Assembly (NCBI GenBank): GCA_003141855.1 | Contig: PLNS01000027.1 | Span: forward strand, 1-47,089 | Source of the DNA: Candidatus Bathyarchaeota archaeon | GTDB lineage: Archaea; Thermoproteota; Bathyarchaeia; Bathyarchaeales; Bathycorpusculaceae | DNA length: 47,089 bases | Direction: 5' to 3' | Shown here: positions 1 to 47,089 of the stretch, in pieces | Layout: each line of letters begins with the position of its first letter | Position numbering within the stretch: the stretch's first letter is position 1 | Position numbers and translations under genes: made by a program | Notes under the pieces: generated by a model | Told to the model about the DNA's origin: nothing | Seen by the model: only the letters and a program-made list of their open reading frames with translations | The model's database searches: none

Positions 1-183
1 GAAGTCGGCAAAGTAATCTACGAGCAAGCAGCCGCGGAATACGCCAAACAGCAAGGACAACAGCAACCAGGCCAAGGACCACAAGGCGGAGCAGGACCAG
101 AGATGCCTCCAAGCGGCGGACCAGAAGAGCAAGGTCCAGGCGAAGAGAAAGTGGTTGATTCAGAAGACTATAAAGTCAAATAA
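1..183 (+). CDS. dnaK: Molecular chaperone DnaK (Hsp70), C-terminal end only
   Basis: The window opens inside this gene; only the last 60 residues are visible. They form the acidic, Gly/Gln/Pro-rich disordered tail typical of Hsp70 proteins, ending in the dipeptide VK before a TAA stop. The tail contains QQGQQQPGQGPQGGAGP followed by an acidic stretch. In this family the tail follows the substrate-binding lid and contributes to client and co-chaperone contacts. The identification rests on composition together with dnaJ 3.6 kb downstream on the same strand; the nucleotide-binding domain lies outside the window. A pyrimidine-rich T-run immediately follows the stop. Confidence 0.82.
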   Translation, partial: EVGKVIYEQAAAEYAKQQGQQQPGQGPQGGAGPEMPPSGGPEEQGPGEEKVVDSEDYKVK

Positions 184-210
184 ACCCCTTTTTATCTTTC
201 TTTTTATTTT
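184..210 (+). terminator. Poly-T transcription terminator after dnaK
   Basis: Directly after the dnaK stop there are several runs of T (TTTTTA, TTTCTTTTTATTTT) without a strong hairpin. This is the usual form of an intrinsic archaeal terminator. Position and composition are the only evidence. Confidence 0.45.
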
Positions 211-552
211 CTAAACTGGCAGACGACAGTATGACCAACCTGGATTCGAGACGTTGGACGGGTCCGCTTGGATATGCACCGTACAGGCAATAAGCGCTGT
301 ACAAGGAGTTGGGGTGTATCCACCACGGTGAGACTTTTGGAGAAAGTGTTACGGAGAAAAGAGGTTGACATTGGGCACTAAGTATTTTTGTCGCAAATTC
401 TTGGTGAGCACCCTAAAAGGAGCTGAATGAGTATGGAGATGGCTTTTAGGAATTTACTTTTAAGGTCTTAGAAAATAGACCAACTCTCTAAAAAATAGAC
501 CCCCGACCCCGAATATCGCGAAAATGAAGTCGAGGAATGTAATAGAAAAGTT
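211..552 (+). other. Gene-free stretch with a long imperfect hairpin; possible structured RNA
   Basis: No convincing reading frame is present. Bases 269-322 can fold into a hairpin: TGGATA (269-274) pairs with TATCCA (317-322), CACC (277-280) with GGTG (313-316), and GTACAG (281-286) with CTGTAC (297-302), with a 10-base apical loop and a 10-base bulge. Just upstream CCAAC and GTTGG could form a further stem. It does not match SRP RNA, RNase P RNA, 5S rRNA or tRNA signatures that I know. It may be a non-coding RNA or the 5' leader of the next gene; function is unknown. Confidence 0.3.
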
Positions 553-583
553 TGTTGCATAGACCCAGCGGAACAATCCTGCC

Positions 584-617
584 CTTTTATAAGTCTTGGA
601 ACAAGGCATTAAATACA
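584..617 (+). promoter_or_regulatory. Putative promoter of the winged-helix/HEAT gene
   Basis: Two TATA-like boxes are visible, CTTTTATAAG near 585-593 and TTAAATAC near 609-616, 65 and 40 bases before the ATG at 653. Either could drive the downstream gene. The second would give a short leader. Confidence 0.35.
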
Positions 618-652
618 AAAAGCGACAGTACTGCTATTGGGGAAAAAGAATC

Positions 653-2040
653 ATGGAAGGAACAGAAAAAGACAAACAAAAAGCCGAATTTTTTGGGGCT
701 CTGGGTCATCCTTTGCGCCAAGAATTCTAAAAGTCCTTAGCGAAGGACCATTGGGTTTTGCTGATTTGAAAAGAAGTTTAAACGTCGAAAGTAGCGGGCA
801 CATCCAATTTCATTTGGATAAGTTGGATGGCTTGATAAAAACGGATGAATATGGAAAATACTGTATTTCGGACAAAGGAAAAGATGCTCTGCTTACGATG
901 CAGCCAATCGAGAAATACAATGAGGATGCCCGATTTAGAGAGCAAGCTGGCTTACTAATACGTGCATTGCGAAGCGACCTAAAGAGTGTTCAGGAAATTG
1001 CCATTGCGCAACTCTCTTTGTTCGGACCAAAGGTTATTCCTTTCTTGACGTCAGCGCTCTTAGAAGCTCTTGCTGAGTCTAAAAGTCTAGAAGGAAAAAA
1101 TAGTCACAGCTACTATAACGGGAATGAGAACTTAGCAGATGCTCCTGAAAGAGCTGTTACAGGATTAGTGGTAGTCTTAGGCATAATCGGTGTTCCCAGT
1201 GTAGTTCCTGATATTGCTTCGACTCTTCCTAGAACTGAAGCCTTTGAAGCGTTGGCGAAAATTGGAAACAAGCAGGCATTAGATGCGGTAGTATCGCAAA
1301 TCCCCTCTTGGTTCGACAAAAATATTCACTATAAAAAGTATGGGGCTATGGGTGGTCATTATGGAGAAAAGGATGAGGATTACAGTGATGTAGTTTCGGT
1401 TGCCAAAGTAGAAGGGTTCCTCACAAAAATCTTCAACAGTTTCGACGAGGAAGGCAGAATCGCCCTTGAAACTGCGTTGAACGATGAGAATTTCGAAGGT
1501 AAAAACGTTCTATCACACAACAATGTAATAGCGCGTGTGCTTGCCGTGGTAGGAGATGACAAATCGATACCTGCACTCACTATAGCCTTGGAAAAAGGAA
1601 ACTTCGCTACAAAAACTGAAGCGGCAAGAGCTCTCAATGGACTCAAAGCAGTGGAAGTGATGCCCAAGGTTATCAATGAACTTCTTAAAACTGCGAATTC
1701 TCTTACCAAGGCAAGAAATGAAAGGGGTTACTGGGCTAACGAAGACCATCCAGCTAAAAAGGCATGCGAGGTTTTAGCAAACACGGTCCTTTCGTTGGGT
1801 TCAACTGATGATTGGATCACAGTTGCGTTTCACCGTCCAAGAATCGAAGGTTATGCTGAACCATTTGACGAAGCAATCGTTAACGCTAAGGACAAAGCTG
1901 TGCCCGCGCTAACTAAGCTCCTCGAAGCGCCAGATTCCAGTGTTCAAAGTGCCGCGGCAGAGATGATTGCCAAAATAAAACGCGGAAACAACAATAACCA
2001 AACTTCAAACTCTCAGTCGAGAGGTTGGGAGAGAGTTTGA
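653..2040 (+). pseudogene. ArsR-like winged-helix plus HEAT-repeat protein, frameshifted near codon 24
   Basis: The natural start is ATG 653. Its frame reads M-E-G-T-E-K-D-K-Q-K then FFGALGHPLRQEF, the classic first helix of an ArsR-type winged-helix domain, but stops at TAA 728. The winged helix continues without loss in the next frame from about 721 (ILKVLSEGPLGFADLKRSLN) to 2040. Adding a single A around 724-727 restores one protein of about 462 residues. After the DNA-binding domain (to about residue 85) come degenerate HEAT-type helical repeats, often used as a protein-interaction or ligand-sensing scaffold. The C-terminus is Asn/Gln/Ser-rich. It is either a real one-base deletion or an assembly error. 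A role as a transcription factor is inferred from the fold; the target is unknown. Confidence 0.7.
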
Positions 2041-2041
2041 A

Positions 2042-2131
2042 CTGGGTAGAAAACGTAAAGTCAAAGCAAGCGCATCTTCAAATCAAGCTTCTGCAGAAGA
2101 AAATAAACTGAATGGGAGGGATGACAAATAG
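2042..2131 (+). CDS. Possible 29-residue basic/Ser-rich small protein with CTG start
   Basis: An open frame right after the HEAT gene reads GRKRKVKASASSNQASAEEN and ends at TAG 2129. There is no ATG, GTG or TTG at the expected place; the codon before GRKRK is CTG (2042). Composition (basic head, Ser/Ala/Glu tail) looks like a genuine small archaeal protein rather than random sequence. The frame ends overlapping the next small gene. With no recognisable family and an unusual start this stays tentative. Confidence 0.3.
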   Translation: MGRKRKVKASASSNQASAEENKLNGRDDK

Positions 2132-2256
2132 GAAGAGGTGGTGGAGGACGTTCATCTAACGACCAGCGGTCTGATGTCCATAATCCAACAAGCCAAGAAT
2201 ACAGAGATGCACAATCCAATCATGATCAGCAAGTCGCTGAAAATGAATCCAAGTAA
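2128..2256 (+). CDS. Small Gly/Asn/Asp-rich conserved protein (about 42 aa), ATA start or frameshift
   Basis: The frame reads GRGGGGRSSNDQRSDVHNP and continues to TAA 2254-2256. The block SSNDQRSDVHNPTSQEY closely resembles the small, Asn-rich proteins carrying NDxRSDxxNPN motifs found across prokaryotes, whose function is unknown. No standard start is in frame: a stop lies just upstream, and the codon with ideal spacing (7 bases) behind the ribosome site GGGAGGG (2114-2120) is ATA 2128. Alternatively ATG 2121 is the start and one extra base (an A or T near 2126-2129) broke the frame; deleting it gives MTKGRGGGG. Both readings are plausible. Confidence 0.45.
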   Translation: MGRGGGGRSSNDQRSDVHNPTSQEYRDAQSNHDQQVAENESK

Positions 2257-2310
2257 GCAAGAGGAGTGTAATCGCTCTTCTTTTTCCTTTTTTCTTAGAA
2301 CATGTTTGGC

Positions 2311-2514
2311 TGGCATATTTGGAGCCTATTAGTCAATGTATGCTGAAAACCTATAGAGGGGTAGGCTTACACGAACATGTTTGGAGCATATTAGAAACTC
2401 TATGCAGAAACCTATAGGGGGTAGGTCGCTGTTGGTGTTTTTTGCTGCCAAAAACAAGTCTTTGCGAATTCTCTAAGAGGGGTAGGTCGGTATTGGCAGC
2501 TTTTTAAGCCAAAG
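2311..2514 (+). repeat. Cluster of three copies of the GGGGTAGGTC dispersed repeat
   Basis: The gene-free stretch 2257-2631 is filled mostly by this cluster. Copy 1 (2313-2366) and copy 2 (2373-2459) share the order TTTGGAGC, a short A/T-rich arm, TATGC, then ACCTATAG and GGGGTAGG. Copy 3 (2467-2514) keeps GGGGTAGGTCGGTATTGGC. Copy 2 continues into TTTTTTGCTGCC. Relatives occur at 5590-5760 (minus), 15954-16040, 29076-29185 and 43880-43920. All lie between genes. A T-rich terminator-like run (2276-2295) precedes the cluster. Confidence 0.75.
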
Positions 2515-2631
2515 GTTCCAGTAACTTTTCATCGGGAGGTTTTGAGTGTTAACTCTTTGGATTTCTCTGTTAACTTTCATCAGATTTTAATACGAGACCA
2601 CTTTAGGCTTTTACTGAGCGTATATTATGTA

Positions 2632-3084
2632 TTATAGGTCTAACTGAACTATTCTCTTGTCATAATGTATGAAGAGTTTAAATTGCTTTAAAATATCCAT
2701 GCCAATCACACAAGGGGTATATCTTACAATTTGCTCCCTTTCGTCAGGACTGAGATTTCTGGGAACACAGGTAACTTGAAAGCCACTCGCAAAATTTATC
2801 CTATGCTGAAGCGGTTGAGCGTTGGAAGTGCCAAAGGTTATGTGAACAGGATGATTGATTACTCTATTCTTAAATTTTCCACCAAAGCCAAAACAATCAC
2901 GCTTGAAGTATGGCAACACAGAGCAATCTAAATTCATCAGTTCCGCTTCTTTTTCAGTAATGGCTGAATAACCAGCCCCCGTGTCTATCAAAAAATTAAT
3001 TGATTTACTGCAGCGATAGAAAGGTACTTCAAAAAGAACAGAAATTAAGGGACGCCTGTCAATTATTGTGCCAGTGAATTTAAT
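2632..3084 (-). CDS. Retropepsin-like aspartic protease (probable ATT start)
   Basis: The protein carries the retropepsin catalytic signature FLIDTGAGYSAI, preceded by the usual first strands (FTGTIIDRRPLISVLF) and followed near the C-terminus by VIGMDIL, the family's second conserved block. At about 150 residues it is a single retropepsin domain, expected to act as a dimer. The first Leu-Ile-Asp-Thr-Gly could only be preceded by a TTG at 2991, which would delete the N-terminal strands; in-frame sequence continues to a stop at 3088-3090. The codon best placed behind GAAGG is ATT 3084. The gene follows the DUF5678 gene by 18 bases, so the two are probably cotranscribed. Aspartic protease activity is inferred from the motif; the substrate is unknown. 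Confidence 0.78.
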   Translation of the reverse strand: MKFTGTIIDRRPLISVLFEVPFYRCSKSINFLIDTGAGYSAITEKEAELMNLDCSVLPYFKRDCFGFGGKFKNRVINHPVHITFGTSNAQPLQHRINFASGFQVTCVPRNLSPDEREQIVRYTPCVIGMDILKQFKLFIHYDKRIVQLDL

Positions 3085-3102
3085 GGTTTAACCTTCTTAG
3101 GC

Positions 3103-3348
3103 CTAGAAGAACATTGCTAAATTGTTTGAATCAACGAACTCGACTAGTGCACTTTTTCTATCCATTTTTTGTAAGCATTTTTTAATTTGTTCAAAAGTGC
3201 TACCTTTGGCAACAACTTCCCGTTTTTGAACTATTATCCACTGATTATCGTAGTCTTTTTTTAGGGCTTCATAGTTGTCTTTAAACCATTCAAGGTTTTC
3301 TTGCGAAGCTTTCAATATTTGTGCTTTTTCCAACTTAGATTCACCCAA
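3103..3348 (-). CDS. DUF5678-like small protein
   Basis: Eighty-one residues with the DUF5678 pattern: an N-terminal helix (ENLEWFKDNYEALKKDY), a short beta segment (NQWIIVQKREVVAKG), a Thr/Phe-Glu-x-Ile helix and a final strand. In archaea such proteins commonly sit beside retropepsin-like proteases, as here. The TTG start lies 10 bases behind the ribosome site GGAGGTG (3359-3365 on the complement). Function of the family is unknown; the pairing suggests regulation or targeting of the protease (inference). Confidence 0.7.
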   Translation of the reverse strand: MGESKLEKAQILKASQENLEWFKDNYEALKKDYDNQWIIVQKREVVAKGSTFEQIKKCLQKMDRKSALVEFVDSNNLAMFF

Positions 3349-3690
3349 AGGTTGCTTGCACCTCCATTACATCATTAATTAATTTAAGGCTTGCTAATTG
3401 TAACATCATATTTTATTTGAAATGCTAAGAAAATATGCGGATTGTATTTTATTTGTTAGACGATTTAAAGATTTGTGGCTGTATTCAAACAATCACTTGT
3501 TAGTATCATGCAAACTACAGAATTCGCTCATCAAAAAGAAAAAATGGAGGCAACAGGGCAGTTTTCTTTTAGCAAAACAGCGCCAAAACAGATGCTGAAA
3601 AATCAAGCCATCCATAGCGCACACGGCTAGAACAGAGCCGCAAAACACGGCAAACAAGCGCCACCCTGCAATTTAGCTTCTACAGGTGTT
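3349..3690. other. Gene-free AT-rich stretch upstream of dnaJ
   Basis: About 340 bases with no supported gene. The 3360-3500 part is AT-rich and probably holds the minus-strand promoter of the DUF5678/retropepsin pair. A small hairpin CGGCT (3624-3628)/AGCCG (3636-3640) lies in the part nearer dnaJ. Nothing else stands out. Confidence 0.4.
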
Positions 3691-3692
3691 GA

Positions 3693-3704
3693 GCCTATAA
3701 ATAA
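3693..3704 (+). promoter_or_regulatory. TATA box of dnaJ
   Basis: GCCTATAAATAA is a near-perfect archaeal TATA box. It predicts transcription from about 3722-3727 and hence a leader of over 100 bases before the dnaJ ATG at 3839. A second weaker box, GGTATAAATTG (3772-3782), would give a shorter leader. Confidence 0.55.
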
Positions 3705-3838
3705 GGGGGCTATAGTCTGCTGTGAGCAACAGGTCTTCGCATACCCAAAAAACCCGCTTAACGCAGGGAAATGGTATAAATTGCAGTCTAAAGCTATCTT
3801 ACAAAGTTCAAAAAATCACTTGTTTAACGGTAAGGCTA

Positions 3839-4960
3839 ATGGCTGAAAAACGAGATTACTACGAGGTTCTAGGCGTACAAAAAGGCGCGTCCAAAGACGA
3901 AATCAAGGACGCTTACCGAAAACTCGCCATGCAGTTCCACCCCGACCGCAACAAGGATACAGGCGCAGAAGAGAAATTCAAAGAAATCTCCGAAGCATAC
4001 GCAGTCCTCAGCGACGACCAAAAACGCCAACAATACAATAACTTGGGCCATTCAGGGTTTGACCAGCGCTACAGCAGCGAAGACATTTTCCGAGGAGCCG
4101 ACTTCGACTCGGTTTTCCGAGACATGGGCTTCGGCGACATTTTCCGCAGCATCTTCGGCGGCGCAGGAGGATTCGGCGGGTTCGGCGAAGAACGCAACCG
4201 AGGACAAGACCTCGCCTACAACCTTGAAATAACACTTGAAGAAGTCGCAAAAGGCACCGAAAAAGAAATCGAAATCCCCAGAACCGAAAGATGCGAAGTC
4301 TGCGGAGGCTCAGGAGCAAACCCCGGCACGTCCGCCAAAGTTTGCCCACGATGCGGCGGCGCAGGAAAAATCCAGAACATGCGCAAAGCCGGCTTCGCCA
4401 TGTACGTGCAAGTGACCGTTTGCCCAACATGCAAAGGAAAAGGCAAACTCATAGATTCGCCCTGCACCAACTGCCGCGGTTCAGGACTGGTTAGGAGGCG
4501 CCGCAAAATCACCGTGAAAGTTCCCATGGGCATAGATGAAGGTACCCAGCTTAGGCTTCGAGGCGAAGGCGAAATGGCGGGCAACGACGGCGAAGCAGGA
4601 GACCTCTACGTTGTCGTTCATGTTAAGCAGAACCCGCGGTTTATGAGGGAAGGAGACGACCTCTGGCACGTAGCCATCATCACTTATCCGCAAGCAGCAT
4701 TAGGCGCGGAGATTTCCATACCAACCCTTGACGGACCAACAATCATCAAAGTGCATCCGGGAACGCAGCCGGGCGAAACCATAACTTTGAGGGGAAAAGG
4801 GATGCCAAGGTTCAGAGGCTACGGCAAAGGCGATTTGCAGGTGCGCATCGGCGTTTCGGTTCCAGAGAAGCTTACCACCCAGCAAAGAGCGCTTTTGGAG
4901 CAGCTGGCGAAAGAGTTCAATTCGGATGTGCAGGCGAAAAACCGCAAATTCCGCCTTTAA
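3839..4960 (+). CDS. dnaJ: Chaperone DnaJ (Hsp40, type I)
   Basis: DnaJ stimulates the ATPase of DnaK and hands it unfolded clients. All type I landmarks are present in 373 residues: the J domain (about 5-68) with HPD at 34-36; a Gly/Phe-rich linker (about 75-125); four zinc-binding repeats [24 protein letters not shown] and CTNCRGSG; then the two C-terminal client-binding domains. I chose ATG 3839 because the J domain begins directly after it; an upstream in-frame GTG at 3722 adds 39 residues that fit no J protein. dnaK ends 3.6 kb upstream, so the usual dnaK-dnaJ pair has been separated by other genes and repeats. Confidence 0.97.
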
Positions 4961-5051
4961 ATGGCGATGCCGGCTGAGTTAGCGCTAACAAAAAATTTTT
5001 AAACCATTAAAGAGATACAGAGTAACATAAATTTTAGGAAGGAGAAAAATC

Positions 5052-5468
5052 ATGTTTGACATTGAAACAATACTGATACAGCTTATCTTAACGGTAATCG
5101 TTAACCTGATTTTTGTAGCGCCGTTCCTTTGGATTGCTGGAAGACTCTTAGCGGGCAAACAGAACGCGAAATTTACTGACGCCCTTTGGATAGTCCTCAT
5201 TGGATCAGTGGTTTTTTACGCAATCAACTTCGTTCTCTCCGACGTAATATCAGGATTCGCCGTCATCATATCCTACATCATAATGCTGATAATTTGGCTG
5301 GCACTGGTGAAGCATTTCTTTGACTGCGGATGGCTCAAAGCACTAGCAATAAGCATAATAGCAGTGATAATCGCCGCGATTATTCTGTTCCTGATAATCC
5401 TCATCTTGACGTTGATAGGCATAGGCACAGGCTGGCTACCCATCGGCAACCCGTTCACCAACTTCTAA
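5052..5468 (+). CDS. Small four-helix membrane protein
   Basis: A 138-residue protein with four predicted membrane helices (about 7-30, 45-66, 69-88 and 98-128) and only short loops. ATG 5052 follows a strong ribosome site GGAAGGAG, and an AT-rich promoter region lies at 4988-5030. I do not recognise a family; it looks like one of the small archaeal integral membrane proteins of unknown role. It sits alone between dnaJ and a repeat-rich stretch; a T-run (from about 5480) probably ends its transcript. Confidence 0.7.
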   Translation: MFDIETILIQLILTVIVNLIFVAPFLWIAGRLLAGKQNAKFTDALWIVLIGSVVFYAINFVLSDVISGFAVIISYIIMLIIWLALVKHFFDCGWLKALAISIIAVIIAAIILFLIILILTLIGIGTGWLPIGNPFTNF

Positions 5469-5589
5469 ACCCTCAACCCCCCCTTTTTATTTCATATTCG
5501 GCAGTTTTTGCTGGTCTATTGCAGATGGAATTTAGGTCTTTTTTAGGCTTTTTTAGCCCTTTCTAGGCTACGGCGTTAACTGCTCTTTT

Positions 5590-5760
5590 TTGACCATACC
5601 CCTTCATGTAGGGGGCTCAAACGCCAACATAGAGAAAAGCTCTTGCTCACGGCGACCTACCCCCTCTATAGTTACAGCATACAACCCCTAATAGGCTCCA
5701 AATAGGTTCGATTCATGTCGCTTACTCCTGTTATGGGGGATGTAGGTTTGAGCGTTAACC
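5590..5760 (-). repeat. Minus-strand copy of the GGGGTAGGTC dispersed repeat
   Basis: Most of the gene-free stretch 5469-5891 is repeat-derived. Read on the minus strand, 5714 down to 5646 gives TATTTGGAGCCTATTAG, TGTATGCTG, CTATAGAGGGGGTAGGTCGC in the same order as at 2313-2366. Degenerate flanking pieces (TTGGCGTTT, GGGGTATGG) extend it to about 5590. No gene is supported in the stretch. Confidence 0.65.
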
Positions 5761-5891
5761 TCTTTGTTTAATAACAATTTCGGCTATATCCCTAGACATT
5801 GTTTTCATGCAACATTACCGCTGGCTAGTATGCCACGGATGCGTTTAAATTTCTGGGTAAAAATGGTAACTTTCAGGTATTAACAGAGAGA

Positions 5892-6488
5892 CTAAGTATT
5901 TTCAATCCTAGGTAACTTTTCCACTAATTTTGCCGATTCGTGCATTAAAATGCCAGAAAAATCTAATAAAGAACCCAACATTTCAGCAATATCGTATTCT
6001 TTTTCGGCAATTCTAATCTTTGATGAATTGTTAATTAATCTGAAATCATTATGAGCAATTTTATTTCTAATAGTTTGGCAATCTCTTTTGATAACGTAGT
6101 CAAAACCATGTTCCTCTAGAAACTTGAACTTAATTTCAACGTCAATTCTTTCTATCTCCTTCATATTGTGAGCATAACGATTTCTAATGGGGTCGAAAAT
6201 GTCGTGCCCGTAACAAACTAGTAAGAAGATTATGGAATTAATACCAGACATATAATGTCCCTCAAAAGCGAAAAGAAAGGTTGTGGCAAAAAATAGCGGG
6301 TTGTTATCTTTTTTTTCTTTCTCAAAAGAATAAGAAATTTTCTTCATTTTGTCTATACTATCGCCCGATTTTTCAAGACTACTAAAAAACTCTCTAGCAA
6401 TTGCAAACCCATTAGGGTCTTTAGAAGGAACAAATACTTTTGAGAAAAGCTCTCTCAGTTTAGAAATATTTTGCTCATTAGCAGTCAT
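5892..6488 (-). CDS. HEPN-like protein with two Rx4H motifs
   Basis: A 198-residue, mainly helical, soluble protein. It carries RNRYAH (residues 102-107) and RNKIAHNDF (from 141), both matching the R-x4-H pattern that forms the RNA-cleaving centre of HEPN ribonucleases in toxin-antitoxin, abortive-infection and CRISPR-associated proteins. The second, followed by an Asn/Asp, is the more typical. No partner nucleotidyltransferase or kinase is adjacent. It is the last of six co-oriented minus-strand genes that share one promoter type. Assignment to HEPN is by motif and helical character only; RNase activity is inferred, and it could instead be a non-catalytic HEPN-fold protein. Confidence 0.55.
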   Translation of the reverse strand: MTANEQNISKLRELFSKVFVPSKDPNGFAIAREFFSSLEKSGDSIDKMKKISYSFEKEKKDNNPLFFATTFLFAFEGHYMSGINSIIFLLVCYGHDIFDPIRNRYAHNMKEIERIDVEIKFKFLEEHGFDYVIKRDCQTIRNKIAHNDFRLINNSSKIRIAEKEYDIAEMLGSLLDFSGILMHESAKLVEKLPRIENT

Positions 6489-6517
6489 GGAAAGCCCTGT
6501 GTTTTGTTACCAATAAA

Positions 6518-6535
6518 CAGTTTTAAGGTTTTGCA
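6518..6535 (-). promoter_or_regulatory. Island promoter, copy 1 (HEPN-like gene)
   Basis: On the sense strand TGCAAAACCTTAAAACTG: an A-rich BRE-like half followed by the TATA-like CTTAAAAC. It lies 30 bases before the ATG of the gene ending at 5892. The same element precedes all six minus-strand genes of the island. Confidence 0.65.
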
Positions 6536-6585
6536 CTAGAAAAATTAGGGCTTGAAAACCTTCAATATCCTTTGATAGAGTTAGG

Positions 6586-6807
6586 TTATACTGGACCCGA
6601 ATATGAGTCCATTTTTCGCAAGATTATTAGAGCAAAGGCAGCAAAAACAAAAATGATTCCACCTTGAATGCCCAACCAACCCAAATTTATTTCATTATAA
6701 ATAACTTCATGGAGCATGTCGTAAATTACTTGAAACAACAACGCAACTGAAATACCCAGCATCAGAAGATAGTCGTCTTTTCTTGTGAATTTTGGTTTTC
6801 TTGCCAT
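6586..6807 (-). CDS. Small two-helix membrane protein
   Basis: Seventy-three residues: a basic N-terminus (ARKPKFTRKDD), a first membrane helix (about 13-32), a short loop and a second helix (about 43-64). ATG 6807 sits in the context GCTAACATGG that recurs at two neighbouring genes, 26 bases behind a TATA-like box. No family is recognised. It belongs to the array of promoter-equipped unknown genes. Confidence 0.55.
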   Translation of the reverse strand: MARKPKFTRKDDYLLMLGISVALLFQVIYDMLHEVIYNEINLGWLGIQGGIIFVFAAFALIILRKMDSYSGPV

Positions 6808-6832
6808 GTTAGCGTTATTTGAAACAATCCAT

Positions 6833-6846
6833 TTTTAAGGCTTATC
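6833..6846 (-). promoter_or_regulatory. Island promoter, copy 2 (divergent)
   Basis: Sense strand GATAAGCCTTAAAA: the TATA half is kept, the upstream half has drifted. It is 26 bases before ATG 6807. The whole stretch from box to start codon resembles that of the gene starting at 8770. Confidence 0.55.
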
Positions 6847-6847
6847 T

Positions 6848-7054
6848 TTATTTTGAAATGCCCACTATAAGCAAAATGCCACCAACAACCAATAATGTGA
6901 TTGCGATTGCGGCTTCTATTAGATAACTGCTAAGGTGTGAAAACATGTTTGATACTGTAATATTTGAAATTAAACCGTTTCCCGCAAAAAAAGCCGCAAT
7001 TAGACCTATGATTAACAAAGAAGCCCCAATACCAACAAGCAACCCTTTATTCAT
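6848..7054 (-). CDS. Small two-helix membrane protein
   Basis: Sixty-eight residues consisting of two hydrophobic helices (about 4-25 and 45-66) joined by a Ser/Asn-rich loop. ATG 7054 is 32 bases behind its own copy of the island promoter. No family is recognised. Size and layout resemble small membrane effectors or holin-like proteins, but nothing in the sequence proves such a role. Confidence 0.5.
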   Translation of the reverse strand: MNKGLLVGIGASLLIIGLIAAFFAGNGLISNITVSNMFSHLSSYLIEAAIAITLLVVGGILLIVGISK

Positions 7055-7085
7055 TTTCGGCTCGATTCTATTCTTCCCTAAACAG

Positions 7086-7100
7086 TTTTAAGGTTTTGCA
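7086..7100 (-). promoter_or_regulatory. Island promoter, copy 3
   Basis: Sense strand TGCAAAACCTTAAAA, identical over 15 bases to copies 1, 5 and 6, 32 bases before ATG 7054. Confidence 0.65.
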
Positions 7101-7127
7101 TGTCTGCACTTTGGGCTTAGGACATAA

Positions 7128-7595
7128 TTAGGACTGATAGAGTTTTTCTAATAATTTTTCTTTTGTGAACATTTCTGGGTGTATTTCTTTGGATGTTGTC
7201 AATTTGTATGTGGGGTTTTCCGCTTTTATTTTTAATAGGGCTTCAAAAATCATCCTTTTTTTGTCATCTTTCTTTTCAATTGTAAATTTGTCTATAGCCT
7301 TGAGAAAGTTTGCTTCAACAATTCTGTTTCTAATATTTTCACTAGCGGTTGGGATGAATGTAGCGATAATTGCAACTATTGCTATGCCTATAGCGAGTTT
7401 TTCACCGTACGATAAATCTGGCAAAATAGAAACCGCTGTTGCTGAAATAAATAGGAGTGCAATATTGAAAAGAGTCAATCCCTGACCGTGGAACTCATCT
7501 CTAAGTTTAAACAAGGATTTTTCATTATCAATCTTTTGAATAAGTTCGTTAATTAAACCATCATAATCAAAAGGGATTGTTTTTTTCTCTGCCAT
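7128..7595 (-). CDS. Unknown protein with a central membrane hairpin
   Basis: A 155-residue protein: a charged N-terminal segment (about 1-45), two membrane helices (about 47-65 and 70-92), then a basic, helical cytoplasmic tail of about 60 residues. The layout resembles SLATT-type two-helix membrane proteins, which accompany nucleotide-activated defence systems, but I cannot place it in that family from sequence alone. ATG 7595 is in the repeated GCTAACATGG context and 24 bases behind its own promoter. Confidence 0.55.
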   Translation of the reverse strand: MAEKKTIPFDYDGLINELIQKIDNEKSLFKLRDEFHGQGLTLFNIALLFISATAVSILPDLSYGEKLAIGIAIVAIIATFIPTASENIRNRIVEANFLKAIDKFTIEKKDDKKRMIFEALLKIKAENPTYKLTTSKEIHPEMFTKEKLLEKLYQS

Positions 7596-7618
7596 GTTAG
7601 CTATTCTACGCTTTGCAG

Positions 7619-7635
7619 TTTTAAGGGTTTTGCCA
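7619..7635 (-). promoter_or_regulatory. Island promoter, copy 4
   Basis: Sense strand TGGCAAAACCCTTAAAA, one base longer than the others, 24 bases before ATG 7595. The identity with copy 5 extends upstream (AGCAACTTAG). Confidence 0.6.
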
Positions 7636-7670
7636 TCGCTAAGTTGCTTTTAAAAAACTATAATTATCCT

Positions 7671-8108
7671 TTAGCCAAAAGACTTTTGCATTCTTATTCC
7701 TAATTCAAAAACATCTTCTTTTTCACGGTTGTCGTAAACTGTTTTTATCGTCAAATGTTGTCTTTCGCCAGATGGCGGTTCTGGCAGGGTTTTATAATAC
7801 TTCAATTCTTCGTTTGGAGCTATTGATAGGAAATCTTTTTTTTCTAATTCAACGTCATCAAAAAGAACGACCTGAAGGTCTTTATCCCATGAGAAACTTG
7901 CAACTATCCACCTAATTCTTGCCTCAGCAGTTCCTTCGTTCTTAATTCTTATTTCCGTTGTTTCTTTTGGAGACGAATAAGGAGGGAGATTTTTTAAGAA
8001 ATGATTTATTGCAGGCTTATTACTTTTTGAAGAAAATCGATAATATAATACTAAATTAATTATGGAAACACTCAAAGAAATTGAGGCGATTAATTCTGCG
8101 GAACTCAT
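7671..8108 (-). CDS. Membrane-anchored protein with a beta-rich domain
   Basis: A 145-residue protein with one N-terminal membrane helix (about 6-24) followed by a soluble domain. The pattern ETTEIRIKNEGTAEARI and LSIAPNEELKYY suggests an immunoglobulin-like beta sandwich, a fold seen in many single-pass sensors. No family is recognised. ATG 8108 lies 26 bases behind its own promoter copy. It is transcribed in the same direction as five other unknown genes. Confidence 0.5.
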   Translation of the reverse strand: MSSAELIASISLSVSIINLVLYYRFSSKSNKPAINHFLKNLPPYSSPKETTEIRIKNEGTAEARIRWIVASFSWDKDLQVVLFDDVELEKKDFLSIAPNEELKYYKTLPEPPSGERQHLTIKTVYDNREKEDVFELGIRMQKSFG

Positions 8109-8133
8109 AGGTTAGGTATTCTTCGCTATCGAG

Positions 8134-8148
8134 TTTTAAGGTTTTGCA
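8134..8148 (-). promoter_or_regulatory. Island promoter, copy 5
   Basis: Sense strand TGCAAAACCTTAAAA, 26 bases before ATG 8108. The similarity to copy 4 continues upstream through AGCAACTTAG. Confidence 0.65.
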
Positions 8149-8179
8149 TCACTAAGTTGCTGTTAGTTTCGGGTAAAAA

Positions 8180-8770
8180 TTAGTTTTCATCAAGCCCTTG
8201 CAATGGTGGCGTTGAAGGCAAAAGAAAGGCAACAATCAGAAAAGCCATGCCTAAAACAGAAGAAAACAATGGTCCAAACATAAAGCCAGTGACCGCAAAC
8301 GTATCTGCAGAACCTAGCAAGGAATTTTTAGCTAGACCTTGCATAGAAAGTAGAATTGAAAATGCAATGAGTATTAATGAAAGAGCGGTGCATGCCGATA
8401 AAGCTATTTTTCTATTGTCAAGGTACTTTATCCTTTTCTTTAGAAGTTCTTCACGTTTTTTAGAATGGTGTTCGGATTCAAGAATGCGTTGAAACAAGGT
8501 ATTCTGCAAGTCCATAGTTGAAGATAATAATTGAGCAAAAATAATACCAACAAACCCCATGAGGACACCGTTTGTTGTAATCCAAATTTGAAGAAGATTA
8601 TCTGCACTATTAATAGGAACATAATCAGGGAATAATTTAATGACATAAAAGACCGCAATTACAATGAATAGTAAGACAAAAACAATAAGACCGTATAACC
8701 CTAACCATATTAGGGCTTTTTTTGTCGGGGTTTGCGTTTTTTTGTTAACGCTATCCTTTTTGTCTTCCAT
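8180..8770 (-). CDS. Four-helix membrane protein with cytoplasmic coiled segment
   Basis: A 196-residue protein: a Lys/Thr-rich N-terminus, membrane helices at about 20-47, 62-85, 120-144 and 158-187, and between helices 2 and 3 a charged helical segment (SEHHSKKREELLKKRIKY). No family is recognised. ATG 8770 sits in the repeated GCTAACATGG context, 27 bases behind its own promoter copy. It is the first of the six minus-strand island genes. Confidence 0.55.
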   Translation of the reverse strand: MEDKKDSVNKKTQTPTKKALIWLGLYGLIVFVLLFIVIAVFYVIKLFPDYVPINSADNLLQIWITTNGVLMGFVGIIFAQLLSSTMDLQNTLFQRILESEHHSKKREELLKKRIKYLDNRKIALSACTALSLILIAFSILLSMQGLAKNSLLGSADTFAVTGFMFGPLFSSVLGMAFLIVAFLLPSTPPLQGLDEN

Positions 8771-8796
8771 GTTAGCACTATTTCAAGCAATACCCG

Positions 8797-8811
8797 TTTT
8801 AAGGTTTTGCA
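8797..8811 (-). promoter_or_regulatory. Island promoter, copy 6
   Basis: Sense strand TGCAAAACCTTAAAA, 27 bases before ATG 8770. Together with copy 2 it shows the box-to-ATG segment itself is duplicated. Confidence 0.65.
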
Positions 8812-8880
8812 TCGCTTGCTATTGGAAAGATGGTCTGCTAAAATTTACAGAAAAATTGCTGAATTGGTGTTAAAATTACA

Positions 8881-8890
8881 TTTATATACT
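8881..8890 (+). promoter_or_regulatory. TATA box of the 8916 gene
   Basis: TTTATATACT is a canonical archaeal TATA box centred about 30 bases before ATG 8916, which predicts a leaderless or nearly leaderless transcript. Confidence 0.6.
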
Positions 8891-8915
8891 TGAAAGCACA
8901 TTAAAATAACCAAGA

Positions 8916-9323
8916 ATGTTCACCAGAGACAACTTAAAACATAACAGTTTAGGCTCTAAGCAAGATGACAGAACGCTTTACTGTGGATGGGAAATTACAA
9001 CTTATACGCGAAAATTTCGTCAAGAACCAATAATAAAAAGATTAAAACAAAACTTTAACAGTGATGGCTGGACTTTTCACACAGAATATGACCATTTTTA
9101 TCTACAAAATGATGTTGGTGAGAGAGTGCACATAACTTTTACAGATAAGACTTACGATAAAATCACATACAAAATTACTCTCAAATCGACATTTTTTGGT
9201 TTAAAAAATGAAAAATATCATCAATCATTGTTCAAAAAAGTTTATTCTCACATACCTTGGAAAAAGAAAGGTTATTGGCTAAAAGATGGCAACCGCCATA
9301 TTCCTATATCGATAGAGGAATAG
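8916..9323 (+). CDS. Unknown soluble 135-residue protein
   Basis: The protein is basic and rich in Lys, Tyr and His with alternating beta-like segments (WTFHTEYDHFYLQNDVGERV, ITFTDKTYDKITYKITLKS). No membrane helix or known motif is seen. It starts at ATG 8916 with no ribosome site, consistent with leaderless expression from the TATA box at 8881. It is divergent from the six minus-strand genes and shares their AT-rich base use. Function unknown. Confidence 0.5.
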   Translation: MFTRDNLKHNSLGSKQDDRTLYCGWEITTYTRKFRQEPIIKRLKQNFNSDGWTFHTEYDHFYLQNDVGERVHITFTDKTYDKITYKITLKSTFFGLKNEKYHQSLFKKVYSHIPWKKKGYWLKDGNRHIPISIEE

Positions 9324-9471
9324 CTACAATTCAAACAATGATTGTTTATCCATTGCTCGGTATTTTCTAATATTTTACTTGTCCCTATTAGCTTTTAGTT
9401 TTGCCCTAGCGCTTTTTTGCCCTATCTCTTTCACTAAACTCTCTACTGCTAAAGAATGTCTTTTCAAGGCT

Positions 9472-9482
9472 TGTTTTATATG
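9472..9482 (+). promoter_or_regulatory. TATA box of the 9506 gene
   Basis: GTTTTATATGA lies about 28 bases before ATG 9506 and predicts a leaderless transcript. The rest of 9324-9471 holds nothing I can identify. Confidence 0.55.
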
Positions 9483-9505
9483 ACCTTTAGACCACAAAAA
9501 CGGTT

Positions 9506-9694
9506 ATGGTAGATTTAACTAGACCTTGTGATGCTTGCGGAGTGATGGCTGGTGGCGGCGTCAAATATTGCCCAAAATGCAAAATCTACTTCTGTGACCT
9601 ATGCTCATATCAACTGATGTGTATTCAACACAAGTCTGAAATAGAATGCCCTATGTGCGGTGGCAAACTGGAAACTCCAGATTTTTATGGCTAA
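9506..9694 (+). CDS. Small multi-zinc-finger protein
   Basis: Sixty-two residues with four Cys pairs: CDAC, CPKC, CDLC and CPMC, plus an extra Cys and a His between the third and fourth (CIQH). The spacing allows two zinc sites, as in double zinc ribbons or B-box-like fingers. There is room for nothing else, so it is probably a protein- or nucleic-acid-binding adaptor. It appears leaderless and unaccompanied. No specific family is recognised. Confidence 0.6.
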   Translation: MVDLTRPCDACGVMAGGGVKYCPKCKIYFCDLCSYQLMCIQHKSEIECPMCGGKLETPDFYG

Positions 9695-9748
9695 AAGAAG
9701 TTATTTTTAACAAAAAAATGAAAAAAGAAAAGAAAGTTGTTTATGGGT

Positions 9749-11710
9749 TTATTTTTTCTCGAGTTGTTTTCGTAGTTCTGCGTATGTTGCTTTGATGTCT
9801 TCGATTGAGCCTTCGTCTTCAATTGTGGATGTGTCGCCGAGTGGTGCTCCGGTCAGTACTGCTTTGAGGAGTCTGCGCATGATTTTGCCGCTTCGTGTCT
9901 TTGGCAGTTTGTTGACGATGATGACGGCGTCTGGAGTTGCGATCGGACCGATGGTTGTTCGGACGTGTTTTACGAGTTCAGCTCGGAGTTCATCTGATGG
10001 TGTAAATCCGCCTCGCAATACTACGAATGCTACTGGAACTTCGCCTTTAACTGCGTCTTCTTTGCCCATTACTGCTGCTTCAGAGACTGCTGGGTGAGAA
10101 ACCAATGCGCTTTCAATTTCTACTGTGCCAATTCTGTGTCCTGCTACTTTTAGGACTTCGTCTGCTCTGCCGAGGAGCCAGAAGTATCCGTCTTGATCGC
10201 GGATTGCGTAGTCGCCTGTGAGGTAGATTCCTGGCCACCTGCCGAAGTAGGCTTGCTTGTAGCGTTCGGGGTCTTTCCAGATTGTCTGCAACATACCTGG
10301 CCATGGTGACTTGATTACTAGGAAGCCTTTGTTGCCTGCTGGAAGTGGTTGTCCTTTTTCGTCGAAGATGTCTACGTTTACGCCTGGCATTGGTAGGGTT
10401 GCGCTGCCTGGTTTGAGGGGTGTTAGTTCTATGCCTGCGGCTGGGGAAATCATGAATCCGCCTGTTTCTGTCTGCCACCAGGTGTCGATTATTGGTAGTT
10501 TTTCTTTGCCGATTACGCGGTAGTACCATTTCCATGCTTCGGGGTTTATGGGTTCACCGACTGAGCCTAGTATGCGTAGGGAGCTGAGGTCGTGTTTTAG
10601 TGGTAGTTGTTCACCGAATTTCATGAACATTCTGACAGCGGTTGGTGTACCGTAGAGTATGTTGATGCCGTGTCTTTCAATCATTTCCCACCATCGGTCT
10701 TGCCCTGGGTAATCAGGGGTGCCTTCGAACAGGAACGCTGTGAGTCCCATGCTTAGTGGCGCGTAAACGTTGTATGTGTGACCAGTGATCCAACCGATGT
10801 CTGCAACACACCAGTAAATGTCCTCGTCTGTTGGGGCGAATGCCCATTTAAGAGTCCAGTAAGCCCAAACCAAGTATCCGCCTGTGCCGTGTTGTACGCC
10901 TTTTGGTTTGCCAGTGGTTCCTGAAGTGTATAGTATGAACAGTGGGTCGGTTGCTTTGAGGTGTTCGGGTTCTACGTAAGCGTTTGCGCCTGCACTTGCA
11001 AGTGCGTCAGAGTACCATACGTCTCTGTCTTCTTTCATCTGGACTGGTTGGCCTGTGCGTTTGACGACGATGACTTTTTCGATGCCCGGCATGCTTGGCA
11101 GTGCGCGGTCTGCATTGTCTTTGATGGCGACTGTTTTTCCTCGTCTAAAGGAGCCGTCTGCTGTTACTAGGATTTTTGCTCCGCAATCGTTTACTCTGTC
11201 TGCTAGGGCTTCAGCGCTGAATCCTGAAAAGACCACTGCATGTACTCCTCCGATTCTTGCGGTTGCAAGCAGAGTTATTGGCAACTCTGGGATGACGGGT
11301 AAGAAAACTGCGATGCGGTCGCCTTTTTTGACGCCGTAGTCTTTTAGTGCTTTGGCGAGTTTGTTTACTTCACGGTATAGTTGGTAGTAAGTGTAAGTTT
11401 TTACTTCTCCCATTTCGCCTTCCCAAATGTAGGCGAGCTTGTTTTTGCGTGCGGTTTTTATGTGTCTGTCTAGAGCGTTGTAGCAAATGTTGAGTTCTCC
11501 ATCAGGAAACCACTTGTAAAACGGCGGGTTCGAATCATCCAGCACTTTGGTTGGAAATTTGAACCAGTCGATTGCTTTTGCTTTTTCTGCCCAGAACTCT
11601 TGCGGGTTTTTAATGGATTTTTCCCATTCTTGTTTGCGTTTTTCTCCAGAAGAAACCTTTGCAATACTTGGACTATATTTTTCGTTGAAAGGTAAACTAG
11701 CTTCTGACAT
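9749..11710 (-). CDS. acs: Acetyl-CoA synthetase (AMP-forming)
   Basis: Converts acetate, CoA and ATP to acetyl-CoA, AMP and diphosphate in the cytoplasm. The 653 residues match the family's full length. Visible motifs are the P-loop YTSGTTGKPKG (261-271), WWQTETGG (411-418) with the acetate-pocket Trp, LTGD before the hinge region, and KTRSGK (604-609) whose last Lys performs adenylation. The start ATG 11710 has only a weak ribosome site; a TATA-like TTATATTC lies about 45 bases upstream. The next gene upstream on the same strand is an acetate transporter 104 bases away, so the pair probably serves acetate uptake and activation, though this enzyme can also act on propionate. Confidence 0.96.
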   Translation of the reverse strand: MSEASLPFNEKYSPSIAKVSSGEKRKQEWEKSIKNPQEFWAEKAKAIDWFKFPTKVLDDSNPPFYKWFPDGELNICYNALDRHIKTARKNKLAYIWEGEMGEVKTYTYYQLYREVNKLAKALKDYGVKKGDRIAVFLPVIPELPITLLATARIGGVHAVVFSGFSAEALADRVNDCGAKILVTADGSFRRGKTVAIKDNADRALPSMPGIEKVIVVKRTGQPVQMKEDRDVWYSDALASAGANAYVEPEHLKATDPLFILYTSGTTGKPKGVQHGTGGYLVWAYWTLKWAFAPTDEDIYWCVADIGWITGHTYNVYAPLSMGLTAFLFEGTPDYPGQDRWWEMIERHGINILYGTPTAVRMFMKFGEQLPLKHDLSSLRILGSVGEPINPEAWKWYYRVIGKEKLPIIDTWWQTETGGFMISPAAGIELTPLKPGSATLPMPGVNVDIFDEKGQPLPAGNKGFLVIKSPWPGMLQTIWKDPERYKQAYFGRWPGIYLTGDYAIRDQDGYFWLLGRADEVLKVAGHRIGTVEIESALVSHPAVSEAAVMGKEDAVKGEVPVAFVVLRGGFTPSDELRAELVKHVRTTIGPIATPDAVIIVNKLPKTRSGKIMRRLLKAVLTGAPLGDTSTIEDEGSIEDIKATYAELRKQLEKK

Positions 11711-11814
11711 ATGCTCTCATTCCTATAGATGCTGGGAAGAGTAAGCCCTATAGAATATAAGTTTTTTCAGTTGTTTTTTGTGAAATAAAAAAAGAAAATA
11801 TGGATATTAGATTT

Positions 11815-12393
11815 TTATTTTACTGGGCAGATGGGTAGCACTGTTTTTGCGTTGGCTTCGTTTATTACCTCTGCGAGGCCAAGGTAGACTGCACTACCGC
11901 CACAGATGACGCCTTCGATACCTGTGATTGTGTTGAACCAGGCTGGGTTTCCGAGTAATTCTCGTGTCGTCAACATGAAGAATAGAATTGCTAAGCTCAT
12001 GAATACGAATTGTAGTGCGCGGTTTGATTTTAGAGTGCCGAAGAACATCGCGAAAGTGAATATGCCCCACATGAAGAAGTAGGCTGCCATCGATGCGTCC
12101 GTTGGTGCATTGAATCCAGGTATGAATGTTACTTTTGGCAGAACAAGCAGAAGGACAAGTGACCACCAGAAGAAACCGTAAGAACTGAAAGCTACCATGC
12201 CAAATGTGTTGCCTTTCTTGAATTCCATTATGCCGACAATTATCTGTGCTAGTCCACCGAAAGCTATGCCCATTGCTAAAATCATTGTGTCAAGAGGAAA
12301 AACGCCAGCGTTGTGCAAATTCAGCAGTACCGTTGTAAGTCCGAAGCCTAAGAGTCCGAGAGGTGCAGGATTAGCTAATTTCTGTATGCTCAT
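11815..12393 (-). CDS. Acetate uptake transporter, GPR1/FUN34/YaaH (SatP) family
   Basis: A 192-residue protein with six membrane helices. It has the family's signature [11 protein letters not shown] near the N-terminus, and conserved Gly/Trp-rich helices including a [13 protein letters not shown] segment. Members form hexameric acetate (and succinate) channels or symporters. It lies directly upstream of acs on the same strand, supporting acetate as the substrate. A TATA-like AGTTAAAACATC about 25 bases before the ATG suggests leaderless transcription. Confidence 0.92.
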
Positions 12394-12442
12394 TTTTGAT
12401 GTTTCCCCGATTTGATGTTTTAACTGAATTCTGCATGCTTTT

Positions 12443-15214
12443 TTATAAAGCTTTGGAAACCGATACGTTTCTCTTTCTTGAAGTTACGTATTTGCCAACT
12501 TCTAGAGCAGTAAACACTGCACCTGCAAACAGCCCAGCAATTGCCCAATCGATAAGTTCGGGCGAGTGGACGTTGAAGAGACCTTGGAGACCAGGTGTGT
12601 AGAGGACAAGCAACTGCAAAGCGAATGACGAGAGGACGGCAATCCAGAGGAATTTGTTCTTGAATGGCCCAACTTTGAATACGGAGTATTTTAGTGATCG
12701 ACAGGAGATGGCTATGGTTAACTCCATGGCAATCATGGCGGTGAACAATTGAGTTCTAGCATCTAGCAGGTTTGATCCGCTCTCCCATGGCAAGTGTGAG
12801 AAGAACGCCAATAGCAACAGAACCGTCATGAATATTGGCACTAAGGTCAAGTAAACTTTCACATCCTTGCTGAATATGCTCTCGTTGGGTTTGCGTGGTT
12901 TTCTCTGCATCAAGTCTGGGTCTCCTGGGTCTACCCCTAAAGCTATGGCGGGCAATCCGTCTGTAACAAGGTTAATCCAGAGAATCTGCACCGCTGTCAA
13001 CGCGATGGCTGCATCATTTATAGTTCCAACACTTGAGCCAGGTGAAATGGCTCTGGCTATGTAAGGAACACTCACCACAGCGAAGAACATAACTAAGATT
13101 TCCATTATGTTGCATTGCAGCAGGTAGGTTAGGTATTTTTTGATGTTGTCGTAGATTTCTCTGCCTTCTTTAACGGCTTTAACGATGCTGGCAAAGTTAT
13201 CGTCTGCCAAAATCATGTCGGCGGCTTCTTTTGTAACCTCGGTGCCTGAGATGCCCATGGCGATGCCTATGTCACTCATTTTCAACGCGGGCGCATCGTT
13301 GACTCCGTCACCTGTCATTGCAACGACTTCGTCTTTTTTCTTCCAAGCCTTGACAATCCGAGTTTTATGCTCAGGGGACACTCGGGCATAAACCACCACT
13401 TTCTCCACCACTTGGTCAAGCTGTTCGTCAGTCATCTGCTCAAGCTCCTGACCAGTCAACACTTGGCCGTCTTGCTCTTTTTCGCCTATCAAATTAAGTT
13501 CCTTGGCGACGGCTGTGGCGGTAAGTTTATGGTCACCGGTAATCATGACAACGCGTATTCCAGCGTTCTTGCAGATGGCTATGGCGTCTTTGACTTCTGG
13601 ACGGGGTGGATCGATCATGCTCATGATGCCGACGAAGACAAAGTCCTGTTCCATTTCTTCGTCGAATTGTTCTACGTTTTCAGGCAGTTCTTTGTAGGCG
13701 AAACCGAGGTTTCTGAGGGCTTGTAGAGCCATGGCTTCGGTGACTTTGTGGTGTTTGTTGGAGAGTTCTTTGGTTAATGGCTGCACTTTTCCGTCTAAGA
13801 GGATTTTGCTGCATCTCTCCAAGACTATTTCGGGTGCGCCCTTCATGTAAGCGACTTTTTTGCCTTCTGCATTGTGTATGGTTGTCATGCGTTTGCGCTC
13901 AGAGGAGAACGGAACTTCCGCAACCCGTGGCTCTTGCTTTTCAAGGTCTTCTTTGCTGATGCCTGCTTTTTTTGCGGCAACCACTAGCGCTCCTTCTGTA
14001 GGGTCGCCTTTCACAGTCCACTTGCCAGTCTTCGTGTCTTTTTCAAGGTTTGAGTCGTTGCATAAAACTGCTACTTTGAGCAGGGTTTTGAGGTTTTCAT
14101 CGGGGGTTATTGGTTTGTCTTCAAATTGGAATTCGCCCTGCGGAGCATATCCTATTCCTGTGACTTTGATTGTTTGGTCGTTAACGTAAATGCGTTGGAC
14201 AGTCATTTCGCCCTTCGTCATAGTTCCCGTTTTGTCGCTGCATATGACGCTGGTGCAACCAAGCGTCTCCACAGCGGGCAACCGTTTAACGATGGTGTTA
14301 ACTTTAGCCATGCGGTACATGCCTATGGCAAGTGCGCCTGTTATGATGGCAGGTAACGCTTCAGGAACAGCGGCGACAGCTAGGCTAATAGCCCACAGAA
14401 CCATGTCAAGGATTGGGCGATTTTCAACAACTATGCCGACTGCTCCAACGCTTATTGCAATGATGACTGCTAGAATGCCTATCCATTTGCCTACACTGCC
14501 CATTCGTTTCTCCAAGGGCGTTTTCTCTTGAGGCGCAGCTTGAACCATTTCAGCAATTTTCCCGAATTGGGTATTCATGCCCGTGCTGGTGACAAGTGCC
14601 TTTCCTCTTCCGTATACGACGATTGTTCCTGTAAAAACCATGTTGCGCCTGTCGTTTAGCAGTGTCTCTTCAGGCAACGGTAAGGTGGATTTGTTGACGG
14701 GTGCAGATTCCCCGGTTAATGACGCTTCATCCGTTTTCATCGTGAAAGCTTCCAGAAGCCTAGCATCGGCAGGAATCTTATCGCCAGTGTAAAGAAGAAT
14801 TATGTCTCCTGGAACAAGTTGGCTGGCAGGAATCTTTACTTCTTTGCCATCACGAAGAACACTGGCGGTTGGCGCCGTCATCTTTTTGAGAGCTTCAACT
14901 GCTTTTTCGCTGCGGAATTCTTGGGAGAAACCTAAAACTGCACTGGCTATGACGATGGCTAGGATGATGAGTGCGTCGGTTGCTTCTCCAACGGCGAACG
15001 AGAGACCGATGGCTATGAGCAGTATGATCATGAGGACGTTGGTGAACTGCCCGAGAAGCAACTTTAGGGGTGGCTTGCCTTTTTCTTTCTTGAGCTCGTT
15101 GGGTCCATGTACTGTTAGGCGTTCTTGTGCGTTCTGCGTAGTTAACCCTGTGCTGGTTACGTTTAATTCGCTCAGTGCTTCTTGAGGCGTTTTGCTATGC
15201 CAAGTCTTTTCCAT
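12443..15214 (-). CDS. P-type ATPase, type IIA Ca2+-transporting
   Basis: A 923-residue cation pump of the plasma membrane. Domains in order: cation-ATPase N-terminal domain (about 5-70), first membrane pair, actuator domain with TGES (167-170), PEALP in helix M4 (284-288; the classical Ca2+ pump motif is PEGLP), the phosphorylation site DKTGT (327-331), nucleotide-binding domain, hinge GDGVNDAP, and six C-terminal helices. This layout and length fit SERCA/PMR1-type Ca2+ (or Mn2+) ATPases rather than heavy-metal pumps. Met1 follows GGGAG. It is followed by the acetate genes but need not be functionally linked to them. Confidence 0.93.
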
Positions 15215-15298
15215 TTTTGCTCTCCCAAACTACAGGTACTCAAAACCTCTATTGATTGCTCGATAAATCGAGTTATAATAGTTTCTACTCGATTTTAT

Positions 15299-15847
15299 TC
15301 AGCTCAGGTGCTTTTTATGGTAAATCCGACTATGCTTGTAAAGTGAGATGCCACCGACCGCCAACACTATAAGACTCAAGATGTAGAGTGTCCAAGCGAA
15401 AATTGTTCCGTTGCTGATAATTTGTTTTTGCCATTGCCATGGAAAATCATTCAGGTTCCCAAGCGGCCAAGCACCGACTACTTGGTACGTAAACCCAAAG
15501 GCTGTTAACAAGATGGCAACGTACTGTTTATCGTCAGCCGCTTCGGGGCTTATTCCACGTATGCTGTAAACGCATAGCATTGCGGCGCCTATGATTAACG
15601 CTGGGAAACTCGTGACAAAAAATATCGGACTGATAAAACTGCGAGGCAGCAGGGTGTTGATGAATGATGGCGGGTAACCGGTGATGTCTTTTCCCCAATC
15701 ATTTATGGTCCAACTACTAAGGATTACTGATGACAGGTAGAATGCTCCGTAAGCTGCTAAAAACAAGCCAAGCGGCACTCTGTGATTTTTAACGTAGGTT
15801 GAAATCCTCTTGGCGAAGTTTGTTTGCTTTTGGCTGCTTTCGTTCAT
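15299..15847 (-). CDS. Membrane protein of unknown function (four helices)
   Basis: A 182-residue protein with membrane helices at about 24-44, 77-97, 112-130 and 148-170, and a basic cytoplasmic N-terminus. A Trp/Pro-rich loop lies between helices 3 and 4. No family is recognised. It is upstream of the Ca2+-type ATPase on the same strand, 84 bases away, and could be cotranscribed or merely adjacent. Confidence 0.6.
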   Translation of the reverse strand: MNESSQKQTNFAKRISTYVKNHRVPLGLFLAAYGAFYLSSVILSSWTINDWGKDITGYPPSFINTLLPRSFISPIFFVTSFPALIIGAAMLCVYSIRGISPEAADDKQYVAILLTAFGFTYQVVGAWPLGNLNDFPWQWQKQIISNGTIFAWTLYILSLIVLAVGGISLYKHSRIYHKKHLS

Positions 15848-15953
15848 TGATGTGCCCTGTCTTGTGCTGTTTAGTGTGTATTGACCATATATTTAGTTTT
15901 TAATGTAAGCAGCTTTGTCTCTAAATCGTTTCAGACACTTGGTTTGCTTCAAG

Positions 15954-16040
15954 AAGCATATTTGGATGCTAATAGAAATAGCATGCACAAACCTATAGGG
16001 GGTAGGTCACTAATGGCGTTTTTTGCAGCCATAAGCATGT
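15954..16040 (+). repeat. GGGGTAGGTC dispersed repeat, best single copy
   Basis: This copy aligns over about 85 bases with 2373-2459: GCATATTTGGATGCTAATAG, GCATGCACAAACCTATAG, GGGGTAGGTCACTAATGGCG, TTTTTTGCAGCCATAAGCATG. ATGCTA (15966-15971) and TAGCAT (15979-15984) can pair over a 7-base loop. A 67-codon open frame across it is an accident of the repeat. The rest of 15848-16128 holds no gene. Confidence 0.75.
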
Positions 16041-16128
16041 TAGAAAACAAGAAACCCAACCCTCCTAAAGCCAAAAAGTTCTAATTGCTAAACAGCACTA
16101 GTAGAAATGCAACTTTTAAGGTGCTTTA

Positions 16129-16830
16129 ATGAAGTTTGAAACCAAGTTCCAAGAAATAATCCCTCGTACTCATGACGTAACAAGCTTCAGGTTCCCCCGA
16201 CCTGCCGAACTAGATTACAAGCCAGGACAATTCTTCTTTATAACCCTAAAACAAGGCGATAAAGAGTTAAGCAAACACTTCAGCTTCAGTAGTAGCCCAA
16301 CAGAAAAAGACTACATCGAATTCACCAAAAAATTCACCGACCACGAGTATTCTTTGGCTCTAAAAGCCACAAAAATAGGCGATTGGGCAAGAATAGACGC
16401 GCCATACGGGCAATTTACATTTGAAGGCGAATACCCAAAAATCGCTTTGCTTGGCGGAGGCATCGGAATAACCCCTCTCATGAGTTTCTGCAAAAACGCC
16501 ACAGACAAAGCCTTAAGCAGCAAAATCACGCTTTTCTACGGTTGCCGCACAGAAAACGACTTAGCGTTTAAGGCAGAACTTGAGGAATTAGCCCAGAAAA
16601 ACAAGAATCTGAAGCTGGTTTTCATGGTTGCCGAACCCACCGCACAGTGGAAAGGAGCAACAGGCATCATTAACGCTGAAATGATAAAGCAACAACTGCC
16701 CGATTACAAAGAAAACGTTTTCTATACCTGTGGGCCGCCGCCGATGGTTAAAGCAATGGAAACGCTCGTTGAAAGCTTAGGTTTGCCCAAGGCGCAGTTA
16801 AAGTTGGAGTACTTCACGGGTTACCCATAA
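16129..16830 (+). CDS. FAD/NAD(P)-binding oxidoreductase, ferredoxin-NADP+ reductase fold
   Basis: A 233-residue flavoprotein reductase. The N-terminal FAD barrel has KPGQFFFI (31-38) and HFSFSSSP (50-57), the place of the usual RxYS flavin motif with the Arg replaced by His. The NAD(P) domain has GGGIGITP (109-116) and near residue 200 YTCGPPPM. It lacks an iron-sulfur domain, so it probably works with a separate electron carrier. The start ATG 16129 follows AAGGTG at good spacing. The next gene begins 10 bases after the stop, yet no functional tie is apparent. Electron partner unknown. Confidence 0.85.
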   Translation: MKFETKFQEIIPRTHDVTSFRFPRPAELDYKPGQFFFITLKQGDKELSKHFSFSSSPTEKDYIEFTKKFTDHEYSLALKATKIGDWARIDAPYGQFTFEGEYPKIALLGGGIGITPLMSFCKNATDKALSSKITLFYGCRTENDLAFKAELEELAQKNKNLKLVFMVAEPTAQWKGATGIINAEMIKQQLPDYKENVFYTCGPPPMVKAMETLVESLGLPKAQLKLEYFTGYP

Positions 16831-16839
16831 ACACAAACG

Positions 16840-18036
16840 ATGCTAAGCGGCGATTCGCTCTTTACAAACCTTAAAAAACCTTCTTGGCAGAACACATTGC
16901 GAGGAAAAAGATTGAATACCAAAGCCCTGATCCAAAAGATACCTAACTCAGTAAAAATAGCCGTCCTCATCGTTTTAGCAGCTAAAGTTCTGGTTTTATC
17001 AACAGGTTACATCGTAACATACCTAAACAATGGACCAACACAGCCGCTTACAATCATAATGGACATGTTCAATCGTTGGGATGCACCCCACTACGTTGAC
17101 ATAGCAAAGAACGGATACGTCAACAGTGGCGACCCAGCTAACTTCATCGTATTCTTTCCCCTCTACCCCAATCTAATCAGAATGTTCACAGCAGACTTCA
17201 ATTACATCAACCTCTCAGCGCTCATAGTCTCAAACGTTAGCAGCATAATCGCTTTCCTCTACCTCTACAAGCTGGCAAAGCTGGAGTTCAACGAGGGTGT
17301 AGCTGTGAAAGCCGTGCTGTTCCTAAGCGTTTTTCCAACCGCGTACTTTCTCTCTGCACCCTACACCGAGGGGGTTTTCTTTGCTTTGGTGATTGCCAGC
17401 GTTTACTATGCGCGACTGGGAAAATGGCCGATTGCAGGTTTACTTAGCTTGTTTGCGGCTTTAACCCGAATGGCTGGTTTGGTCCTCTTGCCCGTGCTAA
17501 TTGTGGAGTACTTCCACCAGAAAGGCTGGAAACCCCGAAAAACAGAACTAAACGTTCTCTGGGCATTTTCGGCATTAGCAGGTTTCCTAATTTACCTAGG
17601 TATAAACATTCAAGTTACCGGAAGCCCTTTCACATTCCTAACTGTCGAAGCGACACATTGGTACAACCGGCTTGACCCATGGTCAGGTTTAAGTGGAGCT
17701 TACAGTTGGGCAGTGAACGCACAGTACCCAGACAACTTAACGATAGGTCTTGTCCCTTTGGTGTTTGCCATGTTTGGGCTTCTGATGGTTGGTGCTGCAG
17801 TTTGGCGTCGTCTGCGTCCATCCTACATCGTTTATATGTTTCTTTCTTGGGGGCTGGCGGTTTCAACGTCATGGTGGATAAGCGTTCCACGCTACATCAT
17901 GGCTTTGTTTCCTATGTTCTTTTTGCTTGGCGCCCTTACAAACAAAAAAGTGGTCAACGTTGCAATTGTAGTTGTGTCTGGAGCAGCGCTGTGCTTTTTC
18001 ACTGTGCTTTTTGCTTTAGGCTGGTGGGCGTTCTAA
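16840..18036 (+). CDS. PIG-V-like dolichol-phosphate-mannose mannosyltransferase
   Basis: A 398-residue integral membrane glycosyltransferase with about nine helices. The signature FNRWDAPHYVDIAKNGY in the first external loop is that of the PIG-V family (GPI mannosyltransferase 2) and related archaeal GT-C enzymes; its acidic residue is the likely catalytic base. The following helices carry the aromatic-rich pattern typical of GT-C enzymes. In archaea such enzymes probably decorate lipids or S-layer proteins; the acceptor is unknown. The N-terminal 30 residues are poorly conserved-looking and the true start may be a little downstream. Confidence 0.8.
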   Translation: MLSGDSLFTNLKKPSWQNTLRGKRLNTKALIQKIPNSVKIAVLIVLAAKVLVLSTGYIVTYLNNGPTQPLTIIMDMFNRWDAPHYVDIAKNGYVNSGDPANFIVFFPLYPNLIRMFTADFNYINLSALIVSNVSSIIAFLYLYKLAKLEFNEGVAVKAVLFLSVFPTAYFLSAPYTEGVFFALVIASVYYARLGKWPIAGLLSLFAALTRMAGLVLLPVLIVEYFHQKGWKPRKTELNVLWAFSALAGFLIYLGINIQVTGSPFTFLTVEATHWYNRLDPWSGLSGAYSWAVNAQYPDNLTIGLVPLVFAMFGLLMVGAAVWRRLRPSYIVYMFLSWGLAVSTSWWISVPRYIMALFPMFFLLGALTNKKVVNVAIVVVSGAALCFFTVLFALGWWAF

Positions 18037-18065
18037 AAAACAACAAATAAAAGAAATGAAGGAAA

Positions 18066-19349
18066 CTACGGGTAGAACCTTCTTGTGGTCCTTGGAAACG
18101 GAATAGCATCGATGATGTTGTCTAAGTCAAGCATCCAAACCAGCAACCGCTCCAAACCCATGCCAAAACCAACATGCGGCACCGTGCCGTAGCGTCTTAG
18201 GTCAAGGTACCATTCGTAATCTTCAGGCTTCAAACCCTGCGCCTTCATACGTTCGGTGAGTATGTCTTTGTTTTCTTCTCTTGCGCCGCCTGTGCTGATT
18301 TCGCCGATTCTGGGCACCATCATGTCAACTGACATGGCAACTTCAGAGTGGTCGCTGTAGGTCTTGCAGTAGAACGCTTTAATCTCGGTTGGGTAATCGT
18401 AGACGAAGAAGGGCTTGCCAAAATCTTCAGCTAAAACTTTCTCGTCCTCGTAGCCTAGGTCAGCGCCCCATGCTAACTGGGGATTTTTCGGTTTTAGCCT
18501 GTCAATTGCTTCCTTGTAGGTTATTCTTGGAAACGGCGCCTTCACCGCTTTGAGCTTAGCAATGTCTGCGCCAAGTTCGGCGAATTCTTTTTGGCATTTG
18601 TCGCCGATGGTTTGGCAAACATGCGTCATCAAGCCTTCTTCAAACTTCATTAAATCATTCATGTCAGCGAAAGGCCACTCGCCCTCAATGTGCCAGTACT
18701 CGGTTAGGTGCCGTATTGTTCGGCTTTTTTCCGCGCGGAAGGAGGGTGCGATGCAGTAGACGTTTTCTAAGGAGTAGATTAGTATTTCAAGGTAAAGCTG
18801 GCTGCTCTGGGTTAAGTACAGGTCTTGGTCAAAATATTTTAACCCGAACAATGTGGAGCCGCCCTCGACCGCTGCGGAAATGAACATCGGCGGCGAGACC
18901 TCGGTGTAGTCTTGGCTTTTGAAGTATTGGCGTGCCGCGTCTAACACGTCAGCGCGAACCTTCATGACCAAGTTCATTTTTCTGCTTCTTAGCCAGAGGT
19001 GGCGCATGTCGCGGATGAATTCTTCACTTTTATCTTTGGAGATTGGGAAGGTTTCTGCTAAACCTATTATGGTGATGGTTTCTGCGCCGATTTCAAAGCC
19101 GCCTGGAGCACGCTTATCCTCTTTTGCGGTGCCTTCGAGTGTGAGTGAGGATTCGATTGTTAGTTTTTGTGCTTCATTCCAGCTTGGGCTGGTTTTCTTT
19201 ATGGTGCATTGGATTACGCCTGTTGAATCGCGGATTAATAGGAAGATGAGTTCTTTTCCTTCTCGTTTGCGGTAAACCCAGCCGCGGACGGTAACTTTCT
19301 GGTCTGCGCAGCATCCTTCTAATATTTCCCTTATTTTAACCATAGCCAT
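18066..19349 (-). CDS. asnS: Asparaginyl-tRNA synthetase
   Basis: Charges tRNA-Asn. The 427 residues comprise an OB-fold anticodon-binding domain (about 5-105, beginning KIREILEG) and a class II catalytic core. Motif 2 reads FRAEKSRTIRHLTEYWHIEGE, here split as FRAEKSRTIRHL and EYWHIEGE, which points to AsnRS rather than AspRS; motif 3 is GMGLERLLVW. Many archaea lack AsnRS and make Asn-tRNA by amidation, so its presence is informative. Starting at the third residue (ATG 19343) is equally possible. Upstream on the sense strand GATATACAAGG provides a likely TATA box. Confidence 0.92.
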   Translation of the reverse strand: MAMVKIREILEGCCADQKVTVRGWVYRKREGKELIFLLIRDSTGVIQCTIKKTSPSWNEAQKLTIESSLTLEGTAKEDKRAPGGFEIGAETITIIGLAETFPISKDKSEEFIRDMRHLWLRSRKMNLVMKVRADVLDAARQYFKSQDYTEVSPPMFISAAVEGGSTLFGLKYFDQDLYLTQSSQLYLEILIYSLENVYCIAPSFRAEKSRTIRHLTEYWHIEGEWPFADMNDLMKFEEGLMTHVCQTIGDKCQKEFAELGADIAKLKAVKAPFPRITYKEAIDRLKPKNPQLAWGADLGYEDEKVLAEDFGKPFFVYDYPTEIKAFYCKTYSDHSEVAMSVDMMVPRIGEISTGGAREENKDILTERMKAQGLKPEDYEWYLDLRRYGTVPHVGFGMGLERLLVWMLDLDNIIDAIPFPRTTRRFYP

Positions 19350-19518
19350 CGGGCATCAACTATTTCCTTGTATATCTTATTCTCAAACCTAAATGCCTAT
19401 CGATTTTAGGCTTTTAACTTTTAGCAGATAGAGAAGAATCGGTTTCGATAAAGTATGAATATTCATTCGTCAGTAATTAATAACAAAAAAGGGGAAAGAT
19501 TGTTTTTGGTTGGCTTTT

Positions 19519-22209
19519 TTATGGTCGCTTTCTTACTGCGAGCAGTAATACAGCGCCGACTATGGCGATTGCTATGATTATGGCGACTGTTGATGCAGCG
19601 AAGTACATTTCAGTGGGGGGCAAAGTAACTACTGGATACGGAGATGCTGTTGCTGCTGGAGTGCTTGCAGTGAAAGATGTTTCAGCGGACGATGGATAGT
19701 ATGACTCTGAACCTGCAAATGTTGCGATGACAGTGTAATCGCCGGTTATGTCAGGTGTCCAAGTGAGAGTGTACATGCCGCTGCCGTCACTTGTAGTGTT
19801 ACCGATTTGCCTGAAGTTACCATTGGAGTCAAGAACGCTAATAGTAACTGGAACACCGGTAATGTTTGTTGGCTTTGGCTTTTGCATGTACACGTACTCC
19901 ATCCATTGGCTTTGACTTGCATCAGAGACTGCCGCGACTCCGTTGGGGAATCTTGCAGCTTGCTCATCTTGTTTTGTGCCTGCAGCAATGTCAGTGACTG
20001 TACCGCGTATTACTAAGGGTGCTCCGGATGGTGATGCAAGGTTAGGTGCTGTAACAGTGAGAGCGCTAGGTCCTTTACCGTAAGAGTAGAGTAGTGAATT
20101 ATATGCATCATATGTTACTAAGTAACCTGCTGCAACTGGATATTGTCCTCCGTCTGGTCCAGCACCATAATCCATTATAGTCCATATTTCTGTTCCATCG
20201 GTTGCGTTAATTGCGCGTAACTGTGCACCCTTGAACAGTGGAGTATTAGGTGAGTGTTCATTAGTAACTAAGTAGACCTTTCCGTCAGCAATAACGCTAA
20301 TAAAGGTTGGATAGTTACCGTATGGTGTGTACATTTCGCTGTTTGTGCTGTTGTCTGCTCCACCGTTGCCGTAAGTCCATTTAAGGTTGCCAGTCTTATC
20401 GTCAAAGCAATAAACTATTCCGCTGAATCCACCGACATAAAGATTGCCGTAAGCGATTTGTTCTGTACCTAGGTTTTGATAGTTCCAGTCATTGGCGCTG
20501 TCGTTTGTATATTTCACTGGACCCCACAATAAGCTTCCATCAGATAGGCTGTAGCCATAATGAACCAAGCTCTCTTTATCCATGAATACAAAGACTCCGT
20601 TAGTCGGATCCCAGCTGGTAAGCCATCGAGTGTTGTTACCTGACGCTTGCGGATAGGATTGTGTCCACAGCACGTTTCCTAGCGTCTGTGGCTTTAAGCT
20701 TATGGCGGTAATGTTTGTTGGGTCTGTGGTCATGGTTGTGGACATGTCACCTAAGTGCCCTCCGAAAGCTGAAGAAGATGCTGACCCCCCTTGAATCAGA
20801 AGGGCTATGTTGCCCAAACTGACTAGAGGAATTGCGCCTCTAATGTTTGTCCCAACAATCCAGCCTGTACCTGTCAAGGATGGTATTGACACATTCCAGT
20901 CGTAAGCAGATGGTAGGCTTGCGTTTGCCGTTCCTGAATACCAATTGCTTATGGATGAACCTATGCCTGGAATAAGACCGAAGACTTTAGATGAGTTCCA
21001 TTGTGCTAAGTACCATTTGGGATTTGTTGGAGTTCCGAGATTGGTAAGGGTGTATTTCAGATATTCGCCTAATGGTCCCGCTACGTTTGTACCCACAGGA
21101 ACGTTAGTTATGTTCATCGTTGTGAGTGTACCTGTTCTTGGGTCGTATCCTCGCCAAACTGTGCCTAGACCTGAAACTGAAGTAGATGCCATTAACAAGC
21201 CGTTCGGTAAGATTCCGTGTTGATTGGGGTTCTCTAGTGAGTAAGTGTAGCCGAATGATGGTATAAGATTGGTGCCTGTTGCTGATGTGTTAATGCTCCA
21301 GAGCTGTTGTCCAGTCTTCAAGTCTACTGCAACGTAAGGTCCGCCGCTACCTGAATTACCCCATGGTTCCGAGTAGAAAAGTGTGCCTTGTATGATGATA
21401 GGATTGGCAAATCTGGCGTTGTATGAAAGACCGTTAAAGTATCCTTCACCGAGGACGGCTGTGTCATTTCCACCGGCAATTCCACCGTATTCAAGTGGTC
21501 TGGTCCACATCACATGTGCACTGTTTGGTCCTGAACCATAAGGCTGGAAGGCGCCTGGAATAGTCCAAGCTGCATTAGCTCCAGGAATGTATGGTGAACC
21601 AAGCCAGTTTGATGCAATCGTGTACCAGTATGTGTTTTGTCCCTCTATTGGGTATGTCCAGTACTCAGTTGGAAGTGGATAGCTGTCGATTGGCGCTGCA
21701 ATCTGGTCTTGTTGTACAATTAAAGTTTTTGTTGCACTGGCTGGTGTGAAGGTGTCATTTTCATACAGAGCGGTTGCTGATACAAGTCCAGGAGTATTTG
21801 CTTGATTCCAAGTGTAGGTTTGTCCCGGATAGTTGAATGTAAAAGTGTAGGTGCCGACTTGGCCAGGAGTATATCGATAGTATTGTACGCCTGTTGGGTC
21901 ACTGATGAGAGACCAAGTTTGTGTTTCGATTTTTCCGTCAGGGTCCGTGATTGTCAATTTGTAATCGTGGCGTCTAATGGTGTTACCTAAATCTGCTCCT
22001 GTCACAGGTGCATCAACCCACATGCAAATGCCCACTGTTTGACCGACACCTATAGGACTAGGTGAAACAGTGAGGTAAGCGTAGGAGATAATAGTCCATG
22101 CAGGTGTATGTGCGTTAGCATTTGGTATTAACGTAATTGAAGCTGCCATTGAAATTGTTAAAATTGCTGCAATCATAATAGCCATAGTTTTACTTTTTAG
22201 TTTTTTCAT
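19519..22209 (-). CDS. Surface PQQ-type beta-propeller protein A
   Basis: An 896-residue exported protein. It has a signal peptide (MKKLKSKTMAIMIAAILTIS, cleavage near Ala-His at residue 33), an N-terminal beta-sandwich (to about 170), a conserved linker (SYPLPTEYWTYPIEGQN), then a PQQ/quinoprotein-like propeller with repeated Asp-Gly and Gly-Lys-Val-Tyr blades (about 220-690), an Ig-like C-terminal domain (about 730-840), a Thr/Pro spacer and one C-terminal membrane helix ending in RKRP. Such proteins are displayed on the cell surface. PQQ-liganding residues cannot be confirmed, so binding of a cofactor is not claimed; recognition or adhesion is as likely. It is a paralog of the next gene upstream and shares its leader hairpin. 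Confidence 0.82.
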   Translation of the reverse strand: MKKLKSKTMAIMIAAILTISMAASITLIPNANAHTPAWTIISYAYLTVSPSPIGVGQTVGICMWVDAPVTGADLGNTIRRHDYKLTITDPDGKIETQTWSLISDPTGVQYYRYTPGQVGTYTFTFNYPGQTYTWNQANTPGLVSATALYENDTFTPASATKTLIVQQDQIAAPIDSYPLPTEYWTYPIEGQNTYWYTIASNWLGSPYIPGANAAWTIPGAFQPYGSGPNSAHVMWTRPLEYGGIAGGNDTAVLGEGYFNGLSYNARFANPIIIQGTLFYSEPWGNSGSGGPYVAVDLKTGQQLWSINTSATGTNLIPSFGYTYSLENPNQHGILPNGLLMASTSVSGLGTVWRGYDPRTGTLTTMNITNVPVGTNVAGPLGEYLKYTLTNLGTPTNPKWYLAQWNSSKVFGLIPGIGSSISNWYSGTANASLPSAYDWNVSIPSLTGTGWIVGTNIRGAIPLVSLGNIALLIQGGSASSSAFGGHLGDMSTTMTTDPTNITAISLKPQTLGNVLWTQSYPQASGNNTRWLTSWDPTNGVFVFMDKESLVHYGYSLSDGSLLWGPVKYTNDSANDWNYQNLGTEQIAYGNLYVGGFSGIVYCFDDKTGNLKWTYGNGGADNSTNSEMYTPYGNYPTFISVIADGKVYLVTNEHSPNTPLFKGAQLRAINATDGTEIWTIMDYGAGPDGGQYPVAAGYLVTYDAYNSLLYSYGKGPSALTVTAPNLASPSGAPLVIRGTVTDIAAGTKQDEQAARFPNGVAAVSDASQSQWMEYVYMQKPKPTNITGVPVTISVLDSNGNFRQIGNTTSDGSGMYTLTWTPDITGDYTVIATFAGSESYYPSSAETSFTASTPAATASPYPVVTLPPTEMYFAASTVAIIIAIAIVGAVLLLAVRKRP

Positions 22210-22234
22210 TTTTTTTCTTTTCCTTTAAATTTTA

Positions 22235-22276
22235 ATGGGCAAGAACAACTCTTTGCGTAAAGATGCCCTTGCCCAT
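22235..22276 (-). promoter_or_regulatory. 5'-terminal stem-loop of propeller A mRNA
   Basis: ATGGGCAAG (22268-22276, sense strand) pairs perfectly with CTTGCCCAT (22235-22243), enclosing 24 bases that contain a smaller CTTT/AAAG hairpin. The stem ends 25 bases from the TATA box, so it should be the first thing transcribed. It is followed by the AAAGGAAAAG ribosome site and the start codon. A matching hairpin precedes propeller B. Confidence 0.65.
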
Positions 22277-22300
22277 AACCCCCCTGAATTACATGATTTT

Positions 22301-22310
22301 CTTTATAAGG
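22301..22310 (-). promoter_or_regulatory. TATA box of propeller A
   Basis: Sense strand CCTTATAAAG preceded by CCAAAA, similar to the island promoters. It predicts transcription start near 22276-22280 and a leader of about 70 bases. The remainder of the 22210-22531 gap is AT-rich with poly-A/T runs that probably terminate propeller B transcription. Confidence 0.6.
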
Positions 22311-22531
22311 TTTTGGGAAGTGCCCACCGGCAACAAACTATTTCACCATTTGAAACGAAAAAACTAAAACTTACAAATAAACACCTAAAAATCGATTCGA
22401 CTAAAGATTTGGAGACCAAGCCGCCAAGGTTTTCCTGGCTCCTAAGGCAAGCAATCAAGCTATCACTTATCTTTAAAAATAAATTAAAAAAACAAAAAAG
22501 GGAAAGTTGATTTTTTGTTGTGGTCGCTCTT

Positions 22532-25186
22532 CTAAGCAATAGCTATTGGCTTTTTTCTTAGCATCAAGAGTGCTAGTACGGCTCCAACTATGGCGATTGC
22601 AACAATAATGCCAGCGACAGCAGGAACAAAGTATAGGTCAGCGACTGATTGCAGAGGAATTGCAGTTGGAGTTGGTGTTGGTGCTGCATCTGCTACGCCG
22701 AAGGCTGCCTCAGAGTATGATTGGTAGTAGGATTCTGTGCCAGCGAAACTAGCTATGACTGTGAATGTTCCTGGTACTTCAGGCTTGTACATTAGGCTGT
22801 AGTGTCCATATGCATCGCTTGTAGCTGTTCCGATGTCGTAGGTGTTGCCGTTTGGATCAATCACCTTCAATGTAACATCGACACCAGTAGCATTTGTTGG
22901 GCGTGGTTTTTGGAAGTACACGTATTGCATCCATTCTCTTTGGTTTGCATCAGCCATTGCTGGAACTCCGTTGGGGAATCTTGCGATTTGCTCGTCTTGC
23001 TTTGTGCCGGCAGCGATGTCCACTACTGAACCCTCAATCAAAACGCTGTTGCCTAGTGATAGGACATTGTTTTGTATGTTTAGTGAGGTTTCACTTGGAC
23101 CTTTGCCGATGACGTAAACTTTGCTGTCGTAGCCGTTGAAGAATGCATAGTAGCCGTCTGCAGCTATATCGTAGTTGGCATCCATACCTGTGCCCCAACC
23201 TTCACTAGTCCAGACTTCTGCTCCGGTTGTTGCGTTGACTGCTCGTACTAGTGCGCCTTTATAGTATGGTGAGTCTGGAGAGTGCTCTGTTGTGGCTAAG
23301 AATACTTTGCCGTCTGCGATGGCTGTCGGGAAGATCGGGTAGTGACCCCATGCTGTTACGAGTCCACTTGAAGTGCTATTGCCTTCTCCGCCGTTGCCGT
23401 AGGTCCACTCTAATTTGCCAGTTGCATCGTCATAGCAGTAGAGTATTCCGCCGTAGCCGCAGAAGTAGAAGTTGCCGTAAGCGCAGCGGGTTGTTGATCT
23501 AAAGTAGTCATATTGGTCCACTGGTGGTGTTGTCCATTTAAGGCTTCCATCGGTTAGGCTGTAGGCAGTGTGGGTTAGTAGTTCGCGGTCTTCAAAGATT
23601 AATACTCCATTGTCTTGGTCCAACGCAACAAGATCTCGCGTGACGTTGCCTGATGGCGCTGGGAAGAATTTAGCCCAAAGAACTTGTCCCATCGTGTCTG
23701 GCTTTGTACTGATGCATGTTATGTTTGCGCCATACCAGTTTCCGACGTAGTAAGTATCTGCTCTACCTCCGAAAGCGCCCTGAGTCAGAAGCAAGTAACC
23801 GTTATAGGCCGAATAGCTGTTGATCGTCCATGAGGCCCCATTCATTAGGGTTATTGATTTGTTGAAGTCATAACGTGATGCTAAGCTTGCGTTTATCGTT
23901 GATGATCCACCGCCAAATGAGCCGCCACCTGTGTACCAGCCAGATTGGCCTATTCCACCAGGTGATGAAATTAGTTTAGTCGAGTTCCACTCTTGCAGAT
24001 ACCAGTTTGGAGCTGCCGCGGTACCATAGTTGACAAGACATAAACGCAGTATTGAGCCTTTTGGACCTGCAACCGATGTGCCAGAAGGTACGTCAGTGAT
24101 GTTCATTTCTGTGAGTCTTCCTGTGTCTGGGTCATATGCTCTCCAATAAGTTGATCCTCCTCCGCCATACATGCCTCCGCCTCCGACGCTTGCAATTAAT
24201 GCGCCGTTTGGCAGTGCTCCGTGTTGATTGCCGTCGTCGAAGGATTCAAGCCAGCCGAAGGATGGTACCAGATTTACACCTGTTGCACTTGTATTAACGC
24301 GCCATATTTCTTCTCCTGTTCGCAAGTCATTGCATACGTATCCGCCGCCGCTGCCAGAATTGCCGTATGGCAGTTCATAGTAGATTTTGCCGTTCATAAT
24401 GAGTGCATTGCTGTATCTTACGTTGTATGAGCCACCCATATAATATGTTTTGACTGGTTCATCTGATGATGGACCTAGCATTCCGCCGACAACTCCGCCT
24501 TCCTGAATTGCTTTAGACCACATAACGTGGGCACTGTTAGGCGCCGCGCCGTAGGGCTGGAACCTGTTGACAATTTGTGGAGAACCTAGCCAGTTTGACG
24601 AGATTAACCACCAGTCAGTGTTCTGTCCCTCTATTGGATGCGTCCAGTACTCAGTTGGAAGCGGATAGGATGTTACTGGTTGAGGTAATTGGTCTTGTTG
24701 CACGGTCCAGTTTACTGTTCTTGTTGAAGGTGAATAGATGTCGCCGTTGTATGTTCCAGGCCATGTATAGACTTGTCCACCATAGTCAAATTTGAGAACG
24801 TATGTTCCAACTTGGTCAGGAGTATATTGCCAGTATTGTATACCAGTCGTATCAAAGTCTGCCGTCATGCGATCCCAATGCTGGGATTCAATTGTTCCAT
24901 CAGGTTTGGTAATGGTTAATGTGTAATTATGGCGTCTGACATCGTTGGTAACTAACGCACCGGGCAGTGGGTAATCAACCCACATTACGATAGCGCCAGT
25001 TTGGCCGACACCGATAGGGTCGGGTGCAGGAACGACGTAAGAGTAGCTTGGAAAAGTCCATGTACTTTTATCCGTTGTAGTGTTGTGCGCAGTTGCAGTA
25101 GGAAACATAGCTAATGCGCCAGCCGTTGATGTTATCATCAGTATAGCGAAAAATATTGCCATAGTTTTATTTTTTAGTTTTTGCAT
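22532..25186 (-). CDS. Surface PQQ-type beta-propeller protein B
   Basis: An 884-residue paralog of propeller A. The signal peptide begins MQKLKNKTMAIFFAI; I chose ATG 25186 because it follows AAAGGAAAG and begins the signal peptide, whereas the longer frame to 25300 adds 38 unrelated residues. Order of parts matches A: beta-sandwich, linker (SYPLPTEYWTHPIEGQN), propeller blades with a Gly-rich insertion (about 330-420), the block DIAAGTKQDEQIARFPNGVP, an Ig-like domain, a Thr/Pro spacer and a C-terminal helix ending in LRKKP. Gene order suggests tandem duplication. Surface display is inferred from signal and anchor; ligand unknown. Confidence 0.82.
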   Translation of the reverse strand: MQKLKNKTMAIFFAILMITSTAGALAMFPTATAHNTTTDKSTWTFPSYSYVVPAPDPIGVGQTGAIVMWVDYPLPGALVTNDVRRHNYTLTITKPDGTIESQHWDRMTADFDTTGIQYWQYTPDQVGTYVLKFDYGGQVYTWPGTYNGDIYSPSTRTVNWTVQQDQLPQPVTSYPLPTEYWTHPIEGQNTDWWLISSNWLGSPQIVNRFQPYGAAPNSAHVMWSKAIQEGGVVGGMLGPSSDEPVKTYYMGGSYNVRYSNALIMNGKIYYELPYGNSGSGGGYVCNDLRTGEEIWRVNTSATGVNLVPSFGWLESFDDGNQHGALPNGALIASVGGGGMYGGGGSTYWRAYDPDTGRLTEMNITDVPSGTSVAGPKGSILRLCLVNYGTAAAPNWYLQEWNSTKLISSPGGIGQSGWYTGGGSFGGGSSTINASLASRYDFNKSITLMNGASWTINSYSAYNGYLLLTQGAFGGRADTYYVGNWYGANITCISTKPDTMGQVLWAKFFPAPSGNVTRDLVALDQDNGVLIFEDRELLTHTAYSLTDGSLKWTTPPVDQYDYFRSTTRCAYGNFYFCGYGGILYCYDDATGKLEWTYGNGGEGNSTSSGLVTAWGHYPIFPTAIADGKVFLATTEHSPDSPYYKGALVRAVNATTGAEVWTSEGWGTGMDANYDIAADGYYAFFNGYDSKVYVIGKGPSETSLNIQNNVLSLGNSVLIEGSVVDIAAGTKQDEQIARFPNGVPAMADANQREWMQYVYFQKPRPTNATGVDVTLKVIDPNGNTYDIGTATSDAYGHYSLMYKPEVPGTFTVIASFAGTESYYQSYSEAAFGVADAAPTPTPTAIPLQSVADLYFVPAVAGIIVAIAIVGAVLALLMLRKKPIAIA

Positions 25187-25213
25187 TTTCTTTTTTCTTT
25201 CCTTTAATTTTAA

Positions 25214-25255
25214 TTGAACAGAAACAAAACTTTTGAAAGATTTGTTTTTGCCCAA
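25214..25255 (-). promoter_or_regulatory. 5'-terminal stem-loop of propeller B mRNA
   Basis: On the sense strand TTGGGCAAAAACAAA pairs with TTTGTTTCTGTTCAA (14 of 15 positions, counting two G-U pairs), again enclosing a CTTT/AAAG core. It is 26 bases from the TATA box, matching propeller A, although the stem sequence differs. This pattern suggests conserved structure rather than sequence. Confidence 0.6.
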
Positions 25256-25280
25256 TGTCCTTGATTGTGCTATGTTATAA

Positions 25281-25290
25281 CTTATAAAAC
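25281..25290 (-). promoter_or_regulatory. TATA box of propeller B
   Basis: Sense strand GTTTTATAAG. It predicts transcription from about 25256-25260, just ahead of the hairpin. The overlapping TTATAACTTATAA is near-palindromic and could also serve leftward and rightward transcription. Confidence 0.5.
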
Positions 25291-25409
25291 TGAGTGGCAA
25301 GTGGGCGCTGACGAAAAGTACCGAGGGAATAGCGAAACTTTTATCAAGAGTTCAGTCTCAAATAAAGAGCTTGTGGGCAGGCATTCAGGAAAGAATAGGT
25401 TGGGGGCTT

Positions 25410-26267
25410 ATGCAAGAGGACTTAGTTGTGAAATTAGAAAGCTTTGGGTTCACGGTCAACCAAGCTAAAGTATATTTAAGTATCGTGCAATCTGGAAAAA
25501 CTCGTGTAGGAAGAATCTCCAAGGGCACACAGTTGCATCGACAAGATATTTACAAGCTACTGCCTAAACTTGAAAAAATGGGACTAATTACAAAAACAAT
25601 CGACAGACCGTTCATGATTGAAGCAATTCCAATAGATAAGGCATTAGACACTTTAATTTCGAAAGAAAGAAAAAAAGCCAATGAAAAAATTTCTCACCTA
25701 GAGAATAACCTCAAAGACGTGGTAAACTCATTACAGGAACAACCACGAACAAAAGAAGAAACACGATTTACTCTTCTAACTACCGATGAAACAATAAAAA
25801 ACAGAGGACACAACAGTTTTAAAAAATTAAAAAAGGAATGTCTGTTAGTCATCAATATAGAACATATCAAATCGCCGTCTATGAATTATTTTCGCGATTT
25901 CTTTCAAACAATCGCAGACAATAAAGCCAAAACACGACTAATCATAGTTACCAACGATGATGAAGACACGGTTAAACAAACTGTTGAAAAGATAGCCCCA
26001 ATCACAGGTCAATTCACAGCCAAATCGATTAATAAAACCACATGCAAAAACTATCAAATCATCGATAACAAAGAAATATGGATAGCCACCCAACAAAAAA
26101 CTGAAACAGGTTACCCATGTATGCTTTGGACAAACGACCAGAACATAATTGATGTTTACAAAGAAAATTTCAAAAAAGCTTGGAACCGCGCATCAACAGT
26201 AGCGTTGGGCATTACTGTTTCATCGTTTACTTGTGTCGCCCTTTCTTTTTTGGAGCTACTTGCTTGA
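25410..26267 (+). CDS. TrmB-like winged-helix regulator with C-terminal membrane helix
   Basis: A 285-residue protein. Residues about 1-70 form a TrmB-type winged helix (LESFGFTVNQAKVYLSIVQ, then GTQLHRQDIYKLLPKLEKMG), followed by a coiled coil (about 75-110) and a ligand-domain-like region. A hydrophobic segment at the very end (about 264-285) looks like a membrane anchor. I prefer ATG 25410 because the helix begins directly after it; 25371 is an alternative. It is transcribed away from the two propeller genes, so it may control them. TrmB proteins usually sense sugars, but sugar-binding residues cannot be confirmed here. Confidence 0.8.
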   Translation: MQEDLVVKLESFGFTVNQAKVYLSIVQSGKTRVGRISKGTQLHRQDIYKLLPKLEKMGLITKTIDRPFMIEAIPIDKALDTLISKERKKANEKISHLENNLKDVVNSLQEQPRTKEETRFTLLTTDETIKNRGHNSFKKLKKECLLVINIEHIKSPSMNYFRDFFQTIADNKAKTRLIIVTNDDEDTVKQTVEKIAPITGQFTAKSINKTTCKNYQIIDNKEIWIATQQKTETGYPCMLWTNDQNIIDVYKENFKKAWNRASTVALGITVSSFTCVALSFLELLA

Positions 26268-26307
26268 ATAATCTTCATAGACATTGAATATTAACAATTG
26301 CTGCTCA

Positions 26308-27552
26308 TTATGCTTCTTTAATGCTCGGCTCGTAAACCTTCCAGAAAACAAAAATGGAGAGAGGTATCGCGGCTGCCGCTAACAGGAGAAACGGAAGTTG
26401 AGGGGAAACAAAAGCGTAAAGCAAACCTACTATGATCTGTAGGATGGCTTGCATTAGGAACATGAAAAACTGTAAGCAGCCAGTAGCCGTTCCTCTTAAG
26501 CCTCTGGGAATCAAATCACCCATCAAAACCTGGTAACTGTTGAGTTGCAACAGGTTGCCCAGTCCAAAGAAGAAGAATGCCAGCAAAAGCATGTTGAAGT
26601 CGGCGTTTACAAAGAGAATCATGCCTGGAACATACAGTAGGTAGCCTAGGATTAGGAAGCGTTTTCTGCCTATGACATCCATGCTTAAACCCGCAAGTAT
26701 GCCTGGTATGGCTATGCTTAGGTATCTGAAAGTTGTAACGATTGCCCATTGTTGTAGGGTAATTTTAAGAACTGAAGTAGCATAAACAACAAAGTATGTT
26801 TGGCAACTAACCACTAAGCCGTTTATGACTATGATAGCTAAGAAAAGGTTAAAGGCTGATTTGGGAACTTTCCGCCAAACATAGATGCCTTCTTTTACTG
26901 ATTTGGGATAGTAACGGAGCATACTGTTGAAACTGTGTCTTTCTTTTGCCTCTTTTGGCGGCAGCGTTTCTTTGAGTTTTAGCCTCAACGTGGCAGTTGC
27001 AAAGTAAGCTATAGCCACAATTGTGTACGCTATGCGCATACCGAAATCGAAATTAAAAGTAACAACCAAGTATTGAGCGATAAGGGGAGCAGGCAACAAA
27101 ACAAGAGTGGTAATTACAGACTGCAAACTAAACCCTGCCCCTCGGTTTTCAGGGGGCAACGAGTCAATGACCATAGCCATCAAGGCTGGACCGTAAATAG
27201 AACAGACATTTTGCACTAACAGTCCTATCAGTATGAATTGCCAGGAAGGAGCAAAAATGAAGAATAAACTTCCGATAGCCAATCCGAAAGTCATGGAGAC
27301 TATGAGCCATCTTCTACCATGCTTATCTGCCAAGTAGCCGCCGGGAAACTGGACAAGTGCAACTGCGATGGAGCCTGCAAAGCCGATGATTGATAGTAGA
27401 AATGCGTCAGCGCCTAAGTGAAGATAAAAAAGGCTTGCATACGTATCAGGGATGGGTTGTGCAGTGAAAAGTATTATCCAGCTTAGGGTTATGAGTAGAA
27501 AGTTGCCTCTTAAGACAGCTGAGTCTCCGCGGAAAAGCGCTGACAACCGCAT
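26308..27552 (-). CDS. Major facilitator superfamily transporter
   Basis: A 414-residue protein with twelve predicted membrane helices. The loop after helix 2 carries GGYLADKHGRRWLI and its half-repeat equivalent DVIGRKRFLI follows helix 8, the hallmark MFS motif A in both halves. Substrate specificity cannot be read; drug or metabolite efflux is typical for this 12-helix type. It converges on the TrmB-like gene with a 40-base gap. A TATA-like ATTTAAATAA about 25 bases before the ATG predicts a leaderless transcript. Confidence 0.9.
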   Translation of the reverse strand: MRLSALFRGDSAVLRGNFLLITLSWIILFTAQPIPDTYASLFYLHLGADAFLLSIIGFAGSIAVALVQFPGGYLADKHGRRWLIVSMTFGLAIGSLFFIFAPSWQFILIGLLVQNVCSIYGPALMAMVIDSLPPENRGAGFSLQSVITTLVLLPAPLIAQYLVVTFNFDFGMRIAYTIVAIAYFATATLRLKLKETLPPKEAKERHSFNSMLRYYPKSVKEGIYVWRKVPKSAFNLFLAIIVINGLVVSCQTYFVVYATSVLKITLQQWAIVTTFRYLSIAIPGILAGLSMDVIGRKRFLILGYLLYVPGMILFVNADFNMLLLAFFFFGLGNLLQLNSYQVLMGDLIPRGLRGTATGCLQFFMFLMQAILQIIVGLLYAFVSPQLPFLLLAAAAIPLSIFVFWKVYEPSIKEA

Positions 27553-27683
27553 TGCAAATAAAAAATCATCGGCATTATTTAAATTAAGACTTATGCAAAA
27601 ACGTTTTATTGAAAAGTCAGTTAGTTTTTTTCTGCCCGCAATTCTTAAATCGCCCTTACAATGAGCATATTTAGATTAATAAA

Positions 27684-29054
27684 ATGCAGGGCATCCTCGA
27701 AGGAAAAACCAAGCTTAAGGCACTCAAGATTTCAGCTATTGCAATCTTTAGCGTCGTAATAATTGAGGTTACGGTAGGTTATCTGGTTAACAGTTTAGCG
27801 ATAATGAGTGACGGCTTACATGCACTTTTGGATGCCGTTTCAAGTGTCATGTTGTTTTTTGCTGTTCGCGCTTCAATCAAACCTGCCGACGAAGAACATA
27901 CTTATGGACATGAAAAGTTTGAGACTATCGGCGGATTAATCGGCGGCATAGTCTTAATTGCTGTGGCAATCCTAATTTTCTATGAAGCCGCTATACGCCT
28001 TATATCGAACACTCAAATTGTTCAAGGCGTAGAGTATGCAGGTTTCATCGCCATAGGCTACGCTCTCTTCATTGCTTCATTAAGAGTTACTGTTTTCAGG
28101 AAATTCCAGCACATAGAAAGCCCATCCATGAAGGCTGGTCTTTACGATGCTATTTCAGATTTAAGCTCAACCGTTATCGCCCTTTTAGGCTTCGGCTTAG
28201 CCACCTTGGGATTTACTAATGGAGACGCCTTTGCCTCCATCTTCCTTGGAGCCATGCTTAGCTACTTGAGCTTTAAGCTTGTGAAGTTCAGCGTGATGGA
28301 ACTAAGCGACACCGCTTCAAAGGAGCTTGTTGAAAAAACAAGAAATATTATTCTTTCATGCGTAGGAGTGGTTAAAACTGAGAACCTTAAAGTCCGCAAG
28401 GTAAGCTCCAAGGTTTTTGTTGACGCTTCAGTTCAAGTTCCAAGCCTGATGAGTTTGGAAGAAGCACATTCTTTAGCTTCAAAGATTGAAGTTTGCTTAA
28501 AAGATGGTTTTGGCAACGTGGACGCTACCATCCATATTGAACCCTCCGACAAGGAAAGGAAAATGGACCAGTTAGTGGAAAAGCTGGCGACTGTTGATGG
28601 CGTGAAGGAGGTGCATGAAATCTCAACCATTTACGTTGGCGGCAAACTGTACATTACTTTGCATGCTTATGTTAACCCTGAACTTTCAGTGGAAGAGGCA
28701 CATAAAATTGCTGAAACCATTGAGGGCAGGATGCAGGCTGAGATTAAGTCGCTTGAAAACGTCACCGTCCATGTTGAACCCGCTGGTGTTGCCATTCCAG
28801 CTGCGGAAGTTAACGAGGTTCAACTGAGGAAGGTCGTAAACGATGTTGCCAAAAGCATTGCGGGTAACCTGCGAATTAAGCGAGTGTTAACTTATGCTGC
28901 AGGGGGCAAACGTTACATTAACATTGATTGCTGCTTTACTAAGCAGGTACAGATAAAGGAAGCTCACAGGATAGCGTCGCTGGTTGAGAAGGAAACTAAG
29001 GAACGGTTTGCGAACGTTGTGGTTACTGTTCACATAGAACCAGAATGCCCCTAA
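27684..29054 (+). CDS. Cation diffusion facilitator with three C-terminal dimer domains
   Basis: A 456-residue metal/proton antiporter. The membrane part (about 1-205, six helices) carries the metal-site motifs SDGLHALLD in helix 2 and SDLSS in helix 5, and the His-rich cytoplasmic EHTYGHEKFE. Usual family members have about 300 residues with one cytoplasmic ZT-dimer domain; here there are three in a row (about 207-288, 291-368 and 375-454), each with a copy of the pattern EEAHxxAxxIE or similar and a closing V-x-V-H-x-E-P. Substrate is likely Zn2+, Fe2+ or Mn2+ (not resolvable). Start ATG 27684 is supported by family alignment. Confidence 0.9.
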   Translation: MQGILEGKTKLKALKISAIAIFSVVIIEVTVGYLVNSLAIMSDGLHALLDAVSSVMLFFAVRASIKPADEEHTYGHEKFETIGGLIGGIVLIAVAILIFYEAAIRLISNTQIVQGVEYAGFIAIGYALFIASLRVTVFRKFQHIESPSMKAGLYDAISDLSSTVIALLGFGLATLGFTNGDAFASIFLGAMLSYLSFKLVKFSVMELSDTASKELVEKTRNIILSCVGVVKTENLKVRKVSSKVFVDASVQVPSLMSLEEAHSLASKIEVCLKDGFGNVDATIHIEPSDKERKMDQLVEKLATVDGVKEVHEISTIYVGGKLYITLHAYVNPELSVEEAHKIAETIEGRMQAEIKSLENVTVHVEPAGVAIPAAEVNEVQLRKVVNDVAKSIAGNLRIKRVLTYAAGGKRYINIDCCFTKQVQIKEAHRIASLVEKETKERFANVVVTVHIEPECP

Positions 29055-29075
29055 TTGAAACAGTGCACAGTGAAT

Positions 29076-29185
29076 CCTAAGAAGGGTAAGTCGATATTGG
29101 CGTTTTGAGAAGCTAAAAGCAATTTGAAAAAAAGAAACAGCCGCTATTGCTTAACTCTAATTTGTAAGGGAGGGGGTAGGTCACA
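29076..29185 (+). repeat. Degenerate copies of the GGGGTAGGTC repeat
   Basis: 29086-29104 (GAAGGGTAAGTCGATATTGG, then CG) and 29166-29183 (AAGGGAGGGGGTAGGTCA) are partial copies. Between them AAGCAAT (29117-29123) can pair with ATTGCTT (29146-29152). The gap 29055-29293 holds no gene. Confidence 0.5.
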
Positions 29186-29293
29186 AGAGAGCAATAACGT
29201 CACAAAAAATTAAAAGCATAATAATCTTGAGGTAATTACCGAAGAAACTATCATTTACTAAAATCAAAAAACAAAAAAAGAAAAGAGGAGAAA

Positions 29294-30085
29294 TTATTTC
29301 TTTCGCCTAGATGCAAATACGCCGAAAGCAATCAGTATTACGATGATTACTACGACTAATCCAATGATAATCGCTGAGTCAGTTGTGAGTCCGCCGATTG
29401 TTCCTGTAGGTGTAGCTGTCGCTCCTCCGGTTGGTGTTGATTCAGTGACGCCTGTTGGAGTAAATACTGGCTGATAACTGAACATGTTTCCGTATCCGTG
29501 GTTGACGTTGTATGGGTTATCTGTTGGAGTTGCTGTGAATGGGTATCCACCGTGGCTTAGGTTTGGTCCGTAGATGACCCAGTGTGAGAATGTCCAGCCG
29601 CTCTTCGGGGTTGCTGTCAGGTTAAGTGCTGTGGCATCGGCTAAAGCATAAGTGCCTGCTGTGGGAGTCGTTGTTCCTCCTGCGGAAGCTAATACAACGA
29701 CAATAGCTGCAGTGGTCATGTTAGATGGTAGACTTGTAACTCCTGGAGGCGGTAGTAATGGTGAGAAGATTGCTTGTACGTTGTAAGTTGTTCCTCCAAC
29801 AACTGGAAGTGTAACAGGGTTTTGGGTAACGATGCTGGATCCTGCACTGGTGGAAATTATCCAGTTTGCGAATACGGCGGTTGCGTCTGGGGTTGCTGTG
29901 AATGTTACTGAGGTGCCGTCATTATATGTGGTTGTTCCGGAGGGGTCAGTTGTTCCGCCGAGTGAAGGTGTAACGATGACTGTAGCTTGGCTTTGTGCGT
30001 TCACGCTTACTACACTTGCAAACGCTGCGAGCACTATTAGTGATGTTAGCAAAGTCAAAGCAAAAATTTTTGTTGATTTAATCAT
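29294..30085 (-). CDS. Surface protein with InlB-repeat-like domains and C-terminal anchor
   Basis: A 263-residue exported protein: signal peptide (about 1-30, ending VNAQ), two related domains each with GGTTxPxxGTY and a Trp-containing strand (FANWIIS, FSHWVIYG), which match the divergent InlB B-repeat pattern, a Thr/Pro/Gly spacer, and a C-terminal membrane helix with the stop-transfer RRKK. InlB-type repeats are small beta domains used in surface proteins for binding or spacing. Met1 follows GGAGAA. It diverges from another surface protein gene, and the two could share regulation. Confidence 0.75.
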   Translation of the reverse strand: MIKSTKIFALTLLTSLIVLAAFASVVSVNAQSQATVIVTPSLGGTTDPSGTTTYNDGTSVTFTATPDATAVFANWIISTSAGSSIVTQNPVTLPVVGGTTYNVQAIFSPLLPPPGVTSLPSNMTTAAIVVVLASAGGTTTPTAGTYALADATALNLTATPKSGWTFSHWVIYGPNLSHGGYPFTATPTDNPYNVNHGYGNMFSYQPVFTPTGVTESTPTGGATATPTGTIGGLTTDSAIIIGLVVVIIVILIAFGVFASRRKK

Positions 30086-30351
30086 TTACTATTTCTCCAA
30101 AATATAGTATGCTTGCTTGTTTTCTTTAACCAAATATTGTTATATTTAACTATGTGATTGTACCTATACAACAACAAGTAAACGCCTGATTCTTTGCAAA
30201 CACAGCTAATTACCGCTTTTCAGAACCACAAGCAAAGTATTCTGGCAAAACTGCTCTGATTAAGTTTTTCTTTAGAAAATTATTTTCGCATAAACTTTTA
30301 ATGCTTAACATTGTTTATTAGATTAGTTAAAATTTGAAGGTGCGGGAAAGA

Positions 30352-32580
30352 ATGCTATCTCGTTCAGCGGTAGTTAAACTTAAAGCAATTCTAATAATTG
30401 ACTTAATGATTGTTGGTGCAGCTGCAGGAGTCTACTTTTACTTCCAAGAAGAAGGCCTCATTGCAAATGGCGCTAAACCAGCCACATTCACCCTAACTGA
30501 CCTAACTATTAATCCGCTTGAAGCTTATGTCGGCGAATCGGTTCAAGTTTCTGTTAACTTGACGAACATTGGCGATTTAGAAGGCAACCAAACAGTAAAC
30601 TTTGAAGTTAATAATGCAATTAAAGACACGATGAATGTAACGCTCTCTGGTAATTCAACGGAAATTATCGAGTTTACCGACATTGAAATGGTTGAAGGAA
30701 ACTATAGCGTTAAAATCAGCGATTTGACGGGAGCATTCAACATTAAACCTGCACTGCCAGAATCTAGTAAAATCGTATTATCAAACTTTCTAAGTGATCC
30801 CTATGAAATTTGGGCTTATGAAAATGTCACCTTTTCTGCCAATGCAGTGAACCCATCAGATCAACCTGATAAGTTAACTGTAAAAACAATGATTGATGAT
30901 GTAATTGTAGGCACTCAAGTTATCGCTTTGGACGCTGGAGCAAGCCAAACCGTACAATTCACAGTTAACGCGTCAAACACAGCAGAAGGAAAACATACAG
31001 CTAAACTAAACACGATTAAGGGTTCATTTATAGTCGTCAAGACAGGTTTCCACACGCTTATCATTAACCGCTCAGGCGGCGGCTCCAAAGCTTTAACGTT
31101 CACATTAAATGGAGTAGGCCAACAGACCGTTTACCAAGCATTACTACCTGTAGGGGAATACAGCGTTTCCATGCCTAATCCGTTCAGCGTTGGAACAGGA
31201 GTGTTAGAATTTTCGTATTGGAGTGACGGCGTGAGAAGTCCGGATAGAACTTTCACGTTAAACAGCCGCCTAATACTAGTTGTAACTTATACGTTAATCA
31301 GCGGCTATGCATCCTGCCCCTCACTGTACTTATGGAACGGCACTGGATACTCCTATGTTACTGACGTTTCAAACCCGGGCTGGCTAGGATACATCAGCCA
31401 CATCAACTCTGACGGTACAATCGTATTTGGCGGCGGAAACCCCTGGGACTACGTAAAGTTAGACAAGAATCTGGTGGCAACCAACAACGGCAACTTCGAC
31501 ATGACTCTTGCCCAGCAATGGGACGAACTCTACTACTTAGACTCAGCATACATGCTTGTAGTTGACCACCCAGTTGGAACCGACGCGTACACATCTATGA
31601 CCAACTACCTTAACAAGGGTTCAACAGGGCAAATTTACACAACAAGCAGCGGCACCTTGCTATCACCAGTCAGCGCCACAAACGAAAAAGGCGAAAATGT
31701 CTTGCCCCAAATCCTATACAAAGATGGCGTATATACTCCAGGTGTTAACGGAAATGCTGGTTCCTCATGGGATAATATAACGATGAACCAGCTAACTTTG
31801 GATTTGGGCAATTTGTCTGGTGCACAACAAATAAAGCTTGTAATGACTGGCATGGTTGATTGGGGGCCAGCTGACACTTATTACGCTTGGATAAACAGTT
31901 TTAAAGCTGCCGCAGTGCAGGGACTTGTGCAAGACGGCACTCCAATTACTCCTAACTCCTACATGGAAGTTAAGGATGCAAACGGCAATTGGGTGCGTGT
32001 TTCACAGGATAAACAAATACCTATACCCTCAGATTACAACGCTAGAACTTTCGCTGTTGACTTAACAGGGTTGTTCCCAGCAGGCGTGAGTGATTACCAG
32101 ATTAGACTCACCAACTTCTGGAACGTAACCTACGATTACATTGGAATAGACACAACTCCACAACAGAACATAACAGTTCAAACAATAAGCCCCTCTTCAG
32201 CAGTTCTCAGCCAATTCTGGGGTACCCAATCTAACTCTTCAGGAGCCTTCACAAGATATGGCGACGTAACACCGCTACTGCAAAACGCCGACGACATGTA
32301 CGTAATTGGAAGACAAGGCGACCAAGTTAACATGCAATTCTCAACTGCCAACCTCACCGCGCCAGCGCAGGGAATGGAACGCGACTACTTCTTCGTCGTT
32401 GCATGCTGGTTTAAAGACCCGCCGGGAGCGTGGGGATACGGATTCAACTTCACCGTGGACCCGATGCCGTTTATGGCTATGAGTGGATTCCCCTATCCAA
32501 GCGGAGAAAGCTACCCCTACGATGCAGCGCACTTAGCCTATATACAACAATACAACACAAGAGTCATAACTGCCCCATAA
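30352..32580 (+). CDS. Large membrane-anchored surface protein with CARDB-like domains
   Basis: About 742 residues. An N-terminal membrane helix (about 8-29) is followed by two CARDB/APHP-like beta domains (about 40-130 and 140-225), an InlB-like segment with YWSDGVRSPDRTFTL, and a long C-terminal beta-rich region containing SCPSLYLWNGTGYSYVTDV and DNITMNQLTLDLGNLSGA. Many Asn-x-Ser/Thr sites suggest N-glycosylation. I chose ATG 30352 behind AAGGTG; TTG 30334 and GTG 30340 are also possible. Function is unknown; cell-surface binding or assembly is the likely role. Confidence 0.7.
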   Translation: MLSRSAVVKLKAILIIDLMIVGAAAGVYFYFQEEGLIANGAKPATFTLTDLTINPLEAYVGESVQVSVNLTNIGDLEGNQTVNFEVNNAIKDTMNVTLSGNSTEIIEFTDIEMVEGNYSVKISDLTGAFNIKPALPESSKIVLSNFLSDPYEIWAYENVTFSANAVNPSDQPDKLTVKTMIDDVIVGTQVIALDAGASQTVQFTVNASNTAEGKHTAKLNTIKGSFIVVKTGFHTLIINRSGGGSKALTFTLNGVGQQTVYQALLPVGEYSVSMPNPFSVGTGVLEFSYWSDGVRSPDRTFTLNSRLILVVTYTLISGYASCPSLYLWNGTGYSYVTDVSNPGWLGYISHINSDGTIVFGGGNPWDYVKLDKNLVATNNGNFDMTLAQQWDELYYLDSAYMLVVDHPVGTDAYTSMTNYLNKGSTGQIYTTSSGTLLSPVSATNEKGENVLPQILYKDGVYTPGVNGNAGSSWDNITMNQLTLDLGNLSGAQQIKLVMTGMVDWGPADTYYAWINSFKAAAVQGLVQDGTPITPNSYMEVKDANGNWVRVSQDKQIPIPSDYNARTFAVDLTGLFPAGVSDYQIRLTNFWNVTYDYIGIDTTPQQNITVQTISPSSAVLSQFWGTQSNSSGAFTRYGDVTPLLQNADDMYVIGRQGDQVNMQFSTANLTAPAQGMERDYFFVVACWFKDPPGAWGYGFNFTVDPMPFMAMSGFPYPSGESYPYDAAHLAYIQQYNTRVITAP

Positions 32581-32676
32581 CAACCCTCTTTTTCCCTTAA
32601 ACTGCTAGAAAAATAAACACATCGCCCATGGGAAAATACCTGTAAACTTTAAATTCCATACTTCTCATTTATTGCT

Positions 32677-32686
32677 CTATAAAAAA
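32677..32686 (+). promoter_or_regulatory. TATA box of the CcdA-like gene and reductase block
   Basis: CTATAAAAAA is a strong archaeal TATA box centred about 26 bases before ATA 32707. It probably drives the whole block to 37743, since later gaps are 14 bases or less or are overlaps. Confidence 0.55.
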
Positions 32687-32706
32687 ATTCGAAGGGGGGC
32701 TCATGC

Positions 32707-33402
32707 ATATCGTTACCTGAAATCTCCAATCCATACCTCGGTGCGTTTGCCATCGGAGTATTCTACGGATTAGTGGTTTGCACCGCATCATGCCTCCCAT
32801 ACATAACAGGTTACATCGCAGGCATCGGCGCTGGCTTCAGCAAAGGCGTCAAGGTAACGTTGATTTTTAATTCAGGAAGAATCTTAGCCTACGCATTAAT
32901 CGGCGCGTTAATCGGCTTATTCAGCGGACTAATCACATTAGTTGCTCCTGAAGCTATTTCGCCCTTTCAAGTTTACGCGTCACTGGTCTTTGGCATAGTA
33001 ACAGTAGCAATTGGAGCAAGCATTCTTCTGAAAGCACGAAAACCACATGAATGCAACATCCAAGACGCCAACATGGGTGCAACAGGCAAAATAAGCAGGT
33101 TCGGGATTGATTTTGGCGCTTTTTCACTTGGCTTAACTAGAGGATTAATCATTTGTCCGCCTTTGATAACGCTTCTTGTAGTTTACGCGTTGCCGTTCTC
33201 TAACCCAGTTGGAAGTATGACGCTGGCGGTCCTTTTCGGTATAGGAACCACCATATCGCCGATACTGGTGCTGGGCGGAGTTACAGGTTGGCTACTTAAC
33301 AAGGCGCCCCTGTTTCGCAAGTGGATTTCGATAGCTGGCGGCGCAATACTGATAGTGCTTGGAATAGTTACAATAGTTAGTTCGATAATTCAATTACCTT
33401 AA
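32707..33402 (+). CDS. CcdA/DsbD-like six-helix thiol-disulfide membrane protein
   Basis: About 231 residues with six membrane helices. The first carries GVFYGLVVCTASCLPYITG and the fourth LTRGLIICPPLITLL, the paired Cys of DsbD/CcdA proteins that pass electrons from cytoplasmic thiols across the membrane. The only conventional start, GTG 32773, would cut helix 1 in half. In-frame sequence reaches a stop at 32680 and the best start is ATA 32707, 7 bases behind AGGGGGG. Alternatively ATG 32703 is the start and one base too many lies near 32711. It leads the reductase block, suggesting electron supply or maturation of its iron-sulfur or thiol groups. Confidence 0.72.
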   Translation: MSLPEISNPYLGAFAIGVFYGLVVCTASCLPYITGYIAGIGAGFSKGVKVTLIFNSGRILAYALIGALIGLFSGLITLVAPEAISPFQVYASLVFGIVTVAIGASILLKARKPHECNIQDANMGATGKISRFGIDFGAFSLGLTRGLIICPPLITLLVVYALPFSNPVGSMTLAVLFGIGTTISPILVLGGVTGWLLNKAPLFRKWISIAGGAILIVLGIVTIVSSIIQLP

Positions 33403-33415
33403 ATGGCTGAAAAAA

Positions 33416-34399
33416 ATGGATTGGAATATAATTGGAGACCTATTGAGGCTAATTGCGCTTGGGGGGCTTGGGGTAGCAGGGATAGTCGCTATTTTGATTT
33501 GGAAGAAGAATTTAGCAACCCGCGTAACTTTAGTGCGTTTGGTCGTTCAGGCAGTGGCTTTTGCCGCGATATTTTATGTCTTCTCTTACTCAAGCATCAT
33601 CCCAATGCTATTTGAGTTAATCTTTATTTTTGGCTTGACCATTTTTTTGGGCAGATTCTTCTGCGGTTGGCTTTGTCCGTTGGGCTTAATCATGGACTTA
33701 GAAATTTTAGCTCGCAAAGCCCTCAAAATACGCCATCGAGTCCTGCCTGACAAGTTGAACTTAGCTCTCCACAAATCCAGATACGCAATCCTGCTATTCT
33801 TTTTGCTGCTGCCAATCTTACTGTATGCTTTGGATCCCCAGCAGATTATGGTTTCTCCCCTGATGGCTCAGCTGTTAGCAGGATACTATCGACCCTACAG
33901 CATTGTGCTTGACCCCATGATACCCTTCATCGTGCCATGGACAGGCCAACTTGTAGTAGGCTCAGTTAACTTAAGTTATCCTTACGCTCAAGAAATCACT
34001 ACTTATGTGGGAGCAAACGTTGGTTCAATCCTTGCCGTAGCCTTTGTCGGCGTGACTTTGCTAGGTGGATTTTTTATTCGTCGAGTTTGGTGTCGTTTCT
34101 GCCCCACAGGAGCATCCGTGGGAGTTGTGAACCGGTTTAAGGGTTTTAAGTGGGCTCCCATGCTTCATATCGACAAAGACGAAGAGAAATGCACTAAATG
34201 CGGGGTCTGCAAGAGGGTTTGCCCAGTGCAAGTTAACGATGTGTATGAACAGAAGGGAGGAAAAATAAAAACCTCCCAATGCATGCTATGCGCGCGATGC
34301 GTGGAAATGTGCCCATACGAGGACACGTTAAAAGTTAAGTTGGGTAATAAGACATTGTTTAAGTCAAGAAACTGGTTGGAACAAACAAAGAGTGAATGA
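33416..34399 (+). CDS. NapH/NosR-like membrane [4Fe-4S] ferredoxin protein
   Basis: A 327-residue membrane protein. About six helices carry two cytoplasmic Cys motifs of the NapH/NosR/CcoG group, FCGWLCPLGLI (about residue 82) and WCRFCPTGA (about 223). The soluble C-terminus holds two [4Fe-4S] motifs, CTKCGVCKRVCP and CMLCARCVEMCP. These proteins carry electrons between a membrane quinol or protein donor and a soluble acceptor. The gene sits 13 bases after the CcdA-like gene and just before the BcrB-like gene, so the obvious acceptor is the reductase downstream (inference). Confidence 0.85.
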   Translation: MDWNIIGDLLRLIALGGLGVAGIVAILIWKKNLATRVTLVRLVVQAVAFAAIFYVFSYSSIIPMLFELIFIFGLTIFLGRFFCGWLCPLGLIMDLEILARKALKIRHRVLPDKLNLALHKSRYAILLFFLLLPILLYALDPQQIMVSPLMAQLLAGYYRPYSIVLDPMIPFIVPWTGQLVVGSVNLSYPYAQEITTYVGANVGSILAVAFVGVTLLGGFFIRRVWCRFCPTGASVGVVNRFKGFKWAPMLHIDKDEEKCTKCGVCKRVCPVQVNDVYEQKGGKIKTSQCMLCARCVEMCPYEDTLKVKLGNKTLFKSRNWLEQTKSE

Positions 34400-34410
34400 G
34401 GAAGAGAGAA

Positions 34411-35742
34411 ATGACAAACGAAACCGTTGGAAAAAGGTACATGCCTGAAATATCCAGAAGAGAAATCGACGAACTCAAAAGCACTATGAAAGCAGCTTCC
34501 CAAAAAGTAATGGCTGAAAACATTGAACGCATGAAGAAAGCTGACCCGAAAAGGCCACAAGCCATGAAGTACTTTGACGAAATCTCAAACCTGTTCGGTA
34601 AACGCCAAGAGGAGATTCAGGCAGAGAAAGAGAAAGGCAAGAAAGTTATCGGTTACATGTGCCTGTTTGCGCCCACAGAGCTGATTTTAGCTGCCGATGC
34701 CATTCCTGTCAGAGTGAATTCAGGCTGGTATGATACGTCTAAGCTGGGTGACAGGGTTGTGCCCGTTGAGGTTTGCCCAGTTATCCGCTCAACCATCGGC
34801 GCAAAAATGATTGAGCTCTCACCCTTCCTCGAACAAAGCGACGCATTGATTAGTGTTTTAACCTGCGACGGCATGACTAAACTCGGCGAAATTTTAAGCG
34901 ATTACAAAACAATCTGGGGAATGAACGTGCCTAGAATAAAAGACTCCGCACACTCGCTCCGCTTCTGGAACGATGAAATAAAACAGATGAAAACGCAGAT
35001 TGAACAATTCACAGGCAACAAGATAACCCGCAAAAACCTAAAAGAAGCCATCGAAATGAGCCACAGAGCAACAAAAGCGTTCCGCCGCTTGCAAGAACTG
35101 CGCAAGGGCTCACCCGTAATCATGGGCAGAGACGCCATGCTTGTTAATCAAACGTTCCTGTGGGATGATAAACAGCGGTGGACAGAGAAAACCGAGGCCT
35201 TATGTGACGAACTTGAAAAGAGGGCGCAGCGAAAAGACTGGGTTTGCTCCCCTGACACTCCAAGAGTAATGATTACCGGCACACCGATGTTTTGGCCCGA
35301 CAACTGGAAATTGCCCACGCTAGTTGAGGAAGCTAATCCTCAAGGCATCATTGTTGCAGATGAGCTATGTTCAGGCGAGAGGATTCTCAACGACCCAGTC
35401 GGTGTTGATGAATGGTCGATGGATGACATGTTAAACGCTATTGGCGAGCGGTACTTGATGGCTTCGACATGTCCCTGCTTCACCAGCAAAGACGGCAACG
35501 AAGACAGAATAAACTGGTTGCTCAACAAGGTTAAGGATTGGAATGTTCAAGGCGTCATTTACTATGTGGTTCGCGGCTGCATGCTCTACGCTATGGAATA
35601 CACCCGAGTCAAGAAAGCACTCGACAAAATAAATATCCCAGTTTATTACCTTGATACCGAATATACACGGGAAGACGTTGGACAAATGAAAACTCGCGTT
35701 GAAGCCTTCCTTGAAATGTTAACTGCAAGAGTCGATATCTAA
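34411..35742 (+). CDS. BcrB-like subunit, 2-hydroxyacyl-CoA dehydratase/benzoyl-CoA reductase family
   Basis: A 443-residue member of the 2-hydroxyglutaryl-CoA dehydratase D-component family. Conserved Cys lie in GYMCLFAPTELILAADAIPV, VEVCPVIRSTIG, LTCDGMTK, DELCSGERIL, STCPCFTSKDG and VVRGCMLY, and it ends with the family's GQMKTRVEAFLEML. Three of these Cys bind one [4Fe-4S] cluster or, in double-cubane proteins, more. The length suits BcrB. A second such subunit (BcrC/HgdA) is expected but absent from the window. ATG 34411 follows a purine-rich GAGGAAGAGAG; ATG 34396 is an alternative overlapping the previous gene. Substrate (aromatic or 2-hydroxyacyl-CoA) cannot be read from sequence. Confidence 0.85.
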   Translation: MTNETVGKRYMPEISRREIDELKSTMKAASQKVMAENIERMKKADPKRPQAMKYFDEISNLFGKRQEEIQAEKEKGKKVIGYMCLFAPTELILAADAIPVRVNSGWYDTSKLGDRVVPVEVCPVIRSTIGAKMIELSPFLEQSDALISVLTCDGMTKLGEILSDYKTIWGMNVPRIKDSAHSLRFWNDEIKQMKTQIEQFTGNKITRKNLKEAIEMSHRATKAFRRLQELRKGSPVIMGRDAMLVNQTFLWDDKQRWTEKTEALCDELEKRAQRKDWVCSPDTPRVMITGTPMFWPDNWKLPTLVEEANPQGIIVADELCSGERILNDPVGVDEWSMDDMLNAIGERYLMASTCPCFTSKDGNEDRINWLLNKVKDWNVQGVIYYVVRGCMLYAMEYTRVKKALDKINIPVYYLDTEYTREDVGQMKTRVEAFLEMLTARVDI

Positions 35743-35751
35743 GGTGAATAA

Positions 35752-36537
35752 ATGAATACTGTCGGAATGGACCTTGGCACTCAAAGAGTAAAAGTCGTTG
35801 TGCTAAAAGACGGTGAAATTGCCTCACGAGGGCAAGCCCTCTCAGGGTTTGACCCCGCCAAAGCCGCCGAACAAGCAGTAAACGAAGCACTAAAAAAAGC
35901 AAACCTGAAGCTGTCTGATGTGGCGTATTTTGTTGCGACTGGTTCAGCCATGGATATTGCGCCCTACGCTAACAGCACGGTGAGTATGATGGGCGCGGAT
36001 GCAAAAGCAGGCGTCTTCCTCTTTCCAAAAGCCAGAACAATCATCGATGTTGGCGCGGAAGAAGCAAGAGCCGTAAAATGCGACGAGAAAGGCATCATGG
36101 TTGACTTTGTCGTCAACGAACGTTGCGCGGCTGGTGCAGGAGTATTCATTGAAGCCATGGCAAGGGCATTAGAGGTTAAGTTGGAGGATATGGGTCCACT
36201 CGCACTTAAGGCGGAGCGGGCGAGCCCCATAAACGCTTCCTGCGTAATATTCGGCGAATCCGACGTCGTTTCACTTATTCACCGTCAGGAGCCTAAACCT
36301 GAGATTGCAAGAGCTGTTTTTGACGCGATGGCTGACCGAATTTCATCCATGATTCACAGGTTAGGAGTAAACCCTGACGTGGTGCTTGTTGGCGGTGTAG
36401 CTAAAGATGAAGGTTTTGTTGCATCGTTGAATCGCAAGTTAGGTGTAAACGTTATGGTACCTGATTACCCTGATTATGCAGGAGCGTTGGGTGCAGCGCT
36501 AACAGCAGCAACCCGTGCCAAGGAGACACAAAAATGA
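35752..36537 (+). CDS. BcrD-like ATPase activator subunit (BadF/BadG/HgdC family)
   Basis: A 261-residue ATPase of the sugar-kinase/Hsp70 fold. MDLGTQRVK at the N-terminus is the phosphate-binding loop. DVGAEEARAVKCDEKG, NERCAAGAGVFIEAMARALE and INASCVIFGESDVVSLIH are the BcrD/BadG pattern, with GAEE where BcrA-type proteins have GGQD. The Cys in NERCAAG and NASCVIFGE bind the [4Fe-4S] cluster shared across the dimer interface. With BcrA it uses two ATP to push an electron to the catalytic subunit. It lies 9 bases behind the BcrB-like gene. Confidence 0.85.
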   Translation: MNTVGMDLGTQRVKVVVLKDGEIASRGQALSGFDPAKAAEQAVNEALKKANLKLSDVAYFVATGSAMDIAPYANSTVSMMGADAKAGVFLFPKARTIIDVGAEEARAVKCDEKGIMVDFVVNERCAAGAGVFIEAMARALEVKLEDMGPLALKAERASPINASCVIFGESDVVSLIHRQEPKPEIARAVFDAMADRISSMIHRLGVNPDVVLVGGVAKDEGFVASLNRKLGVNVMVPDYPDYAGALGAALTAATRAKETQK

Positions 36538-37445
36538 AGGAACCAAGCACCGTAAAAGGCCTCGAATACTGGCGCTGGCAAGAATACCACCGCGTAATGC
36601 CCAACAAAAAATGGACTAACAAGGACATAATCACCGCGGGCGTTGATGTCGGCTCAGTGGGCTCCAAAGCAGCCATAATGATTAACGGCGAAGCATATTC
36701 ATGGGGAATAACCCGGACCGGCTCGAACAGTCCTGAAAGCGCCATAAAAGCCCTCGATTATGCGCTGGAGGGCACAGGACTAAAAGTGGGCGACCTCAAA
36801 TACATCGTTGGCACAGGTTACGGTCGAGTAAACGTGCCCATGGCAAACAAAGCCATAACGGAAATCGCCTGCCACGCGAAAGGCGCCAACTACATTTGGG
36901 GACCCAGCGTCCGCACCGTACTTGACGTCGGCGGACAAGACATCAAAGCAATCCGCATCGACGAAACGGGCAGAGTAGTCTCGTTTTTGATGAATGATAA
37001 ATGCGCAGCTGGAACAGGCAGAGGCATGGAAGTATTCGCGGATTTGCTGCAGATTCCCATCGAAGAAATCGGCGACATCTCCTTAAAGGTAGAAAAGGAG
37101 CCAGAGCCAGTAAGTTGCACATGCGTTGCCTTCGCAAAAACCGAAGCGATGGGGCTTTTGCGGAAGGGATGGTCCAGGGAGAAGGTTTTGGCTGCGTACA
37201 CCCGCGCGATGGCTGTCCGCATGGCTAACCTAATCAACCGCGTCGGCTTAGAACGGGAACTGGTCATCACTGGAGGACAATCCAAAAACAAAGGAATTGT
37301 CACCAGAATTGAAACTATATTGGGCGTTAAGACGCTTCCAAGCCCAAATTGGCGTGAAGCAAACAGCTTAGACCCGATGGTTGCTGGCGCATTTGGCGCT
37401 GCATTATTTGCCAAGGCACTCTATGACAAAGCGCAAAAGGCATAG
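36534..37445 (+). CDS. BcrA-like ATPase activator subunit (BadF/BadG/HgdC family)
   Basis: A 303-residue partner of the preceding ATPase, overlapping it by four bases (ATGA). VDVGSVGSKAAIM forms the phosphate loop; GTGYGRVNVPMANKAITE and DVGGQDIKAIRID are the BcrA/HgdC ATP motifs. Cluster Cys are in NDKCAAGTGRGMEVFADLL and SCTCVAFAKTE. About 38 extra N-terminal residues precede the ATPase fold. BcrA and BcrD together form the electron activator of class I benzoyl-CoA reductase, whereas 2-hydroxyacyl-CoA dehydratases use one activator as a homodimer, so having both points to the benzoyl-CoA reductase branch. Confidence 0.86.
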   Translation: MKEPSTVKGLEYWRWQEYHRVMPNKKWTNKDIITAGVDVGSVGSKAAIMINGEAYSWGITRTGSNSPESAIKALDYALEGTGLKVGDLKYIVGTGYGRVNVPMANKAITEIACHAKGANYIWGPSVRTVLDVGGQDIKAIRIDETGRVVSFLMNDKCAAGTGRGMEVFADLLQIPIEEIGDISLKVEKEPEPVSCTCVAFAKTEAMGLLRKGWSREKVLAAYTRAMAVRMANLINRVGLERELVITGGQSKNKGIVTRIETILGVKTLPSPNWREANSLDPMVAGAFGAALFAKALYDKAQKA

Positions 37446-37455
37446 GTGATAGAGA

Positions 37456-37743
37456 ATTATTACTTATTATGGCTACTGCGACGGTTCAGGCGAATACTAC
37501 ATAGTAATCGACTCAGACAAGTGCAACGGCTGCGGCAAATGCGTCGAGGCGTGCCCCCAAAGAGCACTTGAATTAATCACCGAATTTATCGATTTAGAGG
37601 ATAAAACAGTGGCAGCGGTAAGTGAGGAGCACCGCAAGAAAATCCGTTACACTTGCGGAACCTGCAAACCTGAACAAAGCCAAACTCCATGTGTCTTAGC
37701 TTGCGGCTCAAAAGCGATAAAATGCATCTGGAATCCCAAGTAA
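37456..37743 (+). CDS. Chromatium-type 2[4Fe-4S] ferredoxin of the reductase block (ATT start)
   Basis: About 95 residues. The first cluster motif is CNGCGKCVEACP. The second is CGTCKPEQSQTPCVLACG, with eight residues between its second and third Cys: the mark of the low-potential ferredoxins of Allochromatium and of the Thauera benzoyl-CoA reductase cluster. It is the presumed electron donor to the BcrA/BcrD pair. A stop at 37450-37452 excludes any upstream start, and the conserved part begins almost at once; the best start is ATT 37456 behind GGTGAT (37445-37450), a perfect match to the archaeal 16S tail. An out-of-frame ATG at 37469 is not used unless a base is missing. Confidence 0.8.
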   Translation: MITYYGYCDGSGEYYIVIDSDKCNGCGKCVEACPQRALELITEFIDLEDKTVAAVSEEHRKKIRYTCGTCKPEQSQTPCVLACGSKAIKCIWNPK

Positions 37744-37954
37744 GCATCATTTAAACGACCCCAAAAATGCTCAAATAATGCAGAAAAACCCTTATACTTT
37801 TTATTGTGTGGGATGATGTCGCCGTCCCAGCCTTAAGGCAAAGTAATTTCTTACTGTTTTGTGTTCCATTCATACTTTCACTTTAATCAATAATTTGTTA
37901 TTAATTGTAATGTTGAGGTCTAGTTGTAAACTTTTAGAGGTTAAGTCTGATAGC
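37744..37954 (+). other. Intergenic stretch with a TATA-like box and small inverted repeats
   Basis: CTTATACTTTTT (37791-37802) is TATA-like. Some 10-30 bases further on are GGGATGATGTCGCCGTCCC (a possible 4-bp-stem hairpin) and the palindrome GCCTTAAGGC (37830-37839). No gene follows on this strand, so a short RNA is possible, but I see no known RNA family. Confidence 0.2.
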
Positions 37955-39127
37955 TCACAAGCCTATTAAACAAATGTTCCTTTTTATTCGCAATTTACTT
38001 TTTAGAGGATAAACTCCTTTCTTGAAAGCAATTGTTTTTACATTGATTTCTACGTTTTCCTCTTCACCTACGAATACACTATATGTCTGACAAGATGGGC
38101 ACTTCGTCACCAAATTTAGCAAAGACAATTTCCAAACATTCTTGGCAATAACAAATCCACAGGAGGGACAAACAAAACTAACATTACCGTTACCTTCAAT
38201 CATGGGGATTATATTTTCACTATAAAGCAAAACTCGTGTATTTTCCGCTGGTTTGGCGATACTTTGCAGCGGTTCTCTTTTTCCAATATCGTTAGAATCA
38301 GCTTCAGATTCATCACCTTCAATATCTACGATGCCAAAATAACTTGGATTTGGAATGAAATTAAGGTTTATAAACGGTGTGAAAGAAGTCATTTCTTGAA
38401 TTTTCTTATAGTTCACTAGAAACATTGCTATCAATAAACCACATAGATTTGGGCGTTCTGTATCTTGCAACCGACTTTTTACTATTTTTTTCAATTCAGT
38501 GATTGATCCTGAATTTTGGTAGAAGCCACATATTGCTAAAATACCAGGCGTTTTGAATCCGAGTTGTCTCTTTGCTTTTTTCATAGATTTTTTGACGACA
38601 TTTTCTAAATCATTTGTTGTTACCTTATTTCAACCATTCAGAGTATACGGTTGGTAGCATTCGATGTTAATCCATTCTTGAGTTCCACCTATTGCCTGTA
38701 CTTTAAGGTCTGGCGAAGCATCAGTGCCCTTTGGAATGATATCAACAGCATGCCCTTTGCTGCTTAAATATTCAGCAATATACAGTTTTGCAATTGTATG
38801 AGTGAAATTAGTAGAATTTACGAAGGCGGGTTCAATTTCTTTCCAAATTGGTTTATTTTGCCATCTCTTAGAAACCTCAATTGTTGATTTAAGCTCGGTT
38901 AGAAACCAAGGAGCTACAACAATGTTCCTATTACAGCGTTCTTTGGTTTCTATTGCAGCGTCAAGTAGGACATGTAGTCTGTGTCTTTCATACCAAGGAA
39001 CGTGTTGAATCTTTGCTCGGTCATCAGATGCCTTAGTTTTTTCAATTGTTGTTAAAAACAGTTGATTTACATCGTCTATTAACTGATTGACAAAGAGTTC
39101 GATAGTCTTGTTTTGAGGTTCTGACAT
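37955..39127 (-). pseudogene. PD-(D/E)XK-like nuclease gene with zinc ribbon, split by in-frame UGA
   Basis: One reading frame runs from ATG 39127 to 37955 with a single in-frame TGA at 38630-38632 (codon 166 of 390). Before it, the upstream part contains TDASPDLKVQ (Pro-Asp at 139-140) and WINIECYQP (Glu 156), the order expected of a PD-(D/E)XK nuclease, though the usual Lys is replaced. After it, the sequence goes on with NKVTTNDLENVVKKSMKKA and ends in a four-Cys zinc ribbon (CPSC and CPSC). TGG to TGA would restore a Trp. Either it is a recent nonsense mutation, a readthrough or recoding case, or two separate proteins (38630-39127 and 37955-38584). DNA cleavage or restriction is only inferred. 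Confidence 0.6.
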
Positions 39128-39365
39128 TGGTTCTCAATATATTGTGTAATCTGTTTTTTAGTTTTTGCATAGAGCTTAGATGCTGGTTAGCTCTGCGATA
39201 CACTTTTCTTTTACAAGGTGATGGGTTTGCAGTGCAAAAACAGAGTCCTTAGGTGCGAGGAGGGTGCCCTTTAGGAGGTTTTCATGCTTACGAAATATTT
39301 GCGTAGCTTTAATCTAAAAATATCAAAAAGCTAAAGAATAGAACCCTTGCATAATACGTCTCCGA
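39128..39365 (+). other. Gene-free stretch with a possible 16-codon leader ORF
   Basis: The only feature is a 16-codon frame (39284-39334, MLTKYLRSFNLKISKS) behind a very strong ribosome site TTAGGAGGTTTT. It could be a tiny peptide or chance. No other gene is supported. Confidence 0.25.
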
Positions 39366-40118
39366 TTGGTATTGAGCAAAAGTGATTACCCAAGGGAAAT
39401 AAATAGAGAGAATATAGCTCAGACCTTGGAAAGAGCCAAATCCGTCAAATACAAGGCAAAAGTTTCTTTGTTTACTGCCTCATTAATTTTCGCGGTTTTC
39501 GCTTCGTTATTACCTTATTTGGCACTTATTGCGAGTAGTTATTTCATAGAAAACACACCTCAAATCTCAGTTGAATTCGCTGTAATAATTGTCCTTTCAG
39601 TCTTTCTTATCATAATTCAAATCACCGTTACGTTCCTATTTGACCTCATTGAATTAGCGATAAATCGACTTTTAAAACTTAATTATAGAGAGGTAGTTTT
39701 TGCGAGTTGTATTCTAACGGCAAATTATCTTTTTGAAGGTAAAAGAAAAGAAGCAAAAATGGAAATTGATGGATTTATAACATCAATTCTAGGACTGAAG
39801 AGAAGTAAAGGACGAGCTTATTCAAAAGAAATTAACTTATTATCTAAAGGCAGACGTCAAATGGCGCGTATGTTTACTTTTTCAGAAGAGAAGATCCCAG
39901 AATTGCTTCTTGCATTTGGAACAAGCTTATATTATAACGATGACCCTTTGGCATACTTGTTCATCGGTCAGTTTATCCAAGAAACCCAAAAATTTGGCAA
40001 AATCGAAGGGTTACCCAAAAGAATAGAAAACATGGTGAAAAGCTACAAGGGAATTATTGCCTTAGTCATATCTATAATTACAATTATTGCTACTCTTTGG
40101 TCAAGAGGCATTATTTAG
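39366..40118 (+). CDS. Unknown three-helix membrane protein
   Basis: A 250-residue protein: charged N-terminus (about 1-30), two membrane helices (about 33-58 and 68-95), a long soluble helical region of about 120 residues, and a C-terminal membrane helix (about 228-247). No family is recognised. The TTG at 39366 or 39372 is the likely start; no ATG is available near the N-terminus. It diverges from the PD-(D/E)XK-like gene and shares its AT-rich base use, which may point to joint acquisition. Confidence 0.55.
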   Translation: MVLSKSDYPREINRENIAQTLERAKSVKYKAKVSLFTASLIFAVFASLLPYLALIASSYFIENTPQISVEFAVIIVLSVFLIIIQITVTFLFDLIELAINRLLKLNYREVVFASCILTANYLFEGKRKEAKMEIDGFITSILGLKRSKGRAYSKEINLLSKGRRQMARMFTFSEEKIPELLLAFGTSLYYNDDPLAYLFIGQFIQETQKFGKIEGLPKRIENMVKSYKGIIALVISIITIIATLWSRGII

Positions 40119-40150
40119 AAAAGTGACAGCAGAAATCTATGTTTCTGAGT

Positions 40151-40211
40151 TCCCTGTGTTCCCTAAGATAGGAGAAGGGGTTTTAGGGGTCAAAAGGTGT
40201 GATAGCACACT
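40151..40211 (+). repeat. Second dispersed repeat family, copy 1
   Basis: About 60 bases containing TTCCCTAAGATAGG, GGGGTTTTAGGGGTCAAAAG and GTGTGATAGCAC. It matches 40761-40820 closely. The gap 40119-40427 also holds the hairpin described below. Confidence 0.7.
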
Positions 40212-40269
40212 ACACGCATTCCTTAGAGACGGTGGGTGAATTTTTGCGAAAGAGACTTGGAGCAAAAAG

Positions 40270-40296
40270 AGGGAGTCGGGAGCGATGCCACTCCCT
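40270..40296 (+). other. Seven-base-pair hairpin upstream of a small gene
   Basis: AGGGAGT (40270-40276) pairs with ACTCCCT (40290-40296) over a 13-base loop. It lies just before a TATA-like CTTATACAC (40322-40330) and could be a terminator for the upstream gene or part of a short RNA. Confidence 0.35.
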
Positions 40297-40427
40297 TGCG
40301 AAATATGCGAAACCGAAAACTGCTTATACACTGCTGCCTCAGATGAGGGATTAATGGAAACAATGTTTCCATGCCCGATAAGAAATCAAATTCTTCGAAT
40401 CAAAAAATTTTTAGAGGTGGAAAAGAA

Positions 40428-40577
40428 ATGACATCGAAAAAATCTAAAACAAATAGCTTAACACACAAAACAGACTTTAAATATAGACTCAAAGAGGTCC
40501 AAAAGAAAAATCAAAGCGCCAACAAAAGAATTGAGACATTTTTACCCATTTCAAATGAAGAGACACCCAAAAAATAA
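40428..40577 (+). CDS. Small highly basic protein (49 aa)
   Basis: Lys/Ser/Thr/Asn-rich peptide beginning MTSKKSKTNSLTHK. ATG 40428 follows the good ribosome site GAGGTGG at 7 bases, which favours it over an upstream ATG at 40371 that would add 19 residues. A TATA-like box lies at 40322-40330. Its composition fits a small nucleic-acid-binding protein, but there is no family match. Confidence 0.4.
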   Translation: MTSKKSKTNSLTHKTDFKYRLKEVQKKNQSANKRIETFLPISNEETPKK

Positions 40578-40760
40578 CTAATCATAATAAATAGTTGATG
40601 TGCCCTTTTCTCTGAATTTGCTGTTAGGACGCCGCCAACTTGACAGTAACCCCCAAAAAAGATACAGATGAACGTTTAAATGAACCCCTTGGAACACAGA
40701 TATATCCTCTTTTCAGATGGTTTTTAAACAAAATCTAATTTTTTCCACAATAGTTTAAAA

Positions 40761-40820
40761 TCCCCTATGTTCCTTAAAATAGGGAAAGGGGATTTAGGGG
40801 TCAAAAGGTGTTATAGCACT
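40761..40820 (+). repeat. Second dispersed repeat family, copy 2
   Basis: CCCCTATGTTCCTTAAAATA, GGGGATTTAGGGGTCAAAAG, GTGTTATAGCAC. The flanks AAATCCCC and GGGGATTT form an eight-base inverted repeat. The gap 40578-41220 around it has no convincing gene; an open frame at 40767-41036 with a Pro/Gln/Lys-rich C-terminus starts inside the repeat. Confidence 0.7.
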
Positions 40821-41220
40821 ATTCAACCTGTTCCTATAGAACTGCGTCGGTTCTGCCTCTTGATGCCAATTTTAGGCTTATCCAACATGCACCCACAACC
40901 ACAACCTGCCAAACCCAACATGCATCCATGTATCCTGTGTGGAAAAAATCAGTTATCCCACAACCAAACAGCAAAAGAGAAACAGCCTAAACCCAAAAAG
41001 CAACCCAATCCGCAAACGAATCTGTGGCAGCCATAAAACCGCCACATCCACATAAAGAAAAAAATTGGCGCAGTCAGCACATTTTAGTGTGCGAATCTAA
41101 AGCTATTCGGTGCAGTTGGAACGCCAAATAGACCGTTGTTTTCGAGGAGCTCCAAGGTTTTTAGTTGGATAATGAATCAATTTATTAATCAAAAATCCGA
41201 TAAGAGATAGAGAACCCAAT

Positions 41221-42729
41221 ATGAAAAACACAGCCCGCCCGCCAAACAACCAAAACAACAATCCCTGCCAAGTCACTCCAGCCATAACTACAATCGCCAT
41301 GCCCCTGCTGATTGGAAGACGGAAAAAAACAGGCGCCGACGACCAAAACGTCCAAACAAAACTGGAAAAACCCAAGCCCAAACCCAAAGCAATCATCATT
41401 GGAAAATACGAAGTTATCCAAGAGGTACTGAAGTTCTATTTTGAGAAGGGTTTGTTTAAAAAACGGTGGGTCGCCATTAGGGAAATACCCGTCAACGAGA
41501 TAACAGGCGTTGAGAGTTTGGGCAATGAGTTAACGGTAACGTGGAAGGGTGTTACTGACTCGTTTGTTATCAAGAAGAAGGGTGAGTCGTTCAGTAAGTT
41601 GCGTGATCAAATTCAGGGTTTGCTTGATGAGCAACAGAAAACTTTGGAAAGCAACACAAAAGCCTCGCTGAGAAGAAGCGATCTTGCCGAAGTAATTAAT
41701 GGTTCAGTGGGTGTTGTTGACTTATCATTCGATATGCTGATGGGTTTGCAGGTTAAGATAGTTAACTGGGCGAGTTTGGAAACTTGTGCTAACGATTTAG
41801 GAGAAAACTTAAACTTCGCTGGGCAAACGATTGCGCCGTTGAACTTGGACTTTTCAAAGGTTACCGACGCCATAAAGAATCAGGTTCCCAAAAAGGTTTC
41901 ACAAGAAACTTTCAATGTTTTAAAGTCGATTTATGGATACTTTGATGAATTAAAGCTTGAAGAAGACCTGCAGGAGGCGCATCCGAACTTTAGGGATGCT
42001 AAGGCTGCGATTTTAGCTTATTATACGCTCAATGATCTTTTGCTGGGTAAAATCGTCGGCGAAAAAGACAACAAGAAAGAAAGCCTAGTGCTCGAAACTG
42101 CCTTGCAAAACTTGGCTAAAGAAACTAACTTTAAAGTTAACTTCGAGGACCTTATGGACAGCTTTGATAAAATGGGCTCTGATGTTGACGTGGAAAGCGT
42201 CATTGAGGATAGCAGAGAAATCTTCAAAGAACAACTAAAAAACATCGAACGTCCCATTGAACAACTTTCGACCGCGCAGCCTCCAACCGAACAAGCGATT
42301 GCACAACCAGAATCGCTGCCTCCTCCTACACCTCAAGAACCCGTACCGCCTTCTGAACCACGAGCGCCTGCGCAGCCTCAAACCTTAGAACCCGTCGTCG
42401 AGCAACAGCAAGCCATGCAATCGCCAATCGAGCCAACTACGATTGAACAAACAGAGTCTGTGTTACCGTCGAAACCGCTAGAACCTTTGCAAACCGCTAA
42501 ACCCCAAGAGCTTATGATACCACCTTCAACTGAACCACCTGTGATTGAGCAACAGGAAGCCGTGCAACCTTCAACTGAGCAAACTGAGCAACCTTCAGTT
42601 CAACAACAAGAGCCAGCACAAGCAGAAGTTGCTCCGCCGAAGAGTGAAGACACAAAGAACACCTTCGAGCCCCCACAAAAGAAAAAGAACACTGTTCGGC
42701 GGCTGCGAAAAACAATTCTTGGATACTAA
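41221..42729 (+). CDS. Unknown protein with PH-like head and Pro/Glu/Gln-rich tail
   Basis: Up to 502 residues. Residues about 55-145 have the look of a bacterial PH-type domain (IIIGKYEVIQEVLKFYF, RWVAIREIPVNEI, LTVTWKGVTDSFVIKK). A helical middle (about 150-340) follows, then a long disordered stretch (about 345-480) of Pro, Gln, Glu and Thr repeats such as QPPTEQ and PSTEPP, and a basic C-terminus. The first 26 residues are Asn/Pro-rich and may be wrong; ATG 41299 is an alternative start. No membrane helix. Disordered Pro/Gln tails usually mediate scaffolding. Function unknown. Confidence 0.65.
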   Translation: MKNTARPPNNQNNNPCQVTPAITTIAMPLLIGRRKKTGADDQNVQTKLEKPKPKPKAIIIGKYEVIQEVLKFYFEKGLFKKRWVAIREIPVNEITGVESLGNELTVTWKGVTDSFVIKKKGESFSKLRDQIQGLLDEQQKTLESNTKASLRRSDLAEVINGSVGVVDLSFDMLMGLQVKIVNWASLETCANDLGENLNFAGQTIAPLNLDFSKVTDAIKNQVPKKVSQETFNVLKSIYGYFDELKLEEDLQEAHPNFRDAKAAILAYYTLNDLLLGKIVGEKDNKKESLVLETALQNLAKETNFKVNFEDLMDSFDKMGSDVDVESVIEDSREIFKEQLKNIERPIEQLSTAQPPTEQAIAQPESLPPPTPQEPVPPSEPRAPAQPQTLEPVVEQQQAMQSPIEPTTIEQTESVLPSKPLEPLQTAKPQELMIPPSTEPPVIEQQEAVQPSTEQTEQPSVQQQEPAQAEVAPPKSEDTKNTFEPPQKKKNTVRRLRKTILGY

Positions 42730-42910
42730 AGTGGCCTGCTTTTTTTTGCTTATTGTATTTAGCGCTGAGGATACGGTAGTTTTCGCGAAACTTTAAGAGT
42801 ATGACACGTGGCAGCACTCAATATTGAGTATTGATAATCAATATACATGTGCCGTCATTACGATACTACTTGAAAATTCGCTAGCTTTATTTATCGTCAA
42901 AGTAACTTAA

Positions 42911-43492
42911 GTGTCAGTGGGGATAGAGAAATTGGCAAAGAATCCGCAATCAAAAGATGATGCTCTCGAGGCGTTAGACTTCATTGTGAACGTCCTCAAA
43001 GAACATGAGAAAGACTTAGACAGGCTCATTAATGAGTTGGCAACGGTCACCGAGCAAATAGGTGACACCGGCGAATTAAGCGGCAAAGTCGAAAAAGTAG
43101 AAGGAAAAATAGACACTCTTCAAAAAGAAGTTACAAACTTGATTGGTATCTTATCCAGCGCGCCCAAAGAAGCATTGGCAGGGGCGGTTGCTAAGGAACA
43201 GCCAAGTGTAGTGGCGTCTGCGACTGCCGATGTTCTGCAGAGTGGTCCGTCTGTGGTTTTGCGTTGCAGGCAGTGGGAAGATTTTCAAACTTTAGCTGTG
43301 AAGGCTCAAACGTTGTCGTTTAGCTATAAGGAGGAAGAAAAGGTTTTCCAGGCTGATGCGCTCAAGGGTAACCAGATTATTACCTATAGCGGTGCGCTTC
43401 CGAAGTTTTCTTCCATACTCAAGGCGTGGTTGTCTAAGCAGCTTGATGTTCCGGAACGGAGCATTTTGGAAGGCGTTTTAGCTGTAGGCTAA
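42911..43492 (+). CDS. Coiled-coil protein with C-terminal alpha/beta domain
   Basis: A 193-residue protein beginning with GTG 42911 (a GTG two codons on is equally possible). Residues about 15-85 form a coiled coil (FIVNVLKEHEKDLDRLINEL, GKVEKVEGKIDTLQKEVTNL). The rest is a compact domain with CRQWEDFQTLAVKAQTLSF and a final helix. A TATA-like TTTATTTATC (about 42889-42897) lies close before it. I recognise no family. Its position behind the PH-like gene, with matching base use, suggests a shared cellular role. Confidence 0.6.
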   Translation: MSVGIEKLAKNPQSKDDALEALDFIVNVLKEHEKDLDRLINELATVTEQIGDTGELSGKVEKVEGKIDTLQKEVTNLIGILSSAPKEALAGAVAKEQPSVVASATADVLQSGPSVVLRCRQWEDFQTLAVKAQTLSFSYKEEEKVFQADALKGNQIITYSGALPKFSSILKAWLSKQLDVPERSILEGVLAVG

Positions 43493-44022
43493 ATCTATAT
43501 TTCTACTTCTTATTTTGGTTTCATAAGTCTTATAAGAATTTTGCAATATTTTGAGTCTTGTTAGTGATTGGAGGGAATGGTTAAGGTTGAAGGCTAAACC
43601 ACTATGCCAAACAAAACAATTTCCGTTTTCGAAGCCTTCTCCTTTCTCCTCGATACGGATGGCTATTGGACGCCAACATACATAACCACCCTCCAATACA
43701 CTAACTAAAAATTCCAACCTGCGTTTTTTCAACCAATACAAACATGCCCGCCAAGGATTATGGAGCGAGAGTTACACACATGTCTCTTCCCTGCGCCAAA
43801 CTTTTGTGATGGTGTTAAGCCGTTTTTTTAAGACATGGTTCTTGACAAGTTTAAAGACTAACAAAGTTCGTATCCAATAGTCATCTGGGGTTTTTGTGCC
43901 ATTAGCATGTTAAAAACTGTGAGCCTAATTGCCAATCAAGAACCCAATCTGTTGCTATGATTTGGCGGTGCAACACTTAAAGGCTTGTTGTAAATTCATC
44001 CTTCTTGTAGGCGGTTTGCTTT
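43493..44022 (+). other. Gene-free stretch with a repeat fragment and a doubtful 34-codon frame
   Basis: Bases 43889-43920 resemble the 3' part of the GGGGTAGGTC repeat (TTTTTGTGCCATTAGCATG, then TTAAAAAC; compare 16021-16045). A short plus-strand frame at 43604-43708 (34 codons) has protein-like composition but no ribosome site. A minus-strand 87-codon frame (43478-43741) overlaps the preceding gene and is not supported. Confidence 0.35.
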
Positions 44023-44529
44023 TTGACTAGCAACTCTAAAATTACTGAGCGGTTTATCGCCAGTTTGGACGGTGCTAAAAACTACGCTGAAGTCTGGAAA
44101 ATCGTGAAGGAAACCGCTGAATGTGCTTTGGGCAAGCGCAGGGATAGCATGATGTTGTTTTTGGATGATTTGCCCCTGCAGTTAGGTGCCTACTACCCTG
44201 TTGGAACCAACAACATCGTGTTGAACCGGTCGCTGGTGGAGATTGTTGAGGCAGCCGTTAGCGATAAGCCAACCGTTAATGCTTTGGTGTATAATCTTTT
44301 GTTGCATGAGTATTTGCATGCGCTCGGTGAATATTCGGAGGTGGAGGTTAGGCGTTTGGTTGTTGAGGTAGCTAAGAAATGCTTTGGAGAACAGCACATC
44401 GCGACGGTGGTTGCACGTAAGTCGCCTTGGGTTTTGCTTAAGGATATTCCGCTGGGACCGTATAATGCTCCTAAGCGCGTGATGGAGATTGTTAAAGATT
44501 TTGAGAAAACGGGCAAATACATAGTTTAG
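44023..44529 (+). CDS. Small zincin-like metalloprotease
   Basis: A 168-residue soluble protein carrying LLHEYLHALGEYSEVEVRR. The HExxH and the Glu six residues after it form a plausible zinc site of the gluzincin/minigluzincin type. Before it are the two helices and three-stranded sheet expected of this fold (GTNNIVLNRSLVEI). There is no signal peptide, so it probably acts in the cytoplasm. The TTG 44023 start is uncertain. No substrate can be inferred. It is transcribed with the preceding two unknown genes, although 530 bases separate them. Confidence 0.68.
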   Translation: MTSNSKITERFIASLDGAKNYAEVWKIVKETAECALGKRRDSMMLFLDDLPLQLGAYYPVGTNNIVLNRSLVEIVEAAVSDKPTVNALVYNLLLHEYLHALGEYSEVEVRRLVVEVAKKCFGEQHIATVVARKSPWVLLKDIPLGPYNAPKRVMEIVKDFEKTGKYIV

Positions 44530-44612
44530 AGTTTGTGGGTTGTTGACTGAAAGTTGCTTAATGATAAAATAAAAAATTAGGCTTTCAAAGGGTTGCTGCT
44601 GAGTTTGCGCCC

Positions 44613-46913
44613 TTAAAAGTCTGGTTTCTTTTGGATGTTTTGTGGCAATCGAACCGTGAATTTTGTTCCATTGCCCTCTTGACTCTCAAAAGTCACATTG
44701 CCACTTAATGCTTCAGTCATGCGCTTAATTACTGCTAAGCCGAATCCTTGTCCCTTCGATTTTGTGGTGAACATAGGGGTAAATAGTTTGTTTTTCGCAT
44801 TTTCGGGTATGCCCACGCCTGTGTCCTCCACGGTTATGACGGCATCACTTGTTTTCTTGTCTTTGTAGGCGCGTATGACTAGTTTTCCGCCTTTGGGCAT
44901 GGCTTGAACTGCATTAGTAACCAGATTGTACATGATGCGGTTTATGTAAGCGGAGTCAACGACAACTTTTCTTGCTCCAGAGTCAACTTTAACGCTTACT
45001 TTAACGTTTTCGGGCAAGTCGTTCTTTGCTAATAACTCGCTGATTATGAGTTTTAGGTCGGCTTCTTCCATGTGTGGTTTAAGGGGTCTGGCGAAGTCTT
45101 GCAGGTCAGCGACGATTTTGTTGATGTAGTCGATGTTCTTTTCAATTTCTTGCAGACTTTCTAGGGTGTTCTTTTTCTCTTCGCTCTCTGGAACCGCGGC
45201 TAATTCTGTTTTAGCCAAGTAAACATCGCCAGTTATAGCCTGTAATGGATTTCGAATATCGTGTCCAACCATACCTGCAGTTGCACCAATAGCAGCGAGC
45301 CTTTCTGAATCCCTCAACTGTTTAGTCCGCTCTTCCACAAGCTTCTCCAAGTTCCTGTTAGTTTCCTCAAGCGCCTTTTCCGCTGTTATCCTTGATGTGT
45401 AATCTTCAACAAATGAAAAAACTGAAACCATTTTCCCCTTTTCATCAAGCAAAACTGAATTATACCATGTGCAATAAATCACTCTTCCATCTTTGGTAAT
45501 GTTGCGATTTGATGAAACAACCTTAGTCTCGCCACTGGTCAGCCTACCCATGGTTTTTTCTACTATCGGGATATCTGGCTCGTAAATCATGCGAAGATCC
45601 ATTATTGGTTTGCCAACAGTCTCCGAGGAGGTCCATCCAAACATTTTCTCAGCGTCACCAGCCCAACGGGTAACCACAAAATCGCGGTCCCACTCAACCA
45701 CCGCAAGAGGAATGTTCTCTGCATGGAACTTCAAACGTTGCTCACCCTCTCTTAGGGTCTCTTCAGCTTTTTTGCGTTCTGTGATGTCTCGGAAGATCAG
45801 CACTACACCTGAAATCTTGCTGTCTATATCTACTATTGGTGCACCACTGTCATCGATGGCAATTTCAGTTCCGTCTTTTCTAATCAAGACTGTGTGATTA
45901 GCCAAACCTACAATTAACCCGTTTTCCAATACTTTGCTAACTGGGTCTTCAACCTCAAAGCGGGTCTGCTCGTTAACGATATTGAAAATTTCCTTCACGT
46001 GTTTCAGCGATGCCTCACTCATTGCCCAACCTGTCAGCTCTTCAGCCACGCCGTTCATGAATGTAATTTTGCCCGACAAATCAGTGGCAATGACGGCGTC
46101 TCCGATGCTTGCTAAAGTAGTTGACCAGCGCTGCTCACTCTCCCGCAGAGAAGCTTGCGCTTGTTCCAGATCAGTTTTGGAAGCGGTGACTTCTTTCAAG
46201 TTTGCCGTCATTTTGTTGAATGAGCGCGACAGGTCAGTAATCTCGTCCTGCCTCTTAGTTTCTATAACGTATTCGAGGTTTCCCGAGCCTATTGTGTTAA
46301 TTCCATTTTGGAGGTCTGCTACCGATTTTAATGTTCTGCGAAAAACTATAAGGTAAATTGATGCTAAGAAAGCGCCGAATGTGGCTACAAGCGAAACAAT
46401 AAGCAAGATGTTTGTATCATTAACTTGGTGGGCTTGCGCATCTAATGATTGCGATAGTTGGTAGGCATCAGAGGTAAGTGCCGAACTCTGATTTGCCATA
46501 TTGCTCCACTTAAGCTGAAATACGCGGTCAATTCTGACACTTGCATTTCGAGAAGCACCTTGCAAGTATGAAACTACGTCATCAAATTGAGTATTAAGAT
46601 TTTGTAGGTCTTGGCTAACGTTGTTTGCAAGCAGTTGTTGTTGCACGTTGCTGGGTTTCAGATTTAACAAATCACTTGAGAGGGAAGTAAAGTTGGCTTT
46701 CCATTGAACAAGCGATGTTTCATTTTGGTAGAGGAAGTAATCGATAGATATGCTGTTTAAGTTACTTGCTCCTTGTTCGATGCTGCTGGAGATTGCTTCT
46801 TGGGCACTAAGTTGAGCCACTTGCTGTTCTGTGGTTAAAACAGACGCGGCAATAATAAGCAGTATTAAACTGAAAACGACGATGCAAATCAAAAACTGGG
46901 TTTTTATTTTCAT
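44613..46913 (-). CDS. Membrane sensor histidine kinase (HAMP-PAS-PAS-HisKA-HATPase)
   Basis: A 766-residue two-component sensor. Domains in order: membrane helix 1 (about 4-26), extracellular helical sensor (about 27-165), helix 2 (about 167-190), HAMP (about 190-245), PAS 1 (about 250-380), PAS 2 (about 390-510), coiled coil, dimerisation domain with the phospho-acceptor His in GHDIRNPL (about 552), then ATPase domain with N-box NAVQAM, G1 DTGVGIP and G2 GFGLAVIKR. ATG 46913 begins the first helix and follows GTGAT; a start 20 residues earlier has no support. No response regulator lies in the window, so its partner is elsewhere. Confidence 0.93.
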   Translation of the reverse strand: MKIKTQFLICIVVFSLILLIIAASVLTTEQQVAQLSAQEAISSSIEQGASNLNSISIDYFLYQNETSLVQWKANFTSLSSDLLNLKPSNVQQQLLANNVSQDLQNLNTQFDDVVSYLQGASRNASVRIDRVFQLKWSNMANQSSALTSDAYQLSQSLDAQAHQVNDTNILLIVSLVATFGAFLASIYLIVFRRTLKSVADLQNGINTIGSGNLEYVIETKRQDEITDLSRSFNKMTANLKEVTASKTDLEQAQASLRESEQRWSTTLASIGDAVIATDLSGKITFMNGVAEELTGWAMSEASLKHVKEIFNIVNEQTRFEVEDPVSKVLENGLIVGLANHTVLIRKDGTEIAIDDSGAPIVDIDSKISGVVLIFRDITERKKAEETLREGEQRLKFHAENIPLAVVEWDRDFVVTRWAGDAEKMFGWTSSETVGKPIMDLRMIYEPDIPIVEKTMGRLTSGETKVVSSNRNITKDGRVIYCTWYNSVLLDEKGKMVSVFSFVEDYTSRITAEKALEETNRNLEKLVEERTKQLRDSERLAAIGATAGMVGHDIRNPLQAITGDVYLAKTELAAVPESEEKKNTLESLQEIEKNIDYINKIVADLQDFARPLKPHMEEADLKLIISELLAKNDLPENVKVSVKVDSGARKVVVDSAYINRIMYNLVTNAVQAMPKGGKLVIRAYKDKKTSDAVITVEDTGVGIPENAKNKLFTPMFTTKSKGQGFGLAVIKRMTEALSGNVTFESQEGNGTKFTVRLPQNIQKKPDF

Positions 46914-46973
46914 TTTATCACTGCCTTCAACGGATGTTAACAGATTCGGGTTTATCAACAATAAGCCATCCAC

Positions 46974-46985
46974 GTATATATAATC
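46974..46985 (-). promoter_or_regulatory. TATA box of the histidine kinase
   Basis: Sense strand GATTATATATAC, a strong TATA box giving transcription from about 46950 and a leader near 40 bases before ATG 46913. Confidence 0.6.
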
Positions 46986-47009
46986 TAGGAAATTTAGGAC
47001 AAATGTTCG

Positions 47010-47089
47010 CTAGGTGAGGTTGCTGCTGATTGTCCATCTTGCCTCGTCTTCCATAGCGAGAACGAGCGGTTCTTCTTTAAATAAGGGGG
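47010..47089 (-). CDS. C-terminal end of an unidentified gene
   Basis: The last 25 residues of a gene entering from the right edge (PLFKEEPLVLAMEDEARW, then TISSNLT, TAG stop at 47010-47012). Composition and codon use look genuine. It ends 97 bases before the histidine kinase on the same strand. Too little is visible to name it. Confidence 0.45.
   Translation of the reverse strand, partial: PLFKEEPLVLAMEDEARWTISSNLT

Follow-up and report, generated by a model that had tools for sequence, protein, structure and literature searches.

Hairpins of changing sequence at the predicted 5′ ends of propeller-family mRNAs in Bathyarchaeia, and their possible role in 5′-end protection

Structured 5′ leaders in known systems

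The determinants of mRNA lifetime in Archaea are little known. The propeller leaders described here resemble the ompA-type stem-loops (E. coli ompA and papA, and a 5′ hairpin on bla) in carrying a hairpin at the 5′ end (predicted in our case) or a few bases from it, in leaving the ribosome site free downstream and in keeping the pairing rather than the sequence, but differ from them in being combined with an archaeal basal promoter and archaeal decay machinery, in spanning a whole paralogous family, and in that their stabilising effect is presumed. Such 5′-terminal stem-loops protect or stabilise bacterial mRNAs (PMC3997798). In Sulfolobus, aCPSF2 is a 5′-to-3′ exonuclease (PMC3792030), against which aIF2-gamma guards 5′-triphosphate ends; the likeness lies in the protection of archaeal mRNA from 5′-to-3′ directional decay, by a protein on the 5′ end in Sulfolobus and, putatively, by a built-in RNA structure in the propeller leaders. 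The temperature-responsive 5′ UTR stem-loop of Methanolobus psychrophilus hsp20 is likewise archaeal and has a similar leader length (65 nt), but there a buried ribosome site is predicted and the choice of start site is regulated, whereas the site lies outside the stem in the propeller leaders. Rfam cis-regulatory families share with the present hairpins a structured 5′ leader with covariation, and none of them matches. After an Rfam search of positions 19000-26500 of the window (the 47,089-nt stretch of DNA analysed herein), no family scored above its gathering score and the best matches were at chance level; nor was a structured leader of such kind found in Rfam or in the searched literature.

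The propeller locus and its two leaders

The window is positions 1-47089 of contig C27 in a genome of 2.39 Mb, G000, in which about 15 propeller paralogs were found (up to 28 matches in each genome of the same genus). Two of them, P1 and P2, are adjoining minus-strand genes, both with signal-peptide-like N termini predicting secretion and both matching PQQ/BamB-like propellers; a PDB sequence search gave no match. The first-pass annotation had called the products abundant surface proteins, of which the surface part agrees with these N termini and the propeller match; for abundance, a codon-usage proxy found no matching marker genes in 1.2 Mb of the genome. The features of the locus are as follows.

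25371..26267, plus strand: TrmB-like HTH regulator (Pfam PF01978, E=9.9e-13), divergent neighbour of P2, listed as context and not as a proven part
25290..25312, minus strand: P2 upstream promoter element GTCAGCGCCCACTTGCCACTCAG, conserved in L025 and L097
25282..25289, minus strand: P2 TATA box TTTTATAA, 25 nt before the hairpin (for the spacing across the family, see below)
25213..25256, minus strand: P2 5′-terminal hairpin, 44 nt, 18 bp, -13.1 kcal/mol; seed of model R1, which scores it in the window at E=3.6e-8
25200..25205, minus strand: P2 ribosome-binding site AAAGGA, predicted to be 97% unpaired
22535..25186, minus strand: P2, 884-aa predicted secreted PQQ/BamB-like propeller protein (Pfam PF13360, E=1.5e-8), ATG at 25186
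22302..22309, minus strand: P1 TATA box CTTATAAA, 25 nt before the hairpin
22235..22276, minus strand: P1 5′-terminal hairpin, 42 nt, 17 bp, -23.2 kcal/mol; seed of model R1 (E=4.2e-9)
22221..22226, minus strand: P1 ribosome-binding site AAAGGA, predicted to be 85% unpaired
19519..22209, minus strand: P1, 896-aa propeller paralog of P2 (52% identical), ATG at 22209

Both leaders run in the same order, TATA box, 25 nt, hairpin, AU-rich linker, AAAGGA and ATG, and the matched layout that had been proposed from the two genes alone was thus confirmed. The proposed hairpin length of 42 nt holds for P1, that of P2 being 44 nt, and the proposed pair counts (9 bp, and 14 of 15) proved slightly low against the 17 and 18 bp obtained by folding; the CTTT/AAAG core is indeed common to P1 and P2 but is not conserved in the propeller family. 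The P2 stem consists of 8+7+3 bp with two 1x1 mismatches and two G-U pairs. Folded alone, the hairpins gave z values of -5.95 (P1) and -4.52 (P2), with none of 200 shuffles as good for either, and P2 was weaker on a longer leader (z -2.38, 4 of 200 shuffles as good). Since the stem is followed by TAAAATT(T)AAAGGA in both genes, without a T run, an intrinsic terminator or attenuator was ruled out; an RNA thermometer or a ribosome-site-masking switch was ruled out as well, because the site lies outside the stem, 7-8 nt on its 3′ side, and is largely unpaired in both genes.

Occurrence, position and pairing across the family

Leaders were collected from 121 family members, of which 117 were used in the fold comparison. 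Between -72 and -12 the mean z of these 117 leaders was -1.40, with z below -3 in 23, while the controls reached that level once upstream and twice in the coding region. TATA positions were assigned with a hand-made matrix, and +1 was predicted from the usual archaeal spacing. The hairpin starts 28-35 nt after the first TATA base in 20 of 48 leaders, against 2.6 expected from shuffles. A loose-definition census of the own genome returned many weak matches from doubtful ORFs and was replaced by a strict count of leaders with a TATA box and a hairpin start at TATA+28..35, compared with shuffled controls. Of the 12 own-genome propeller paralogs that have a TATA box, 7 show the hairpin by this count (0.3 in shuffles), as do 26 of 70 propeller leaders of relatives (4.3 in shuffles), the other genes of the own genome staying at background (6/114 against 6.3); the Fisher p was 1.3e-5 for the own genome and 8e-8 for the relatives. 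An energy profile with the outer pair forced gave no usable signal, since it permitted long internal loops. The computation shows that the hairpin is locked to the predicted +1 and specific to the propeller family, and its recurrence across the family is not due to chance.

Mapped starts in M. psychrophilus are about 19-22 nt away from the TATA/BRE elements (PMC5378194). Counted from the end of an 8-base box, this spacing would place +1 at about TATA+27..30, so that the first base of the propeller mRNA would coincide with the foot of the stem or fall slightly upstream of it. In predicted folds of the hairpin leaders the first 8 nt are 20% unpaired on average. The hairpin is absent in about half of the paralogs, and some of these (L003, L008) have short leaders.

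The pairing itself was examined in two alignments. In the covariance-model alignment, two-sided changes were found in 9 of 11 pairs, and 93.6% of cells pair, against 83.4% after shuffling and at most 55.9% after sliding; a plain MAFFT alignment agrees (94.7% pairing, two-sided changes in 8 of 11 pairs). On the protein tree we counted 19 compensatory two-sided events against 2.1 simulated with independent sites (0/400), and, as recombination may separate a leader from its gene, we ran the same test on the tree of the leaders themselves, with 11 two-sided events against 1.6 simulated (0/300). Against the null simulated on the leader tree no single pair was significant (best E 0.24), and therefore only aggregate covariation is claimed. 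G-U cells (73) far outnumber A-C cells (9), which indicates selection of the coding-strand RNA and not of a DNA operator. Pairing is thus shown by computation to be under RNA-level selection on the coding strand. Compensatory change and matched 5′-end hairpins, first read from P1 and P2, are well supported by the homologs through covariation on both trees and the positional counts; conservation of pairing in homologs had been named beforehand as a point on which this claim would turn, and the pairing was found to be conserved.

The structure recurs at the same place with different sequences. In L025, the P2 ortholog (71.5% identical), the promoter CCCACTTGCCACTCAGTTTTATAA is kept while the leader is non-alignable and carries an unrelated perfect 7-bp hairpin with a GUAA loop at TATA+34; hairpins of other sequences stand at TATA+30..32 in L005, L038, L066, L069 and L121. 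For the class recognisable by sequence we built a covariance model, R1, from 19 leaders including P1 and P2. In 1.2 Mb of the own genome R1 recovered five seed propeller leaders and nothing else below E=2, and over 41 genomes at E <= 0.05 it gave 29 matches. Family members lie directly downstream of 28 of these, if L239, apparently a decayed copy, and L232, truncated by a contig end, are counted. The remaining match, L226 in G036 (E=0.044), stands next to neither a TATA box nor a propeller gene and was taken as chance. A second model, R2, built from the relatives' leaders only and searched against 1.2 Mb of the own genome, put L006 (5e-7), P1 (0.038) and P2 (2.2) in the first three places, the match to P2 not being significant by itself. 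At E <= 0.01 the R1 class was found in 6 of 32 genomes of the genus and in none of 59 genomes from other genera of the family; the sequence-recognisable class was thus found only within one genus, and patchily. Behind the hairpin leader L239 (G022:C92:5208-5257), a propeller signal-peptide start opens a reading frame of only about 30 codons, apparently what is left of a decayed copy.

Possible roles of the hairpin, and associated promoter elements

A changing sequence with kept pairing and position suggests that the propeller messages carry a shield or handle of their own at the 5′ end, for which a role in mRNA stability or translation is plausible. Among the proteins encoded by the own genome is one beta-CASP nuclease in which the KH region of aCPSF1 is missing; this is the general layout of aCPSF2, and by analogy this protein may act as a 5′ exonuclease in this archaeon. 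Given such an aCPSF2-like nuclease and the protection of bacterial mRNAs by stem-loops, we prefer 5′-end protection as the function and give it about an even chance: the 5′-terminal stem-loop would hide the mRNA 5′ end from 5′-to-3′ decay and leave the ribosome site open. The first 30-45 nt of the mRNA would fold into a hairpin that begins on the predicted start or a few bases from it, and behind this hairpin the AU-rich linker would stay unpaired and the ribosome-binding site open; the sequestered 5′ end would slow 5′-end-dependent decay, for instance by an aCPSF2-type 5′-to-3′ exonuclease, and the long propeller messages could be kept alive without hindrance to translation. If this is true, Archaea would use 5′-end structure as a protective principle together with decay enzymes of their own; the proposal can be tested directly on the many hairpin variants that occur naturally. 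The hairpin is also a sequence-level entry point to the question of how the paralogs of this large family, predicted to be surface proteins, may be expressed differentially in an uncultured group of Archaea.

Confinement of the hairpin class to one protein family would also fit a regulator, either a protein or a small RNA, that docks on the hairpin RNA and coordinates translation or decay of the propeller family, and the main class conserves sequence too, in the stem and the first loop base (columns 10, 13 and 17 at 1.4-1.7 bits). The loop columns 18-23, however, reach only 0.3-0.9 bits, and a sequence-specific ligand would not tolerate the unrelated sequences found at the same place in several paralogs and in L025, so that we hold this reading to be unlikely. 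It is doubtful that the hairpin mainly aids translation by insulating the leader and keeping the AU-rich linker and ribosome site unpaired: the linker is conserved (columns 143-157) and the site is open in P1 and P2, but in some relatives the prediction has the site partly paired (58% unpaired on average), with only 12-45% unpaired in several that carry the hairpin, and a hairpin anywhere in the leader would suffice for this purpose, yet its position is locked to +1.

The inverted repeat might instead be a DNA operator, e.g., for the divergent TrmB-like regulator, since a place just downstream of TATA suits a repressor and a TrmB-like gene adjoins both P2 and the hairpin gene L097. The excess of G-U over A-C cells reveals a strand preference, on which the TrmB-type operator was rejected; moreover, the arms are long, imperfect and different among genes, and no close copy of the regulator was detected at the other hairpin loci examined, leaving this reading very improbable. 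We give as little credit to the absence of any function, in which the shared leader sequence would be left over from a recent duplication or gene-conversion event, with hairpins arising by chance in AT-rich leaders. The patchy distribution of the class within the genus and the possible movement of leaders with promoters (L001/L097) are in its favour, but two-sided changes are far above simulation even on the leader's own tree, and the backgrounds from shuffles and other genes are low.

Several further observations concern the promoters. A block GTCAG-N-CCCACTTGCCACTCAG-TTTTATAA is kept upstream of P2, L097 and L025, with a weaker form before P1, and the TrmB-like copy next to L097 (G005:C10) is 84% identical. 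The P2 and L097 loci have near-identical promoters and leaders, yet their propeller proteins are only 34% identical; from these sequences the coding region seems to have been exchanged behind a constant promoter-leader cassette. We regard as unlikely the wider idea that this Bathyarchaeia lineage marks one family of surface-protein mRNAs with a cap-like, wholesale-replaced hairpin at +1, the promoter-hairpin cassettes with exchangeable coding regions then being comparable to surface-antigen switching.

A palindrome, CTCAC-N5-GTGAG, lies near the TATA region, about 65-80 nt before the ATG, in 12 of the 121 propeller leaders (including L030, L031, L032, L039, L049, L060, L062, L064, L114 and L144) and has a single occurrence in the 1.2 Mb examined of the own genome; it resembles an operator serving a second class of propeller paralogs, most of which lack the hairpin. 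In the leader of L015 (G000:C13 near 114851), CTCCTTTTTTAGGAAGGAG forms a stem that would mask the ribosome site, unlike the hairpin class. On G000:C8, minus strand, a gene starting at 132658 of the reversed 260-kb stretch encodes a 488-aa predicted secreted protein with the Kelch-like sequence VAVVDGKIYAIGGT, and its leader carries an unrelated strong hairpin (62 nt, -19.3 kcal/mol) that starts at TATA+29.
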